Source: an uncultured Bacteroidia bacterium
GTDB taxonomy: Bacteria; Bacteroidota; Bacteroidia; J057; CALAJH01
DNA: 57,605 bases
Direction: 5' to 3'
Assembly: GCA_937922655.1 (NCBI GenBank)
Contig: CALAJH010000030.1
Coordinates: forward strand, 128,107-185,711
Part shown: positions 1 through 57,605 of the stretch, in pieces
How positions within the stretch are numbered: position 1 is the first letter of the stretch
How the letters are laid out: each line of letters begins with the position of its first letter
Position numbers and translations under genes: made by a program
Notes under the pieces: model-generated
Databases searched by the model: none
The model's input: the letters and a program-made list of their open reading frames with translations, nothing else
Told to the model about the DNA's origin: nothing

Positions 1-1991
1 TCCCACTTCGCCTCCAAATACTTGGACGACGTTTTTTCGCGCAAGTCTCCGATTTTGTAGTTGGCGACCAAATTGACGTTGTGCCGTCGGTCGAAGACGG
101 GCGGGTAGTCGATTTTGAAGTCGTTTCGGAAATTGTAGGCGATGCCGTAAGTAAAGTAAAGATAGAGTTTGTTTCGTTGATAACGCAGGATAAAGTCGGC
201 GCCGTAGGCCTGCCCCGTTTCGACGATAAAAGTTCGGTCTTCGGGAAAGAGCCGTTCGCGATTGACGTTGGTAAGCTGGGGGAAGTTTTTGTACCAACCT
301 TCGACGGTTGTTTCAAGGTTGGGAATGATTTCGATTTGTGTGCCGAAGAGCGCGTGCCAAGCGTATTGGAGGGCGTTGCCGAATTGTTTGTTGTCGAGCG
401 TAACGTCGGGGGCGGAAAGAAAACCTTGAAACAAGACGACAACGTCCCTATCCGAGGTGGCGGAAACCAAATTTTGGGAGTAAATCCCCGTCGCCGCCTG
501 AAAGCTTACGCGATTAAAATTGAGTTTGGTTCGCAAACGCGGTTCAAAGGAAACGCCGTGGTTGTTATACCAGTGCACCCGAAACGAAGGGTCCAAAATA
601 AATCGATTGAAGTATTCGCGACGGCCGTTTTCGTCTAGTTTTTGGGAACGAAAGATGTGTTTGTAGCGCACGAAAGCCGCTAGTTCGGTGTTGCTGTCTT
701 GTTGTTTGGCCGTCGTTCCCAAAGAATTGACGTAAGAAAAATCGGTGTTGAAACCCTGAATACGCACGCCGTAAGTGAGTTCGTTGACGGAGTTGAAAAC
801 GTAGGCGAAGTTAAAGCGTGCATTGAAACCGCCGACACGGCTTTTTCTGGGGAGCGCCTCGTCCGAGCCCATTTGTTGATTCTCAAACAAAGAGCCGGCC
901 ACGCTTCCGCTCATCGTCATGGCCGTACCGGGTACCAACACCAAATAATTGGCGCCGCCGCCCGATTGCGTCCAGCGATAATCGGTCGGGAATCCGTAGT
1001 CCACCCTGTCGGCTTGATGAAAGCCGAAAAGCGATACCTGACTTCCTCCGCCGCCCACGGTCGTTTTTCCGTAAAGGTCGTAAAAACCAAACGGCAGGCC
1101 TGTTTTGGAATCGACGTAGTTGTAAAGTGTGGGGGCGCTTTGGTTGATGTAGCATCCGCGCCCCGACAAAAGAAAGCTCATGAACCCGCGTTCTTGGCCT
1201 TTTTTCTTAAAAAGAGGCCCTTCAACCAAGCCGCCCGAGGTGATGGTGTTGGCGTGCGCCTTAAAACGAAAGCGTTGAAAATCGCCGTTTCGGGTGCGAA
1301 TGTCCATCACGGAGGAGATGCGCGAACCGTATTCGGCTCCAAAGCCCGCCGTGTATACGTCCACGTTGCGGATGTAGTCGGTGTCGAAGACGCTAAACAA
1401 ACCGAGGGTGTGAAACGCGCTATACACTATCGCGCCGTCCAAAAGGGTAAAGTTTTGAATGGGCGTGCCGCCTCGGACGAAAAGTTGGCCGCCTTGGTCG
1501 CCGGTGAACACCACTCCCGGAATGACTTGCAGATACTGCGCCAGGTCGGGCGTGCCCAGCGTCGGTAAAAGATTGATGTCCTGTGCGGTAACTTTCACCA
1601 CGCCGGTATTCACTTTGTTGACGTCGATTTTGCCAAACGATTCCCCTTCAATCACGACCGTTTCCAATTCGGTGGATTTGTCGGACAAAACGACGTTTAT
1701 TGTAACGACCTTGCCCGCCGACAAACCAACCTCTTGATAAACGGTGTCCTTTCCCATGTAGGAAAAGCGCAGCCGGTAGGTTCCGGCTTCAAGTTTTGAG
1801 ATTGTAAATATACCTTCGACGTTGGAAAGGACGCCGCGTTGCAGGGCGGGGATTTCGACGCGGGCGTCGGGCAAGGGTTCGCCCGATTCGTCGCGAACCG
1901 TGCCGCGAATCGTACCTTGACCGAACGCGTGGCTCGCGCACACCGTTGCCAACACAAACGGTAACGCGACTCCGATAATCTTTCGTTTCAT
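1..1991 (-). CDS. TonB-dependent outer-membrane receptor, C-terminus cut by window edge
   Basis: An open frame of about 663 codons starts at ATG 1991 and runs off the left edge without a stop. It opens with a signal peptide (MKRKIIGVALPF, small residues, AFGQ). A carboxypeptidase-regulatory-like domain follows at about residues 22-110 (GTIRGTVRDESGEP). The plug domain comes next, with LPTLGTPDLAQYL, FVRGGTPIQNF and LLDGAIVY, and then long beta-barrel sequence rich in aromatic residues. Proteins of this build take up a ligand across the outer membrane using TonB energy. The substrate cannot be told, and no SusD-like partner is visible on this side. The start is supported by a promoter box only 7 bases upstream. 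The missing part is the C-terminal barrel. Confidence 0.9.
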   Translation of the reverse strand, partial: MKRKIIGVALPFVLATVCASHAFGQGTIRGTVRDESGEPLPDARVEIPALQRGVLSNVEGIFTISKLEAGTYRLRFSYMGKDTVYQEVGLSAGKVVTINVVLSDKSTELETVVIEGESFGKIDVNKVNTGVVKVTAQDINLLPTLGTPDLAQYLQVIPGVVFTGDQGGQLFVRGGTPIQNFTLLDGAIVYSAFHTLGLFSVFDTDYIRNVDVYTAGFGAEYGSRISSVMDIRTRNGDFQRFRFKAHANTITSGGLVEGPLFKKKGQERGFMSFLLSGRGCYINQSAPTLYNYVDSKTGLPFGFYDLYGKTTVGGGGSQVSLFGFHQADRVDYGFPTDYRWTQSGGGANYLVLVPGTAMTMSGSVAGSLFENQQMGSDEALPRKSRVGGFNARFNFAYVFNSVNELTYGVRIQGFNTDFSYVNSLGTTAKQQDSNTELAAFVRYKHIFRSQKLDENGRREYFNRFILDPSFRVHWYNNHGVSFEPRLRTKLNFNRVSFQAATGIYSQNLVSATSDRDVVVLFQGFLSAPDVTLDNKQFGNALQYAWHALFGTQIEIIPNLETTVEGWYKNFPQLTNVNRERLFPEDRTFIVETGQAYGADFILRYQRNKLYLYFTYGIAYNFRNDFKIDYPPVFDRRHNVNLVANYKIGDLREKTSSKYLEAKW

Positions 1992-1998
1992 GAATGCG

Positions 1999-2006
1999 CA
2001 AATTTA
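1999..2006 (-). promoter_or_regulatory. -7 promoter box of the TonB receptor gene
   Basis: TAAATTTG on the minus strand matches the Bacteroidota -7 consensus TAnnTTTG. A TTG lies 18 bases further upstream (2025-2027). Only 7 bases separate the box from the ATG, so the transcript should be leaderless or nearly so. Confidence 0.6.
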
Positions 2007-2112
2007 GCCAAAAAACGGCGCATTCAAGCATGTCTTTAAAATCCTTCGCACGTCGCGGGCTGGTGCACAACAAAAAGCGACAAGACAAAAATTATTTCTC
2101 GATACTTTAAAG

Positions 2113-2136
2113 TTTATCCTCGAATCGAAGGATAAA
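2113..2136. repeat. 8-bp inverted repeat in the 2007-2291 gap
   Basis: TTTATCCT and AGGATAAA flank an 8-base loop. It lies between the 3' end of the collagen-like gene and the promoter of the receptor gene and may be a weak terminator for the former, although no clean T-run follows on either strand. Nothing else convincing is seen in the roughly 300-base gap 1992-2291; a short plus-strand frame at 2158-2364 has no support. Confidence 0.3.
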
Positions 2137-2291
2137 TCATTATTGTCCTTTTAATTCATGTCGATTTTTTTGTCTTTGTATGTTTTAAACCGTATCAATG
2201 ATTACCTTATCGTTTTTTCACTTATGCGACCGGTTTTTGCCGTTATCCGTTTAACGTCGTCCTTGTTTTTACTTGGTTTGTTTTTGCGTAG

Positions 2292-5200
2292 CTATTGTTT
2301 GACGATTTTCAACGGAGCGCCGCCACCCGAAATGGAAAGCACGTATACGCCCGACGACAAATGAGAAACATCCACGCGGGTTTCATCGTTAATTCTTCCC
2401 CAAACAATGTTTTTTCCATAGACGTCGTCCAATCGAAAATCGACGGGTCGCAGGGTTTTGAGGGTCAAGACGTCGCGTACGGGATTGGGATATACGGAAA
2501 CATTCGGGTTGATGCGGTCGTTGCGGTCGCTTTCGCCAAAATACACGACGACGGTCTGCCGTACCGTATCCGAACAGTTGTGGTTCGTTGTTATGAGGGT
2601 AACGACAAATTCTCCGGGTACGGAGTAAGCGTGAACGGGATTTTTTTCGTAAGAAACGTTTCCGTCGCCAAAATCCCAAAAGAAAACGTTGTTTTTGTCG
2701 AGCGGAAGGGTGGCGTTGAAAAAACGTACCAAGCCTCCGCCGACCAAGTCCACGTCGTTGGGCGTCCATTCAAAACGCGAGCGAAGGTTCATTTGGGTTT
2801 GGCAGTTGTATTCGACGTTTATTGTGGTAAAAGCGGTATCGGCGCAAAGTCCCGTTCCCGCAATCAAAAACACGGGTTTGAGTCCGGGTGTTTGGAAGAC
2901 ATGGGTTGGATTGGCTTGCGTGGACGTTGCGCCGTCGGCAAAGTTCCATAGTCGCGCCGCCGGCGCGGGCGAGGATTGGTCGATAAACTGAACCGATTGA
3001 CCTACTTTCGGTACGGCCGGCGAATAATTGATTTGTGCGTTCGTCGGTGTTTCTATGCCTAATGTAACTTCGTCCACGTATTCGCAACCGACGGGGGTGA
3101 TAATTTTTACCCGATAAACGCCGGATTGGGTAGGATAAACGCGTCGTTGGTCGGAGAGCGGCGTACCGTTCAACGTCCATTCGTAAGCGGCGCCCGCGTT
3201 GCCCGCGTCCAAATAATTTTGTTCTTCGGCGGTACAAAAAGCACGGTCGGGGCCTAGATTGACGAACGGTTCCGAACGCACGACGTTTACCCGACTCGTT
3301 CCCGCACAGCCAAATTCGTCGAGTTTGACGATTTCGTAAAGGCCCGGGGAGTCGGCGATGATGATGCGCGATTGGGCGGCAAGGTTGCCGTTTCGCGTCC
3401 AGAGGTAGGTCGTCGCGCCGGGGCCGGCGTCAAAAACCGGGTCGGGTTCCGAACCGCACAAGACAATTTCTTCCGGCCCCAAGTCCACCTCCAACGAGTC
3501 GTAAAAGTTGAGAACGAACGAGTCGCTTCCCGAACAACCCGGTCCGTAAGAAACGTTTACGGTATAGGTTCCGGCGTCGTTGGTTTGCAGGGTTTGGCCG
3601 GTGGAGAGCAGGGGCGTACCGTTGAACGTCCAAGAAACCGTTGCGCCTTCGTAAAGCGTCGGCGTAAGAATGGGGCGCGGCGCTTGACGACAGAGCGTTG
3701 CGCCGTCGGCAAGATTGGGTTCCACCGCCGACAACACCCGCACCCATAACGTATCCGTTTTCGACGTGCCGCAGCACAACGTGGACGTTTGCAAGCGCAC
3801 GGGGTAAAGTCCGGGGGCGTTGAAGGTAACGTTTCCGGGATTTTGGGCGTTGGAAACACCGGGGTTTCCGCCGGGGAACGTCCATGCATACGTTTCGGCG
3901 GCGGCGGCGGTGGAAAAATTTATCGTCGAACCCGCGCATATCGTTTGCGACGAGGCATTGATTTCGGGTTTGTCGAACGGCCGAAAGACATAAACGAAAT
4001 CGGTGTAAGGAAACGGGATGCCGTTGACCAAAACGGAAAGCGAACGATGGGAAACAAAGGGATAAGTCGTAGAGACGTTTTGGCCGGTGGCCGCGCCCGC
4101 TTCACCACCCAAATACCATATCAGCGAAGCGGCGGTGGAAGTAGTGGACACTTCGACGGGAGTGTTGGCGCATCCGTTGAACCGAACGGTTATCGGAACT
4201 TCTTGGGGATTGTATTGAGAAAATACGGAGGCGAGGTGTCCGTCGGGGTCTTGGCGTACTTGCATTCTGGGGCCGGTGGTTCCGTTTCCGCCGTTTCCGC
4301 CGCGTCCACCGCGTCCGCCGTTACCGCCGTTACCGCCGGCGCCGCCGTTGCAGCCCGTTCCCTCGGAATCGCCGAGGAGGGTGGCGTTACCGCCGCGTCC
4401 GCCGTTACCGCCGTTACCGCCGCGTCCGCCGCGTCCGCCTTGTCCGCCCGCCCCGGCTTGGCCGGGTTGCAACGAACAGTCTTTAATGACCCCGTCGGGG
4501 CCGTTGTTATGCAAAAAAATGGCGAAGTTGGCGCCGCCGCCGGTTCCTTTGGTACCTTTGGTGCCTCGTTCTCCGCCTTCTCCTCCTCCTCCTCCTCCTC
4601 CTCCCGCACTGTTGAGTTCGCGCGGGTCAATATTGTAGAACGGGACGTTGGTTTGTCCGAGGGAAGGCACCCCGCCGACCGAGGCTCCTCCTCCTCCTCC
4701 TCCTCCTCCCGAACCGTTGGTACCGTCGGTACCGTCGGCGCCGTCGGCGGGGACGTAAAAGCCCGCCGCATTGTAAGTAACCACGCCGTTTAAGCCGTCG
4801 ACGCCGTCGACGCCGTTGGCGCCGGGCGTGCCGTCGCGTCCGCGGTGAATGGATGTGTCGTTGGACGGACAGCCGTTAACGAAGTTGGCCAAGTTCTGGA
4901 TTTCGGTAAAACAAACGATGTGTCCGGGGCGGCCGATGCCGCCCGTTCCGGGGGCGATTCCCGTGCCGTTTTGTCCGTTTTGTCCGTTGGGGGCCGTCAT
5001 GACGGCGGGGTCGCAAACGTTGCAGGAAAGGGGATTGCAGTCGGTGCCGGTTCCGCGGTCGCCGCCGTTTCCGCCGTTACCGCCGCGATTGGCCCCGCCC
5101 GACCACGAATTTCCACCGGCCCCGCCGTCAATAACGTAAGGGGGCGTGCCGGGTTGGCATCGTCCGCATCCCAAGCCGCCGTTCGCTCCGTGGGCGCCGT

Positions 5201-5744
5201 GTCGTCCGTCGATTCCGTCGACGCCGTTAATCCCCGGGGTGGCGTTGCCCGTTCTTACCCGACAACGCGAAATCACGTATTGGCTGCATCCCGACAAATG
5301 AATGCCGTATATCGAGGCGCCGGGTGTGTTGGCGGGCGTCGATTGTACCACGACCCGAACGTCCTGCAAACGAAAGTTGGAAATATTTTGTCCGCGAAGG
5401 CCGACCAAACGAGGCGGGTTGAGTTCCATGTTGGCGGAAGTACGGGTGATGACCGACGAGTCGGCGTTGGTTTTGGCCCAATTTTGACTCGGCAAATACC
5501 CTCCCTCTATCGTAACGTCGGATTTGAGGTCCAAGGGCTGGGTAATGGTGTAGTTGCCGACGGCCAAACGCATATACGGGTTTTGGGCGCCTGCCAACTG
5601 CAAGCCATAAGTTAAGTTGGCGGGATTGGCGCGGGTACCGGCCACGCCCGACGAGGCGCCGTTGGGCGTAACGTACACAATGCCGCATTCCTGACCCCAT
5701 ACGCGGCCCGTCAAGACCGCAATTGCTATCAATATCCGTACCAC
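2292..5744 (-). CDS. Secreted glycine-rich, collagen-like beta-helix/PKD protein with T9SS type-A sorting domain
   Basis: 1150 residues starting at GTG 5744, chosen because a promoter box sits 23 bases upstream and a signal peptide follows directly (ILIAIAVLTGRVWGQ). Residues about 25-165 look like a right-handed beta-helix of the surface-adhesin kind (VTIEGGYLPSQNW, YGIHLSGCSQYVISRCRV). Residues about 165-505 alternate short strands with long Gly-rich stretches: collagen-like triplets (GTPGANGVDGVDGLNG, GERGTKGTKGTGGG), GGNGG runs and two Gly8 tracts. PKD/Ig-like domains follow, the clearest near 920-1065 (FWDFGDGNVSYEKNPVHAY). The last 65 residues are a T9SS type-A sorting domain (VSVYPNPVRDVLTLKT to LKIVKQ). 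It is therefore exported and anchored or released at the cell surface, probably as an adhesin or matrix component. The exact role is unknown. Confidence 0.85.
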   Translation of the reverse strand: MVRILIAIAVLTGRVWGQECGIVYVTPNGASSGVAGTRANPANLTYGLQLAGAQNPYMRLAVGNYTITQPLDLKSDVTIEGGYLPSQNWAKTNADSSVITRTSANMELNPPRLVGLRGQNISNFRLQDVRVVVQSTPANTPGASIYGIHLSGCSQYVISRCRVRTGNATPGINGVDGIDGRHGAHGANGGLGCGRCQPGTPPYVIDGGAGGNSWSGGANRGGNGGNGGDRGTGTDCNPLSCNVCDPAVMTAPNGQNGQNGTGIAPGTGGIGRPGHIVCFTEIQNLANFVNGCPSNDTSIHRGRDGTPGANGVDGVDGLNGVVTYNAAGFYVPADGADGTDGTNGSGGGGGGGGASVGGVPSLGQTNVPFYNIDPRELNSAGGGGGGGGEGGERGTKGTKGTGGGANFAIFLHNNGPDGVIKDCSLQPGQAGAGGQGGRGGRGGNGGNGGRGGNATLLGDSEGTGCNGGAGGNGGNGGRGGRGGNGGNGTTGPRMQVRQDPDGHLASVFSQYNPQEVPITVRFNGCANTPVEVSTTSTAASLIWYLGGEAGAATGQNVSTTYPFVSHRSLSVLVNGIPFPYTDFVYVFRPFDKPEINASSQTICAGSTINFSTAAAAETYAWTFPGGNPGVSNAQNPGNVTFNAPGLYPVRLQTSTLCCGTSKTDTLWVRVLSAVEPNLADGATLCRQAPRPILTPTLYEGATVSWTFNGTPLLSTGQTLQTNDAGTYTVNVSYGPGCSGSDSFVLNFYDSLEVDLGPEEIVLCGSEPDPVFDAGPGATTYLWTRNGNLAAQSRIIIADSPGLYEIVKLDEFGCAGTSRVNVVRSEPFVNLGPDRAFCTAEEQNYLDAGNAGAAYEWTLNGTPLSDQRRVYPTQSGVYRVKIITPVGCEYVDEVTLGIETPTNAQINYSPAVPKVGQSVQFIDQSSPAPAARLWNFADGATSTQANPTHVFQTPGLKPVFLIAGTGLCADTAFTTINVEYNCQTQMNLRSRFEWTPNDVDLVGGGLVRFFNATLPLDKNNVFFWDFGDGNVSYEKNPVHAYSVPGEFVVTLITTNHNCSDTVRQTVVVYFGESDRNDRINPNVSVYPNPVRDVLTLKTLRPVDFRLDDVYGKNIVWGRINDETRVDVSHLSSGVYVLSISGGGAPLKIVKQ
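4581..4604. repeat. (TCC)8 microsatellite coding for Gly8
   Basis: Eight perfect TCC units on the plus strand, read as eight GGA glycine codons in the minus-strand collagen-like gene. Slippage by whole units would change Gly-loop length without breaking the frame. Confidence 0.9.
4686..4709. repeat. Second (TCC)8 microsatellite coding for Gly8
   Basis: Identical in unit, length and coding phase to the tract at 4581-4604, about 80 bases away. The pair could recombine or slip, changing the length of the glycine-rich region. Confidence 0.9.
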
Positions 5745-5767
5745 GTCGAATTTGCTTGCTTAAAATG

Positions 5768-5775
5768 CAAAAATA
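5768..5775 (-). promoter_or_regulatory. Promoter of the collagen-like surface protein gene
   Basis: Minus-strand TATTTTTG (TAnnTTTG), with TTTG (5796-5799) exactly 20 bases upstream as the -33 element. The predicted transcript starts about 20 bases before GTG 5744. The rest of 5776-5982 shows no gene. Confidence 0.65.
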
Positions 5776-5982
5776 GCGATTCGCCGCGAACCCGGCAAAC
5801 TCCGGCCGCATTGAAACGGCAATTCAAAAATTTCAACGGCGCCGTTCATTGCGTCGTCAAGCCCCTCGCGTGCGGACTCGGTCCGTACGTCGTCGTTGTT
5901 ATCGTCGGGTTTGGGTTGTGGTATTGGAAGTTGTTTGACGTGTACATCGCCGATTTTAACCGCGTTTTACCCGTAGGGAATA

Positions 5983-8367
5983 TTACGGGGCCAAAATTTT
6001 AAATTCGACGCGGCGATTGAGTTTTCGTCCTTCGGCGGTTTTGTTGGTGGCAACGGGGCGGGTTTCGCCGTATCCCACGGAAGACAGCCGGCTTTCCGCC
6101 ACTCCCATTTCCACAAAATAGTTTTTTACCGCCTCGGCACGTGCTTTGGACAACTTTAAGTTGTTTATGTTTTTGCCGACATAGTCCGTATGACCCGATA
6201 TTTCCACGCGTAACGTCGGCGCGTTGAGCATGAGCTCCGCCAAGGGCTTGAGTTGTTTGTGAGATTCGGGCAAAAGCGTCGAGTCGGCAAATGCAAAATA
6301 CACGTAGTCCAAGCGGATGGTCGCCCCTGCGACGATGGGTTGAAGGCGAAGCTCCACGTCGGGAATCGTTCCCTGTTCGGGAACGGCGATTTTTTCATAG
6401 GCCGGAATGTAACCCTCTTTTTTGGCGAAAAAAACGTAATCCCCCCGGGTATCGAAATCGGCTTTAAACCGTCCGTCGTTGTCGGTGAACAGACCTCCGA
6501 AAACCGTCGGCTCGTCGGACAAAGAAAAAGAAACGTCGGCGACGAGGGGTTGAAGCGAAACGGCGTCGAGCGTGCGTCCGCGAATCGAAATGGGACTGCC
6601 CGATTTGAGGTATATGTCGCGCGTCATCACCACCGAATCCTGCGGAAAAACGTAGGGAAAGATCTTGCGGTCGTAGCCTTTGGAATAAGCCTCGATGACG
6701 TATTCGCCGGCTTTGTCCAAAACGAATCGGTAGGGAGCGTCGGAAAAGTAAGTTTCGCCTTCCGGGTCCGAAAGGCGAACGCTTCCTTTGATTTCCCGGC
6801 CCGTTGCGCCGTCGAAAAGCTTGCCCTTCAATACATAACCGTTTCTTTTGAGGGCAAAGTCGTTTTCGACGATTTTGCCCCGCAAATCGGGACGAACGAC
6901 GACGACGGAATCCATAACGTCGTATCCTTCCGCCTCGACGACCATCCGAATCCGCGACAGGTTTTGTGCAATGCCCAAACGATATCTCCCTTCGGCTTCG
7001 ATTTCCGAACTTTTTCCGTCTTCGAAAGAATATCGAATGCGGGTACGAACGGGTTTTGCGGTTTGGGCGTCGTAAATTTTACCCAATATAATCGTGGGGT
7101 TGGGGTAGAGACGGAGGTCGCGACGTTCTTCGTGGAAATTTTTGACGTCGGTCAGGTCTATGGTCAAGCTGTCGGGGATATAAACCGCGTCGGCGCCGGG
7201 CGTGACGACGACCTTGTATTTCGAGCCTGCGGGCAGGACGAGGGTGTATTCTCCGGTTCGGGGGTCGGTATGGCCTTTGACGTTGTATTTGCCCAAAGGC
7301 ACGGTAACGGTGGCAACGTCCGCTTGCACGGGGCGGTTGGTTTCGTCGTCGTAAACAAAACCTTTGACCACGACGACGGGTTCGGGACGGAATTCGGGGG
7401 GGAGGATGGTTTTGAAAATGTCCAGATGGCCAAAGGAGTTTTGTTTGGAGGTAACGAAGGCGTATTCGGCGTTGGGGGGGACGACGAAATCAACGTCGTC
7501 GTGCTTGGAGTTGATGGGCGGGGGAAGCTTCCGCGGGACGGTCCATTTTCGCCATGAGTCGTCGAGGCGTTTGGTCATGAAAATTTCGACGTTGGGCTTG
7601 GGGTCGGAGACTTTTCGTGCGAAATAGAGTGTTCTTCCGTCGAGGGCGAGAAACGGACGGGCTTCGGGCGCGGGGGTACAAACGGGTGGGCCCAACGTTT
7701 GCGGACGGGTCCACGTGCTGTCGGCTTGCAGAAAGGACACGTACAGGTCGTAGTCGCCGACTTTGGAGCCGGGGTTTTGCATCATCATAAGCAAGGTTCT
7801 GCCGTCGGCGGCGAGCATGAGGTCGTAATAACCTTCGGCTTTGTGTCCCGTCATGGGCATGGGACGCGGAGGCGTCCATCCGGTCGCCGTTCTTTGTACG
7901 TAGGCCAATGGCGACGTACCCGTACCTTGTTCGTAGGTGTTTAGCAGCAAGAGAATGTTTCCATCTTGGGAAACGCCGACCACGCCGTTGTCGAAAAGAT
8001 TGTTTACGGGTTTGCCGAAGTTTTTTGCCGGCGACCACGTTCCGTCGGCTTGAAGCGTACTAAACCAAACGTCGTAATTGGATTCGACGCCGTAGGTGCC
8101 GCCCACGTTCTCGGGGTGTTTGTTGCGGGCAAAGTATAATGTTTTGCCGTCGGGGGCAAGGAAAGGGTATCCTTCCTCGTAGCGGGTATTGACGTTGGGC
8201 CCCAAATTCTCCAATTGGGGTTCCGCGTGTTTTTGCCCAAATATCCAATAAGGCCGGATTAAGTGCAAAAGCATCCAAATTCCGCAAAAAAACGTCCTTG
8301 TTTCGCCGCGTCGTCGCCCAAAGACGCCAAGTGTCGTTCGCTTAACGACTTTTTTGTCCAAGTTCAC
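5983..8367 (-). CDS. PD40 beta-propeller / carboxypeptidase-regulatory / OmpA-family envelope protein (PorE-like)
   Basis: Three blocks are visible. PD40-type propeller repeats (FLAPDGKTLYFAR, FLALDGRTLYFAR, LLAADGRTLLMM) fill roughly the first 300 residues. Several carboxypeptidase-regulatory-like repeats follow (VKGFVYDDETNRPVQ, ILGKIYDAQTAKPV, LKGKLFDGATGREIKG, IRGRTLDAVSLQPL). A C-terminal OmpA peptidoglycan-binding domain closes the protein (VEISGHTDYVG, LKLSKARAEAVKNYF with the expected Asp and Arg, SSVGYGETRP). The arrangement is that of T9SS-associated PorE-like proteins without the TPR part; a cell-wall tether is the likely role. I place the start at GTG 8367 (794 residues) because a promoter box lies at 8375-8382. 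An in-frame ATG at 8457 is upstream of that promoter. A hydrophobic stretch ending in IFGQ looks like the signal peptide. Confidence 0.85.
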   Translation of the reverse strand: MNLDKKVVKRTTLGVFGRRRGETRTFFCGIWMLLHLIRPYWIFGQKHAEPQLENLGPNVNTRYEEGYPFLAPDGKTLYFARNKHPENVGGTYGVESNYDVWFSTLQADGTWSPAKNFGKPVNNLFDNGVVGVSQDGNILLLLNTYEQGTGTSPLAYVQRTATGWTPPRPMPMTGHKAEGYYDLMLAADGRTLLMMMQNPGSKVGDYDLYVSFLQADSTWTRPQTLGPPVCTPAPEARPFLALDGRTLYFARKVSDPKPNVEIFMTKRLDDSWRKWTVPRKLPPPINSKHDDVDFVVPPNAEYAFVTSKQNSFGHLDIFKTILPPEFRPEPVVVVKGFVYDDETNRPVQADVATVTVPLGKYNVKGHTDPRTGEYTLVLPAGSKYKVVVTPGADAVYIPDSLTIDLTDVKNFHEERRDLRLYPNPTIILGKIYDAQTAKPVRTRIRYSFEDGKSSEIEAEGRYRLGIAQNLSRIRMVVEAEGYDVMDSVVVVRPDLRGKIVENDFALKRNGYVLKGKLFDGATGREIKGSVRLSDPEGETYFSDAPYRFVLDKAGEYVIEAYSKGYDRKIFPYVFPQDSVVMTRDIYLKSGSPISIRGRTLDAVSLQPLVADVSFSLSDEPTVFGGLFTDNDGRFKADFDTRGDYVFFAKKEGYIPAYEKIAVPEQGTIPDVELRLQPIVAGATIRLDYVYFAFADSTLLPESHKQLKPLAELMLNAPTLRVEISGHTDYVGKNINNLKLSKARAEAVKNYFVEMGVAESRLSSVGYGETRPVATNKTAEGRKLNRRVEFKILAP

Positions 8368-8374
8368 GTTGATG

Positions 8375-8382
8375 CAAAAATA
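8375..8382 (-). promoter_or_regulatory. -7 promoter box of the PD40/OmpA gene
   Basis: Minus-strand TATTTTTG. Its predicted start point is within a few bases of GTG 8367, which argues against the longer frame beginning at 8457. No clear TTG is found at the -33 distance. Confidence 0.5.
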
Positions 8383-8505
8383 GGAATTTTTTGGCGTCGG
8401 CGGCCTAGGGCGAATTGTATTCGGCAACTGTCGAGGGTCGCGTTGTTCGGTTTTCAATCGACGCTCAAAAGAGCGCTTGTCGCGTTCGGTTTGCCGTTGG
8501 GGTAT

Positions 8506-10482
8506 TTAAACCAAGGCGTAAAGTTCGTCAAGCCCAATGGTTTTGAGGTTAAGGGCGGCGATTTTTTCCATTTTTGATGGTCCTGCGTCGGCGCCCACCA
8601 CTACGTAATCCAACGTTTTGGCCACCGAAGACGCGACCGTTCCTCCACGCGAGGTTATCCAATCTTTGATCTGTTCTCGGCTCGTTCCTTCGAAGGCGCC
8701 CGTAATAAGAAATTTTTTGCCTTTGAGTTCATCGCCTTGGGTGCGGTTTTCATCGGCTTGAAATTTGAGTCCTGCGGCGGCGAGCCGTTCTATCATATGT
8801 GCATTGTCGGGGTCGTCGAAAAAAGCCTTGACCGAACGCGCGATTGTTTCGCCGACGTCGTGAACCGCCGCCACTTCATTTTCTGCCGCGTTTTGCAGCG
8901 CTGCCAACGACTTAAATTTTTCTGCCAACTTGGCGGCCGTTGTTTCGCCGACGTGCCGAATGCCCAAGCCGTAAAGCACGCGCGAAAACGGTACGTTTTT
9001 CGTCGCCGCTATTGCCGCGACGAGGTTTTGGGCGGACTTTTCGGCAAAACGTTCAAGCGCGGATATTTTTTCGGCGGTTAAATCGTACAAATCCGCCGGG
9101 TCGCGCACCAAACCTTCGTCCACCAAGCGGGAAACGATTTCGCTTCCCAAACCGTCGATGTCGAGCGCCTTGCGGGAGGCGAAGTGTTCGATGCGGCCTT
9201 TGATTTGCGGTGGGCAATTTTTGACGTTTGGACAGTAATATCCCACCTCGGATTCCGAACGCATGAGCGGAGTGCGGCATTCGGGGCAAACGTCCGGGGG
9301 TACAACGGGCATTGCGTCGGGGCGGCGCAACTCCGTTGCCACGCCGACGATTTTCGGAATGATTTCGCCGCTTTTTTCGACCCAAACGGTGTCTTTTTCG
9401 TGCAAATCGAGCCGACGAATTTCGTCGAAATTGTAAAGCGAGGCCCGCTTGACGGTCGTTCCCGCCAATCGCACGGGCGCAAGGTTGGCTACGGGCGTAA
9501 CAAATCCCGTTCGCCCGACTTGGTAGGAAACGCTTTCCAAAACCGTGGCGCCTTTCTCGGCCGCAAACTTATATGCCACGGCCCAACGCGGGCTTTTGGC
9601 CGTCGAACCGAGTTCGTCGCGCAGAAGGTGCGAATCCACTTTGACGACGACCCCGTCGGTCAGGTGGTCGAGGGTTTCCATTTGTTTTTCCCAATACAAG
9701 AGGTAGTTGCGAACCTCGTCGGCGTTGTGCGCAATCTTGTCGTGCGGTGAAACGACGAATCCCCAGCGACGCAACAACGTCATGCGTTCGAAATCGGAGT
9801 CGGGGAGGGGAGTGTCGGAAAAGAGTTGATAGGCGATAAAGTCGAGTTTTCTTTTGGCGACTTCGGCCGAATCTTGCAATTTTAGCGTGCCGGCGGTTAC
9901 GTTTCTGGGGTTGGCCAAAGGTTCTTCGCCGTTCTTCAAGCGTTCGGCGTTGATGCGCTCGAAAACGGATTTTTTCATATAAGCCTCGCCCCTAACCTCG
10001 ACGTTTACCGATTCGGTAAGCCGTAGGGGAATGGAGCGTAGGGTGCGGACGTTGTCGGTAATGACTTCGCCCTTGTCGCCGGTGCCGCGTGTAACGCCGC
10101 GAACCAATACGCCGTTTTCGTAATGGAGCGCCAAGGCCACGCCGTCAATTTTAAGTTGAAGTAGATAAGCGACGTCGTCGCGTCCGGTAAGTTCGTGTAC
10201 CCTTCGGTAAAAGTCGTTGAGTTCGTCAACGCCGTAGACGTTGGCCAAACTTTTCATGGGCCTTTTGTGGGTGTAGACCTCAAAGGCTTTATTGACGTTT
10301 CCGCCGACGCGGAGCGTGGGGGAGTCGGGCAAACGCAGGTCGGGTCTTTGAGCTTCGAGCTCGGCCAGCCGGCGCACGAGCGCGTCGTACTCTTCGTCCG
10401 AAATTTCGGGTCGTCCCTCGTCGTAGTACAAACGGTCGTGGCGGCGAATGGCCTCGACCAAACGAATCATCTCCTGCTCCAT
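8506..10482 (-). CDS. ligA: NAD+-dependent DNA ligase
   Basis: 658 residues, the usual LigA size. The N-terminal domain (ISDEEYDALVRRL) is followed by the adenylation site KIDG with catalytic Lys111, and by RGVTRGTGDKGE and VTAGTLK. The OB fold, a four-Cys zinc finger (CPECRTPLM...CPNVKNCP), helix-hairpin-helix repeats and a C-terminal BRCT domain (KGKKFLITGAFEGTSREQI) complete the family order. It seals nicks in replication and repair using NAD+. The start is ATG 10482: a promoter box ends only 8 bases upstream, and the open frame further upstream to 10668 has no ligase similarity. Confidence 0.97.
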   Translation of the reverse strand: MEQEMIRLVEAIRRHDRLYYDEGRPEISDEEYDALVRRLAELEAQRPDLRLPDSPTLRVGGNVNKAFEVYTHKRPMKSLANVYGVDELNDFYRRVHELTGRDDVAYLLQLKIDGVALALHYENGVLVRGVTRGTGDKGEVITDNVRTLRSIPLRLTESVNVEVRGEAYMKKSVFERINAERLKNGEEPLANPRNVTAGTLKLQDSAEVAKRKLDFIAYQLFSDTPLPDSDFERMTLLRRWGFVVSPHDKIAHNADEVRNYLLYWEKQMETLDHLTDGVVVKVDSHLLRDELGSTAKSPRWAVAYKFAAEKGATVLESVSYQVGRTGFVTPVANLAPVRLAGTTVKRASLYNFDEIRRLDLHEKDTVWVEKSGEIIPKIVGVATELRRPDAMPVVPPDVCPECRTPLMRSESEVGYYCPNVKNCPPQIKGRIEHFASRKALDIDGLGSEIVSRLVDEGLVRDPADLYDLTAEKISALERFAEKSAQNLVAAIAATKNVPFSRVLYGLGIRHVGETTAAKLAEKFKSLAALQNAAENEVAAVHDVGETIARSVKAFFDDPDNAHMIERLAAAGLKFQADENRTQGDELKGKKFLITGAFEGTSREQIKDWITSRGGTVASSVAKTLDYVVVGADAGPSKMEKIAALNLKTIGLDELYALV

Positions 10483-10490
10483 ACCGCAGG

Positions 10491-10498
10491 CAAAATTA
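10491..10498 (-). promoter_or_regulatory. -7 promoter box of ligA
   Basis: Minus-strand TAATTTTG, 8 bases before ATG 10482, so ligA mRNA should be near-leaderless. A TTG at the -33 distance is not visible. Confidence 0.5.
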
Positions 10499-10671
10499 CG
10501 CGCCGAGCGACCTCGTCTCTTCCCATCCCCTACGTTTTTTGTCCACTTAGTATAAAATGCGTTTGCCGTGGCTTGTGTGTAAATCAAAGGGAATGGCGTC
10601 TCTTTCGGCCGGACGATTCGTTTTGCTTTGCGGCAAAGGCGGTCGTCCTCGTGTAGGGCTAAAAACATCCT

Positions 10672-10815
10672 TATTTTTGAAGATAAACTTCTTTCATAAG
10701 CAAAATTTATCCCTGATTTTTGAAGCGTTCTCCGGTTCCGATGGGTTTGTCGTTTATCAACCCATCGGTTTCGCCTTACCCCAAAAAACGACCGAGACGT
10801 TGTCGTTCTTTTTTA
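10672..10815 (+). ncRNA. Candidate small RNA with promoter, hairpin and intrinsic terminator
   Basis: The roughly 490-base gap between the universal stress gene and ligA contains no convincing gene. On the plus strand it shows TATTTTTG (10672-10679, a -7 box), a perfect 10-bp hairpin (CCGATGGGTT 10738-10747 with AACCCATCGG 10759-10768), and a terminator-like stem AACGAC/GTCGTT (10787-10792 with 10802-10807) followed by CTTTTTT. A transcript of about 130 bases, from near 10685 to 10815, would fit. There is no TTG at the -33 spacing and conservation is unknown. A second -7-like TAATTTTG lies at 10821-10828. Confidence 0.3.
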
Positions 10816-10921
10816 TTGCATAATTTTGTAAAGAAATTTTTTTTCTTGTTTAAATTGATGTAATTCGTTTTCCAATGGCGTGGATGCAATCGTCAAACGA
10901 ATAATTCGTCGGTGTTTATAA

Positions 10922-10958
10922 AAGACGGCGCCGATGTTTGGAACGCCGGCGCCGTCTT
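10922..10958 (-). terminator. Terminator of the universal stress protein gene
   Basis: A 12-bp perfect stem (AAGACGGCGCCG with CGGCGCCGTCTT) around a 13-base loop, followed on the minus strand by TTTATAAA. It starts 12 bases after the stop codon at 10971. Confidence 0.8.
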
Positions 10959-10970
10959 ATCGTTGCGGTA

Positions 10971-11822
10971 TTATTTCGGATTTTTGAGGGTAAGGAGGGG
11001 AGTGCGGAGATGGGCGGCCAAATCCTCGGCGATGGAGCCGCGAATCAGGTGGGCGATGCCCGTTCGTCCGTGGGTAAGCATGGCCACCATTTGGATTTCA
11101 AGCACTTCAATCAAGTCCATGATACCTTCTTCGACGGAATCGTCGTTGTGGACGACGAGACGCATTTGCGGATACGGAAACTTGGACGCGAGTTCTTCGT
11201 ATTTTTCGCGGGCAAAGCGACTGGTGCCGTAGGTGTCGCGCGTGCTTATCATGCCTACGATGATTTCCGAATCCCAAAGTTTGGCGAAGGCTTGTACTTT
11301 GGGGAAAATATTGTCTAAGGGGTCGCGGAAGTCGGTGGCGAAAAGGATGCGTTTGGGTTCGTAGTCGATGCTGTCTTTGTGGACGGCAAGTACGGGGATG
11401 GGGGCGGTGCGAATGACGCGCTCGGTGTTGGTGCCGACGATGCCGCCGTGCCACGCGTTCGTCGCTCCGCGCGTCCCCATGACGATGAGGTCGGCTTTGC
11501 CCGTTTCGATGTATTTGGGAAAGTCCCAGACCTTGATGTCGGGGATGAGCTTGCGATAAATTTTCAGGCCTTTGGCCACCTCGGACGAGACCATGCGGTG
11601 AAGTTCCGCCTCGATTTGTGCATAAAGTTTTTTTTGTGCGGCTTCGTCCACGGTGAGGGAGAACTGGCCGCCGACAATGCTCTCGGAGTAATAAGGGGGT
11701 TCGTAGATGTGAACCAAGTGAATTTCGCCTTCGGTTTTTTGCGCCAGCTTGCAGGCGAAATAAAAGGCGTTTTCCGATGCGGGGGAAAAATCCGTCGGTA
11801 AAATCAAGTGTTTGAAGTTCAT
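10971..11822 (-). CDS. Universal stress protein, two tandem UspA domains
   Basis: 283 residues from ATG 11822 (NFKHLILPTDFSPASENA). Two UspA folds lie in tandem, about residues 1-150 and 155-283. The first has the nucleotide-binding-type glycine motif near its end (VMGTRGATNAW...GTNTERVIR) and the second a related one (LTHGRTGIAHLIRGS). The second domain opens with KRILFATDFRDP. These cytoplasmic proteins respond to stress or energy limitation; the trigger here is unknown. An ATG eight codons upstream (11846) is possible but lies at the promoter box, so the shorter start is preferred. The gene stands alone, with its own promoter and terminator. Confidence 0.9.
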   Translation of the reverse strand: MNFKHLILPTDFSPASENAFYFACKLAQKTEGEIHLVHIYEPPYYSESIVGGQFSLTVDEAAQKKLYAQIEAELHRMVSSEVAKGLKIYRKLIPDIKVWDFPKYIETGKADLIVMGTRGATNAWHGGIVGTNTERVIRTAPIPVLAVHKDSIDYEPKRILFATDFRDPLDNIFPKVQAFAKLWDSEIIVGMISTRDTYGTSRFAREKYEELASKFPYPQMRLVVHNDDSVEEGIMDLIEVLEIQMVAMLTHGRTGIAHLIRGSIAEDLAAHLRTPLLTLKNPK

Positions 11823-11843
11823 GCGGCGTGCAAATTTTTGCCC

Positions 11844-11851
11844 CAAATTTA
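11844..11851 (-). promoter_or_regulatory. -7 promoter box of the universal stress protein gene
   Basis: Minus-strand TAAATTTG, 21 bases before ATG 11822. It overlaps the alternative upstream ATG at 11846, which argues against that start. Confidence 0.5.
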
Positions 11852-12070
11852 AGTGTTTTTTGTCATACGTAAAAATATCGGCGGAGAAAGAACAGGCCGC
11901 CGGCTTCGGGTTTCCTAACTTGTCGGCAATTCACCGGCATTTTGGGACAAGCCGAACCGGTCTTGTATCCCATAATATTGGAATTATAAGCCGGTAACAG
12001 AAATTTTACTTCCGACGGATTGTTCGTTTGACGGATTCGGCGTAAAATTGCGCTCAAACCATAATCAAAG

Positions 12071-13021
12071 ATGAAAAAATTCTTACCGGGCGTATTCGCG
12101 CTACTTATTGCCGCGACAAGTGCATTCGCGCAATGCGACGAACCTTTCTTTTCCAAGTATATGGAAAGTATGGGGAGCAACAAGGCGTTGGAAATCTACA
12201 ATCCGCGTCCCACGCCTTTGAACCTGAACGGCTACGTCGTCAAGCGTTACCGCAACGGTGAAACGGGTTCGCCCGCCAATCAGCATTTGGCTTTGCAAGG
12301 TACGATACCCGCTTACGGGGTGTGGGTGGTGGTCAACGGACAAGAAACCGAGCAGACGCTTCCCGACGGCGGTGTTTCACCGCCCAGCGATCCGCGTCTT
12401 CGCGCCATTGCCAATCAGTTGGGTAACGCCTACCCCGGGCCGATGTACTTCAACGGCGACGACGCCGTCGAACTTGTTAAAGTGGACGGCGCCTCGGAAA
12501 TTATGGTTGATTTGATTGGAAAAATCGGCGAAGACCCCGGTACGGCGTGGACGTCTTTGCCGCCTTACGTCGGAAGCGCCGGTCGTTGGCTGACCGCCCA
12601 AAACACCCTTATTCGTCGGCCCGAAGTGAAGTCGGGCGTGCGCTCCAATCCCGCCCAGTTCAACGGTCTTGCCGAATGGGACACCATCGCGCCCCGTCCC
12701 GCAAACAGCGACACCACCGCGTGGTGGCGACCCTTCGGTTCCCACGTCTGCGATTGCCAAAGCGCTTCGCGCACCTCTTTCGAAGTTCGAAACGGCGTTG
12801 AAATATACCCCAATCCCGCCGTCGACGTGCTGTATTTTACCGTTGCCCGCCCCGCCGTTGAAGCGGTGATTTTGGACTTGACGGGCAAAACGATTGAAAA
12901 ATTTCGTCCCGGGCCGTTCAACGAAGTTTCCCTTTCCGGATTTGTTCCCGGCGTTTACGTCTTGAACGTTCGTTACCGCGACGGACTCGGGTCGCACCAC
13001 AAATTTGTTGTTGGAAAATAA
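12071..13021 (+). CDS. Secreted lamin-tail-domain protein with T9SS type-A sorting domain
   Basis: 316 residues. Signal peptide MKKFLPGVFALLIAATSAFA, then CDEPFFSKYMESMGSNKALE, a typical lamin-tail (LTD) opening, with IYNPRPTPLNLNGYVVKRY and FNGDDAVELVK in the same domain (residues about 22-200). The C-terminus is a T9SS type-A signal (GVEIYPNPAVDVLYFTV to HHKFVVGK). Bacterial LTD proteins are cell-surface or secreted and are often attached to nucleases or other enzymes; here no second catalytic domain is seen. Upstream, TAAAATTG at about 12041 is a one-mismatch -7 box. The gene is monocistronic and ends at a strong terminator. Confidence 0.85.
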   Translation: MKKFLPGVFALLIAATSAFAQCDEPFFSKYMESMGSNKALEIYNPRPTPLNLNGYVVKRYRNGETGSPANQHLALQGTIPAYGVWVVVNGQETEQTLPDGGVSPPSDPRLRAIANQLGNAYPGPMYFNGDDAVELVKVDGASEIMVDLIGKIGEDPGTAWTSLPPYVGSAGRWLTAQNTLIRRPEVKSGVRSNPAQFNGLAEWDTIAPRPANSDTTAWWRPFGSHVCDCQSASRTSFEVRNGVEIYPNPAVDVLYFTVARPAVEAVILDLTGKTIEKFRPGPFNEVSLSGFVPGVYVLNVRYRDGLGSHHKFVVGK

Positions 13022-13051
13022 ATTTCGAGCGCATTTTTGCTAAAAAACAAG

Positions 13052-13084
13052 GGGAGCCGGCGTTGTTGCGTCGGCTCCCTTTTT
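13052..13084 (+). terminator. Intrinsic terminator, probably bidirectional
   Basis: GGGAGCCGGCG, a short loop, then CGTCGGCTCCC (stem 13052-13079) and TTTTT. A-rich sequence on the other side could make it work for the minus-strand gene ending at 13120 as well. Confidence 0.85.
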
Positions 13085-13119
13085 ATTTGAAACTTTTGTT
13101 CGGGCGTTTTCGTCAATCG

Positions 13120-13620
13120 TTAATACCCTTCCGGGCGGTCGTGCAGTGTTTTCATTTCGGGTTCTTCGATTTCGCGTCCCCAAAGAAAAACGTAAGGCAA
13201 ACAAAAAAGGGAAAATATCAGCATCAATACCTCCAAAAATTTCACTTGGTTGTAAATCCACTCGAAACCGGGCAAAACATCGGGATAGGGGTGGTAAATA
13301 TTGATTTGTAGTTCGACAAATATGCAAACCAGCCCTATCAGTACTCCGGTTCTGGGCATGTAAAGCAGCACTATCGCCATTGCCAAATCCACAAATGCGA
13401 ATATGTTCCATAAGGCGTTTAGCAACGCGGGGCCGTTTTTGGCCATGAAGCCGTACACTAGGATTTCGCTGAGGTAAAATCCTCCCGTAAATAAAAACCA
13501 CGTCATGTACGCGGCCACGTATATTTGAAAAAAGAGCGGGAAACGGCGAAAGCGTAGATACGAATAATAGGTTTCCGCCACCACCGTTTCCAACGCGTTT
13601 TGTAAAACGTATCGGGACAT
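13120..13620 (-). CDS. Multi-pass membrane protein of unknown function
   Basis: 166 residues, family not recognised. Four hydrophobic segments are visible: about 28-52 (PLFFQIYVAAYMTWFLFTGG), 65-88 (LLNALWNIFAFVDLAMAIVL), 90-108 (TGVLIGLVCIFVEL) and 128-150 (FLEVLMLIFSLFCLPYVFLW). The ends are charged and probably cytoplasmic. It starts 3 bases after the stop of the upstream copper-monooxygenase remnant, so both are probably on one transcript. The architecture slightly recalls DoxX-like proteins, but no diagnostic motif supports that. Confidence 0.75.
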   Translation of the reverse strand: MSRYVLQNALETVVAETYYSYLRFRRFPLFFQIYVAAYMTWFLFTGGFYLSEILVYGFMAKNGPALLNALWNIFAFVDLAMAIVLLYMPRTGVLIGLVCIFVELQINIYHPYPDVLPGFEWIYNQVKFLEVLMLIFSLFCLPYVFLWGREIEEPEMKTLHDRPEGY

Positions 13621-13623
13621 CGT

Positions 13624-14292
13624 TTAGCGTTTGACGATTCTTTGAGTTAGGGTTTCACCGCCGACTTTTAAAACCATAAAATAGTTGCCCGGCGGCACAT
13701 GGTCAAGATTAAATTGGAGGGCGCCTGCGCCGGCCGGCATAAGCGTTTCCGAACATGGGAAGGCCGCCGTTCGTCCCGCCGCGTCAAAAACCTCGCAGGT
13801 TACCTTTTCGGCTTTGGGTGGGAAAATATCGCTGCGAACGGCGCCGTCGGCGGGATTGGGATAGGGCGAGTAGAACTTAACGACCAACGCCTTTTTACGC
13901 GAATTCGTTCCGTCCGCCTCCAAATCAATATTTTCGTCGCCTTCTTGATAATTGACGTGGGTGAAACGGCACAAAAGCATTTCATCGGTCGTGGCCTCGC
14001 TCCACGTCACCCTTTGGGGGGGCGACGACGGGTTGAACGGATTGTCGGGCGTATTGTCGTAGACGGTGACGGCGTGAATGATGTATCCCGCAAGGATTTT
14101 TACGGGATTTTTGAACGAATAAAACCCTTGCCGGTCGAAGTTCCAATCGGGAACGTCGATTAAGCGCAGGGCGTCGCTTCCGTTGAGGGAGGTGGCGAAA
14201 ATCTTCATGCTTTTGCCCATGAGGTGCATGTGCGGGGCGATATCGATAAGCGAAATGTTTTGGGTGTTGGGAACGGCAAGTAAATATGCGGT
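13624..14292 (-). pseudogene. C-terminal remnant of a PHM-like copper type II monooxygenase with T9SS signal
   Basis: The first ATG (14229) starts in the middle of a conserved block: APHMHLMGKSM, followed by LIDVPDWNFDRQGFYSF, KILAGYIIHAVTVYDNT and EATTDEMLLC. This is the second half of the copper type II ascorbate-dependent monooxygenase fold as found in Bacteroidota secreted proteins; His-Met-His is the expected copper-site region. Family-like residues continue in frame upstream of the ATG (AYLLAVPNTQNISLIDI) to about 14292, but no start codon, signal peptide or first half is present, and the frame meets a stop near 14340. A T9SS type-A tail is intact (YPNPADGAVRSDIF to TQRIVKR). It cannot be a working secreted enzyme as it stands. 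It may persist as a leader cistron for the membrane protein 3 bases downstream. Confidence 0.7.
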
Positions 14293-14323
14293 CGTTTGGT
14301 TTTTTGGGGGGTAACAAACGATG

Positions 14324-14331
14324 CAAATGTA
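14324..14331 (-). promoter_or_regulatory. Promoter box in front of the copper-monooxygenase remnant
   Basis: Minus-strand TACATTTG matches TAnnTTTG. It lies about 95 bases before ATG 14229 and could now serve mainly the membrane-protein gene at 13120-13620. Confidence 0.4.
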
Positions 14332-14487
14332 AGAAAAAAGACGATAGCGTTAAACGGGTAGCGACAACGCGGAGACTGTTTTTATTATTTTATCAATGCT
14401 CAAGGACGAAATCTATACCGATAATTTAATTGCTAAACGATATCTAAAAAAATGGATGGCAAAACGCGGTATCGACGTAAAAAAGCC

Positions 14488-14507
14488 GCCCTTGCATTCG
14501 CAAGGGC
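14488..14507 (-). terminator. Terminator of the Fe-S oxidoreductase gene
   Basis: GCCCTTGC, a four-base loop, then GCAAGGGC, followed on the minus strand by GGCTTTTTT. It lies about 70 bases after the stop at 14575. The rest of 14332-14574 shows no gene; a plus-strand frame at 14396-14578 runs straight through this hairpin. Confidence 0.8.
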
Positions 14508-14574
14508 GTATCGGGAAAGAGACGGAGGATTCAACGTCCTCGGGCAATTTTTATAGACGCGTAAAAACAAGAAA

Positions 14575-15897
14575 TTAGGCTTTGACTTTTTCGGCGGGCA
14601 TGGTTACCGAGGCGGCCCAATCGAAACGGGAGGCGGCGGACAAGGCCCAAGGCGCGCCGTTGTTTTCGATGTTGTTGAACATGCTGTTAAGCGCCTCGGG
14701 CGCCTTCGACTCCTCCATGACCAAGTATTGGCGCATATTGACGATGTGTGGGACATGCTCGATGTTCACGGGGCATTCCTGCATACAGGCGCCGCAAGTG
14801 GTGCAAGCCCACAGCTCTTCCTCGGTAATGTAATCCCCTACAAGGGCTTTTCCATCGGAATAATTCGGGTCGGCGACAAAGCCGTCGCCCGCGTCCTTCA
14901 TTCTTCGGCGCGTGTCGATGTAAATTTTTCGGGGCGAAAGTTTTTTGCCCGTGATGTTGGCGGGACATACGGCCGTGCAACGTCCGCATTCGGTGCAGGT
15001 GTATGCGTCCATAAGCGTTTTCCACGTAACGTCGGTTACGTCTTTGACCCCGAAGCGCGAGGGTGGCGGCGCGTCCGCCGGCGGCGTGGCCGACGGGTCG
15101 AGCATCAGCTTTACCTCCGTCGTTACCGAAGGAAGATTTTCCAGTTTACCCATTGGCTCCAAGCGGCTGAAAAAGACGTTGGGAACCGAAAGCATGACGT
15201 GAAAGTGCTTCGAACGCGGCAAAATGTTCAAAAACGCCAAAACCAAGCCGATGTGTATCCACCAATTGATTTCATGAAAAAGATGTACGCCTTCGACGCT
15301 CCATCCCGAGGTAACAAATCCCAACGCCGCACTGACGGGATAAGCGCCGACGGCCTCCTTGATTGCCCCCGCCGCGGCCAAGCCCGTATATCCCATGTTC
15401 ATGCCGATAAGCGAAAGCATCAACAGAATAATCATCGAAAGGATAAGGGTGGCGTCCATGCGCGACGAAGGCTTCATCTCGGGGGCAATGAAACGCTTGG
15501 GCTTGGTGATGTAACGGCGTCCCAAGAATATCAAGCAGCTAATCAAAATTATGACCGCAAAAATTTCCCCCGATAGGGTAACGAAGTCGTAAAAGCCGCC
15601 CAAAAAGCCAAGCGAACGCTCGACGCCCAGCGTTCCGTCGATAATCATTTCCACCGTACCGATGGTAATGACCAAAAAACCCCAATACACAAGGGCGTGC
15701 AGCAGTCCCGAAAACGGACGCTGAAACATTTTGGTTTGTCCAAAGGCCACCAACAGCGTTTGGTTAATACGCTTGCCGATGTGGTCGGTGCGATGAAAAG
15801 GCTTGGTCAGCTTGAAATACGAGACCAATTTTTTGACGGTAAACGCAAATAGCCCCAGCGTTGCCGCCAAATAAATCAAAAACACAATTTGCTTCAT
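14575..15897 (-). CDS. Membrane-bound Fe-S oxidoreductase (heterodisulfide-reductase-like electron carrier)
   Basis: 440 residues. The N-terminal half has about six membrane helices (for example IVFLIYLAATLGLFAF, LHALVYWGFLVITIGTVEMI, ILSMIILLMLSLIGM, WWIHIGLVLAFLNIL). The C-terminal half is soluble with two 4Fe-4S cluster motifs, CTECGRCTAVCP (near residue 305) and CTTCGACMQECP (near 370). It resembles proteins that pass electrons between the quinone pool and a cytoplasmic partner, often encoded next to a CCG-domain Fe-S protein. No such partner is present here. No clear TAnnTTTG box was found upstream. Confidence 0.85.
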   Translation of the reverse strand: MKQIVFLIYLAATLGLFAFTVKKLVSYFKLTKPFHRTDHIGKRINQTLLVAFGQTKMFQRPFSGLLHALVYWGFLVITIGTVEMIIDGTLGVERSLGFLGGFYDFVTLSGEIFAVIILISCLIFLGRRYITKPKRFIAPEMKPSSRMDATLILSMIILLMLSLIGMNMGYTGLAAAGAIKEAVGAYPVSAALGFVTSGWSVEGVHLFHEINWWIHIGLVLAFLNILPRSKHFHVMLSVPNVFFSRLEPMGKLENLPSVTTEVKLMLDPSATPPADAPPPSRFGVKDVTDVTWKTLMDAYTCTECGRCTAVCPANITGKKLSPRKIYIDTRRRMKDAGDGFVADPNYSDGKALVGDYITEEELWACTTCGACMQECPVNIEHVPHIVNMRQYLVMEESKAPEALNSMFNNIENNGAPWALSAASRFDWAASVTMPAEKVKA

Positions 15898-16111
15898 GTG
15901 GTTGTTACGTTGATTATGCCCGTTCGAAACCTTGTTTTATAAACACCGTTCCCGTACGGTAAGTGCATTTGCCTTGCACTTAATTCCCGTCGATTTAATG
16001 TGTCGCCCAATGACGACGTTCGACCGGCGTTTGAGTGTTTTTCGCAGGACGGCTTTATTCATCGGGAACGCAATTTCGCAAATTTTTTTCTTGGCGCGAA
16101 AACATTTTGCG

Positions 16112-16119
16112 TAATTTTG
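16112..16119 (+). promoter_or_regulatory. Promoter of the LytTR regulator gene
   Basis: TAATTTTG with TTG (16091-16093) 18 bases upstream, 15 bases before ATG 16135. No clear SD sequence is present, as expected for this phylum. Confidence 0.65.
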
Positions 16120-16134
16120 TGCAAAGACTCAACG

Positions 16135-16857
16135 ATGGAATCCTTGCGCTGTATCGTCATCGACGACGACGCCATCTCTCGCGCGTTAATTGAGAAATTT
16201 ATCGAAAAATCCGAAGACTTGGAATTGGCTTATTCCTTTGCCAACCCCGAGGATTCGATTTCCGCTTTAAAATCCAACGACGTCGACCTCGTTTTTTTGG
16301 ACGTTGAAATGCCCCAAATGTCGGGCATTGATTTGGTCAAAAATTTATCCTCGCTTCCGCCCATCGTTTTGACCACTTCCCAAAAGGATTACGCCCTCGA
16401 CGCCTTTGATTTGGACGTGGTCGATTTTCTTCTCAAGCCCATCGTTTACGCCCGGTTTTTGAAGGCCATCGAAAAGGTGCGCGAACGCCTCGAACGCGCC
16501 GCCGCCGCCGATTCCCCCTTTCAAGACGACCTTTTTATCAAAGTCAATTCCCGCTACGTCAAACTGCCCTGCGCGGATATTCGATGGATTACCGCCGTCG
16601 GGGACTATGTGGAAATCTACACCGCCACGCGCAAACACACCGTCCATACGACGATGAAAATGCTCGAACGAAAGTTGCCGACCAAATTTTTCGTCCGCGT
16701 ACATCGTTCGCACATTGTCAATATCCATTCGATAACCGAAATCGAGGACAACACGGTCGTCGTTGAGTATAAAGCCGACCATAGAATGGAAAAAAAACTT
16801 TTGCCCGTCGGCAAGTCTTTTAAAGACAATCTGCTTAAAACCCTGAACATGATATAA
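16135..16857 (+). CDS. LytTR-family response regulator
   Basis: 240 residues. The receiver domain (about 1-125) has the acidic pocket (VIDDDAIS), phospho-acceptor Asp in VFLDVEMPQMSGID, and the conserved Lys in LLKPIVYARF. The LytTR DNA-binding domain (about 138-240) shows IRWITAVGDYVEIYT, MKMLERKLPTKFFVRVHRS and KSFKDNLLKTL. Such regulators bind direct repeats in promoters when phosphorylated by a LytS-type kinase. No kinase is adjacent. The stop TAA overlaps the ATG of the next gene (TAATG), so permease translation is probably coupled to it. The promoter position fixes the start; the open frame further upstream to 16000 is not coding. Confidence 0.93.
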   Translation: MESLRCIVIDDDAISRALIEKFIEKSEDLELAYSFANPEDSISALKSNDVDLVFLDVEMPQMSGIDLVKNLSSLPPIVLTTSQKDYALDAFDLDVVDFLLKPIVYARFLKAIEKVRERLERAAAADSPFQDDLFIKVNSRYVKLPCADIRWITAVGDYVEIYTATRKHTVHTTMKMLERKLPTKFFVRVHRSHIVNIHSITEIEDNTVVVEYKADHRMEKKLLPVGKSFKDNLLKTLNMI

Positions 16858-18119
16858 TGGGTTTTGCTCGATATTTGGCGTCACGGATGCGGTCGAGCCG
16901 CGGGTTCGCGCGTTTGGCGGCGGCATTGGCGGTGGCGAGCGTCGCATTGGCGGTGGCGGTGCCGGAAGTGGCCGTTTCCATGGCTACGGGTTTTGAGCGT
17001 GAAATTCAAACCAAAATCATCGGCTTTACCGGCGACGTCCATTTTGGAAGTTACTTGCCTCAGGCCGACGACAGCATTCGAAGAATTTCCATTCCCGCGG
17101 ACTTGGAGGCGCACGTCAAAAACCATCCCGACGTGGCGCGTTATACCGGTTATGTACGTCGGCAGGCGGTGTTGAAAACCGCGGAAACGATGGAAGGCGT
17201 GGAAATCAAGGGGGTGGACGGTAATTGGAACGCCGATTTTTTTTCCGGGGCTTTGGCTGCGGGGCGTTTGCCCGTTTTTCCCGATTCCGGCTACGGCAAC
17301 GAGGCGTTGATTTCCCGCAAAACCGGACTCTTGCTCAACGCCCCGCCCGGCTCCGAAGTACGGGCCTATTTTTGGGAAAAAGGACGCGTTCGCATGCGCA
17401 AACTCCTCGTCGCCGGATGGTATGAAACCGGCTTGACCGAAATTGACGAACAGCTGGCCATCGCCGACGTTCGGCTTTTAAGGCGGATATTGGGTTGGGA
17501 GGCGGACGAGGTACAAGGCGTGGAAATATTTTTTCGCAGGGGAAGAGGAATTGCCGATTTTTTGACCCGCTCGGCGCCCGGCTTTTCGGGCGACAATCCT
17601 TTTGAAACCATTGCCCAATGGGACGCCATGCTTGGCGCCGACCTTAAAGCCGTTCCCGTTTCCGTCGCTTACGCCGACCTCTTCGAATGGCTCAGCCTCC
17701 AACATCAAAACGTCCGCTTCATCGTTGTTTTAATGACCCTTGTCGCACTCATCAACTTGGCCGGCGTTGTTGTGATTATGATTACCGAACGCGCCGCCAC
17801 CGTCGGTATTCTTAAAGCCCTCGGTGCAAGGCACGGGCAAATACAATCCGTTTTTTTGTGGAACGCCCTCTATTTAATCGTTTGGGGCGTGGTTTTGGGA
17901 AACGTTATGGGATTGGGGGTTCTTTATCTTCAAGACAGGACGGGTTTCATCACCCTCGACCCCGACTCGTATTTTGTCAAGACCGCTCCCGTTGCTTGGA
18001 TTCCTTTTCAATTTTTGACGATAAACGTTGTGGCCATAGCCAGTTTTGTTCCCGCTTTGTTTTTGCCGTTGCTTTACGTTTTGAAAATCAAACCGTCCCG
18101 GGCCATACGCATGGGTTGA
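16857..18119 (+). CDS. ABC transporter permease of the LolC/LolE (FtsX) family
   Basis: 420 residues with the MacB/FtsX layout: one N-terminal membrane helix (about 18-42), a large periplasmic domain (about 45-265), then three helices (VRFIVVLMTLVALINLAGVV near 270; about 320-345; about 375-405). Between the first two of these lies the family motif ITERAATVGILKALGARHGQI. Homologues release lipoproteins from the inner membrane or drive other envelope processes, together with an ATPase. No ATPase gene lies nearby, so a partner elsewhere is implied. It overlaps the LytTR gene by one base. Confidence 0.88.
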   Translation: MGFARYLASRMRSSRGFARLAAALAVASVALAVAVPEVAVSMATGFEREIQTKIIGFTGDVHFGSYLPQADDSIRRISIPADLEAHVKNHPDVARYTGYVRRQAVLKTAETMEGVEIKGVDGNWNADFFSGALAAGRLPVFPDSGYGNEALISRKTGLLLNAPPGSEVRAYFWEKGRVRMRKLLVAGWYETGLTEIDEQLAIADVRLLRRILGWEADEVQGVEIFFRRGRGIADFLTRSAPGFSGDNPFETIAQWDAMLGADLKAVPVSVAYADLFEWLSLQHQNVRFIVVLMTLVALINLAGVVVIMITERAATVGILKALGARHGQIQSVFLWNALYLIVWGVVLGNVMGLGVLYLQDRTGFITLDPDSYFVKTAPVAWIPFQFLTINVVAIASFVPALFLPLLYVLKIKPSRAIRMG

Positions 18120-18208
18120 CGTTGTCCTTTTGCGTCTTTGGATTTGCTTGCCGGCTTAAAAAAATAATTGTCGGGACGTGCGTGTTTTTTTCGTTATTTT
18201 GTGCCTAT

Positions 18209-18550
18209 ATGAACGCAACATTGTGGGTATCGCTTTTGGCGCAGGCGGGCGGCGGAACGCCTCCGGGCGGACAGTACATCCAGATAATTATGATGGCGGG
18301 TATTTTCGTCGTATTTTATCTGTTTTTTATTCGTCCGCAGATGCAACGCCAAAAAAAAGAGCAGAAGTTCAGGCAAGGACTGGAAAAAGGCGATAAGATA
18401 ATAACGGTTTCCGGAATGTACGGCAGAATCGCCGCCTTGGACGAACACACCGTTACCGTCGAGGTGGACAACAACGTCAAAATCCGCATGGAACGTGCCG
18501 CCATCAGGGGTTATCAACCCGACAAAAACGAAGGCGGAAAAGACAAGTAA
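18209..18550 (+). CDS. yajC: Preprotein translocase subunit YajC
   Basis: 113 residues from ATG 18209. Periplasmic Gly-rich N-terminus, one membrane helix (IIMMAGIFVVFYLFFI), then the signature RPQMQRQKKEQKFRQGLEKG, GDKIITVSGMYGRI and VEVDNNVKIRMERAAI. YajC binds SecDF and the Sec translocase. Size and motif order match the family closely. A longer frame upstream from 17858 is a shadow of the permease gene. The M32 peptidase gene follows after 8 bases, probably on the same transcript. Confidence 0.95.
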   Translation: MNATLWVSLLAQAGGGTPPGGQYIQIIMMAGIFVVFYLFFIRPQMQRQKKEQKFRQGLEKGDKIITVSGMYGRIAALDEHTVTVEVDNNVKIRMERAAIRGYQPDKNEGGKDK

Positions 18551-18558
18551 AAATCGGA

Positions 18559-20079
18559 ATGAATTTGACGGCCGAATACCAAAAGATGCGCGACCTTGGC
18601 GCTCGTTTGAGCGACCTCACCGCCGCTTTGGCCGTCATGCAATGGGATTTGGAGGTGATGGCGCCGCCGGGCGCCGCCGCACGCCGTGCCGCCCAAATCG
18701 GGACGCTTGCCGGTATTCGCCATGAATTTCTTCTCGAACGCTACCGCCCCGTCGTCCTTCGATTGGCCGAAGTTGCTGCCGCCGACGATGCCAAATTGTA
18801 CTTCATTCATCGCAGAAATATTTTGGCGGCGGCCGAAAGCGTGGAAAAAGCGGCCGCACTGCCGTCGGATTTTGTCGCCAAAAGCGCCGAGGTCTGCGCC
18901 AACGCCCAAACCGTTTGGGAAACGGCGAAAAAAAACAACGACTTCCCGTCTTTCGCCCCCTATCTTGAAGCCGTCGTCGAACTCAAACGCGAGCAAGCCC
19001 GGCTTTACCGCAACGCCATGCCCGGCCGATTTGCCGACGACTATTCGGCCCTCCTCGACGACTACGAACCGGGCATGAGCACGGCGGAAATCGATGCGGT
19101 TTTCACCCAATTGTCGCCCGCGTTGCGTCGTCTGACCGCCGCCGCCCCACCGCCCGATAAACGTCCGCTTTTTCCCGTCGACCCCGACCCCGCCGCTCAA
19201 CTCAAGCTTTGTCGAAAAGTTCTTGCCCTCATGGGTTACGATTTTGAGCGTGGGCGCATGGATGTTTCGGCTCATCCGTTCACTATCGGTTTCGGTCCCG
19301 AAGACGTACGCATTACCACGCGCGTTGTTTCCGGGGCTCCGCTTTCTTCGCTGTATTCCGCGCTTCACGAAGGCGGACACGCCCTTTACGAACAAGGTTT
19401 TTCGCCTGTGGCATACGGTTTGCCGGAGGCCGAAGCGTGTTCGCTTTCCATCCACGAATCCCAGTCCCGAATTTGGGAAAACAACGTCGGTCGCAGTTTA
19501 GAATGTTGTCAAGCCCTGTTTGACGACGTGGCCGCTCTCTCGCCCACGCGTTTGGCCGGTTACGGTCCCGAAGACCTTTTTCGTTACGTCAACATTGTCC
19601 AACCCTCGTTGATTCGTACCGAGGCCGATGAACTTACCTACCATTTTCACATACTCGTTCGTTACGAATTGGAACGCGAACTGCTTTCGGGAACCTTGAA
19701 AGCCGGCGACGCACGCGAGGCATGGCAAGAAAAATATGCCGCTTATTTGGGCGTTCGTCCCGGCAACGACGCCGAAGGCGTTTTGCAGGACGTCCATTGG
19801 GCGCACGGCTCCTTAGGCTACTTTCCCACTTACACGCTCGGAAGTTTGTTTGCCGCCCAGTTTTTTGCTTACGCCCAAGCCGCCAAACCCGGTCTAAACG
19901 ACGACATTGCCGCGGGACGTTGGAACACGCTAACCAAATTTCTTTCCGAAAACATTTATTTGCATGGACGCATATATTCTTCGCAGGCCTTGTGTTTGCA
20001 CGTCGGCGGCGAAAAACTCAATCCCGACTATTTCGTTCGGTATATGGAATCGAAATTAAAGATATTGGGTGGACGGTAA
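18559..20079 (+). CDS. Carboxypeptidase of family M32 (Taq-type)
   Basis: 506 residues, normal for the family. The zinc site HEGGH lies in YSALHEGGHALYEQGF, followed by the family motif IHESQSRIWENNVGRS. Other hallmarks are LAVMQWDLEVMAPPGAA at the N-terminus, FTIGFGPEDVRITTR before the zinc site, and VHWAHGSLGYFPTYTLGSL near the C-terminus. It is a cytoplasmic zinc metallocarboxypeptidase that removes C-terminal residues from peptides. It lies 8 bases after yajC and 6 bases before the glycosyltransferase gene. Confidence 0.95.
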   Translation: MNLTAEYQKMRDLGARLSDLTAALAVMQWDLEVMAPPGAAARRAAQIGTLAGIRHEFLLERYRPVVLRLAEVAAADDAKLYFIHRRNILAAAESVEKAAALPSDFVAKSAEVCANAQTVWETAKKNNDFPSFAPYLEAVVELKREQARLYRNAMPGRFADDYSALLDDYEPGMSTAEIDAVFTQLSPALRRLTAAAPPPDKRPLFPVDPDPAAQLKLCRKVLALMGYDFERGRMDVSAHPFTIGFGPEDVRITTRVVSGAPLSSLYSALHEGGHALYEQGFSPVAYGLPEAEACSLSIHESQSRIWENNVGRSLECCQALFDDVAALSPTRLAGYGPEDLFRYVNIVQPSLIRTEADELTYHFHILVRYELERELLSGTLKAGDAREAWQEKYAAYLGVRPGNDAEGVLQDVHWAHGSLGYFPTYTLGSLFAAQFFAYAQAAKPGLNDDIAAGRWNTLTKFLSENIYLHGRIYSSQALCLHVGGEKLNPDYFVRYMESKLKILGGR

Positions 20080-20085
20080 CTCCGA

Positions 20086-21225
20086 ATGGAAACGGCATTT
20101 TGGAGTTTGACGGCGCTTTTGGCGTTTACGTATTTGGGTTACGGGCCTCTGGTCGCTTTATTGTCGAAGTTTAACCGTAAAAAAAACTTGACCGATTCGG
20201 CCGAATTGCCGGCGATTACCCTGCTTGTTGCCGCTTATAACGAAGCCGATTGGGTCGAGGCCAAACTCCGCAACTGCCGAGAACTCAATTATCCCCCCGA
20301 AAAATTAACCCTGCTTTTTGTTACCGACGGTTCGGACGACGGCACGCCCGAACTTTTGCGCCGTCATCCCGACGTTCTGGTTTTTCACCGCCCCGAACGG
20401 GCGGGCAAAACCGCCGCCGTCAATCGCGTCATGCCTTTTGTGAAAACCCCGCTTACCGTTTTTACGGACATGAACGCTCTGTTAAACCCCGATAGTCTAA
20501 GATTGATGGTACGTCATTTTGCCGATGCTTCCGTCGGGTGTGTGGCGGGGGAAAAAAGGGTGGCCTCCCGCAACGCCGCCGGCGCCGGGGAAAGTTTGTA
20601 TTGGCGTTACGAATCCCAAATGAAACGCTGGGATTCGGATTTTTATTCGACCGTCGGTGCGGCGGGCGAGCTTTTCGCCATTCGCACCGAACTTTTTTGC
20701 CCGCCGGAAAACGACGCGATACTGGACGATTTTCTTATTTCCATGCATGTTGCCTTGCAAGGCTATAAAATCGTCTATGAAAGCGAGGCTTACGCCTGTG
20801 AAGGTCCGTCGGAGAACTTGCGCGAAGAGTGGAAAAGAAAAATCCGTATTTGCGCCGGCGGTTTCCAAACCTTGGTACGCCGCCCGCAACTGCTCAATTT
20901 TTTTCGTCGTCCGCGCTTGGCGTTTCAATTTTTTTGGCGCCGTTTGGCAAGGTGGCTCTTGGCGCCGGTGGCGTTGGCGGCGTTGCTGCCCATTCACATC
21001 GTGCTTGCCTTGAAACACCAAGGGATATATGCGTGGCTGTTGGTCGCACATCTTGGATTTTATGTTGCGGCGTTGTGGGGATGGCGTTTTGGCAAAAACG
21101 GAGGCGCGTGGGTTGCGCCGTTTTACTTTTTAATGATGCATTATGCGGCGCTTGCGGGCCTTTTTAGACATTTGTTTGGCGCCCAACCGGCGGCATGGGC
21201 CAAAGTCAGACGTTCCGCGCCGTAA
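20086..21225 (+). CDS. Membrane glycosyltransferase, family 2
   Basis: 379 residues. An N-terminal helix (about 5-27) precedes a GT2 catalytic domain with ITLLVAAYNEADWVEAKL, LFVTDGSDDGTPELL, PERAGKTAAVNRVM and VFTDMNALLNPDSL (the usual DxD site reads DMN). ILDDFLISMHVALQGYKIVY supplies the later acidic motif and EEWKRKIRICAGG the basic motif near the membrane. Three C-terminal helices follow. It resembles processive transferases that build surface polysaccharides or transfer sugars to lipid carriers; the acceptor is unknown. It converges on pssA with only 3 bases between the stops and no visible terminator. Confidence 0.88.
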   Translation: METAFWSLTALLAFTYLGYGPLVALLSKFNRKKNLTDSAELPAITLLVAAYNEADWVEAKLRNCRELNYPPEKLTLLFVTDGSDDGTPELLRRHPDVLVFHRPERAGKTAAVNRVMPFVKTPLTVFTDMNALLNPDSLRLMVRHFADASVGCVAGEKRVASRNAAGAGESLYWRYESQMKRWDSDFYSTVGAAGELFAIRTELFCPPENDAILDDFLISMHVALQGYKIVYESEAYACEGPSENLREEWKRKIRICAGGFQTLVRRPQLLNFFRRPRLAFQFFWRRLARWLLAPVALAALLPIHIVLALKHQGIYAWLLVAHLGFYVAALWGWRFGKNGGAWVAPFYFLMMHYAALAGLFRHLFGAQPAAWAKVRRSAP

Positions 21226-21228
21226 AGT

Positions 21229-21972
21229 TTATAATTTCCCGCTGATTCGTGCGTCGGCCAACGAAACAACGACGTAGAACGCCAAGGCGAACGGGGCGAC
21301 GGCAAATCCCCAAAGCGCCGCCGCTCCGACCACCGCCGCCGCCAACGCCCCGCGCAAAATCAAGGCCGACGGACGGGATTTGTCGGGTTTGAGGCTCATC
21401 ATTGGAAGGGTGGATATCATTAAGGACGCAAGCGTCAGGTTGATGACAATGAGGGCGAAGGGGCGATAAAACTCCGAAACGGGATAGAACGCCGAGGCCC
21501 GTGCCAACGCGAACGCCGCCACAAAAACTCCCGTCGCAGGGGTGGGTATGCCGACGAAACCTTTGCGCGGCGTTTGGTCCAAATTGAAGCGCGCCAAACG
21601 AAACGCCGCCGCCAACGGCAACAAGGCGCACGAACCCAAAGCCGCAAAAAACAAGGGTTCGGAAACGTGGGGCGAATACACCAACAGTGACGCCATCAAG
21701 GCCCCGGGAGCCACCCCAAACGTAACCATGTCGCTCAATGAATCAAGCTGTTTGCCTATTTCGGAGGCGGCGTTCAAGGCGCGGGCCGCAAATCCGTCCG
21801 CATAGTCGAACAGCGCCGCAAACATAATCAATCCCGCAGCGATGCGTTCGGTATGAATTTCGATAAAACCCCAGTTGCGGTCTCCGAACGCGCAAACGCA
21901 AATCGCCGCAAAACCGGCCAACAAATTCACGCCCGTAAGCGCGTTGGGCAACCACTTTAAACGTTTTTTCAC
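21229..21972 (-). CDS. pssA: CDP-diacylglycerol-serine O-phosphatidyltransferase
   Basis: 247 residues, polytopic. The CDP-alcohol phosphatidyltransferase signature is complete: DYADGFAARALNAASEIG followed by KQLDSLSDMVTFG gives D-x2-DG-x2-AR-x8-G-x3-D-x3-D. The N-terminus (MKKRLKWLPNALTGVNLLAG) and the placement of the site in the first third of the protein are typical of bacterial PssA. It makes phosphatidylserine, the precursor of phosphatidylethanolamine. Phosphatidylglycerophosphate synthase shares the motif, but the MVTFGVAPGAL continuation favours PssA. Confidence 0.92.
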   Translation of the reverse strand: MKKRLKWLPNALTGVNLLAGFAAICVCAFGDRNWGFIEIHTERIAAGLIMFAALFDYADGFAARALNAASEIGKQLDSLSDMVTFGVAPGALMASLLVYSPHVSEPLFFAALGSCALLPLAAAFRLARFNLDQTPRKGFVGIPTPATGVFVAAFALARASAFYPVSEFYRPFALIVINLTLASLMISTLPMMSLKPDKSRPSALILRGALAAAVVGAAALWGFAVAPFALAFYVVVSLADARISGKL

Positions 21973-21992
21973 TCAAAGGCTTGCTTGGCCCA

Positions 21993-22000
21993 CAAAAATA
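21993..22000 (-). promoter_or_regulatory. -7 promoter box of pssA
   Basis: Minus-strand TATTTTTG, 20 bases before ATG 21972, with TTTG (22017-22020) 16 bases upstream. The rest of 22001-22195 shows no gene. Confidence 0.5.
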
Positions 22001-22195
22001 CAACTTATGACGTAGGCAAATAAAATTATTTGCCCGTACGACGTTTATATTACTCGAAATTTCTGCAACTCGCGCTACGTCTTCGTACGAAACGAATGCA
22101 TAATTAAGAATGTCTGCGTGGGATGGTTACCCTTGGGACGACGGCGTAAATCACAACCCGCGTGATGCGTGGCGCCCAATCGATCGTCGGGCGGA

Positions 22196-24832
22196 TTATT
22201 CGCCGCTTGCGACCATTTTGTGGTGGAAGGTTTCACCGTTCACCGTCGTTTTGACGAGAAACGCTCCCGAATACGGCGCGTGAAATTCAAAACGATAAAC
22301 GCCGGGCATATGCAATTTGGCGTTGGCAAATGTTTTCATTCGTCGTCCCACGGCGTCGAAAACTTCGCAGGAAATCAACGCCGGTTCCGAAACCGTGTAC
22401 TCCAACGTCGTGGATTCTTTGAAAGGATTGGGATACGACCTTAATTGTATATTCGGTTGGCGTATGAAACGGCGGGATACCGACGGTCCGACGGTAATCA
22501 TGTCCGCATACGCTACGGTATCGACGCATCCGTTTTCGGTATGCACCGTCAAGGTTACGGAATAAACCCCCGGATTTTCATAAACGTGGATGGGATTGGG
22601 TTCGTTGGCCGTGTTTCCGTCGCCAAAATCCCAATGCCAAGAAACGGCGGCCGGCAATGCCACGCCCGCGAACGTCGCCTCAAACGGCGCCGGTCCCGAA
22701 TGCGAAGCCACCGTGAATTCGGCTTCGCATTCCGCCGTCGGGCCGCGCGAGACAATTTCCATCGTATACGTATCGGTGCATCCGTATTCGGTGGCAACGA
22801 CCAGCGTAGCGGTGAAACTACCGGGCGTACCGTAGATGTGTTGGGGGTGTCGAAGCGTCGAACCCGTACCGTCGCCGAAATCCCAAGTCCATGAAACAAT
22901 ATTGCCCAAAGAAACGGATTGGTCGTTGAAATTAACGACAAAAGGCGCCGTTCCCGTCGTTGGGGACGCATGAAATGCGGCGCGGCACGTTGTATCCCAT
23001 CCCGTAACGTTCACCGCGGAAGTCCAAACAACCGTATCCCGGCAGTTGTATTCCGATACGGCAATTAATGTAACGGTATATTGTCCGGGGGCGGTGTAGG
23101 TGTGGGAAGGATGGGGTTCGTTGCTTGTTGCGCCGTCGCCGAAATCCCAACGCCACGCCGTAATTTGGCCTTCGCCAAAAGATTCGTCGGTAAATTGGAC
23201 GGTCAAGGGAACGGAGCCTTCGGCGCCGGTGAAAGAAAATTGGGCGGTGCAAACGGTGTCGAATCCCGCGACGACGTAATCCTCGTAAGTAACTTCGCTC
23301 GTACAACCCGTGGGCGTGGTGATGGTCAGCGTTACGCTGTAAACGCCGGGCGTTTGATAAGTATGGACGGGAAATTGTTCGTCGCTCGTCGTACCGTCGC
23401 CGAAATCCCAATGCCAAGCGGAGGGAATGGGCATGGAACGGTCGTAAAATTCGACGGTAAACGGTACGTATCCATTGACGACGTTGGATTCAAATTCGGC
23501 TTGACAACAATTGCCGGCGGGAAGTTGGTTGAAATGAAAGGGAATGGCGACGGTATTGTTGTCCTCGTTGACTTCAAGCATGTTGTTGTTGGGGTCGGTC
23601 CAAGAGACGAGATAATAGTCGCCGTTGCAAAGTCCGGAAAGATTGACTTGTTGGCCGTCGTAAGTGAGGCTGTAAATATCGACTTTGGCGACGTAAATGC
23701 CTTGTTGCCGTCCGCAACCCGTAACTTGTCCGAGTCCTTGGTTGGGGATGTCGGCTTGATGCAGGACGACGCCCGCGTCGTTGACGCAAGCGCCGTAGGA
23801 GGCGTCGCAGTCGCTGAGGTTGATGAGGCAAAAGCTAACCTTGCTGCCCGTACCCAAAACGGGCCAAGTACGCGGGTCGGGGTCGGGGCCGCGCAAACGA
23901 ATCGTGTTGTTAACCCAATGGTCGACGTGCAAATGGTTGTGAGTGGGGTGAAAAGTCATATGCCCGGCGGGCCTGTCGTAATAAGACAAATTGTTTCCGT
24001 TCTTACGATAAACCCGTTGGACGATGAGTTCTTTGGGATAGCTTCCGTCGGGGCAAACGTTGGTTGCGCAGGAAACGGGTTCTTCGCCGCAATAGCACTC
24101 GCCAATGCCGTGAATTTCCAAGGGGCCGTAACCGATGTTGGGGGTGGAGGTGGTTACGCGAATTTCCGGAACGCCGTAATTGATTTGGTTTCCGGAAAGG
24201 ATGGTGGAGCCGCCGTTGGTCATGTCGGGAAGCAGGTCGCATTCCTGTGAACCGTCGGGACAGCGGCAGGCTCCGATGTTGTTCATACGGCAAACGGTGT
24301 CCACGGGGTTTACGGGGTCGGCAGGGGGATTGGGGCCGAAGGTTAAAGAAAAATCGTGAAGCGTTCCCTCGTCCGAACCCGCTTGGTCAATGAAACATAA
24401 AGTCCATATGCCGTTGGGGTCGCTGCCGTCATTGACGACGTTGAGGGATTGCGCGGGAATAAACGTTCCGGTGAACGGGGCTTGTCCTTGGGAAATCGGG
24501 CCGTCGGCGCCGTTGTTGGCAAAGCAGGTGTTGATTAAGTGGTCGTGATGGGCGCCGTAATGCAAAAACAACCGCACCTCCGCTCCCCACGGCGAAACCA
24601 GCCAAATTTCGAGGTCGGCTATCCACGTGTGCGAAACGTTCATGCATACTTGCGACAAGCCGAACGATGCATTGGCCGCGTCGGGCAACCCCGATACCTC
24701 TATCGGAAAACAATGCGTTTGCGCGTCGTCGGTGATAACCGCTTCCGGCGCGGCGGTAAACGTTTGGGCATTGGCTAGGTTGAAAATCATTGAAAGCGCC
24801 GCCAATGCACCGTAGATTATTCTGCTCTTCAT
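22196..24832 (-). CDS. Secreted lysyl-oxidase-like protein with P-domain, PKD repeats and T9SS signal
   Basis: 878 residues. Signal peptide (IIYGALAALSMIFNLANA), then a proprotein-convertase P-domain-like fold (about 25-170: VCMNVSHTWIADLEIWLVSP, GIWTLCFIDQAGSDEGTL). Residues about 180-440 resemble the lysyl oxidase catalytic fold; the copper-site region reads MTFHPTHNHLHVDHW, with several His close together, and the domain is Cys-rich. Four PKD domains follow (WHWDFGDGTTSDEQFPVHTY and three relatives), then a T9SS type-A signal (IQLRSYPNPFKESTTLEYT to HHKMVASGE). Known lysyl oxidases use copper and a lysine-tyrosylquinone to oxidise lysine amines, leading to protein cross-links. Activity here is inferred from the His motif only. 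Confidence 0.8.
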   Translation of the reverse strand: MKSRIIYGALAALSMIFNLANAQTFTAAPEAVITDDAQTHCFPIEVSGLPDAANASFGLSQVCMNVSHTWIADLEIWLVSPWGAEVRLFLHYGAHHDHLINTCFANNGADGPISQGQAPFTGTFIPAQSLNVVNDGSDPNGIWTLCFIDQAGSDEGTLHDFSLTFGPNPPADPVNPVDTVCRMNNIGACRCPDGSQECDLLPDMTNGGSTILSGNQINYGVPEIRVTTSTPNIGYGPLEIHGIGECYCGEEPVSCATNVCPDGSYPKELIVQRVYRKNGNNLSYYDRPAGHMTFHPTHNHLHVDHWVNNTIRLRGPDPDPRTWPVLGTGSKVSFCLINLSDCDASYGACVNDAGVVLHQADIPNQGLGQVTGCGRQQGIYVAKVDIYSLTYDGQQVNLSGLCNGDYYLVSWTDPNNNMLEVNEDNNTVAIPFHFNQLPAGNCCQAEFESNVVNGYVPFTVEFYDRSMPIPSAWHWDFGDGTTSDEQFPVHTYQTPGVYSVTLTITTPTGCTSEVTYEDYVVAGFDTVCTAQFSFTGAEGSVPLTVQFTDESFGEGQITAWRWDFGDGATSNEPHPSHTYTAPGQYTVTLIAVSEYNCRDTVVWTSAVNVTGWDTTCRAAFHASPTTGTAPFVVNFNDQSVSLGNIVSWTWDFGDGTGSTLRHPQHIYGTPGSFTATLVVATEYGCTDTYTMEIVSRGPTAECEAEFTVASHSGPAPFEATFAGVALPAAVSWHWDFGDGNTANEPNPIHVYENPGVYSVTLTVHTENGCVDTVAYADMITVGPSVSRRFIRQPNIQLRSYPNPFKESTTLEYTVSEPALISCEVFDAVGRRMKTFANAKLHMPGVYRFEFHAPYSGAFLVKTTVNGETFHHKMVASGE

Positions 24833-25143
24833 TTTATTTTTTAATTGCGTTGCAATATAGCTAAAAAAGACGTTTCCATGGATATTTTTGACAAACGAAC
24901 GACCGTTTTCAAAACTCTTTTTCCTAAGCTTATTATAATTTTATTATTTTTTTGTAAAGACTAAGTATTTTGTTGCATTAACAATAAATTTGCCGGCTAT
25001 TAAGGCAATCTTAGAAAACAAGTTTAGGTTAATTAAATAAGTTTGTTGTTCTTCGTTTGCCTTTTCTCTTTAAAAGCGCATACAAGGTTTATTCAAATCG
25101 GTAGGCGCCAACTTCATGGTAAAAATTTTAACCATTTAATATC
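24833..25143. promoter_or_regulatory. AT-rich divergent intergenic region with two plus-strand -7 boxes
   Basis: About 310 bases between the divergent lysyl-oxidase-like and protease genes, with no open frame of note. Plus-strand TAAATTTG (24985-24992) and TAAGTTTG (25038-25045) are candidate promoters for the protease gene, giving leaders of roughly 100-150 bases, unusually long for this window. No clear TTG lies at the right distance from either. A weaker TATATTGC lies on the minus strand close to 24850. Confidence 0.35.
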
Positions 25144-27348
25144 ATGAAATTTAAATTGATAGCGGTAACGGCGGCGCTGATTTCCGGTCATGGATTATGG
25201 GCGCAACATTGCGGGTTCGACGAATTGAAAATTCGATGGTTGGAAAACGTTGAAAACCGCGAACGTTTTGAAAGCGACGAGGCCCGAATACTGGAGAAGA
25301 TATTGCGGCAAAATTCGCTTAAAGCAACGGCACGAACGACCGAGGACGAAGAGGTCGAATATGTTTTGCCCGTCGTGGTTCACGTCATTCACAACAACGG
25401 CCCCGAAAACATTACCGATGAACACATCAACAACGCCATAAACTACATCAACAACGGATTTCGGAAGGCGGGCGCCTTTGCGGGCGCCGGTACTTTTCCG
25501 GGCGCCAACGTCAAAATTCAATTTTGTCTTGCCTCCCGCGACCCTAACGGCAACCCTACCAACGGTATCACTCGCCATTTTTTACCACAATACGCTTCGC
25601 TGGATAAGAATACCGAAGACCAACCGATGAAATCCGCCACGTCGTGGGATCCGCTCCGTTACATCAACATTTGGGTAGTGAAGGAGATTTGTTCCGAAGA
25701 TTCGTGCGGGTTTCCCGCCGGCTATGCGTACCTGGCAAGCGCGCACGGTCAAACGGTGGACGGCGTCGTTAACGATTACCGTTATTTCGGTAAAAACTTT
25801 TCTTTCGGCTCCACCACGGACGAACAACGCGCCGTTGTCCCCATTCACGAACTCGGGCACTATTTTAACCTTTTTCACCCGTTCGAGGGCGGATGTCCCA
25901 ACGCCAATTGCCTTACCAACGGCGACCGCGTCTGCGACACCCCGCCCGACGCCACCGACTTCGCGACCTTTCCATGTTCGATTGTGGACAACAGTTGTTC
26001 GACCGACAACCAAGACCCATCCCCCAACAACCCTTATACCTCCGACGTCCCCGACTGGAAATCGAATTTCATGGATTATCAACATAATCAATGCAAGGTG
26101 GACTTTTCGCCGGGGCAAAAGACGCGCATGCGGGCGGCGCTCACCGAAATCCGACATAGTCTTTTGACTTCCGAGGGATGTATACCCGTTACGGAACGCG
26201 ACGGCGAAATTAACGCCATCTTGTACCCTAGCGAAAACGGCCCGTGCGTCTCGCCCGTGGTGCCCGTGGCCGTTCTACGTAATTACGGCACCGCCAACTT
26301 AACTTCGGCTAGGCTGCGTTTGTTTGTAAACGGGGTCTTGCGCGATTCGACGACGTTCAACGGCAATTTGTTCCGTGACCAAACGGCCAACGTTACCCTG
26401 CCCGCCGTTGCTTTGACGCCCGGCCCTTATTCGATTACCGTTTCCGTTTCGCACGTCAACGGCGTGGCGGCGCAGGACGGTTACGCCGGCAACGATTCAA
26501 AAACCGTGAATTTTGTTTATTCCCCGCCGGCCACTTCGTTGGAGGAAAACTTTTCGAGCGGCGCCTTACCCGATTTGTGGCGTGCCGAGGGCAGCGCCAT
26601 GATTACCAATTATACGGGCGCCGTAAACAGGAACTGGGAAATTTCTCCGGCCGGCACCGCCTGCCACGGGCACGGCGTATACCTCAACACCTTCGGTTCG
26701 GCTTCCGGACCCGTTACCGACGACTTAATCATTCGCCCGTTACAACTTTATTCCTTTCAAACGTGTACGCTTGGTTTCGACGTCGCCTACCGCCGTGCTT
26801 ATACCAACACCAAATATCGTTTGCAAGTATTGGCTTCAAACGATTGCGGCTTTACTTATTCGACGGTTTACGACAAAAACAGTTCCCAATTGGCGACGGT
26901 TACGGGTTTTCAAACCACGGCTTGGGCGCCGTCGTCGTGCGACGATTGGCGCAACGAAGAGGTGGTTTTGGACGCTTTTGCGGGCCAAGACCTGCTCTTG
27001 GTATTCCGGGCCATCGTCGAAGAAGGGGATTTGTACGGCCCCAACCTTTATTTGGACAATATACGCATCACGGGTACCGAAGTGGTTTATCCGGGCGACG
27101 CGAACAACGACAAAAAGGTGGACGTGGGCGACTATTACCTGACCGCCGCCGCGTATGGTCGCACGGGGCCGTCGCGTTCGTTGCAGGGTACGCTTTGGCA
27201 GGCTTACACCGCCCCCTCGGCATGGTCTTCCACGTCCAACTTTCAAGGTACAAGCGTCAATAATCGTTTCATCGACGCCAACGGAGACGGCGTAATCAAC
27301 CTTTTGGACTTGGTTGCCACCGTCGTTAATCGCGGAAGTACAAGGTAA
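25144..27348 (+). CDS. Secreted pappalysin-like metalloprotease (M43) with a dockerin-like C-terminal module
   Basis: 734 residues. Signal peptide (MKFKLIAVTAALISGHGLWA), a propeptide, then the metzincin zinc site HELGHYFNLFHPFEGG preceded by a GFRKAGAF/VKIQFCLASRDP fold typical of pappalysins; NFMDYQHNQCKVDFSPGQ provides the Met-turn. Two beta-rich domains follow (about 350-640). The C-terminus carries two EF-hand-like calcium loops, GDANNDKKVDVGDYYLTAA and DANGDGVINLLDLVATVVNR, about 45 residues apart, like a dockerin-type module. There is no T9SS sorting domain, so the tail may take its place in anchoring or binding. The protease would cut extracellular proteins or adhesins. Confidence 0.88.
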   Translation: MKFKLIAVTAALISGHGLWAQHCGFDELKIRWLENVENRERFESDEARILEKILRQNSLKATARTTEDEEVEYVLPVVVHVIHNNGPENITDEHINNAINYINNGFRKAGAFAGAGTFPGANVKIQFCLASRDPNGNPTNGITRHFLPQYASLDKNTEDQPMKSATSWDPLRYINIWVVKEICSEDSCGFPAGYAYLASAHGQTVDGVVNDYRYFGKNFSFGSTTDEQRAVVPIHELGHYFNLFHPFEGGCPNANCLTNGDRVCDTPPDATDFATFPCSIVDNSCSTDNQDPSPNNPYTSDVPDWKSNFMDYQHNQCKVDFSPGQKTRMRAALTEIRHSLLTSEGCIPVTERDGEINAILYPSENGPCVSPVVPVAVLRNYGTANLTSARLRLFVNGVLRDSTTFNGNLFRDQTANVTLPAVALTPGPYSITVSVSHVNGVAAQDGYAGNDSKTVNFVYSPPATSLEENFSSGALPDLWRAEGSAMITNYTGAVNRNWEISPAGTACHGHGVYLNTFGSASGPVTDDLIIRPLQLYSFQTCTLGFDVAYRRAYTNTKYRLQVLASNDCGFTYSTVYDKNSSQLATVTGFQTTAWAPSSCDDWRNEEVVLDAFAGQDLLLVFRAIVEEGDLYGPNLYLDNIRITGTEVVYPGDANNDKKVDVGDYYLTAAAYGRTGPSRSLQGTLWQAYTAPSAWSSTSNFQGTSVNNRFIDANGDGVINLLDLVATVVNRGSTR

Positions 27349-27360
27349 AACAGCGAATCG

Positions 27361-27413
27361 AAACAAGACGGATTCCCGCCGGAGCGACAAGGCCGCGGGA
27401 ATCCGTCTTGTTT
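27361..27413. terminator. Perfect 19-bp hairpin after the metalloprotease gene
   Basis: AAACAAGACGGATTCCCGC (27361-27379) is perfectly complementary to GCGGGAATCCGTCTTGTTT (27395-27413) across a 15-base loop. It starts 12 bases after the stop. The A-rich and T-rich stem ends act as terminator flanks in either direction. Confidence 0.75.
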
Positions 27414-27458
27414 GCATAAATAACGTATTTCTTATTTGCTTGTAAAGTTACATTATCC

Positions 27459-27466
27459 TAACTTTG
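27459..27466 (+). promoter_or_regulatory. Promoter of the ADP-ribosylglycohydrolase-uppP operon
   Basis: TAACTTTG with TTTG (27435-27438) exactly 20 bases upstream. The leader is about 35 bases to GTG 27508. The -7 sequence and spacing are the same as in the CRISPR repeat at the right end of the window. Confidence 0.65.
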
Positions 27467-27507
27467 TAAGATAATCCGGTGGGTTCGGTCAAGAAGGCGC
27501 GGTTTGG

Positions 27508-28494
27508 GTGAACTTTGCCGGAAACAAGGAACCCGATAAATCAAATCAGGCGTTGCCGGTACAGGAATCGAAAATCAAAGGAGGTATTTGGGGATTGATG
27601 GTGGGCGACGCCTTGGGCGTTACCAACGAATTTACATCCAAAAGTTCGGTCAAGCCGATAGACGACATGGTCGGCGGAGGCGTGTTTAATCTTCAACCGG
27701 GCGAATGGACCGACGATTCGTCGATGATGCTGTGCATGCTCGTGAGCTATGTGGAAAAAGGAACGTTCGACCCCCGCGACCAAATGGACCGCTATGTCAT
27801 GTGGTATCGTCAGGGTTATCTTTCGTCGACGGGCGAATGTTTCGATATCGGCGGCACCACGCGATGGGCTTTGTCTCAGTACATGCGCTATCCCAACGAA
27901 CCGTTTGCCGGGCCGATGGACTATAATTCGTCGGGCAACGGTTCGTTGATGCGCTTGGCGCCGACGCCCATGTTTTTTGCGCATTCGTTTGACGAGGCGG
28001 TCAAACATTCGGGGCTGAGCAGTAAAACGACCCATGGTTCCGAACTGTGCGTGGATGCTTGTCGGTATTACGGCGGGTTGATATGGGGAGCCATCCACGG
28101 CGCCGACAAAACGACTTTGCTTTCGCCGATGTATTCGCCCGTCGAAGGGTATTGGGAAGCTTATCCGCTCAACGAAACGATTGCCAAAATTGCCTTAGGG
28201 AGCTACAAAGGCAAAACGGCGGCGGAAATCAGCGGTTCGGGCTTCGTGGTGGACTCTATGGAGGCGGCCCTTTGGTGCTTTCACACCACCGATAATTATC
28301 GCGACTGTGTTTTGGCCGCCGTGAACCTCGGTCAGGATGCCGACACGACCGCTGCCATTGCCGGTCAGTTGGCCGGGGCGTATTACGGCTTCGAGTCCAT
28401 TCCTGAAAAATGGGTCAAACTTTTGGCGCGACGCGCCGAAGTCGAAATCTATGTTCAGAAGTTCGTTCAACTCGTGCGTTTGCGTCAAGGATAA
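27508..28494 (+). CDS. ADP-ribosylglycohydrolase (DraG family)
   Basis: 328 residues starting at GTG 27508, consistent with the promoter. Family motifs are complete: KGGIWGLMVGDALGVTNEF, the metal-binding WTDDSSMMLC, DYNSSGNGSLMRLAP (GNGSLMR), and the second metal site in NLGQDADTTAAIAGQLAGAYYG. The enzyme removes ADP-ribose from modified protein side chains or from ADP-ribose conjugates, using a binuclear Mg2+ centre. No ADP-ribosyltransferase is visible nearby, so it may reverse a modification made elsewhere or defend against toxins. Its stop codon directly abuts the ATG of uppP. Confidence 0.93.
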   Translation: MNFAGNKEPDKSNQALPVQESKIKGGIWGLMVGDALGVTNEFTSKSSVKPIDDMVGGGVFNLQPGEWTDDSSMMLCMLVSYVEKGTFDPRDQMDRYVMWYRQGYLSSTGECFDIGGTTRWALSQYMRYPNEPFAGPMDYNSSGNGSLMRLAPTPMFFAHSFDEAVKHSGLSSKTTHGSELCVDACRYYGGLIWGAIHGADKTTLLSPMYSPVEGYWEAYPLNETIAKIALGSYKGKTAAEISGSGFVVDSMEAALWCFHTTDNYRDCVLAAVNLGQDADTTAAIAGQLAGAYYGFESIPEKWVKLLARRAEVEIYVQKFVQLVRLRQG

Positions 28495-29289
28495 ATGTCA
28501 TATCTCGAAGCGATACTTCTGGGCATACTTCAAGGTCTTACCGAGTTTTTGCCCGTCAGTTCGGATGGACACCTTGAACTGGGCAAAGTGCTTTTGAACG
28601 TCAAAAACGCGGACAACCTCACGCTTTCGGTGGCGCTCCATTTTGGCACGGCCCTCAGCACCATCGTCGTTTATCGTCGTGAAATTGGTCAAATACTGGC
28701 CGGTTTGATGAAGTTTCGTTACAACGAGCATTGGGATTTCGCCGTTAAAGTGTTGATAACGATGATACCTGCGGGCGTGGTGGGTTTGGGATTCAAGGAC
28801 GAACTCGACGCGCTGTTCAACGGCGATTTGGTTTTGACGGGAACGTGTTTGATAATAACGTCGGCGGGTTTGTGGGCGGGTCAATTGGCGCCCAAAGGGG
28901 GCAAAAGCGTAGGCTTCGGCGCGGCGGCATTGATGGGCGTGGCCCAAGCGGCGGCCCTTTTGCCGGGCTTGTCGCGTTCGGGTTCAACCATAAGCACGGC
29001 GGTGATTTTGGGTATCGACCGTACAAAGGCCGCGACTTTTTCTTTTTTGATGGTTTTGCCCGTGATTATCGGCGGTTCGTTTTTGGAGCTTCGCAAAGTC
29101 ATCGACGCCCCTCAATCCGTGGAAGCCCTAGGGTTGGGGCCGCTTTTCGCAGGTTTTTTGGCTTCGTTGACGGTGGGAATTTTGGCATGCAAGGCAATGA
29201 TTGCCTCCGTCAAACGCGGCGGACTTTGGCCTTACGCCTTATATACACTCGTCGTCGGTACGCTCGCTTTGTATTTCGGCTTGCGATAA
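28495..29289 (+). CDS. uppP: Undecaprenyl-diphosphate phosphatase
   Basis: 264 residues, standard for UppP/BacA. Both catalytic motifs are present: LQGLTEFLPVSSDGHLELG near the N-terminus (the usual SSS/SST reads SSD) and ALLPGLSRSGSTIS with the essential Arg. Eight or so membrane helices fit the family. It recycles the lipid carrier for peptidoglycan and surface polysaccharide synthesis and gives bacitracin tolerance. It follows the ADP-ribosylglycohydrolase gene with no gap. Confidence 0.95.
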   Translation: MSYLEAILLGILQGLTEFLPVSSDGHLELGKVLLNVKNADNLTLSVALHFGTALSTIVVYRREIGQILAGLMKFRYNEHWDFAVKVLITMIPAGVVGLGFKDELDALFNGDLVLTGTCLIITSAGLWAGQLAPKGGKSVGFGAAALMGVAQAAALLPGLSRSGSTISTAVILGIDRTKAATFSFLMVLPVIIGGSFLELRKVIDAPQSVEALGLGPLFAGFLASLTVGILACKAMIASVKRGGLWPYALYTLVVGTLALYFGLR

Positions 29290-29310
29290 AGCTTTTGACC
29301 TACGTCGGCG

Positions 29311-29601
29311 TTAAAACCAACGGATTTCTTTACACAGCTCTTTCCCCGCCTCGTCGTTGATTTTTCTTTTGACGGCGTCGGCAAGAAACCGGAATTCGTG
29401 GCGCCACGCCGGGTGCGCTATCCGTACCCAGAGCGTTCCCGATTTAAAAACAACGCTTTCGGTATGACGGGCGATGGCTTCCCCCGCGTAACTTTTCCAG
29501 TCGCGGCTTACCCGATGAACAATCGAGGCCTCTTTGAGCCGACTGTCTTCCATGAATAGTTCCAGCGCGTCGGCTATCGTGTACTCGTTCGTTCGCGGCA
29601 T
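29311..29601 (-). CDS. DUF721 (DciA-related) protein
   Basis: 96 residues. The DUF721 pattern is clear: [39 protein letters not shown], then [20 protein letters not shown] and a basic C-terminus. Relatives of this family (DciA) load the replicative helicase in bacteria lacking DnaC; that role here is an inference from family membership. The promoter box lies only 4 bases upstream of the ATG, implying a leaderless transcript. It faces uppP tail to tail. Confidence 0.85.
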
Positions 29602-29605
29602 ATGG

Positions 29606-29613
29606 CAAATTTA
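29606..29613 (-). promoter_or_regulatory. -7 promoter box of the DUF721 gene
   Basis: Minus-strand TAAATTTG followed by CCAT and the ATG, so transcription should begin at or next to the start codon. Confidence 0.55.
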
Positions 29614-29730
29614 CCCAAAAAATCCGTCGTTTTTCCGACCCCCATGCATTTCTTCCACATTTGGTAAACATCGTGCCGTCAAAAAAAGCCGTACGACCGC
29701 ACAATCGATTCCATTATCGAAAACAATGAC

Positions 29731-29738
29731 TAATTTTG
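29731..29738 (+). promoter_or_regulatory. -7 promoter box of metK
   Basis: TAATTTTG, 26 bases before ATG 29765. The short leader leaves no room for a SAM riboswitch. Confidence 0.5.
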
Positions 29739-29764
29739 CCGCTTATTGTATCACAATAGTATTC

Positions 29765-31027
29765 ATGGCCTATTTATTCACCTCTGAATCGGTGTCGGAA
29801 GGACATCCGGATAAAGTCGCCGACCGTATTTCCGATTCCATTTTGGACGCTTACCTTTCGCTCGACCCCAAATCCAGAGTAGCGTGTGAAACCTTGGTAA
29901 CCACCGGAACGGTTGTTCTCGCGGGTGAAATTACGTCCAACGGCAATCCCGACATTCATCAAGTCGTGCGCAACGCCATCGCCGATATCGGTTATACCAA
30001 AAGCGAATATCTTTTCGACGGCAACAGTTGCGGCATCAACGTTTTGTTGCACAAGCAGTCGCCGGACATTGCCATGGGCGTGGATGGAAAAGAAGACCAA
30101 GGCGCGGGCGACCAAGGGATAATGTTCGGTTACGCGACCAACGAGACCCCCGAGTATCTGCCGGCAACCTTGGCGTTTTCCCATCGCTTGGTTAAAGATT
30201 TGGCTAAAATTCGTAAGCAGGAGCCGTCGCTCATGCCCTATCTTCGTCCCGACGCCAAAAGTCAGGTAACGATTGAATACGGCGCCGACCGCAGGCCCAA
30301 GCGCGTTCACACCATCGTCGTTTCCACCCAACACGACCCCTTCGACAAGGACGAGGCGATGGCCAAAAAAATTCGCGAGGACGTGATTAATATTTTGGTG
30401 CCGCGTGTCATTCCCGCCGAACTTTTGGACAAAGACACGATATTTCACGTCAATCCTACGGGCAAGTTTGTTATCGGCGGGCCGCACGGGGATTCGGGAT
30501 TGACGGGTCGCAAAATTATCGTCGATACCTACGGAGGACGTGGGGCGCACGGTGGCGGCGCCTTTTCGGGTAAAGACCCGTCCAAGGTAGACCGAAGCGC
30601 GGCGTACGCCGCCCGTTACATTGCCAAAAATCTTGTGGCCGCCGGTATTGCGGACGAGGCCTTGGTGCAGTTGGCTTACGCTATCGGTATTGCCAAGCCC
30701 GTGTCGCTCAACGTGAACACTTTTTCGACCGCCAAAGTCAATTTGAGCGATGAAGAAATCGCTTGGCGCATCGAGTCGCTGTTTGATTTGCGGCCGAAGG
30801 CAATTATCGAACGCTTGGGACTGACGATGCCGATATATGCGCCGACGGCGGCGTACGGCCACGTCGGGCGCGATTCCTACTCTGCTCCCGTCAAACTGTC
30901 TTACGCAGAAATTAACGAGACGCGCGACGTTTACAGCGAAACACGCAAAACTTTCGTGCAGGAAGCGGTATTTTTTAGTTGGGAAAGGCTCGACGCCGTC
31001 GCCGACATCCAACAAGCTTTTGCTTGA
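29765..31027 (+). CDS. metK: S-adenosylmethionine synthetase
   Basis: 420 residues from ATG 29765. Signatures: [18 protein letters not shown], the hexapeptide-like [12 protein letters not shown], and the P-loop-like [18 protein letters not shown]. It joins ATP and methionine to give SAM. The start follows the family N-terminus ([16 protein letters not shown]) and the promoter; an open frame further upstream to 29534 has no similarity and covers the divergent DUF721 gene. The next gene starts 2 bases after the stop, so both are probably cotranscribed. Confidence 0.97.
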
Positions 31028-31029
31028 TT

Positions 31030-32742
31030 ATGACCCATCCCGTCATTCTCATTATCGACGACGACAAGGCCATTCTCGACCTGCTCGAGGACCAAATCCA
31101 TCATTGGAGCGGGGAGCGTTTCGACGTCGAGGCGGCAATGAGCGGCGAAGAGGCTATGGCGCTCGTCAAGGAACTCGACGGGCGCCTTGTGCCTATCGCC
31201 GTCATCATCTGCGACCACCAACTGCCCGACATCGCTGGCGACGACCTCCTGCTCAAGCTTGAACCCCTCTGTCCCGACGCTTATAAGATATTTTTGACCG
31301 GCAACCAATCGTCCGAAACCTTTGCCGCCGCCGTCAATAAAATCAAGCTCTACCGTTACCTTACCAAGCCGTGGAACGAGGAGGATTTATTGCGCATCGT
31401 AGAAACGGCGGTCAAAAGTTATTTGCAAAAGCGGGAAACCGAAGAACTGGTGCGTATGGTTCGCTCGTTCGTTCGTTCGATGCAGGAAGTTCACGGCGAT
31501 TCCGACCCCGTACGCATCGTCAATCGCCACATCCAGAATATCGCCGAACAAATGCGGGCCGAAAAAGTCTATTACCTTACCACCGAAAAAGGACGCTTGA
31601 ACGTCGCCTTGGCCGCATCTTACAGTCCCGACGAAACCAAACGCCTCCACGCCGCTCTGCAATCCGACCACGATTCCATCAACAAAACCGTCCTTCTGCG
31701 CGTAACCGACACCCTCAACGCCGACGTTTTCCCCGGTTATCGTCTCGTTGTTCCGGTGCAAAAACACGGCGCCGGCGTCTCTTATCTTTTTTTGGAAAAT
31801 CCCGGAAGCCAAAGAAAGTTCACGCACAACCAATACGAACTGCTCCAGCTTTTTGCCGCTCAATTGGGCGTTTCTTTGGAGAACGCCCGGCTTTTTGAAC
31901 GGCTCGAAAAGCGCACGCGCGAACTGGAAGCCAACCGCGAACGCGACGAAGAAAACCAAATGATGATGGAACTCAGTCGCAAAGAACTCAACGACTATCG
32001 CGCCACGGCCTCCAACATGCAACGGGTCTATCTGCCTCCGCCCCAAGCCTTAAAATCCATTTTCCCCGAATCGTTTGTTTTTCACCGGCCCGCCGATGAA
32101 GTGGCGGGCGACCTTTATTGGTTCACCGAACGTTTCTACAAGTGCATGTTGGCCGTTGCGTCGTCCAACCTCAAAAGCATCGACGCCGGTTTTTTGTCCG
32201 TTTCGGCGCTGACGCTGCTTAACCAAATCGCGCACGAGTACGCCATTTCCGACCCCGACGTGGCGCTCGATTATTTCAACCGCAAATTGACCGAGGCCCT
32301 GTCGCCGCAACGGGCCTTTTCCCGACCCGTCGAACTGAAAATGAGTTATTGTATCATCGACCAAGCCGACGACGTGCTTCATTTTGCGGGTGCGGGTTTG
32401 CCGATGTTGCATTTTCGAGGTTCCAAAGCCACTTACGTGCCGGGAAAACCCGTGGCTATGGCTCAAATCGGCCCTGACGGCGCCATTCCCTTTCTCGACT
32501 TGCCCGTTCACACACAACTTTTACAAGACGGCGACGTCATTTATCTTTATACCGAAAGCGCCATTACCGCGTTCGTCGGTCCGCCCGAAATTCCCAAACG
32601 CGTCGAGCGTTTTCACGACTTTCTTAATCGGCTTCGGCCTATGACTATGGACGAACAACTCGAAGAACTTAACAAGCTTTTTAAACCTTCCAAACCGATG
32701 GATTGTTTGATTTTGGGCTGGAAATATTCCGAAGAGAAATAA
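31030..32742 (+). CDS. Response regulator with GAF and degenerate SpoIIE-type phosphatase domain
   Basis: 570 residues. The receiver (about 1-125) looks intact: VILIIDDDKAI, VIICDHQLPDIAGDD with the phospho-acceptor Asp, and RYLTKPW. A GAF domain spans about 155-290 (DPVRIVNRHIQNIAEQMRA, LLQLFAAQLGVSLENARLFE), then a coiled coil, then a SpoIIE/PP2C-like domain (about 340-570). Where active relatives in this window read ADGTGHGVPGAF, this one reads ASSNLKSIDAGF, and the second metal motif TDG is replaced by TES; only the final Asp (PMDCLILGWKY) remains. It is probably a pseudophosphatase that binds a partner rather than dephosphorylating it. It lies 2 bases after metK. Confidence 0.88.
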   Translation: MTHPVILIIDDDKAILDLLEDQIHHWSGERFDVEAAMSGEEAMALVKELDGRLVPIAVIICDHQLPDIAGDDLLLKLEPLCPDAYKIFLTGNQSSETFAAAVNKIKLYRYLTKPWNEEDLLRIVETAVKSYLQKRETEELVRMVRSFVRSMQEVHGDSDPVRIVNRHIQNIAEQMRAEKVYYLTTEKGRLNVALAASYSPDETKRLHAALQSDHDSINKTVLLRVTDTLNADVFPGYRLVVPVQKHGAGVSYLFLENPGSQRKFTHNQYELLQLFAAQLGVSLENARLFERLEKRTRELEANRERDEENQMMMELSRKELNDYRATASNMQRVYLPPPQALKSIFPESFVFHRPADEVAGDLYWFTERFYKCMLAVASSNLKSIDAGFLSVSALTLLNQIAHEYAISDPDVALDYFNRKLTEALSPQRAFSRPVELKMSYCIIDQADDVLHFAGAGLPMLHFRGSKATYVPGKPVAMAQIGPDGAIPFLDLPVHTQLLQDGDVIYLYTESAITAFVGPPEIPKRVERFHDFLNRLRPMTMDEQLEELNKLFKPSKPMDCLILGWKYSEEK

Positions 32743-32833
32743 CGTGCGTGGGCGTTGCATACCCGCCCCAAATTTCTTGACCCGATGTTGTTTTTAAAAA
32801 ATTTTTGTTTGCAACCGCGTTATGTCCATACAA

Positions 32834-33077
32834 GCCCGTTAAGACGTTTTTTCGACTCGGTTTTGTTATCTTTGCGTAATGAAAAAATCGGGCGGCGTCT
32901 TTGCCTACGACGCTTTCATTGGCCTTTTTTCGATTGAATACGACGCTTGGTCGTCCGGGCGTTTGGCATTGAAGGGGATGTGCGCAAGGCGACGCAATCA
33001 TGCGTTCGGGGGCCGTCGAAAATCTTTGTTTTTCGACTTTTTCTTTCGACCTTTCCCTTGCGCGGGTCTTAACGGGC
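32834..33077. repeat. 12-bp inverted repeat pair enclosing about 220 bases
   Basis: GCCCGTTAAGAC (32834-32845) and its exact complement GTCTTAACGGGC (33066-33077) bound a stretch holding a promoter box and a short frame. The layout would suit a small non-autonomous mobile element, but no target duplication is visible. The wider gap 32743-33186 (444 bases) shows no other gene. Confidence 0.35.
32867..32874 (+). promoter_or_regulatory. -7 promoter box before a short frame
   Basis: TATCTTTG followed after 4 bases by ATG 32879, the spacing seen for leaderless genes in this window. Confidence 0.4.
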
Positions 33078-33094
33078 GTGCTTATCATTCGTAG
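32879..33094 (+). CDS. Possible small protein, 71 residues
   Basis: Begins MKKSGGVFAYDAFIGLFSIE and ends at 33094. No family is recognised. Support is limited to the promoter box 4 bases upstream, in the same geometry as the DUF721 gene. Composition is mixed (basic centre, Phe-rich FFDFFF segment) without a clear membrane helix. It runs through the second arm of the 12-bp inverted repeat. It may equally be a chance frame behind a promoter that drives the acyl-CoA dehydrogenase gene at 33187. Confidence 0.25.
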   Translation: MKKSGGVFAYDAFIGLFSIEYDAWSSGRLALKGMCARRRNHAFGGRRKSLFFDFFFRPFPCAGLNGRAYHS

Positions 33095-33186
33095 GGTGAT
33101 TTTTGGCGTACGTTATATACGTCGACGATTGCTGCTTTGGCTTTAAATTCTATTGGGCATTATCATTTACGCAATTTCCCAACAAC

Positions 33187-34329
33187 ATGATTCCAAGAAC
33201 GTTGTTCAACGACGAACACAAACTTTTCCGCGAAACGGCGGCAAAATTTTTTGAGACCGAGGTCGTTCCCTTCCACGACGCATGGGAAAAACAAGGCCAC
33301 GTTTCGCGCGAGGTATGGCGGAAAGCCGGCGAAACCGGTTTGCTTTGTCTGACTATGCCCGAAGAATACGGCGGCGCGGGAGTAGATTTTATTTATTCGA
33401 CCATCGTTATGGAAGAGCAGGCCAAAACCTATGCTTCGGGTATTGGTTTTGCCCTGCATTCGGACATTGTCGCGCCCTACATTTTACATTACGGCTCCGA
33501 GGCGCAAAAGAAAAAATATCTTCCGCGCATGGCCTCGGGAGAAATCATCACCGCCATCGCCATGACCGAACCCGGCACGGGAAGCGACCTCCAAGGCGTC
33601 AAAACCACCGCCATCCGTCAGGCCGACGGTACTTTTCTTTTGAACGGCGCCAAAACCTTTATTACCAACGGTTACATGTGCGACATGGTCGTCGTCGTTG
33701 CCAAAACCGACCCCAAACAGGGGGCAACGGGCATTAGTTTGTTTTTGGTCGACGCCGATTTGCCCGGTTTTTCCAAAAATCCGCCGCTCAAAAAAATCGG
33801 CATGAAGGCGCAAGACACCTGCGAACTTTATTTCGACAACGTTGTACTTCCACCCGACGGCATGCTTGGTCAAGAAGGCGCCGGTTTTTTCTACCTCATG
33901 CAGGAACTTCCGCAAGAACGGCTGTTGATAGCCGTCGTTGGCATGGCGGGCGCCGAAAAAGTTTTTGAAGACACCCTTCGTTATACCAAGGAGCGTCAAG
34001 CGTTCGGAAGGCCGATTTTCAACTTCCAAAACACCCGTTTCAAACTTGCCGAAATGAAAGCCGAACTCGAAATGGCCCGTGCCTACACCGACCGATGCAT
34101 CGAATTGCACGTTAAAGGCCAACTGGACGTGCCTTCGGCGGCGGCGGTCAAGTACATTACCAGCGAGGTGCAGTGCAGGGTCATTGACGAATGCCTGCAA
34201 TTGCACGGCGGTTACGGCTACATTTGGGATTATCCCGTAGCCCGCGCCTTCGCCGATGCGCGCGTGCAAAAAATTTACGGCGGCACCAACGAAATCATGA
34301 AAGAGCTTATTTCCCGGTCTTTGGAGTAA
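33187..34329 (+). CDS. Acyl-CoA dehydrogenase
   Basis: 380 residues, the normal size. Family motifs: LTMPEEYGGAGVDFIYSTIV, AIAMTEPGTGSDLQGVKTTA (FAD and substrate binding), GAKTFITNGYMCDMVVVVAK, YTKERQAFGRPIFNFQNTRF, CLQLHGGYGYIWDYPVAR, and the C-terminal KIYGGTNEIMKELISRSL. The enzyme oxidises acyl-CoA to enoyl-CoA with transfer of electrons to ETF. The sequence alone does not fix chain-length preference. The start ATG 33187 matches the usual N-terminus (LFNDEHKLFRETAAKFFE). The sensor kinase gene begins 4 bases after its stop. Confidence 0.95.
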   Translation: MIPRTLFNDEHKLFRETAAKFFETEVVPFHDAWEKQGHVSREVWRKAGETGLLCLTMPEEYGGAGVDFIYSTIVMEEQAKTYASGIGFALHSDIVAPYILHYGSEAQKKKYLPRMASGEIITAIAMTEPGTGSDLQGVKTTAIRQADGTFLLNGAKTFITNGYMCDMVVVVAKTDPKQGATGISLFLVDADLPGFSKNPPLKKIGMKAQDTCELYFDNVVLPPDGMLGQEGAGFFYLMQELPQERLLIAVVGMAGAEKVFEDTLRYTKERQAFGRPIFNFQNTRFKLAEMKAELEMARAYTDRCIELHVKGQLDVPSAAAVKYITSEVQCRVIDECLQLHGGYGYIWDYPVARAFADARVQKIYGGTNEIMKELISRSLE

Positions 34330-34333
34330 GGTC

Positions 34334-36619
34334 ATGTTTACTTCGATGGAGGCGTTGAGCCGCGTCGAAAGTCTGCTTTCCGAAGGGCGGTGGAACGAGG
34401 CGCAAGCGAAAATCGTCGAATACGCCGCCCTTTTCCCCATCGAGGAAGCCGGGCTTTTGATACGTTTGGCACAACGGCTTGAAAACCGATATCGAAACGA
34501 TTTTTTTAGCCGAAACGCCCTCGAAGGCCTGTTCAACGATTTGGTCGACCCCTGCGTCATTGCCGATGAAGAAGGCAGGGTCGTTATGGCCAATCCCAAA
34601 GCCGTCGTCATTTTTCGAACCAAAGATTTTTTTTTCAAGCCTTTGTCCGAACTTTTGTCCGTTCCCCGGTTGGACGAGCGCATAAAACAAAGAAAAAAGG
34701 GCTTTGTCGAATTTTATCTGCCGTTCGTCAAACGCTATTACGAGGCGGATTTTTATCCTTTTGGCGCCGGTACGGTCTTGTTTTTTCGCGACGTTACCTT
34801 ACAAAAAAACAGCGAACGCGCTCTTATCGTCAACGACCGCAATCTTAAAGCCATTCTCAACAGCGGAGGTCAGGCTTACTTTCTTCTCGACGTCGATGGC
34901 GTGGTGCAAACCGCCAACAAAAACGCGACCCTGCTCATGAATCGATTCGGCGTTTCCCTTTCTAGGAAAGCGCGTTTGTCCGGCGTTTTTCCCAAAACGT
35001 TTTTCGAGGCCTTCGAACACGGTTTTGAACGAGCCAAAAACGGCAAACACTTCAACGTCGAACTCGATTTGTCCGGCGAAACGGGCCGTCCTTTGTTTTT
35101 GCATCTTGATTTCAATCCCGTGGTCGAAACCGGAAAACGAATCGTCGCCGGGGTGTGTCTTTGTGTCAACGACGTTACCGAAGCCAAACAAGCCCAAATC
35201 GAACTGCAAAAATCGGAGACCCGTTTTCGTTCCGTCGTCCAAAACGCTTTGGACGGCATTGCCATTTTCGACGACGAGCGTCGAATCAAGTATGCGGGGC
35301 CGTCGTTTCTGCGGCTTTTGGGTATAGAACGGGCGATGGGTTTTCGATTCTCCGGATTTTTGCCCGAGGCGGAAAAAGACAAGTTTGAGGCCGCATGGAA
35401 CGCCGCGATGAACCAAGGCTACTTTCGTTTGGAGCTTTTCACCCGTGCGGGACGCTACTTGGACGTGATTTTGTCTCACTTGCCTCTTGAGGGCATGGTC
35501 TTCAACGCCCGCGACGTTACCGAAAAAAAACAAGCCGAAGAACGCCTGCTTCTTTTGCGCGAAGCCGTGCGCCACGCTTCCGACGCCATCGTTATCACCG
35601 AAGGAAATGCCGCAAGCCCTAGCGGCGGCCCCAAGATTCTTTTCGTAAACCCTTCGTTTGAAACCATCAACGGACGCACGAGCGCCGAAGTGATAGGTAA
35701 GGCGATAGGCGAGGTTTTTGATGAAAAATTAGCCAAACTTTTCGACTCCGACTCGGGCGGACGACTCAACGCCGCATACGTCCGTCCCGATTCGACGACG
35801 TACGAAGTCGAATGGGCCGTCGCTCCGCTAAGCGACGAACACGGAAACGTCGTTCGCAAAATTGCCGTTCAACGCGACGCCACCGAACGCAACGCCCTCC
35901 AACGCCAAACTTTGGAAAAAGAACGCGCCGTCTTGCAAGCCCTCATCAACGGCCAAGAACTCGAACGCAAGCGTATTTCCGAAGACCTTCACGACGGACT
36001 GGGTTCCGTGCTTTCGGTCTTGAAAATGAGTTTTTCCGTTCTAAAATCGCAAATCGAAGAGAATTCCCAAGCGGGCGACGGTACCCAACTTATTGGCGAA
36101 ACCTTGCGTCGAATCGAAGCCCAACTCGACGCCGCCGCCGAAGAAGCGCGCAACATCTCTTCGAACCTTAGTCCGGGCATTCTCAACGACTTTGGTTTGG
36201 TCAAGGCCGTCGAAGCCCTCAAGCAACGCATCGAAACCTCCACCAAGATAAGGGTCGAATTTAAGCATTCGGGATGGGACGAATACGGGCGGCTTTTAGG
36301 GTCGGAAAACCTTATTGGAGTGTACAGGGTTTTGCAGGAGATTCTCAACAACGCCGTCAAACATTCGTTTGCCTCCAGAATCCTTATTGAATTGACGCTC
36401 ACGGCCCGTCGTTTGTCGTTGATTGTCGCCGACGACGGCGTGGGTTTCGACAAAAATCGGGTGCCCAAAGACAGAAAAGGAATGGGGCTTTCCAATATTC
36501 ATACCCGAATTCTGCTTTTGAAGGGCAAAAGCAAAATCGTCTCCAAACCCGGACGCGGTACGATGGTTTCGTTTTCTTTGCCGTTGAGTGCAAACAAACC
36601 GCTTGTCAATGGTAAATGA
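34334..36619 (+). CDS. Multi-PAS sensor histidine kinase, NarL/DesK-type (HisKA_3)
   Basis: 761 residues with no membrane helix, so cytoplasmic. Four PAS-like domains lie at about 55-155, 165-285, 290-395 and 410-520. The kinase core starts with the HisKA_3 phospho-acceptor helix ERKRISEDLHDGLGSVLSVL (His in LHD), followed by HATPase motifs VLQEILNNAVKHS, IVADDGVGFD and GMGLSNIHTRI. Such kinases signal to LuxR/NarL-type regulators; none is adjacent. It begins 4 bases after the acyl-CoA dehydrogenase gene. Its 3' end overlaps the convergent DUF4294 gene by 14 bases. Confidence 0.92.
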   Translation: MFTSMEALSRVESLLSEGRWNEAQAKIVEYAALFPIEEAGLLIRLAQRLENRYRNDFFSRNALEGLFNDLVDPCVIADEEGRVVMANPKAVVIFRTKDFFFKPLSELLSVPRLDERIKQRKKGFVEFYLPFVKRYYEADFYPFGAGTVLFFRDVTLQKNSERALIVNDRNLKAILNSGGQAYFLLDVDGVVQTANKNATLLMNRFGVSLSRKARLSGVFPKTFFEAFEHGFERAKNGKHFNVELDLSGETGRPLFLHLDFNPVVETGKRIVAGVCLCVNDVTEAKQAQIELQKSETRFRSVVQNALDGIAIFDDERRIKYAGPSFLRLLGIERAMGFRFSGFLPEAEKDKFEAAWNAAMNQGYFRLELFTRAGRYLDVILSHLPLEGMVFNARDVTEKKQAEERLLLLREAVRHASDAIVITEGNAASPSGGPKILFVNPSFETINGRTSAEVIGKAIGEVFDEKLAKLFDSDSGGRLNAAYVRPDSTTYEVEWAVAPLSDEHGNVVRKIAVQRDATERNALQRQTLEKERAVLQALINGQELERKRISEDLHDGLGSVLSVLKMSFSVLKSQIEENSQAGDGTQLIGETLRRIEAQLDAAAEEARNISSNLSPGILNDFGLVKAVEALKQRIETSTKIRVEFKHSGWDEYGRLLGSENLIGVYRVLQEILNNAVKHSFASRILIELTLTARRLSLIVADDGVGFDKNRVPKDRKGMGLSNIHTRILLLKGKSKIVSKPGRGTMVSFSLPLSANKPLVNGK

Positions 36620-37217
36620 CCTTGAAGTCGTGAAGCCGACCGGCCTCAAGCTCGCGTACTATCGCCTCGATATGAACTTCTTTTTCCTTGTCGTATTCGA
36701 GTTTGAGGTCGGTACCGAACACTTTGGCCACCAACTGCCAAACCCCCGCCGAACGTTTGTTTTTGTACTCCTCGATTAAATCGTAAGCCCGCGAACCCGT
36801 TTCTCGGTGTATGAGTTTAATCAATATCTTTCCTTGGGTAACCGTCAATTGGGTGATTTCGCCTTGGTAGCGTTCGAAAAGTTCTTTTTCGAGGCGGTCG
36901 AGGTATTTGTCGCGTTCCCGTTCGGTTTGGGTTTCGGCCAGTTTTGCGTTTACTTCGTTGATGACGATGGCGCATTTTTTGGCCAAAGGATAAACGATTT
37001 CTACGTTTCGGCGGAGGCGGTTGTATTCGGTTTTGCGTTTTTGTTGCTGTTTGAGGGCCTTTTTCGAGGCTTTGTCGACGATGTAAACGGTATTGACGTG
37101 GACGACGGGAACGCCGTCTTTGGCTTTGCGAAACTTTTTTTCTCCTTTCTCGGCGGTATCTTGAGCGGAGCATAACCCCGCGCTCCATACCGCAATGACG
37201 ATGGCCAAAACCGACAT
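36606..37217 (-). CDS. DUF4294 protein, probably periplasmic
   Basis: 203 residues. A signal peptide (MSVLAIVIAVWSAGLCSA) is followed by a charged region, then the DUF4294-like core: VVHVNTVYIVDKAS, YNRLRRNVEIVYPLAKKCAI, LFERYQGEITQLTVTQGKIL, LIHRETGSRAYDLIEEYKNK. This family is common in Bacteroidota and has no established function. The promoter directly upstream is one of the best matches in the window. The last 14 bases overlap the 3' end of the convergent sensor kinase gene. Confidence 0.88.
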   Translation of the reverse strand: MSVLAIVIAVWSAGLCSAQDTAEKGEKKFRKAKDGVPVVHVNTVYIVDKASKKALKQQQKRKTEYNRLRRNVEIVYPLAKKCAIVINEVNAKLAETQTERERDKYLDRLEKELFERYQGEITQLTVTQGKILIKLIHRETGSRAYDLIEEYKNKRSAGVWQLVAKVFGTDLKLEYDKEKEVHIEAIVRELEAGRLHDFKVIYH

Positions 37218-37232
37218 GATTTATTTTTGATT

Positions 37233-37240
37233 CAAAGTTA
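37233..37240 (-). promoter_or_regulatory. Promoter of the DUF4294 gene
   Basis: Minus-strand TAACTTTG with TTG (37261-37263) exactly 20 bases upstream and ATG 15 bases downstream. Sequence and spacing are identical to the promoter-like core of the CRISPR repeat. Confidence 0.7.
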
Positions 37241-37263
37241 TGAATTCGGCAAAAACCGTGCAA

Positions 37264-37569
37264 ATTCTTTTCGTCAAAAAAAACTTGTTTGCGCCCAAGA
37301 AAGAACAAACGGCCCGCGTTTTAATGTCGGCGCCAATTCCGCGTAAAAAATCGAATTTTTTCTTTGACGCAAGCAACCTTATTTGCCGCCGGAATACGAT
37401 AGGGTCGAACGCGGGATTACCCGTTGGGCAGGGTAGGGGTTGAATATCGTACCGTTTGACGCCGAAAAACGCCGTTGTAACACGGCCCGTATTTGTTGGA
37501 TGCGGTGTGGGCGGCGAGAGGTGAATGTGGAAAAAGCTTGGCTTTGTGTGTCTTTCCAAGCTCTTGTTA
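37264..37569. other. Gene-free intergenic stretch
   Basis: About 300 bases between the divergent DUF4294 and small membrane protein genes. Short frames exist on both strands, but none has a promoter at a sensible distance or protein-like composition. A 7-bp hairpin (AGCTTGG with CCAAGCT, around 37525-37555) followed by T on the minus strand may be a terminator or chance. Confidence 0.5.
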
Positions 37570-37593
37570 TTGGCGCCGGGCGACAAATTTGCG

Positions 37594-37601
37594 TATTTTT
37601 G
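37594..37601 (+). promoter_or_regulatory. Promoter of the 70-residue membrane protein gene
   Basis: TATTTTTG with TTG (37570-37572) 21 bases upstream, 24 bases before ATG 37626. Confidence 0.65.
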
Positions 37602-37625
37602 TAGCGCGGCACTGCCGTATGGGTC

Positions 37626-37838
37626 ATGAACGAAAAAATATTGGTATATACGGGTTACGTGATGGGCGTAGTGTTCATCGTGATGGGCCTGTGGACGTTT
37701 GCGGCATATCGGGGTCGGGAGGGTGCCGGTGGCGTTCCAACGGAATGGTTTGGGGTTTTGGCCGCCTTTTACGGTGGATTCCGAATTTGGCGTTCATGGA
37801 AAATGCAAAAAAAGTGGCAGAAAAACAAGGAGGGTTGA
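37626..37838 (+). CDS. Small membrane protein, unknown function
   Basis: 70 residues: a short N-terminus, one clear membrane helix (ILVYTGYVMGVVFIVMGLW), a loop with Gly and charged residues, a second weaker hydrophobic segment (FGVLAAFYGGF), and a basic C-terminus (WKMQKKWQKNKEG). No family name can be given, though short proteins of this shape are frequent in Bacteroidota. It has its own well-formed promoter. The large PAS/SpoIIE gene follows after 83 bases and may be read through from here. Confidence 0.7.
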   Translation: MNEKILVYTGYVMGVVFIVMGLWTFAAYRGREGAGGVPTEWFGVLAAFYGGFRIWRSWKMQKKWQKNKEG

Positions 37839-37921
37839 GGTTGTTCACCGCCGTTCGTCATTCTATCCCCAAGCATCGCGGGTAAGGGTAAAATGGTTTA
37901 CTTTGCGATTCACTCAGACTC

Positions 37922-40900
37922 ATGAGCATACTAGGCAAAATACGCTTGTTGTTGCTGACGGTTCCGGTCGTTGTGTTGGCGTCGGGATTGGCGGTGCATT
38001 GGATGAGCTTGTCGGCGCCGCCGACGGTTTCGCCGACCGTTCGCGTCGGCGTCTGCGATAGTTTGTCCCGCGAGTTTAAGGAACAAATCGGCCGTGTGGA
38101 AAGTCAAATTCTTCAAGGGTACACCGGCCGTCAGGCGGAGGTCTTTTTGATACGCAAGACGGTTTCGGCCCAGCTTCGCAAGGATTTGGGTTTCCTCAAC
38201 AACGGCACGGACAACGCCCTTCTTGAATCCATCGTTCAAAAAGCGGAGGATTTAGGCTCGTATCGCAACGAAATCGTCGGTTTTTTGGACTCCAAAGCCG
38301 GTCCCTCGCAAACGGACAAAGCCGCCGACACTTATTACTCAAAGTATTTCCCGCTTTACGAAGAGTTAATTAAAGAATTGCGCGTGGCGGCGGCTAAAGA
38401 GCCAAAGCCGGCTAAAACGACGTCGACGTCCGCATTGCCTGCCGTTCCGTGGTGGCCGTGGGCGGCGGGTGTAGGCTTAACGGTCGTTATCGTGCTGTTG
38501 GCTGCGAACATGGTCGCCGCTCGTTATCACAAACCTACCTTGGAACTGGCCGACGCTGCTCTTGCGGGACGAGAAGTAAGGGGCGCCTACGTCGGCCCCC
38601 ACCGCGTACTTGCCGACGCCCTCAATCGCAAGCGCGTCCAAGAACAGTATACCCGCAAGGTACTCGACCATTTGGCCGCCGGTGAAACCGAAACCTCCCC
38701 CGAAATCCATCTCCTCGTTCCCGAATCCGTCGAACCGATACAAAAATTGTACGTTCGCATCGAAGAGAACCGTCGGGATTTTGAGGCGCTCAACGCCGAA
38801 AAGCAAAAACTCAAACTCCAAATTGCAAGCTTGGAGCAGGCATTCAAAAAAGTCGAATCCGACTTTGAACGCAAAAGCCGCGAACTCCAAGACACGATAC
38901 GCGATCTTGCCGCCGCGCAAAAACAAATCTCCGAAATCGGCGCCGCCGCCGAAGCCGAAAAACGCCGCCTTGAGGCCGCCGTGCGCGAGGCCGAAGAGCG
39001 CGTTCAAATCCAAAGCAAAACTCTCGAATCGGCGCGTCGTTCGTGGGACGAAGAGCGTCAAAAATGGGTCGAACAAATCAAACGGCACGAGGAAAAAATT
39101 GCCGAATTCGAGGCGACGGTACGTCGTTTGGACGAAGAACGACAAAAAGCCGTCCAAGAAGCCGAAGCAAAAGCCCTCGAAATCCTTTCCGACCTCGAAG
39201 ACCGTCTTAAAGCCGCCGAAAGCAAATTCCGCTTCGCCGAAGAGCGGGAAAAAGAAGCCATGCTTCGCGTCGCCGAAGCCGCCAAACGCGAAAAAGAAAT
39301 CGAAGGCCAACTGGCGGATGCCGAGCTCCGCGCCACCGAAGCCGAAGTCGCATTTCGCCGGGTTGAGGAAACCGTTTCCCAACTCAAAAAACAACTCCGC
39401 GAAGCGACGGCCGTTACCGTCGTCAAGGAACCCGAACTCGATTGGGCCGCCGTCGTCGAAACCGACGAAAAAGGAATCATCACCTTTGCCAACGCCAAAT
39501 TTGTTGAAATTGCCGGTTCGGTCGAGGGCAAACCCTTGTCCGAGGTGCTGTCGAAAATAGAAAACGGCATAGCCACGCTTACCCGCTCCAACGGACAAAC
39601 GACGCTCGTCGCCGCTGAACAAGACCTTCGTCGAACGGTATGCATTGAAATTTCAGGGCTTCCCACCGCTGCACCCCAAGAAGCGTACGAACCCGCCGAC
39701 GCCCGCATGCGTACCCTTCTCCACGAAAACAACGAACTCAAACACAAACTTCAACACTTGCTTTCGGAATACGAAAGTCTAAAACAAGGAATAGAAGAGC
39801 AAAAACAACTGGAGTATCGCCTGGTACAACAACAATCGGCGCTGCAAGAACTGACCCGAAACCCGGATTTGAAAACGGGAAGCGTAAGTGCGGCCTTGCG
39901 CGTCGTAACCGAAACCGCCGTTTACACCCTCGACGAGGCTCGCGCCGGTTTGTGGCTCCTCACCGACAACGGCGACCGAATGAATTGCCTCGACGTCTAC
40001 GACCGCGAACTCATGCATCACACCGACTCCGTCGAATTTTTGCGTGCCGATTCCCCTTACCTTTTCAACAACCTGCTTCACGACGAAATTCTCATTTTTG
40101 ACCACGATACGCCCGGCGACCATCCCCTCGCGATTTTGCGTCAAAACCATCCCTATCTATCCGCGACCACGGCGTTCATGGCCTCGCCGATTCATTTGAC
40201 GGGAAAGGTGGTGGGCATGTTTATGGTCGAAAGTATGCAACCCGGCCGTCGCTGGCACGCCGACGAACAGAACTTTCTCATGTCGGCGGCGGACATCATT
40301 TCGTTGGCGCTCGAACAGGGCAACAGTCGCGCCGTGGCCGAGGAGCTTTCCGCGACCCTCGAACAAACGATGGCCATGGAAGAAGAGCTTCGGCAAAACG
40401 CCGAAGAACTCGAGACGACCAACGAGGAAATGCGTCGTACCCACATCGAACTCAACGGCCAAATCAACGCCCTCAACAACGCCGCCATCGTTACCGAAAC
40501 CAACAGGCAAGGCCTGATCATGTACGCCAATGCCGAATTTTTATCCACCTACGGATTGCAAAGTCGAGAGGTCATCGGCCAAAACAATAAAATTGTTTCC
40601 TCGGGCGAACACGGCGAAGCCTTTTGGAAAAACATGTGGGAAACGATTTTGGACGGACGCGTATGGAAAGGCGAAATTAAGAACCGTTCCCGCTCCGGCG
40701 AGTACCGATGGATGGCTACGACCATCACGCCCGTTTTCGGCGCCGACGGCACGCCTTTTAAGTTCATTTCCGTTTCTTTCGACGTTACCGAACAAAAACG
40801 ACAAGAAGAGGAAGCGAAAAGGGCGTTGCGCGTCGCGTTGGAAAAAGAACGTCAAATTCAAACGCAGACCGAGGCCTTAACTTCCGCCAACACCGAAATA

Positions 40901-42676
40901 CGTCGTACGCAAATCGAACTCATCGGCCAAATCAAGGCCCTCGACAATTCTTCGATGGTGTACGAAACCGATATGGAGGGCGCCATCACCTTTGCCAACC
41001 AAGCCTTGTTGCAGGCTACGGGCTACGAATGGGAGGAATTGAAAGGCCAGCGATACACGATTTTAAAATCGGGAAGACAACCCGAGTCTTTGTACCAAGA
41101 CCAGTGGCGTACGGTGCTGAACGGCAACGTTTGGAAGGGAGAAGTCGAATTAAAAACGCGGAGCGGCGAATATCTTTGGGTCATTATGACCAACACTCCC
41201 GTTTTGGACCAAAACCAAGAACCCATTAAGTCCATCAACGTTTTGGTCAATATCACCGAGCAAAAGATGCAGGAACTCCGTCTGAAAAAACAACAGGCGG
41301 CGCTGATGGAAATATCCAATCACCCCGCGGTGCGCGACGGAAAAAAGAACGAGGCCTTTGCCTTTATCACCAAAATCGGCGTGGAAACGCTGAACGTCGC
41401 TCGCTGCAGCATTTGGTTTTTTATCGAAAACGGACGCAAGGTGCGTTGCCAAACCACGTATCAAAAAGACGACTACCAACATCAATACGCGCCCGGCTCC
41501 GAACTCGACAGGGAAATGTATCCCACGTTCTTTAAAACCTTGGAACTGGAAAGAATCATTGCCGCCGGCGACGCCGTCAACGACCCGCGCACCAAAGAAA
41601 TGGCCTTTACCCTTCTCAAACCCACGGGGGTTACCGCCACGATTGACTGCGCCATCAAGCAGGGGGCCAAAACCATTGGCATTTTGAGCCTCGAACATCG
41701 CGAAACCCAGCGACAATGGACGTTGGATGAAATTAGTTTTGTTACCTCGTTGGCCGACACCGTCGCCCGAACCATCGAACAAAAGGAACGTCAAAACACT
41801 CAAAAACTTAAACAAGCCTACGCCCAGCTTGAAGAGTCCAAAAAACAGGAGGAGGAGGCAAGACAGGAAATTTTGGCTCAAAAGCTCAAACTCGAAGAGG
41901 CCACCGATTCCTTGCGCCAAAGCATCAAGTACGCCAAACGCATTCAGCACAGTATTTTGCCGTCCTCGGAGGTGCTCGACAAGTTTTTGGGGCCTGACAA
42001 ATATTTTATTCAGCACAAACAGCGCGACGTCGTCGGCGGCGACTTCTACTGGTTTACCGCGCATGGAAGCAAGCGGGTCATCGTCATTGCCGACGGAACG
42101 GGGCACGGCGTTCCGGGCGCCTTTCTAACCCTTATCGGCTATTTGCTGCTCAAGCAAATCGTCAATGAGAAAATGATTCTCACTCCCTCGGAAATATTGT
42201 ATCAGCTTAACGTTGGCGTACGCACCGCCCTCAAACAAGACGAAGAAGACGCCAAAATGCGCGACGGCATGGATGTGGCCGTTTGTACTTTTGACGTCGA
42301 CAGCCTTGTCGCCGAATATGCCGGAGCCAATCTTGGTTTTTATTATTATCAGGATTGGGAAATCCACGAAATCAAGCCTACGAAAAAATCCATCGGCGGC
42401 GAACAACTCGAAGACGAACGCCACTACGACAATCACACCATTCAACTCAAGCCCGGCGATGCCTTCTACATGTTTACCGACGGCTTTGTCGACCAATTTG
42501 GCGGTCCCGGAACCGAAGAAAAGCGTTTTTCCACCCGTCGCTTCCGTGAACTGGTTTTGCGCATTCAGCACGACACCATGCGTGCCCAACGAGCCCTTAT
42601 CAACATGGAATGGAAAGAATGGAAAGGAGACCGCGAACAACTCGACGACGTAACCATTTTCGGTTATAAGGTTTGA
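37922..42676 (+). CDS. Large membrane sensor: PAS/GAF array with SpoIIE serine phosphatase
   Basis: 1584 residues. Helix 1 (about 7-30), a periplasmic domain (about 35-175), helix 2 (WWPWAAGVGLTVVIVLLAAN), then a long coiled coil (about 270-500). PAS (about 510-590), GAF (about 650-820), PAS (about 850-960, VIGQNNKIVSSGEHGEAFW), PAS (about 985-1095, GQRYTILKSGRQPESLY) and GAF (about 1115-1275) follow. The C-terminal SpoIIE/PP2C domain is intact: AKRIQHSILPS, VVGGDFYWFTA, VIADGTGHGVPGAFLT, YMFTDGFVDQFGG and LDDVTIFGYKV. It would dephosphorylate a Ser/Thr target, such as an anti-sigma antagonist, in response to membrane and cytoplasmic signals. No partner gene lies next to it. Confidence 0.92.
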   Translation: MSILGKIRLLLLTVPVVVLASGLAVHWMSLSAPPTVSPTVRVGVCDSLSREFKEQIGRVESQILQGYTGRQAEVFLIRKTVSAQLRKDLGFLNNGTDNALLESIVQKAEDLGSYRNEIVGFLDSKAGPSQTDKAADTYYSKYFPLYEELIKELRVAAAKEPKPAKTTSTSALPAVPWWPWAAGVGLTVVIVLLAANMVAARYHKPTLELADAALAGREVRGAYVGPHRVLADALNRKRVQEQYTRKVLDHLAAGETETSPEIHLLVPESVEPIQKLYVRIEENRRDFEALNAEKQKLKLQIASLEQAFKKVESDFERKSRELQDTIRDLAAAQKQISEIGAAAEAEKRRLEAAVREAEERVQIQSKTLESARRSWDEERQKWVEQIKRHEEKIAEFEATVRRLDEERQKAVQEAEAKALEILSDLEDRLKAAESKFRFAEEREKEAMLRVAEAAKREKEIEGQLADAELRATEAEVAFRRVEETVSQLKKQLREATAVTVVKEPELDWAAVVETDEKGIITFANAKFVEIAGSVEGKPLSEVLSKIENGIATLTRSNGQTTLVAAEQDLRRTVCIEISGLPTAAPQEAYEPADARMRTLLHENNELKHKLQHLLSEYESLKQGIEEQKQLEYRLVQQQSALQELTRNPDLKTGSVSAALRVVTETAVYTLDEARAGLWLLTDNGDRMNCLDVYDRELMHHTDSVEFLRADSPYLFNNLLHDEILIFDHDTPGDHPLAILRQNHPYLSATTAFMASPIHLTGKVVGMFMVESMQPGRRWHADEQNFLMSAADIISLALEQGNSRAVAEELSATLEQTMAMEEELRQNAEELETTNEEMRRTHIELNGQINALNNAAIVTETNRQGLIMYANAEFLSTYGLQSREVIGQNNKIVSSGEHGEAFWKNMWETILDGRVWKGEIKNRSRSGEYRWMATTITPVFGADGTPFKFISVSFDVTEQKRQEEEAKRALRVALEKERQIQTQTEALTSANTEIRRTQIELIGQIKALDNSSMVYETDMEGAITFANQALLQATGYEWEELKGQRYTILKSGRQPESLYQDQWRTVLNGNVWKGEVELKTRSGEYLWVIMTNTPVLDQNQEPIKSINVLVNITEQKMQELRLKKQQAALMEISNHPAVRDGKKNEAFAFITKIGVETLNVARCSIWFFIENGRKVRCQTTYQKDDYQHQYAPGSELDREMYPTFFKTLELERIIAAGDAVNDPRTKEMAFTLLKPTGVTATIDCAIKQGAKTIGILSLEHRETQRQWTLDEISFVTSLADTVARTIEQKERQNTQKLKQAYAQLEESKKQEEEARQEILAQKLKLEEATDSLRQSIKYAKRIQHSILPSSEVLDKFLGPDKYFIQHKQRDVVGGDFYWFTAHGSKRVIVIADGTGHGVPGAFLTLIGYLLLKQIVNEKMILTPSEILYQLNVGVRTALKQDEEDAKMRDGMDVAVCTFDVDSLVAEYAGANLGFYYYQDWEIHEIKPTKKSIGGEQLEDERHYDNHTIQLKPGDAFYMFTDGFVDQFGGPGTEEKRFSTRRFRELVLRIQHDTMRAQRALINMEWKEWKGDREQLDDVTIFGYKV

Positions 42677-42774
42677 TAAGGCGTTTATTTCAAACAACGT
42701 AACCCGACTTCCCGCTATCGGTTTTGATTTGCCGTCGGTGTTTTGACCAAAACCGACCGATTAAGTTGCATGCC

Positions 42775-44586
42775 TTACGGAGCGACGGGTATTTTCAATC
42801 GTTGGACGCCGTTTGCCGAATCGGTAACCGATAATATGTACATGCCCGCCGGCAGGGTTTCGATGTTTACCGTCGTTTCGTTGCGATATTGCGGATTGTC
42901 GTAAACGGTTTTTCCCGTGGCGTCAAAAAGCGATAATTTTCCGACCGAACCCTGAAATTCTACGACGAAACTTTTTCTTGCCGGCAAAGGATAGACTCGA
43001 ACGAGGTTGTTTAAGTCGTTTCGGGAAAGTGGAGCGCAGTCAAGGTCGGTTAGAATTTGCGTCCGACAAAATTCTTCGAGAAAAATTCGTCGGTAGCGGC
43101 GTTGATTTATTAACGAGTCGGCGGTCAGTAGGGCATGCGCCGCCGAGCGCATGCTCATGTTTCGGGCGTTGAAATATTGGGCCGTTACCACGACAAGGTC
43201 GGCTTCTTTTTTGGGAATTTTTCTTCGGGCGTTGATAAGGGCGCCGGCCCAAACCGTACCTGCGGAATAGATGTTGTTGGAGGATTGAGCTAAAACTTGC
43301 GGCCATGTGCGTGGTTCTTGTGCCGAACGCCCGGCCCAAAACTCGTTGTGGCCGTCCCATGTGAAAATGTCGGCCCAACGGTAAGGGGAAAGGTCGTAAG
43401 ACGTGGAGGCGGCGACGTAGTCGCCGAAGCCCTCGTCCGCCGCCTTGCGTTCGAAGCCTTCGTTGGTGCCGGGCGCCGCGCATGCCGACAGCGCGTGCGC
43501 GTATTCGTGCAATATTACGTCCGCATCTTCGCCGTCGTCTACCCCTCCGACGCCGAATTGTAGCAGTCCTCCGCTATCGTCGGAGGTAAAAAACGAATTG
43601 TCGCCAAAACTGCCGCGTGCGTCCGCCTTGACCGGATGTTCGCATATCCCCGTCAAACCCAACGAGTCCAAATATTTTCGATAACGGTGGATGTGGAAAT
43701 AAATATTGACGGCTTCGAAGTCCGGGTGGGAACGGTCGAAAAAAAACATGCCGTCGGTGGAAACGGGACGCGGACGTGCCGGCGGCGCCACGTCCACTAT
43801 CGCAACGTACGGTCCCGCCAACGAATACACGCTATCTTCGAAAGTCAAGCCTTCGAGTTTGACTTCGACACGTAGGGCGTCGAGCGTGGGGTTGGTTTGG
43901 TCGTCGTTGTCGCAGAGGTCGGTGGAGCAGTCATAGGTTGAAAACGCGGCCGTAACGGGGTCGGGATGGAAAACGTATCCGCGCGGCGATTGGCGTACGG
44001 CGCGCGGGAGACGTTGGCGTATTTGGCCGGTTTTTGCGTCGAAAAAAATCTCGTCGCCGCCGTCGTGGTCGTAGGTTTCGATGCGGTAGGCCGCAAAAAG
44101 ACGTCGCCCATCCCATTTGTATCCCGAATCGGCCGCAACAACCTTGGCTTTCAATTCGGGGAACGGGGCCGACCAAGTCCCCGTTGTTTCCGATGGCGGC
44201 CAAAGAAACACATGGTATGCGTAAAGCGTAAAGTCGCGATTGACATGGGCTTTGACCGACGTTCCGTAAACGATTTTTCCGTTTCGGGTGGCAAAATAGT
44301 CGTAATGCAAACCTACGGGCGACGACTTGACGGCGTTTAACCTCAGGCCTTCCAATCCCGTTACGTTTTCCAGTAAATATTTTTTCAAATCGGATTCGTT
44401 TTTTAGCGCGACAACGGTTTGGGTGAAATATTCGGTTTGCGCGGCGGAAAAATACGCCTCAAAAAACATAACGATTAAAATTAACAAACGAGGCTTTGCC
44501 AAGCCGAAAAAACGCATCGAAATTATCGACGGACGGTTGAATATCGTCTTCGGGGAATGTTCCAACACAAATTTGTTTTTTTTCAT
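42775..44586 (-). CDS. Secreted zinc metalloprotease (fungalysin-like gluzincin) with T9SS type-A signal
   Basis: 603 residues. The N-terminal part resembles an FTP/propeptide (KYLLENVTGLEGLRLN, VYGTSVKAHVNRDFTLYAYH). The zinc site is VILHEYAHALSAC, with the third ligand Glu in ERKAADEGFGDYVAAS downstream, a gluzincin pattern. The C-terminus is a T9SS type-A signal (VRVYPLPARKSFVVEFQ to QRLKIPVAP). It would be secreted, mature after propeptide removal, and degrade external protein. The start is either ATG 44586 (about 23 bases after a promoter box, but with a long n-region) or ATG 44517, which gives a typical signal peptide (MRFFGLAKPRLLILIVMFF). I keep 44586 on promoter distance; 44517 is a real alternative. 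Confidence 0.85.
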   Translation of the reverse strand: MKKNKFVLEHSPKTIFNRPSIISMRFFGLAKPRLLILIVMFFEAYFSAAQTEYFTQTVVALKNESDLKKYLLENVTGLEGLRLNAVKSSPVGLHYDYFATRNGKIVYGTSVKAHVNRDFTLYAYHVFLWPPSETTGTWSAPFPELKAKVVAADSGYKWDGRRLFAAYRIETYDHDGGDEIFFDAKTGQIRQRLPRAVRQSPRGYVFHPDPVTAAFSTYDCSTDLCDNDDQTNPTLDALRVEVKLEGLTFEDSVYSLAGPYVAIVDVAPPARPRPVSTDGMFFFDRSHPDFEAVNIYFHIHRYRKYLDSLGLTGICEHPVKADARGSFGDNSFFTSDDSGGLLQFGVGGVDDGEDADVILHEYAHALSACAAPGTNEGFERKAADEGFGDYVAASTSYDLSPYRWADIFTWDGHNEFWAGRSAQEPRTWPQVLAQSSNNIYSAGTVWAGALINARRKIPKKEADLVVVTAQYFNARNMSMRSAAHALLTADSLINQRRYRRIFLEEFCRTQILTDLDCAPLSRNDLNNLVRVYPLPARKSFVVEFQGSVGKLSLFDATGKTVYDNPQYRNETTVNIETLPAGMYILSVTDSANGVQRLKIPVAP

Positions 44587-44614
44587 TTTTCCGTTTTCTT
44601 GTTTGCTAAAAAAG

Positions 44615-44622
44615 CAAATTTA
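44615..44622 (-). promoter_or_regulatory. -7 promoter box of the gluzincin protease gene
   Basis: Minus-strand TAAATTTG, 28 bases before ATG 44586. No TTG at the -33 spacing. Confidence 0.45.
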
Positions 44623-44810
44623 AATCCGTTTTGGATTGTTTTCTCTAAATCAACGCTTTAACGAGGTTTTTCCGGGCGTCGATTTTTAACGAAGGGGGAC
44701 ATTTGGCGGATTACCGTTCGGTTTTGATTTTTGACCGTTCAAACAAATATCCCTTTTTTTTGACGTTAAGGGCCTATATTGCATAACTTTACGTACAACA
44801 AAATTTAGCT

Positions 44811-44818
44811 TATTTTTG
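44811..44818 (+). promoter_or_regulatory. -7 promoter box of the 1752-residue surface protein gene
   Basis: TATTTTTG, 33 bases before ATG 44852, with TTT in place of TTG 20 bases upstream. The remainder of 44623-44810 shows no gene. Confidence 0.5.
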
Positions 44819-44851
44819 TTGTAAACTTTGTAGAAAATAAAACGATAAGTT

Positions 44852-47800
44852 ATGCTTGGAATTACACGATGGACGGTGGCGCTGTGCATATCGGTAAAAT
44901 GTTTATCGGCGCAGGTGACGATTTGGCAAGAAAATTTTGACAATCCCGCCACTTGGGCCAACTGGGTGCGGGAAAACGCCCCCGGCTCCCGAACCAATCC
45001 CACCCCGGTGATTGACGGACTCGTTTATACCGGAGGAAATATCCCCATCAACGAGCCTTGCAACAACTATTGGGTCATCAACAACAACCATACTCCCTTT
45101 TTGACCACCGACGCCAACGGTATTTCCGCTTACCGCAGTCGAAATATCAAGTGCGACCCGAACGGTCCTGCCGCCGACAATTACAGCCTTCATATAACGT
45201 TCAAAGAGTGTTCGCGCCGCGCCACGGGCGCCTATCCCGTTCCGCCTCTGGACGAACTCGACGCCAACGAAGGCGACGGTTACTCGTGGAACGACGGTCC
45301 CCACAATCCCAACGACAACTTTCCTTATCTTTCCGCATCCGATCAATTCGTTTACTACAACGCCAACATCAATACCACGGGCCATTGCAAACTGCGCCTA
45401 AGCTTTTTGGTTTACGTCGGCGGCGATTCGACGGGGGGCATCGACCCGTCGCCGCTTACCGACCGTTCGGTTTTATACAGTCCCGACGGTGGCGCCACGT
45501 GGAAAGTGTTGATTGCCGACATCCAAAACAACACCTTTTTCCCCGCCATCCGACAACGTCCCGAAATCACGTGCCAACCGTGGATGTACGCCGGCGTGTT
45601 TTTGCCCGCCGAATGCGCCAACAATCCCAACCTTCGCTTGGCTTTTCGATGGCGTAACGACAATATTTCCAATATGTCGTCTCAACAATACACCCACGGC
45701 ACGGCCTTCAACGTCGACAATCTCGTAATTGAAGCTCTACCCTTCGAGCCGCTGGCCGTTTCCGATTTGTCCCAAGCGTGCGTCAATCAAACCGTAACTT
45801 TCGGCAACGCTTCAAACAATTACATTCCCGAAACCTTTTCGGTGGAATGGCTCCTGCCCGCGGGCGCGAGCTTCGTCGGCGGAACGTCGGCAAGCGACCA
45901 GGTCGTGCGCGTGCGTTTCGCCAACCCTGGAAATCAAACGGTTACTTTACGCGTGACGGCGTGTAACGGAGCGGTCGGCACCGTAAGCGTTCCCGTAAAT
46001 GTCGTTGCATGTACTCCCGAACCGGCGTTTTATGCCGATTTTTCTCAAATCTGCTCGACCAACCCGCCTCCCATCGCCGGCGCGCCCACCGTCGTTACGC
46101 TGACCAACCAAACCAATTTCCCGGCCGCTTACACACCCCAGTGGACGTTCGTTCCCAATACCGTTACATTCCTCAACGCCACCAACGCCAATTCCCCTAA
46201 TCCCCAAGTATCGTTTAACGGCGAAGGGACTTATACCGTGCGCTTGACCATAAACAGCCCCGGCAACAACCCCGCTTTTACCGAACAGACGATTACGGTT
46301 GCCAATTGTGAGTGCAACTTCGTTGGCGGTGGCGGCACGCCTCCTACGACGGTGGATTCCCTTGTTTTTTACGAAAACTTTGAACCCGCGCCCCTTGGCT
46401 CCGGCAACACAACCATCGGCTCGCTTACCGGCGCCGGCGGTTGGACCAACGGTTCCGTCGGTGCCAACGTGTGGATAGTGAATAACGCTTACATTTGCAA
46501 TTTCTTAGGAATTTCCAATACGCCCGATCAAACGCCGATTACCAACCATGCGGGCGGGCTGACAAGTTATTATCTTCACATTAACGCCACGATTTTGGCG
46601 GCCATCTGCCCACAAGCCACTTTCGAGGCGCCGGGAGGCGGCGCGGTCAGCAGCATAACCACGCCCGTTATCAACACGACGAACATCACGGGGGTAACCG
46701 TGAGCTATTGGTATTTGTCTCGCGGCGGCGGCGGCGCGCCGCAATCCGCCGGCTGGGCCGAATACAGCGTCAATGGCGGAACCACATGGCAGCCCCTCAA
46801 TCCCGCCGAATACGTCAATGTAAACAACTGGACCGAAGCGTCGTTTACCCATAATGGAGCCGCTTACAACTTCGACAACCAACCGAATTTGCGTTTGCGA
46901 TTCAGTTGGCGCACCGGTCCGGGTGGAAACGACCCTCCGTTAAGTTTGGACGACATTCGCGTTCGGGGTGTTTATGAACAACCGGGTACGGGAGGCGTCC
47001 CGGCGGAACCCGGCGTCTATACCTGCCCTTTACCGTCGCCCGTGTGTCCCGGAGCGCAAATGACCGTCAATTTCACCGGCATTGTTTCGGGCGGAGATAT
47101 TTTCGGAGCCAACGACGCCTTTACCGTCCAACTTTCCGACGCCGACGGCGATTTTTCCAATCCGACGGTCTTGGGCGTTACCGACGCGCCGGGTTTCGGA
47201 GGAAATCCCCAAGACAGCGTTTATTCGGGGCAAATGACCGTTTCCATTCCGAACAACGCTGCGCCCGGCGTGGGTTACCGCATTCGCGTCGTTTCCAACA
47301 ACCCCAATACCAACAACAATTTTCCCGACAACGGTGCCGACATCGTTGTTTTGTCCCAAGCCTTGACCACTCCCGAATTGGACGGTCCGACTTCGGTATG
47401 TCCCGGTGCGTTGGGGGCGATTTACACGATAACGAATGCGGTGGCAATGACCCCGGGGGGGACGGTTACATGGGAATTGGTCCCGAACGAGGCCGGCGTT
47501 TTGACGCCGCAAGGCACGTCCGCCTCCGTTCAATGGATAAACGGAACAACGGCGACGGTACGGGTGCGTTACGATTATGCGTGCGGTTCGGTGAGCGACG
47601 AAGTTCAGGTTACAATTTTGCCCGCCGCTCCCAATTCCCCTCAAATTACCGGCCCCAACGCCGTGTGTGCGGGTCAAACCGCCGTTTATTCCGTTGTGGC
47701 TCAAGAAAACACGACCTATACATGGACGGTTTCCGGCGGCAACGTTACCGCCGGCGCGGGAACGAACCAAATTTCGGTGCAATGGGATACCCCCGGCAAC

Positions 47801-50110
47801 GGTTTCGTACAAATATCGCTTTCCAACGCGTGCGGCGGGCCGATTGTTTCGGGTTTGACGGTAAACGTTCAGCCCGGTCCGCCCACGACGCTGCCGATTT
47901 CCGTCGGCGAAGACACCGTTTGCGCCGGTCAATCGGTGTATTATTTGTCGGCGACGGAGGCTCAAATCTACGAGTGGCGCATCGAACCGCAGGGAGCGGG
48001 AACGGTCGTAAACGGCGGACAATTTGCGGAAATCACATGGGCCAACACCCCCGTACCCGTGGACGCGACGGTTTTTTTCCGTCCGCGCAACTCATGTGGC
48101 GCCGGCGACGAGGTTTCGTTTGACGTTCATGTCGAAGCGGCGGCAAGTTTTTGCGCATTCACTCCCAACCCCGCCGGAATCGGCGCGCCCGTAACCTTGT
48201 CGTTTACCGCCACGGGCGCCGGCGGGCCGTGGGAAATGAACTTCACCCTTCAAACCGAAACCGGCGATTCCACCGGAAGCCTTACCGTCCTCGACGGCGT
48301 GGTTTATCCCTACGACCTTTTTACACGCGCATTCAATCAAGAGGGTACGTATGCGTTTACTTATTCCGCCACCAACGGACGATGCGTCGTTACGGGTACG
48401 TGCGAATTGACCGTAACCGACTTTTTGATTACCGCCTTAAATCCCGAACCCGATACCGTTTGTTTGTCCGCAACGACCAACGGCGCCTTTAATCTTTCGT
48501 ATCAAGCTTCGGCGGAATTTAATGAGGGCAACGGTCTGCACATCGAAATTTCGGACGCACAAGGCAATTTTTCCGACCCGCCGATTTACGTTACGGCGAT
48601 GGCGCCCACGCCCTACCCGACAATCGCCGCTTCCGGTACGGTGCCGGGCTTGATTCCGGGAACGTTCGAGCCGGGCGTATATTCGATTCGCATCGTATCG
48701 ACCGACCCTCCGGCAACAAGCAACTTTGTCAATATCACGGTGGCTGCTCCGCCGGCGCCCGGCGTCGTCACCGCCCTTCCTCCTGTCGTTTGCGCCACGG
48801 GCAATGAATCCATCATGTTGACGATATCCGGCCATTCGGGGCAAGTGCTGCGTTGGGAATCATCGACCGACGACGGAACGACGTGGGTGGCATTGCCGGC
48901 TAGCGCTTCGCCCGAGTTTGTCGCGCCGCCCGTTACAATGTCCACAACATTTAGGGCCGTTACGCAAAAACAGCCTTGCGATACGGTAACGGCATCGGTT
49001 ACGGTGCAGGTATCCCAAGCCCTACCCCCTATTCAAGCAACGGTGGACAAAAGCGTGGTTTGCATCGGCGAATCGGTCGTATTGGACACTTACATACAGG
49101 GTATTGTACCGCTTTCGGCATATCAATGGCAACGTTCAATAAACGGCGGCGATTTCGAGAACATTCCCGGTGGGGATTTGGCAACGTTGAACCTTACGCC
49201 TACGCAAACCGCCGATTATCGCCTCGTCGTCCGTCCGTTGCCGCCCAATGTTTGTGCTGCCGACACGTCGGCAACGGTTGCGGTAAGGGTGGATTTGCCG
49301 CCAACGGCGGGAACGGTGGCTTTGTCCACGCCCGAACCTATTTGTACTCCGGGAAATTTTGAAATTGTAGCCTCGGGAGGTACGGGTAAACGCGGCTGGG
49401 AGTCTTCGGTTTACGAAAGCGGCGTGTTTTTGCCGGAAACGGGCGAAGGCGAAACCTTGCGCGTATCGAACAAAGCCGTTGGAAGATATTGGTATCGAGT
49501 GATTGCCACGAGCGACGTTTGTCCCGACACCGCCCGTTCCGAACCCGTGTTGGTCGAAGTTTTTCCTTCTCCGACGGCCAATTTTTCCACTCCCAAAACC
49601 ATTCTTTACCTGCCCGAAGACCGTTACCCCGTTTTTACCGACGCTTCCGTCGGCGACATAGAAACCTACGAATGGGATTTCGGCAACGGACAAACCTATT
49701 CGGGGCGTAATTTGCCGCCTCGAACCCCGATGTACACCGATTCGGGAACCTACACGGTAAAATTGACCGTGCGCACTTTCGTCGGTTGCGAACATGATAC
49801 GTCCGTAACGATAAGGGTCGAAGACGGTGAATTCGTTACCGCTCCCAACATCTTTACTCCCAACGGTGACGGCGTCAACGACGTATGGGCGCCGAAAATC
49901 AGCGGATTCAAGGAATATACAATATTGATTTACGACCGTTGGGGTACGTTGGTACGCCGATTGGAACACGACGGCGTGAAGGTATGGGATGGAAAAACGT
50001 CCGGTGGACAACTTTCCCCCGATGGGGTATACGTATTCCAATTTGAAGGGGTGTTGAGTTCGGATTTGCGAAAGTTTTGGCGTTCGGGTAACATTACCCT
50101 CGCCAGATAA
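44852..50110 (+). CDS. Giant secreted protein with Ig-like/PKD domains and T9SS type-B (CHU_C) sorting domain
   Basis: 1752 residues. Signal peptide (WTVALCISVKCLSAQ), then two related N-terminal modules: WQENFDNPATWANWVRENAP (about 25) and FYENFEPAPLGSG (about 505), each leading into a jelly-roll-like domain. Many Ig-like repeats of about 80-90 residues follow (VCAGQTAVYSVVAQENTTYT, VCIGESVVLDTYIQG, VCATGNESIMLTIS). A PKD domain sits near 1610-1660 (ETYEWDFGNGQTYSG). The protein ends with the gliding-motility-associated C-terminal domain, a T9SS type-B signal (APNIFTPNGDGVNDVWAP, LIYDRWGTLVRRLE, SPDGVYVFQFEG). It is probably a long surface adhesin. Confidence 0.88.
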   Translation: MLGITRWTVALCISVKCLSAQVTIWQENFDNPATWANWVRENAPGSRTNPTPVIDGLVYTGGNIPINEPCNNYWVINNNHTPFLTTDANGISAYRSRNIKCDPNGPAADNYSLHITFKECSRRATGAYPVPPLDELDANEGDGYSWNDGPHNPNDNFPYLSASDQFVYYNANINTTGHCKLRLSFLVYVGGDSTGGIDPSPLTDRSVLYSPDGGATWKVLIADIQNNTFFPAIRQRPEITCQPWMYAGVFLPAECANNPNLRLAFRWRNDNISNMSSQQYTHGTAFNVDNLVIEALPFEPLAVSDLSQACVNQTVTFGNASNNYIPETFSVEWLLPAGASFVGGTSASDQVVRVRFANPGNQTVTLRVTACNGAVGTVSVPVNVVACTPEPAFYADFSQICSTNPPPIAGAPTVVTLTNQTNFPAAYTPQWTFVPNTVTFLNATNANSPNPQVSFNGEGTYTVRLTINSPGNNPAFTEQTITVANCECNFVGGGGTPPTTVDSLVFYENFEPAPLGSGNTTIGSLTGAGGWTNGSVGANVWIVNNAYICNFLGISNTPDQTPITNHAGGLTSYYLHINATILAAICPQATFEAPGGGAVSSITTPVINTTNITGVTVSYWYLSRGGGGAPQSAGWAEYSVNGGTTWQPLNPAEYVNVNNWTEASFTHNGAAYNFDNQPNLRLRFSWRTGPGGNDPPLSLDDIRVRGVYEQPGTGGVPAEPGVYTCPLPSPVCPGAQMTVNFTGIVSGGDIFGANDAFTVQLSDADGDFSNPTVLGVTDAPGFGGNPQDSVYSGQMTVSIPNNAAPGVGYRIRVVSNNPNTNNNFPDNGADIVVLSQALTTPELDGPTSVCPGALGAIYTITNAVAMTPGGTVTWELVPNEAGVLTPQGTSASVQWINGTTATVRVRYDYACGSVSDEVQVTILPAAPNSPQITGPNAVCAGQTAVYSVVAQENTTYTWTVSGGNVTAGAGTNQISVQWDTPGNGFVQISLSNACGGPIVSGLTVNVQPGPPTTLPISVGEDTVCAGQSVYYLSATEAQIYEWRIEPQGAGTVVNGGQFAEITWANTPVPVDATVFFRPRNSCGAGDEVSFDVHVEAAASFCAFTPNPAGIGAPVTLSFTATGAGGPWEMNFTLQTETGDSTGSLTVLDGVVYPYDLFTRAFNQEGTYAFTYSATNGRCVVTGTCELTVTDFLITALNPEPDTVCLSATTNGAFNLSYQASAEFNEGNGLHIEISDAQGNFSDPPIYVTAMAPTPYPTIAASGTVPGLIPGTFEPGVYSIRIVSTDPPATSNFVNITVAAPPAPGVVTALPPVVCATGNESIMLTISGHSGQVLRWESSTDDGTTWVALPASASPEFVAPPVTMSTTFRAVTQKQPCDTVTASVTVQVSQALPPIQATVDKSVVCIGESVVLDTYIQGIVPLSAYQWQRSINGGDFENIPGGDLATLNLTPTQTADYRLVVRPLPPNVCAADTSATVAVRVDLPPTAGTVALSTPEPICTPGNFEIVASGGTGKRGWESSVYESGVFLPETGEGETLRVSNKAVGRYWYRVIATSDVCPDTARSEPVLVEVFPSPTANFSTPKTILYLPEDRYPVFTDASVGDIETYEWDFGNGQTYSGRNLPPRTPMYTDSGTYTVKLTVRTFVGCEHDTSVTIRVEDGEFVTAPNIFTPNGDGVNDVWAPKISGFKEYTILIYDRWGTLVRRLEHDGVKVWDGKTSGGQLSPDGVYVFQFEGVLSSDLRKFWRSGNITLAR

Positions 50111-50207
50111 TGGTCAAACAACATTTGACGTACGTTCCCGAGGAAAAGTCGGAGACGTTTTTTTGGGGGTAAGGGAATTCCGCAAACCGACGGCGTGCGT
50201 TGAATGT

Positions 50208-51110
50208 TTAGTAATACAGGCTTGCGGCGAAGCGATAGGCCTCGACATAGGCCCGCAGGAGGTCGTTGAGGTTTTGGGGGTAGCCGCCGCCCATGACGAC
50301 GACCATCGGTTTGTTGCGACGATGGACGGATTGGATGACGAATTTGTCTCTTTGTTTGACGCCTTCGAGCGAAAGGGAAAATTTTCCGAGTCGGTCGCCG
50401 TCCATTACGTCCATACCGGCGATGTAATAGACCAAATCGGGGTTGAACGTGGTTAAAATCGGCGGTAAAACGTCTTGAAGCGTGGTTAAATAGGCGTTGT
50501 CGCGGGTAAAGGCGGGAAATTCCACGTCGAGCGACGAACGTTCTTTTTTAAGCGGATAGTTGTCTTTGCAATGAAAAGAAAGGGTGAAAACGCGGGGTTC
50601 GTCGGCAAAGATGGCGGCGTTTCCGTTTCCTTGATGGACGTCCAAATCCACGACCAAAACTTTGTTTACTTTTCCCGTCGCCAAAAGGTGTTTTGCGGTG
50701 CATCCGATATCGTTGAAAACACAAAAACCTTCGCCGCGGTCGGCAAAGGCGTGGTGGGTTCCGCCCGCCAAAGTAACGGCCAATCCGTTTTTTAACGCAA
50801 AAATCGAGGCCTGCCACGTTCCGCCGACCGAGGCACGCGATCGGACGACAAGTTCGGGTGATTGCGGAAATCCCAAGCGTCGCTCTTCTTGTGGCGAGAG
50901 GGCAAGCGTGCAAACTTTATCCCAATATTCGGGGGTGTGAGCGGCAAGTATCAGTTCGCGCGACGCGGGTTGGGCGAGTATGAAGTCGTTTTCGTCCGCA
51001 ACGCCTTCATACATCAGCTGTTCGCGTAAGAGGGCGTATTTTCGCATCGGAAAGCGATGGTTTTCGGGCAATGGAACCGGATATACGTCGGAATAAATAA
51101 GCGGTAGCAC
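50208..51110 (-). CDS. Histone-deacetylase-family (AcuC-like) deacetylase
   Basis: 300 residues from GTG 51110. Family hallmarks: LPENHRFPMRKYALLREQL at the N-terminus, GGTHHAFADRGEGFCVFND (His pair and zinc Asp region), VVDLDVHQGNGNAAIF, YIAGMDVMDGDRLGKF, and MGGGYPQNL. The enzyme is a zinc-dependent deacetylase of small amines or acetyl-lysine. The open frame continues upstream to a TTG at 51212, but those 34 codons lie in an IS1-family relic (HSKVLRQVKKNYDFETFANS resembles the end of IS1 transposase), so they are not part of the ancestral protein. The GTG itself sits in the IS end. No promoter box was found immediately upstream. Confidence 0.88.
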   Translation of the reverse strand: MLPLIYSDVYPVPLPENHRFPMRKYALLREQLMYEGVADENDFILAQPASRELILAAHTPEYWDKVCTLALSPQEERRLGFPQSPELVVRSRASVGGTWQASIFALKNGLAVTLAGGTHHAFADRGEGFCVFNDIGCTAKHLLATGKVNKVLVVDLDVHQGNGNAAIFADEPRVFTLSFHCKDNYPLKKERSSLDVEFPAFTRDNAYLTTLQDVLPPILTTFNPDLVYYIAGMDVMDGDRLGKFSLSLEGVKQRDKFVIQSVHRRNKPMVVVMGGGYPQNLNDLLRAYVEAYRFAASLYY

Positions 51111-51480
51111 TAAACCGATAAGGATAAGTTGTATCGATAAAAACGAATCCGAGTTGGCGAACGTTTCGAAGTCGTAGTTTTTTTTAACTTGGCGCAAGAC
51201 TTTCGAATGCAACGTACGGTTAAAACGCTTGACGCGTCGGGTTTGCTTTTGGGGAGTATGGATGTTTCGGACGTTCCCCTGAACGATGGTCTTGCAAGTT
51301 TCGAATAAATTGGCAACACAATTTTAGACCCAAAAAATTGAAATTCAAATTCGATTCCACCATTTTGTAAAAGTTTTGGCGTTTCGATTTCCGACGGCAA
51401 AGACCGGACAATTGGCTTGTTGCAAGGTAATCCATGCCCGTTTTTTGTTGTTTTTATTCTTCCAAAACGTACGTAAGGAT
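51103..51480 (-). mobile_element. Relic of an IS1-family element (3' half)
   Basis: This stretch aligns by eye, base by base with gaps, to the right part of the IS1-family element at 56496-57267: GGTAGCACTAAACCGATAA here against GGTAGTGTTAAAATGATA there, and CGATTTCCGACGGCAAAG against CGGTCTCCGACGGCGAAG. In translation, frame pieces such as LSGLCRRKSKRQNFYKMVES and SKVLRQVKKNYDFE correspond to TGLRRRRPKHRNVLKIVES and SKISRLVEKSYFFAE of the other copy. The first half of the element is missing and several frameshifts are present. The terminal GGTAG lies at 51103-51107, a few bases inside the HDAC-like gene. Confidence 0.7.
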
Positions 51481-51493
51481 TAAACGGCCTTTT

Positions 51494-52129
51494 TTAAGGG
51501 ATGCCGACAAATTTGTGCGTTTGCAGGCTCAAACGCCATTTCGGGTTTTTTTTTACGTAGTCGATTATCAAACGGGCGGATTCGTCGTGGCGCGACCATT
51601 CGGGTTGAAGGTAAAGTTGCGTTTCGGGGCGGCAACGTTGCGCATGGCTTTCGGCCCACGCAATATCCGACGGGTGGAAAACGACGACTTTTAATTCGTT
51701 GGCGCAAAAGTATATTGATTCGTGGGGGGATTTGAATTTTTTAGGGGAAAAACAAACCCAATTCCAACGGCCGGTCAGCGGCCAAACGCCCGAGGTTTCG
51801 ATATGCGTGCGGAATCCCTCGGCGGTTAATGCGTCGGTGAGCGGGTTGAGATTGTGCATGGTCGGTTCTCCACCCGTAACCACGACGATGTTGTCGTTGT
51901 TGCGGTATTCGTTGTTGGGGGTGGAATTTTTTATGACTTTGACAATTTCATGAACGGACATTTTGGGATGAGCGTCGGCGGGCCAAGACGCTTTTACGTC
52001 GCACCATACACAGCCGACGTCGCAACCGCCCAAGCGTACGAAATAGGCGGCCGTACCCGTCCAACGTCCTTCGCCCTGAAGGGTATAGAAATGCTCCATA
52101 ACGGGATAAAGCGTTTCAGTTGGGGACAT
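51494..52129 (-). CDS. queE: 7-carboxy-7-deazaguanine synthase, radical SAM
   Basis: 211 residues. The substrate and cluster region reads HFYTLQGEGRWTGTAAYFVR then GGCDVGCVWCDVKASW, giving the C-x3-C-x2-C radical-SAM cluster, and VVVTGGEPTMHNL follows. The C-terminus (WRLSLQTHKFVGIP) is typical of QueE. It converts 6-carboxytetrahydropterin into CDG on the queuosine/7-deazapurine pathway. Its first 14 bases overlap the end of rlmE, so the two are probably translated from one message. Other queuosine genes are not in the window. Confidence 0.95.
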   Translation of the reverse strand: MSPTETLYPVMEHFYTLQGEGRWTGTAAYFVRLGGCDVGCVWCDVKASWPADAHPKMSVHEIVKVIKNSTPNNEYRNNDNIVVVTGGEPTMHNLNPLTDALTAEGFRTHIETSGVWPLTGRWNWVCFSPKKFKSPHESIYFCANELKVVVFHPSDIAWAESHAQRCRPETQLYLQPEWSRHDESARLIIDYVKKNPKWRLSLQTHKFVGIP

Positions 52130-52712
52130 AGCCTTGGGCTATCAAATAGAATTCCCTGCTTTCCTTACGAACGGCTTGCGGGCGAAGGGCGTTTACGGTT
52201 TTGAATATTTTTTTGAGTCCGTTGCGAAAAGCGGGAGCGTCTTCGCCGTCGAAAAGTTTGCAAACGAAACATCCGCCGTTTTTGAGGTGGGCTTTGGCCA
52301 CATCCAGCGCCGCCTCGCACAACGCCAACGACCGTGCATGGTCGGTAATGGATATTCCCGTTGTATTGGGCGCCATGTCGGAAACGACCACGTCCACCGG
52401 GGGCCGCATCCCTGCCGCCGCGAACAGCGCCTGCCAATCGGCGGTAAAAATATCTTGTTCGGCGAAATAGACGTTGGAAGCGGACGACGCCACGGGCGTA
52501 AGGTCTATTCCCAAGACTTTTCCGTCGGGACCGACGGCCGAAGAGGCGTATTGCGACCAAGAACCCGGAGCCGCACCCAAATCCAATACGTTGTCTCCTC
52601 TGCGAAACAGTTTGTATTTTGTGTCTATTTCTTGAAGTTTGTAGACGCTTCTGGCCGCGTAATTTTCCTTTCGAGCTTTTTGGGCGTAATGGTCGTTGGG
52701 TTTGTAAGCCAT
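52116..52712 (-). CDS. rlmE: 23S rRNA (uridine-2'-O)-methyltransferase
   Basis: 198 residues. The FtsJ/RrmJ pattern is complete: AARSVYKLQEIDTKYKLF, VLDLGAAPGSWSQYASS (SAM binding), VVVSDMAPNTTGI, GGCFVCKLFDGED and SREFYLIAQGY, supplying the K-D-K-E catalytic residues. It methylates a uridine of 23S rRNA in the A-loop. The ATG at 52712 lies 7 bases after a promoter box, implying a near-leaderless transcript. It overlaps queE by 14 bases. Confidence 0.95.
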   Translation of the reverse strand: MAYKPNDHYAQKARKENYAARSVYKLQEIDTKYKLFRRGDNVLDLGAAPGSWSQYASSAVGPDGKVLGIDLTPVASSASNVYFAEQDIFTADWQALFAAAGMRPPVDVVVSDMAPNTTGISITDHARSLALCEAALDVAKAHLKNGGCFVCKLFDGEDAPAFRNGLKKIFKTVNALRPQAVRKESREFYLIAQGYVPN

Positions 52713-52719
52713 TTGAGGG

Positions 52720-52727
52720 CAAAGATA
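52720..52727 (-). promoter_or_regulatory. -7 promoter box of rlmE-queE
   Basis: Minus-strand TATCTTTG in the 21-base gap after the TPR gene, 7 bases before ATG 52712. Confidence 0.5.
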
Positions 52728-52733
52728 CGAAAA

Positions 52734-53588
52734 CTAACGTTGGGTTTGGAGAATGCGTTGAAGGGCGTCGGCGGCGGCGGTGTAATCGGGCCGCAGCGCC
52801 AAGACTTTTCTATACTCCGCTTCGGCCCTTGCACAATCGCCTAACAAAAAATAGAGGTTGCCCAAGTTGTAATGGGCGACGGGGTCGTTGGGAGCGATGC
52901 GTACGGCGGCAAGGTAGTCGGATTCGGCGCCGGAGTTGCCGCCCATACGACGACGCACCACCCCTCGGTTGTTGAGGGCGTCGGCGTCGTCGGGCGTAAA
53001 GTCCAGAACGGTGTTGAAGTCTTGAAGCGCTTCTTCGAGTCGGTTTTCGCGGGCGTTCAACACTCCTCGGTTAAAATATGCGAAAACGTAACCCGGTTCG
53101 AGGTCTATCGCGCGGTTGAAGTCTTTTCTTGCCGCGTCGGTGTTGTTGAGATAAAAATGAACGAGTCCTCGGTTGTTGTGGGCGGCCGCCGCCATTTCTT
53201 TTTTGTTTACGGCTTTGTCAAAATCGGGCAGCGCTTCCGAATATCGGGCTTGAAGCGTGAACATCATCGCGCGGGTGAAATAAGCCATGGCGTTGCCGGG
53301 GTCGAGGGCGATGGCCCGGCGACAATCTTCCATCACCGCTGAAAAATCGTAAGGTCGCAGTCGGTATACGGCCCGGGCACGCCATGCGTAGGCCGTTGCG
53401 GCGGTTTTGTCCGTATTCACGGCCTTGTCGAAGGCGGCGTACGCCTCGGCGTAACGGCCCGCCGCGTAATGGTTTATTCCGTCCCAAAGGGCTTGATTCG
53501 ACGTCGGGGTTATATCCCGCATTCCCAACCACTTGCCCGCTAGCGCCGCCGCGTCCCATCGGCCGACCGATTGTTTTACTGCCAACAT
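52734..53588 (-). CDS. Tetratricopeptide-repeat protein
   Basis: 284 residues made almost wholly of TPR units, about seven from residue 30 onward (ALWDGINHYAAGRYAEAYAA, AAAHNNRGLVHFYLNNTDAA, AYFNRGVLNARENRLEEALQ, AHYNLGNLYFLLGDCARAEA). No signal peptide or other domain is seen, so it is probably a cytoplasmic scaffold; the partner is unknown. It has its own promoter and is followed after 21 bases by rlmE. Confidence 0.88.
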   Translation of the reverse strand: MLAVKQSVGRWDAAALAGKWLGMRDITPTSNQALWDGINHYAAGRYAEAYAAFDKAVNTDKTAATAYAWRARAVYRLRPYDFSAVMEDCRRAIALDPGNAMAYFTRAMMFTLQARYSEALPDFDKAVNKKEMAAAAHNNRGLVHFYLNNTDAARKDFNRAIDLEPGYVFAYFNRGVLNARENRLEEALQDFNTVLDFTPDDADALNNRGVVRRRMGGNSGAESDYLAAVRIAPNDPVAHYNLGNLYFLLGDCARAEAEYRKVLALRPDYTAAADALQRILQTQR

Positions 53589-53607
53589 TGTTTTTCGTTT
53601 TACGATA

Positions 53608-53615
53608 CAAAGTTA
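53608..53615 (-). promoter_or_regulatory. -7 promoter box of the TPR gene
   Basis: Minus-strand TAACTTTG, 19 bases before ATG 53588. No TTG at the usual -33 distance. The remaining gap to 53764 shows no gene. Confidence 0.5.
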
Positions 53616-53764
53616 GGCTTACGGGCAAGGGGGCTTTTCGACAAACAAAACCCGAGTTTGCACAAACCATCATTGTGCGGGTTGAAAACCGGCGTTTACT
53701 TTCCACAAACCCCTCACCTTCGTTCACAATCCCGAAAAGGGCGGGCACGGGCTTGGCCGGGACT

Positions 53765-55651
53765 TTATAATCTTGGCTGATTGTTTCCCGTGTAATGAAT
53801 GCCTACGACGACAATATCGTCGGTTTGACGGCGGATTTCTCCCTTCCATTTGAACCAATCGTCTTCGAGGTGTGAACGTTGAGATTTCATGTCGAGTTCG
53901 GCGATGTGTAAGAGCAGTTCTTTGAATCGTTTTCTGCCGTAGATGCGCGGTCTTTCTTCATGACCGCCCAGTTGGCTGAAATAGCCGTCGGAGAACATGT
54001 AAAGTATGTCGCCCGGGAGAAGTTGAATTTGTTTTTCGGTAAAAGGCGTATCGCCGTGAAGCGTTCCGCCAACGGGACGTCGGTCGCCGCTTATTTCTTC
54101 GAGCGTGCCGCGGGAATAACGAAGGACGAAGCGCATGGCGGAGCCGAGTTTTACCGTGCCATCCTCGCCGATGGTGCAAATCGACATTTCCAATGAGTCT
54201 TGGATGTCGGTACTGTCGCCCGTTTGCCGGAGTCCGCGTTTGATTTCTTCATCCACGCCGTCCAGAATTTTCGAGGGCGGGATGATTCCGCCGTCTTCAA
54301 CGACCTTGTTCAATGCACCGATGCCCAGAATGGACATGAATGCTCCCGGTACGCCGTGGCCCGTGCCGTCACCGACGGCTACGACGGTTTTCGTACCTTT
54401 TCCTCCAATCCAATAAAAGTCGCCGCCGACCCTGTCTCGAGCAAGGAAAAACACAAAAGCCTCGTAACCCGAAGGCAGGCGAGCGCAGAATTTGTTTCCC
54501 GAGGGCATGAGCGCCAGTTGTATACGTTCGGCGTAAACGATGGAGTCTTTGAGTTCGTTTTTCGTTTGGTCGTACGCTTGTTCAATCAGTTCTTTTGCGG
54601 CGTTGAGTTCGGCATTGAGCTGTTTTTGTTCCGCCAGTAGTTTTTTCAGCTCTTCTTCTTGGTTGACTTGTTTGGTGACGTCCGTACGAATGGAAATGTA
54701 TTTGGTTGGTTTTCTGTCGGGGCCTAAGACGGGGGTAATGGAAGTTCGAACCCAATAAAATTCATTGTTTTTCTTTTTGTTTTTGATGTTTCCGTTCCAA
54801 GTTTTTCCCGTGGAAATGGTTTGCCACAGCTCTATGAACATCTCGTCGGGCTGATGATGGGATTTGAGGATGCGGTGGTTTTGGCCGATGAGTTCGTCGA
54901 TGCCGTATCCGGAAATTCGGCAAAAGGCGTCGTTGGCGAAGGTGATGTCGCCGGCAAGATTGGTCTCGGAGACGAGCACGGCGTTGTTGACGGCTTGCAT
55001 TCGGTAAAGTAGTTCGCGCTTTTGAAAGAAAAGTTCGTGCTTGGCCGATTCCAATTCGGTGTTTGTTTCTTGGAGCTCTTCGTTGACGGCCTTAAGCTCT
55101 TCTTCCGTTGCGCGTAGTTCCTCGATGCGTACTTTGAGTTCTTCTTTTAGCGTACGTTCGGCGGTGATGTCGAAGCGAACGCCGATATATTTTATAGGCT
55201 TGCCGTCGGCTCCCAAAACGGGGGTAATTGTCGCCATCACCCAATACAAAGTCCCGTCTTTGGCTCGGTTACAGATGTCTCCCCTCCAGAACCTGCTCGT
55301 CGAAATGGTTCGCCACAGCTCGTCGAAAATGCGGTCGGGTTGCTTGCCGGACTTGAGTATTCGATGGTTTTGACCTATAAGTTCTTCGCGCGTATATTTT
55401 GAAATAGCGCAAAAAGTGTCGTTGGCGAAGGTGATCGTTCCCAATAGGTCGGTTTCTGAAACCAATGCCGCGTTGTGAAGCGCCGCCAGTTGGCCCGTCA
55501 ACTCCAGCCGTGTGTTTTCTTTAGCCGACGGGTCGAGATGCGGTATTTTGGCCGTATCCTTGTAAACGTCGGTTTTCTCATCTACACTGCTCCACTTTTC
55601 GTAATTGCGCCCGGCTTCAATCCAAGTTTCGATATCGTTTTCTCTTTGCAT
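53765..55651 (-). CDS. PAS-PAS-SpoIIE serine phosphatase
   Basis: 628 residues, cytoplasmic. Two PAS domains (about 60-170 and 215-325) share near-identical signatures (EELIGQNHRILKSGKQPD and DELIGQNHRILKSHHQPD) and are joined by coiled coils. The SpoIIE/PP2C domain (about 375-625) is intact: YAERIQLALMPS, DRVGGDFYWIGG, AVGDGTGHGVPGAF, YMFSDGYFSQLGG and TDDIVVVGIHY. It would dephosphorylate a Ser/Thr protein target under control of PAS ligands, redox state or partners. The PAS type is the same as in the 1584-residue protein at 37922, which suggests shared origin. Confidence 0.92.
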   Translation of the reverse strand: MQRENDIETWIEAGRNYEKWSSVDEKTDVYKDTAKIPHLDPSAKENTRLELTGQLAALHNAALVSETDLLGTITFANDTFCAISKYTREELIGQNHRILKSGKQPDRIFDELWRTISTSRFWRGDICNRAKDGTLYWVMATITPVLGADGKPIKYIGVRFDITAERTLKEELKVRIEELRATEEELKAVNEELQETNTELESAKHELFFQKRELLYRMQAVNNAVLVSETNLAGDITFANDAFCRISGYGIDELIGQNHRILKSHHQPDEMFIELWQTISTGKTWNGNIKNKKKNNEFYWVRTSITPVLGPDRKPTKYISIRTDVTKQVNQEEELKKLLAEQKQLNAELNAAKELIEQAYDQTKNELKDSIVYAERIQLALMPSGNKFCARLPSGYEAFVFFLARDRVGGDFYWIGGKGTKTVVAVGDGTGHGVPGAFMSILGIGALNKVVEDGGIIPPSKILDGVDEEIKRGLRQTGDSTDIQDSLEMSICTIGEDGTVKLGSAMRFVLRYSRGTLEEISGDRRPVGGTLHGDTPFTEKQIQLLPGDILYMFSDGYFSQLGGHEERPRIYGRKRFKELLLHIAELDMKSQRSHLEDDWFKWKGEIRRQTDDIVVVGIHYTGNNQPRL

Positions 55652-55671
55652 AGCATGGTCGGTAAACGAGG

Positions 55672-55679
55672 CAAAAATA
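55672..55679 (-). promoter_or_regulatory. Promoter of the PAS-SpoIIE phosphatase gene
   Basis: Minus-strand TATTTTTG with TTG (55700-55702) exactly 20 bases upstream, 20 bases before ATG 55651. Confidence 0.65.
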
Positions 55680-56110
55680 TATCATACTGCGTTGTCATAC
55701 AATTTTTGGGTCGGAAAGAGTATGATAATTGCATTAAATATTGTTTAATCCAATTTATACACATAAATAATGGATTTTATAATATTTTTGTGATAGACAA
55801 ACAAAATTTAGTAATGTTTTTGATGACCGGCATCAAAAAAGTCTAATTAACGGCAGATTTTACTGGGAAATGTCATTTACCAACGAGAATGAACATTTAC
55901 CGTGTCGGCATTGGGGGAATAAATTTTGAGTGGAATAATGGCAAAGTCGTGATCCTATTTCGAATATTTCGAACTGAGGCGGTGTAGTTATCGAGTTTTA
56001 ATTGTCGAAGTTCAAATTGAAATACTGTTTAAGAAACACGTGAAATGGTAATTTGATGTAATACAATTACAAAATCGGATTCGATAGAAGAATGTTTCCT
56101 TACGATTTTT

Positions 56111-56178
56111 GCTTTGAAATCCGTTGAATAAGTTTTTCGTGTTATAATAACAAAGTTTAGGCAATACGCCAAATTTTT
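56111..56178 (+). ncRNA. Weak tracrRNA candidate
   Basis: TTTGAAATCC (56113-56122) is the exact complement of bases 10-19 of the CRISPR repeat and would pair with the crRNA part of a type II repeat. It is followed by GTTGAATAAG with partial pairing, and then by GGCAATACGCC and a T-rich run (56160-56178) that could end a transcript. No good promoter box is seen upstream and pairing beyond the 10 bases is poor, so chance cannot be excluded. Confidence 0.2.
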
Positions 56179-56259
56179 CAATTTTATTTGTCAAGCCTGA
56201 GTTAAAACATGCTTTATCGTTATTCGACTTTTTCGGTTAAATAATAGCGATGAGTATGG

Positions 56260-56409
56260 ATGAAAGTCGGTCGATTTTTTCTGAGCAAGAAAATAGGATA
56301 TAAAATTGTTGTTAATTTAGACGTTCACGGCAAACATTGTCAAGCTTATGTCGATGATGAGAAGTATTCGACACATAAAGAACAGTATAATATTTATTTG
56401 TCGGATTGA
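56260..56409 (+). CDS. Possible small protein, 49 residues
   Basis: ATG 56260 to TGA 56407-56409: begins MKVGRFFLSKKIGYKIVVNL and ends YNIYLSD. It is the longest protein-like frame in the AT-rich stretch and has a regular pattern of hydrophobic and charged residues, but no promoter box or family match. It may be a fragment of a larger lost gene. Confidence 0.2.
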   Translation: MKVGRFFLSKKIGYKIVVNLDVHGKHCQAYVDDEKYSTHKEQYNIYLSD

Positions 56410-56495
56410 GGCGATGAGTAATATCCAATAGACATTAACTTATTGGCGGATGAAGTGTGTGCGAGCGAAGTATTTCTATTTTGGGAAAGTGGGCG

Positions 56496-57267
56496 GGTAG
56501 TGTTAAAATGATAGGTTGTAGTGATAAACGGCCAAACCGCCGGAAGCAATGAATGCGTCGATGGATTCGGCAAAGAAATAACTTTTTTCAACCAAACGTG
56601 ATATTTTGGAGCGTAACGCGCCGTTCAAACGTTCGACGTGGTGGGTCCGGCTTCTTTGATATTGAGGGTGACGCACGTCTTTATTGGGAACAACTTTTTT
56701 GTAAACCTCGTATAAATCGGTATAAAAAAGGGAATTTTTTTGAGATGCGTTGGAATTTGATTCCACGATTTTTAAAACGTTTCGGTGCTTCGGTCTCCGA
56801 CGGCGAAGGCCGGTAATCGGCTTGTTTGACGGCATAATACTATTCGAATCCGGTTTCTGTTCTTTTGACGTCCTACAAACACACAAAGTTCTCCAACTCA
56901 AAGATTAAATCCTCTTTTTTGAGTTGTTTGTGCTCTTTACATCCCAAACAATGTGGAACGCTTTTATACCAACTGGACAAAAACCCTACGAGCCGGGTCA
57001 AACTTACATCGAGGACGCGGCAACCGGCGCGAAGCGAAATCCGTTCTTTGCGCATGCGTTTGGCAAGGATGTGAACTTCGGTTTCGACGACTTTATGGGT
57101 CGGATTTTGGGCGAATCGGCTCCGACAATTTTTACCCAAAAAACATGGTTTTGTGTTTCGTTCTCCGTACGATATTGCGGCTTCTTCGGGCCGGGCATGT
57201 CGAAAGATTCATCATATAAATATCGTGCTTTCGGATATTTTTTTATCATTACCTCTGGTATACTACC
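56496..57267 (-). mobile_element. IS1-family insertion sequence, 772 bp, degraded
   Basis: The ends read GGTAGTGTTAAAATG (left, 56496) and, on the other strand, GGTAGTATACCAGAGG (right, 57267). They are imperfect inverted ends that give an element length close to that of IS1 itself (768 bp). The transposase inside is broken by frameshifts. No target duplication is evident at the flanks. The right end lies 22 bases before the first CRISPR repeat. Confidence 0.75.
56503..57212 (-). pseudogene. IS1-family transposase, broken by at least two frameshifts
   Basis: Reading from ATG 57212: MNLSTCPARRSRNIVRR (zinc-finger start, second Cys replaced by Arg) breaks at a T/G run near 57145; the next frame continues KNCRSRFAQNPTHKVVE and RKERISLRAGCRVLDVS (helix-turn-helix), and shifts again near 56885 after EDLIFELENF. 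The last frame carries the C-terminal catalytic part: FYTDLYEVYKKVVPNKDVRH, HHVERLNGALRSKISRLVEK. The order is that of IS1 InsA-InsB. IS1 elements naturally use one programmed -1 frameshift, but two separate shifts plus a lost zinc ligand point to an inactive copy. Confidence 0.75.
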
Positions 57268-57289
57268 AAAATTTGTTGTTTAAAAATTA

Positions 57290-57605
57290 GTTGTGAATGG
57301 ATTTCAAAATAGGTAACTTTGCAACAGAAGTGCTTTTCGACCTCGTTTACGACAAGTTGTGAATGGATTTCAAAATAGGTAACTTTGCAACGCGGAAAAG
57401 CGCAAAATCGAACGGTGGTCAGTTGTGAATGGATTTCAAAATAGGTAACTTTGCAACTCCAACTCCATCTCTATCCCGAGTTGAACGGTTGTGAATGGAT
57501 TTCAAAATAGGTAACTTTGCAACCCCCGTCGCTCGCGTGCAGTTACCCGTCGCGTTGTGAATGGATTTCAAAATAGGTAACTTTGCAACTCCACGGGGGT
57601 AAGTG
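57290..57605 (+). CRISPR. CRISPR array (five repeats visible, continues beyond window), type II-C-like
   Basis: Five identical 36-base repeats start at 57290, 57356, 57422, 57488 and 57554. Each begins GTTGTGAATGG, has TTTCAAAATAGG in the middle and ends TAACTTTGCAAC. The four complete spacers are all 30 bases (57326-57355, 57392-57421, 57458-57487, 57524-57553); a fifth is cut at 57605. No cas gene lies in the window, so the type must be inferred. The opening GTTGTGA, the central TTTCAAA and the TAnnTTTG segment recall Bacteroides-type II-C repeats, and 36/30 geometry fits. Type VI-B has the same geometry but its repeats fold more strongly. Bases 2-4 (TTG) and 25-32 (TAACTTTG) form a promoter match reading into each spacer. 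Confidence 0.95.
57291..57321 (+). promoter_or_regulatory. Promoter embedded in the CRISPR repeat (first copy; same in all five)
   Basis: TTG (57291-57293), 20 bases, then TAACTTTG (57314-57321). The same boxes and spacing occur at 37233-37263 (DUF4294) and 27435-27466 (ADP-ribosylglycohydrolase) in front of real genes. Transcription is predicted to begin at about the first bases of the spacer. Copies recur at +66, +132, +198 and +264. Confidence 0.55.

Follow-up and report, generated by a model that had tools for sequence, protein, structure and literature searches.

Promoters inside CRISPR repeats are a known property of some type II-C systems. In Neisseria meningitidis, as later papers recount the work of Zhang et al. 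2013 (PMC5006608, PMC7038990, PMC10309648), each repeat of the array contains a promoter. A repeat promoter was also proposed for Flavobacterium columnare, on the basis of a TTG element and eight reads (PMC8092290), and a repeat-encoded promoter for F. psychrophilum (PMC10309648). For CRISPR1 of Riemerella anatipestifer, a II-C array with a 47-nt repeat, the authors state that the repeats hold no promoter (PMC5006608). Primary promoters of Bacteroides, recognized by sigma-ABfr, consist of TAnnTTTG at -7 and TTTG around -33 (PMC7366714).

The window analysed here is a stretch of 57,605 nucleotides from an uncultured Bacteroidia bacterium, at whose end lies a CRISPR array. Taken as a whole, its repeats are best explained, and in our judgement with good likelihood, as carrying a sigma-ABfr-type promoter that would drive the transcript of each spacer.

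The array and the promoter grammar of its host

Five identical copies of a 36-bp repeat, GTTGTGAATGGATTTCAAAATAGGTAACTTTGCAAC, alternate with spacers of 30 nt (Table 1); the window stops inside the array because contig C30 (185711 bases) stops there. No further copies of the repeat were found elsewhere in the 3.58-Mb assembly, and an Rfam search of the window returned zero RNA families. The regular repeats of about 36 nt with unique spacers of about 30 nt are as expected for a type II-C CRISPR-Cas system, and the array is best explained as the leader-distal end of such an array. As the first-pass annotation had described, TTG occupies nt 2-4 and TAACTTTG nt 25-32 in 5/5 repeats, on the + strand and with a gap of exactly 20 bases.

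Between the array and the gene of a PAS/SpoIIE-domain protein, positions 56503-57249 hold broken, overlapping short ORFs that resemble insertion-element remnants; two of these ORFs gave no match in Pfam. Farther away, a gene for a histone-deacetylase-family protein (PF00850) occupies 50208-51212 on the - strand.

Table 1. Coordinates of the array and of the four further TTG-N20-TAnnTTTG sites in the window.
Feature	Position	Strand	TTG	TAACTTTG	Predicted start
Repeat 1, leader-distal end, first in crRNA sense	57290..57325	+	57291-57293	57314-57321	~57328
Spacer 1, 30 nt	57326..57355	+			
Repeat 2	57356..57391	+	57357-57359	57380-57387	~57394
Spacer 2	57392..57421	+			
Repeat 3	57422..57457	+	57423-57425	57446-57453	~57460
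Spacer 3	57458..57487	+			
Repeat 4	57488..57523	+	57489-57491	57512-57519	~57526
Spacer 4	57524..57553	+			
Repeat 5	57554..57589	+	57555-57557	57578-57585	~57592
Spacer 5, incomplete at contig end	57590..57605	+			
TTG-N20-TAnnTTTG before 1150-aa ORF, start 5744	5768..5798	-			
TTG-N20-TAnnTTTG before gene with GTG start 27508	27436..27466	+			
TTG-N20-TAnnTTTG with TAACTTTG, before gene with ATG start 37217	37233..37263	-			
TTG-N20-TAnnTTTG before PAS/SpoIIE-domain protein gene, start 55651	55672..55702	-			

The same spaced pair recurs outside the array. TTG-N20-TAnnTTTG is found nine times in the window, five of them in the repeats, against a mean of 0.62 in shuffles, of which 0/100 reach nine; with gaps of 19 and 21 bases the pair occurs once each, which is the chance level. 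Each of the four non-CRISPR sites is followed, 15-42 bases downstream on its own strand, by the start codon of a long ORF. They are the sites that had been named at first sight, with coordinates right to within one base. The genes that start at 37217 and 27508 are presumably those of a DUF4294 protein and an ADP-ribosylglycohydrolase, the names that they were given then.

We derived the promoter grammar of the host from 187 upstream regions (38.8 kb), drawn from about 450 kb of the 3.58-Mb genome, by masking the array and counting every ABnnCDEF pattern against shuffles. TAnnTTTG emerges at the top, in 83 regions where 18.3 are expected (z 15; the next pattern reaches 6.8), and neither TATAAT nor TTGACA is enriched in these regions. 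Gaps to a preceding TTG are most often exactly 20 bases (10/85), all other gaps having counts of 0-5. Since TAnnTTTG is the pattern most enriched upstream of genes and TTG peaks at 20, the repeat follows the promoter grammar of its host, which agrees in turn with the Bacteroides consensus (PMC7366714). Both parts of a sigma-ABfr-type promoter are present: the -7 element in 5/5 repeats and a TTG near -33, at the gap that the host uses. Scored with a matrix trained on 66 genomic sites, the site of the repeat ranks at their median. The assignment of the element to the Bacteroidota promoter type, 20-base gap included, holds at the level of sequence.

Cas9, tracrRNA and the sense of the repeats

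A single type II Cas9 gene is present in the genome (TIGR01865, E 4.7e-172); it lies on contig C32, with a type II cas1 behind it. This contig ends within the reading frame after cas1, so that any genes farther on, where a csn2 (II-A) or cas4 (II-B) might lie, are beyond the assembled sequence. The 12.7-kb stretch around cas9 contains no anti-repeat; a genome-wide pattern search located one on contig C44 (locus L012), 213 bases from the contig start.

The tracrRNA gene at L012 213-318 consists of the anti-repeat, a nexus-like hairpin and a terminator, the last being a strong GC hairpin with T's after it. Its transcript pairs with nt 1-24 of the repeat with one 2-nt bulge, at -23.9 kcal/mol, whereas the most stable pairing among 3000 random 30-mers from this genome reached -16.8 kcal/mol. 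The gene has a promoter of its own, TTG-N20-TAAATTTG, positioned for a start at the anti-repeat; gene and promoter together span L012 177-318.

The pairing of the tracrRNA with the first 24 nt of the repeat identifies the + strand of the window as the crRNA sense. The proposal that the promoter points into the spacer is borne out independently by this pairing: its sequence stands in the crRNA sense in 5/5 repeats, as in arrays of the Neisseria kind. Pairing stops at nt 24, and the -7 element begins at nt 25. The array (C30), cas9 (C32) and the tracrRNA gene (C44) are on separate contigs, each of which breaks near its CRISPR part; we join them by the pairing and by there being one of each, rather than by positional linkage.

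Repeats of type II-C systems across phyla

We collected Cas9 loci of Bacteroidota genomes and of named genomes of many phyla, and called all arrays with one script. Repeats were oriented by their 5' GTTGTG end, because anti-repeat complementarity is nearly symmetrical. Among 70 Bacteroidota arrays, 38 contain TAnnTTTG, exact or with one mismatch, in the 3' part of the repeat; another 27 have a -10-like hexamer at the repeat end, and the remaining 5 lack both. For 35 arrays from other phyla, these numbers are 2, 28 and 5.

Collapsing the repeats at 80% identity left 20 non-redundant sets in Bacteroidota and 22 in other phyla. A near-exact -7 element is present in 15/20 of the former and 1/22 of the latter, and a terminal TAnnnT in 4/20 and 20/22, respectively; in the other phyla this end is sigma70-like and shuffles yield 1.6. 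Fisher tests of the two contrasts give p values of about 3e-6 (-7 element) and 5e-6 (terminal TAnnnT), both overstated as the clusters are non-independent. TAnnTTTG is also the commonest ABnnCDEF-type pattern in the 3' parts of Bacteroidota II-C repeats. A phylum-specific element appears to have replaced the usual -10-type repeat end.

The full pair, TTG-N18-21-TAnnTTTG with at most one mismatch, occurs in 10/20 non-redundant Bacteroidota repeats, versus 1.1-2.0 in shuffles and 2 on the reverse strand. None of the 22 II-C repeats of other phyla (36 nt, the fair control) has it, nor does any of the 23 type I/III repeats from Bacteroidota, which at mostly 28-32 nt are a weak control for an element of 29-32 nt. 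The enrichment that the first-pass annotation had anticipated is thus seen against every one of these comparisons. On its own, the TTG at nt 2-4 counts for little as evidence: II-C repeats usually begin with GTTG in every phylum of the survey, and in this sense the TTG comes free to a chance match in an AT-rich repeat. Such a match is nevertheless very improbable: the exact pair is found in 4/20 Bacteroidota repeats, where shuffles give 0.08-0.12, and in 0/45 of the two control sets, and its gap in the window is the peak of the genome's own promoters.

The -7 element in Bacteroidota II-C repeats is common, not universal. The suggestion that it might be general in the phylum was therefore too strong: it stands for 15 of the 20 non-redundant repeats, but Flavobacterium-type and some other repeats end in GATATT, TAGATT or TACATT and do not contain TAnnTTTG. 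Hosts of GATATT repeats still use TAnnTTTG before their genes, at 1.9 times expectation versus 0.75 times in other phyla (counted with arrays masked).

Could the element be kept for Cas1-Cas2 integration or for RNA processing, its likeness to a promoter being inherited or accidental? The 3' end of a repeat is also an integration site, many repeats of the large clade with 46-47-nt repeats are related, and copies would be identical whatever their function, since repeats are duplicated in full. Part of the conservation among related repeats reflects shared ancestry. Yet in related Cas9/Cas1 systems of other phyla, just the one set of 22 keeps the motif, and the repeats end in another promoter-like sequence. 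TAnnTTTG sits 3-17 nt from the 3' end of the repeat, and its distance from the 5' TTG is nearly constant: the element mostly ends at nt 28-35, although repeats span 36 to 47 nt. As this distance is kept across repeat lengths, the motif is not tied to the spacer junction. In relatives with 46-47 nt, a long type that includes 47-nt TATCTTTG repeats, transcription is predicted to start while still some 8 nt within the repeat instead of in the spacer. A third geometry is seen in the related repeats of L056, L059 and L060, with an exact TAnnTTTG at nt 21-28, 16 bases after TTG.

The motif also precedes the tracrRNA, which is no repeat. We located tracrRNA genes in nearly all survey loci; an exact TAnnTTTG lies at most 25 nt before the anti-repeat in 30/67 Bacteroidota loci (about 1.8 expected), compared with 1/35 in other phyla. 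Its gap to TTG in Bacteroidota is mostly 20 (10 cases) or 19 (5 cases).

Finally, the motif is found again in several separate branches of a Cas9 tree of 103 sequences. On this tree, 7 changes are needed to account for the Bacteroidota -7 label, at least 6 of them forced by well-supported branches, and 8 changes with exact motifs only; the one-mismatch labels include likely chance hits (L052, L089). The Cas9 of the window's genome clusters with that of L053 (SH-aLRT 88), whose repeat has the exact motif, and falls outside the large 46-47-nt-repeat clade. Altogether, a role in integration or processing without promoter activity seems improbable to us.

As the changes may be losses or gains, the tree supports, without proving, repeated acquisition. 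We judge it an even call whether the II-C repeat promoter follows the primary sigma factor of its host, being a sigma70-like -10 outside Bacteroidota and having been replaced by TAnnTTTG several separate times within. If so, the recipient's sigma factor would constrain both the repeat sequence and the horizontal transfer of II-C systems, and a repeat would reveal the sigma type of the phylum to which its system belongs. It would amount to a testable rule that ties the evolution of CRISPR repeats to the host sigma factor.

One further locus concerns transfer. On a Rhodothermales MAG contig (L235, 5302-5954), Cas9 groups with Alphaproteobacteria; the repeat ends in GGTAACTTT, while the end in its relatives is GCTAAACT. 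This may be a -10 end that is turning -7-like after transfer.

A probable promoter in every repeat and its described counterparts

The repeat of the window can be viewed as two joined parts: nt 1-24 would serve as the guide handle for the tracrRNA and nt 25-32 (TAACTTTG) as the -7 element, with the -33 element (TTG, nt 2-4) embedded within the handle. Polymerase carrying sigma-ABfr, the primary sigma factor of Bacteroidota, would bind every repeat and start about 7 nt beyond the final G of TAACTTTG, at around base 3 of the next spacer. The predicted transcript consists of about 28 nt of spacer and the next repeat, whose first 24 nt would pair with the tracrRNA. Cas9 would then take up the crRNA-tracrRNA complex, and the 3' part would be trimmed. 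The repeat-embedded promoter is probably real and functional; what we infer from it is that transcription begins at these very sites, that most crRNA comes from them, and where precisely its 5' ends lie.

Repeat copies in the survey retain the putative promoter half. Over 1067 copies, the six fixed -7 positions are changed in 1/6402 cases versus 32/4268 at nt 1-4. In 17/78 arrays, the leader-distal first repeat (first in the crRNA sense) is decayed in its 5' part but intact in its 3' part, and an extra partial unit that keeps the 3' part is present in 12 arrays; zero units in the 78 arrays keep only the 5' part. There are exceptions: in two first repeats the changes extend to the last base (in one of these, no other position is affected), and one is changed at both ends. 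The 5' part of a first repeat is free to decay because it is never the handle for a spacer, and the only use left for the 3' part would be that of a promoter. Since an edge effect could look alike, the decay pattern is supporting evidence only. Decayed terminal repeats lose TTG, so the -33 element would not be essential there. Handle halves are lost and promoter halves kept in leader-distal repeats of L062, L065, L069, L072, L077, L087, L230 and others, and the same is seen with -10-kind ends; such handle loss could be a general sign of repeat-embedded promoters.

It is also conceivable, if rather unlikely, that the repeat promoters work but are minor, and that most crRNA derives from a longer transcript begun outside the array and cut by RNase III with the tracrRNA. 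Read-through from the leader-distal flank is compatible with the sequence, and for the II-C array of Clostridium cellulolyticum the authors left both routes open (PMC7038990). However, the 300 bases ahead of the first repeat contain no TTG-spaced TAnnTTTG at up to one mismatch, and decayed first repeats that keep their promoter half are unexpected if these halves do nothing.

If the repeats do act as promoters, most Bacteroidota II-C arrays would make each crRNA from its own promoter. Leader-distal spacers would remain expressed and arrays would be readable without a leader. On the same condition, as the first-pass annotation proposed, the 5' ends of crRNAs would require no processing and distal spacers would escape dilution. 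A single repeat could then be used as a compact promoter in Bacteroides tools.

Compared with the Neisseria meningitidis array, as the papers cited above describe it, the present system shares an in-repeat promoter sequence facing the spacer, a short crRNA predicted to start within the spacer, and the set of Cas9, Cas1, Cas2 and tracrRNA. In those accounts, the Neisseria promoter is an extended -10 (TACAAT type) formed by the last bases of the repeat; here, 4 bases separate a -7 TAnnTTTG, preceded by TTG-N20, from the end of the repeat. In Neisseria, transcription from repeats is reported as demonstrated, whereas the promoters of the window are deduced from sequence.

Closer by phylum are the II-C arrays of Flavobacterium columnare and F. 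psychrophilum, where TTG lies about 33-35 bp before each spacer and transcripts run toward the leader (PMC8092290, PMC10309648). These papers identify no -7 element in the repeats, and the surveyed 36-nt Flavobacterium-type repeats end in GATATT, without TAnnTTTG. The first-pass annotation had suggested that the feature might be unremarked. This stands for TAnnTTTG inside CRISPR repeats and for the contrast between phyla, of which we found no report in the open-access literature, but not for repeat promoters as such, given the two Flavobacterium proposals.

Riemerella CRISPR1 shares with surveyed repeats the long GTTG...CAAC repeat family and the tracrRNA anti-repeat family. Surveyed repeats of its general type, compared by type rather than by the exact Riemerella sequence, mostly have a near-consensus -7 element, which would reopen the published statement that the repeats of this 47-nt system hold no promoter. 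The sigma-ABfr promoters of Bacteroides (PMC7366714) are built of the same two elements, but normally stand before genes and sRNAs. Altogether, repeat-embedded promoters are of an already known kind; the sigma-ABfr-type element and its phylum-linked swap with the -10 end look new.
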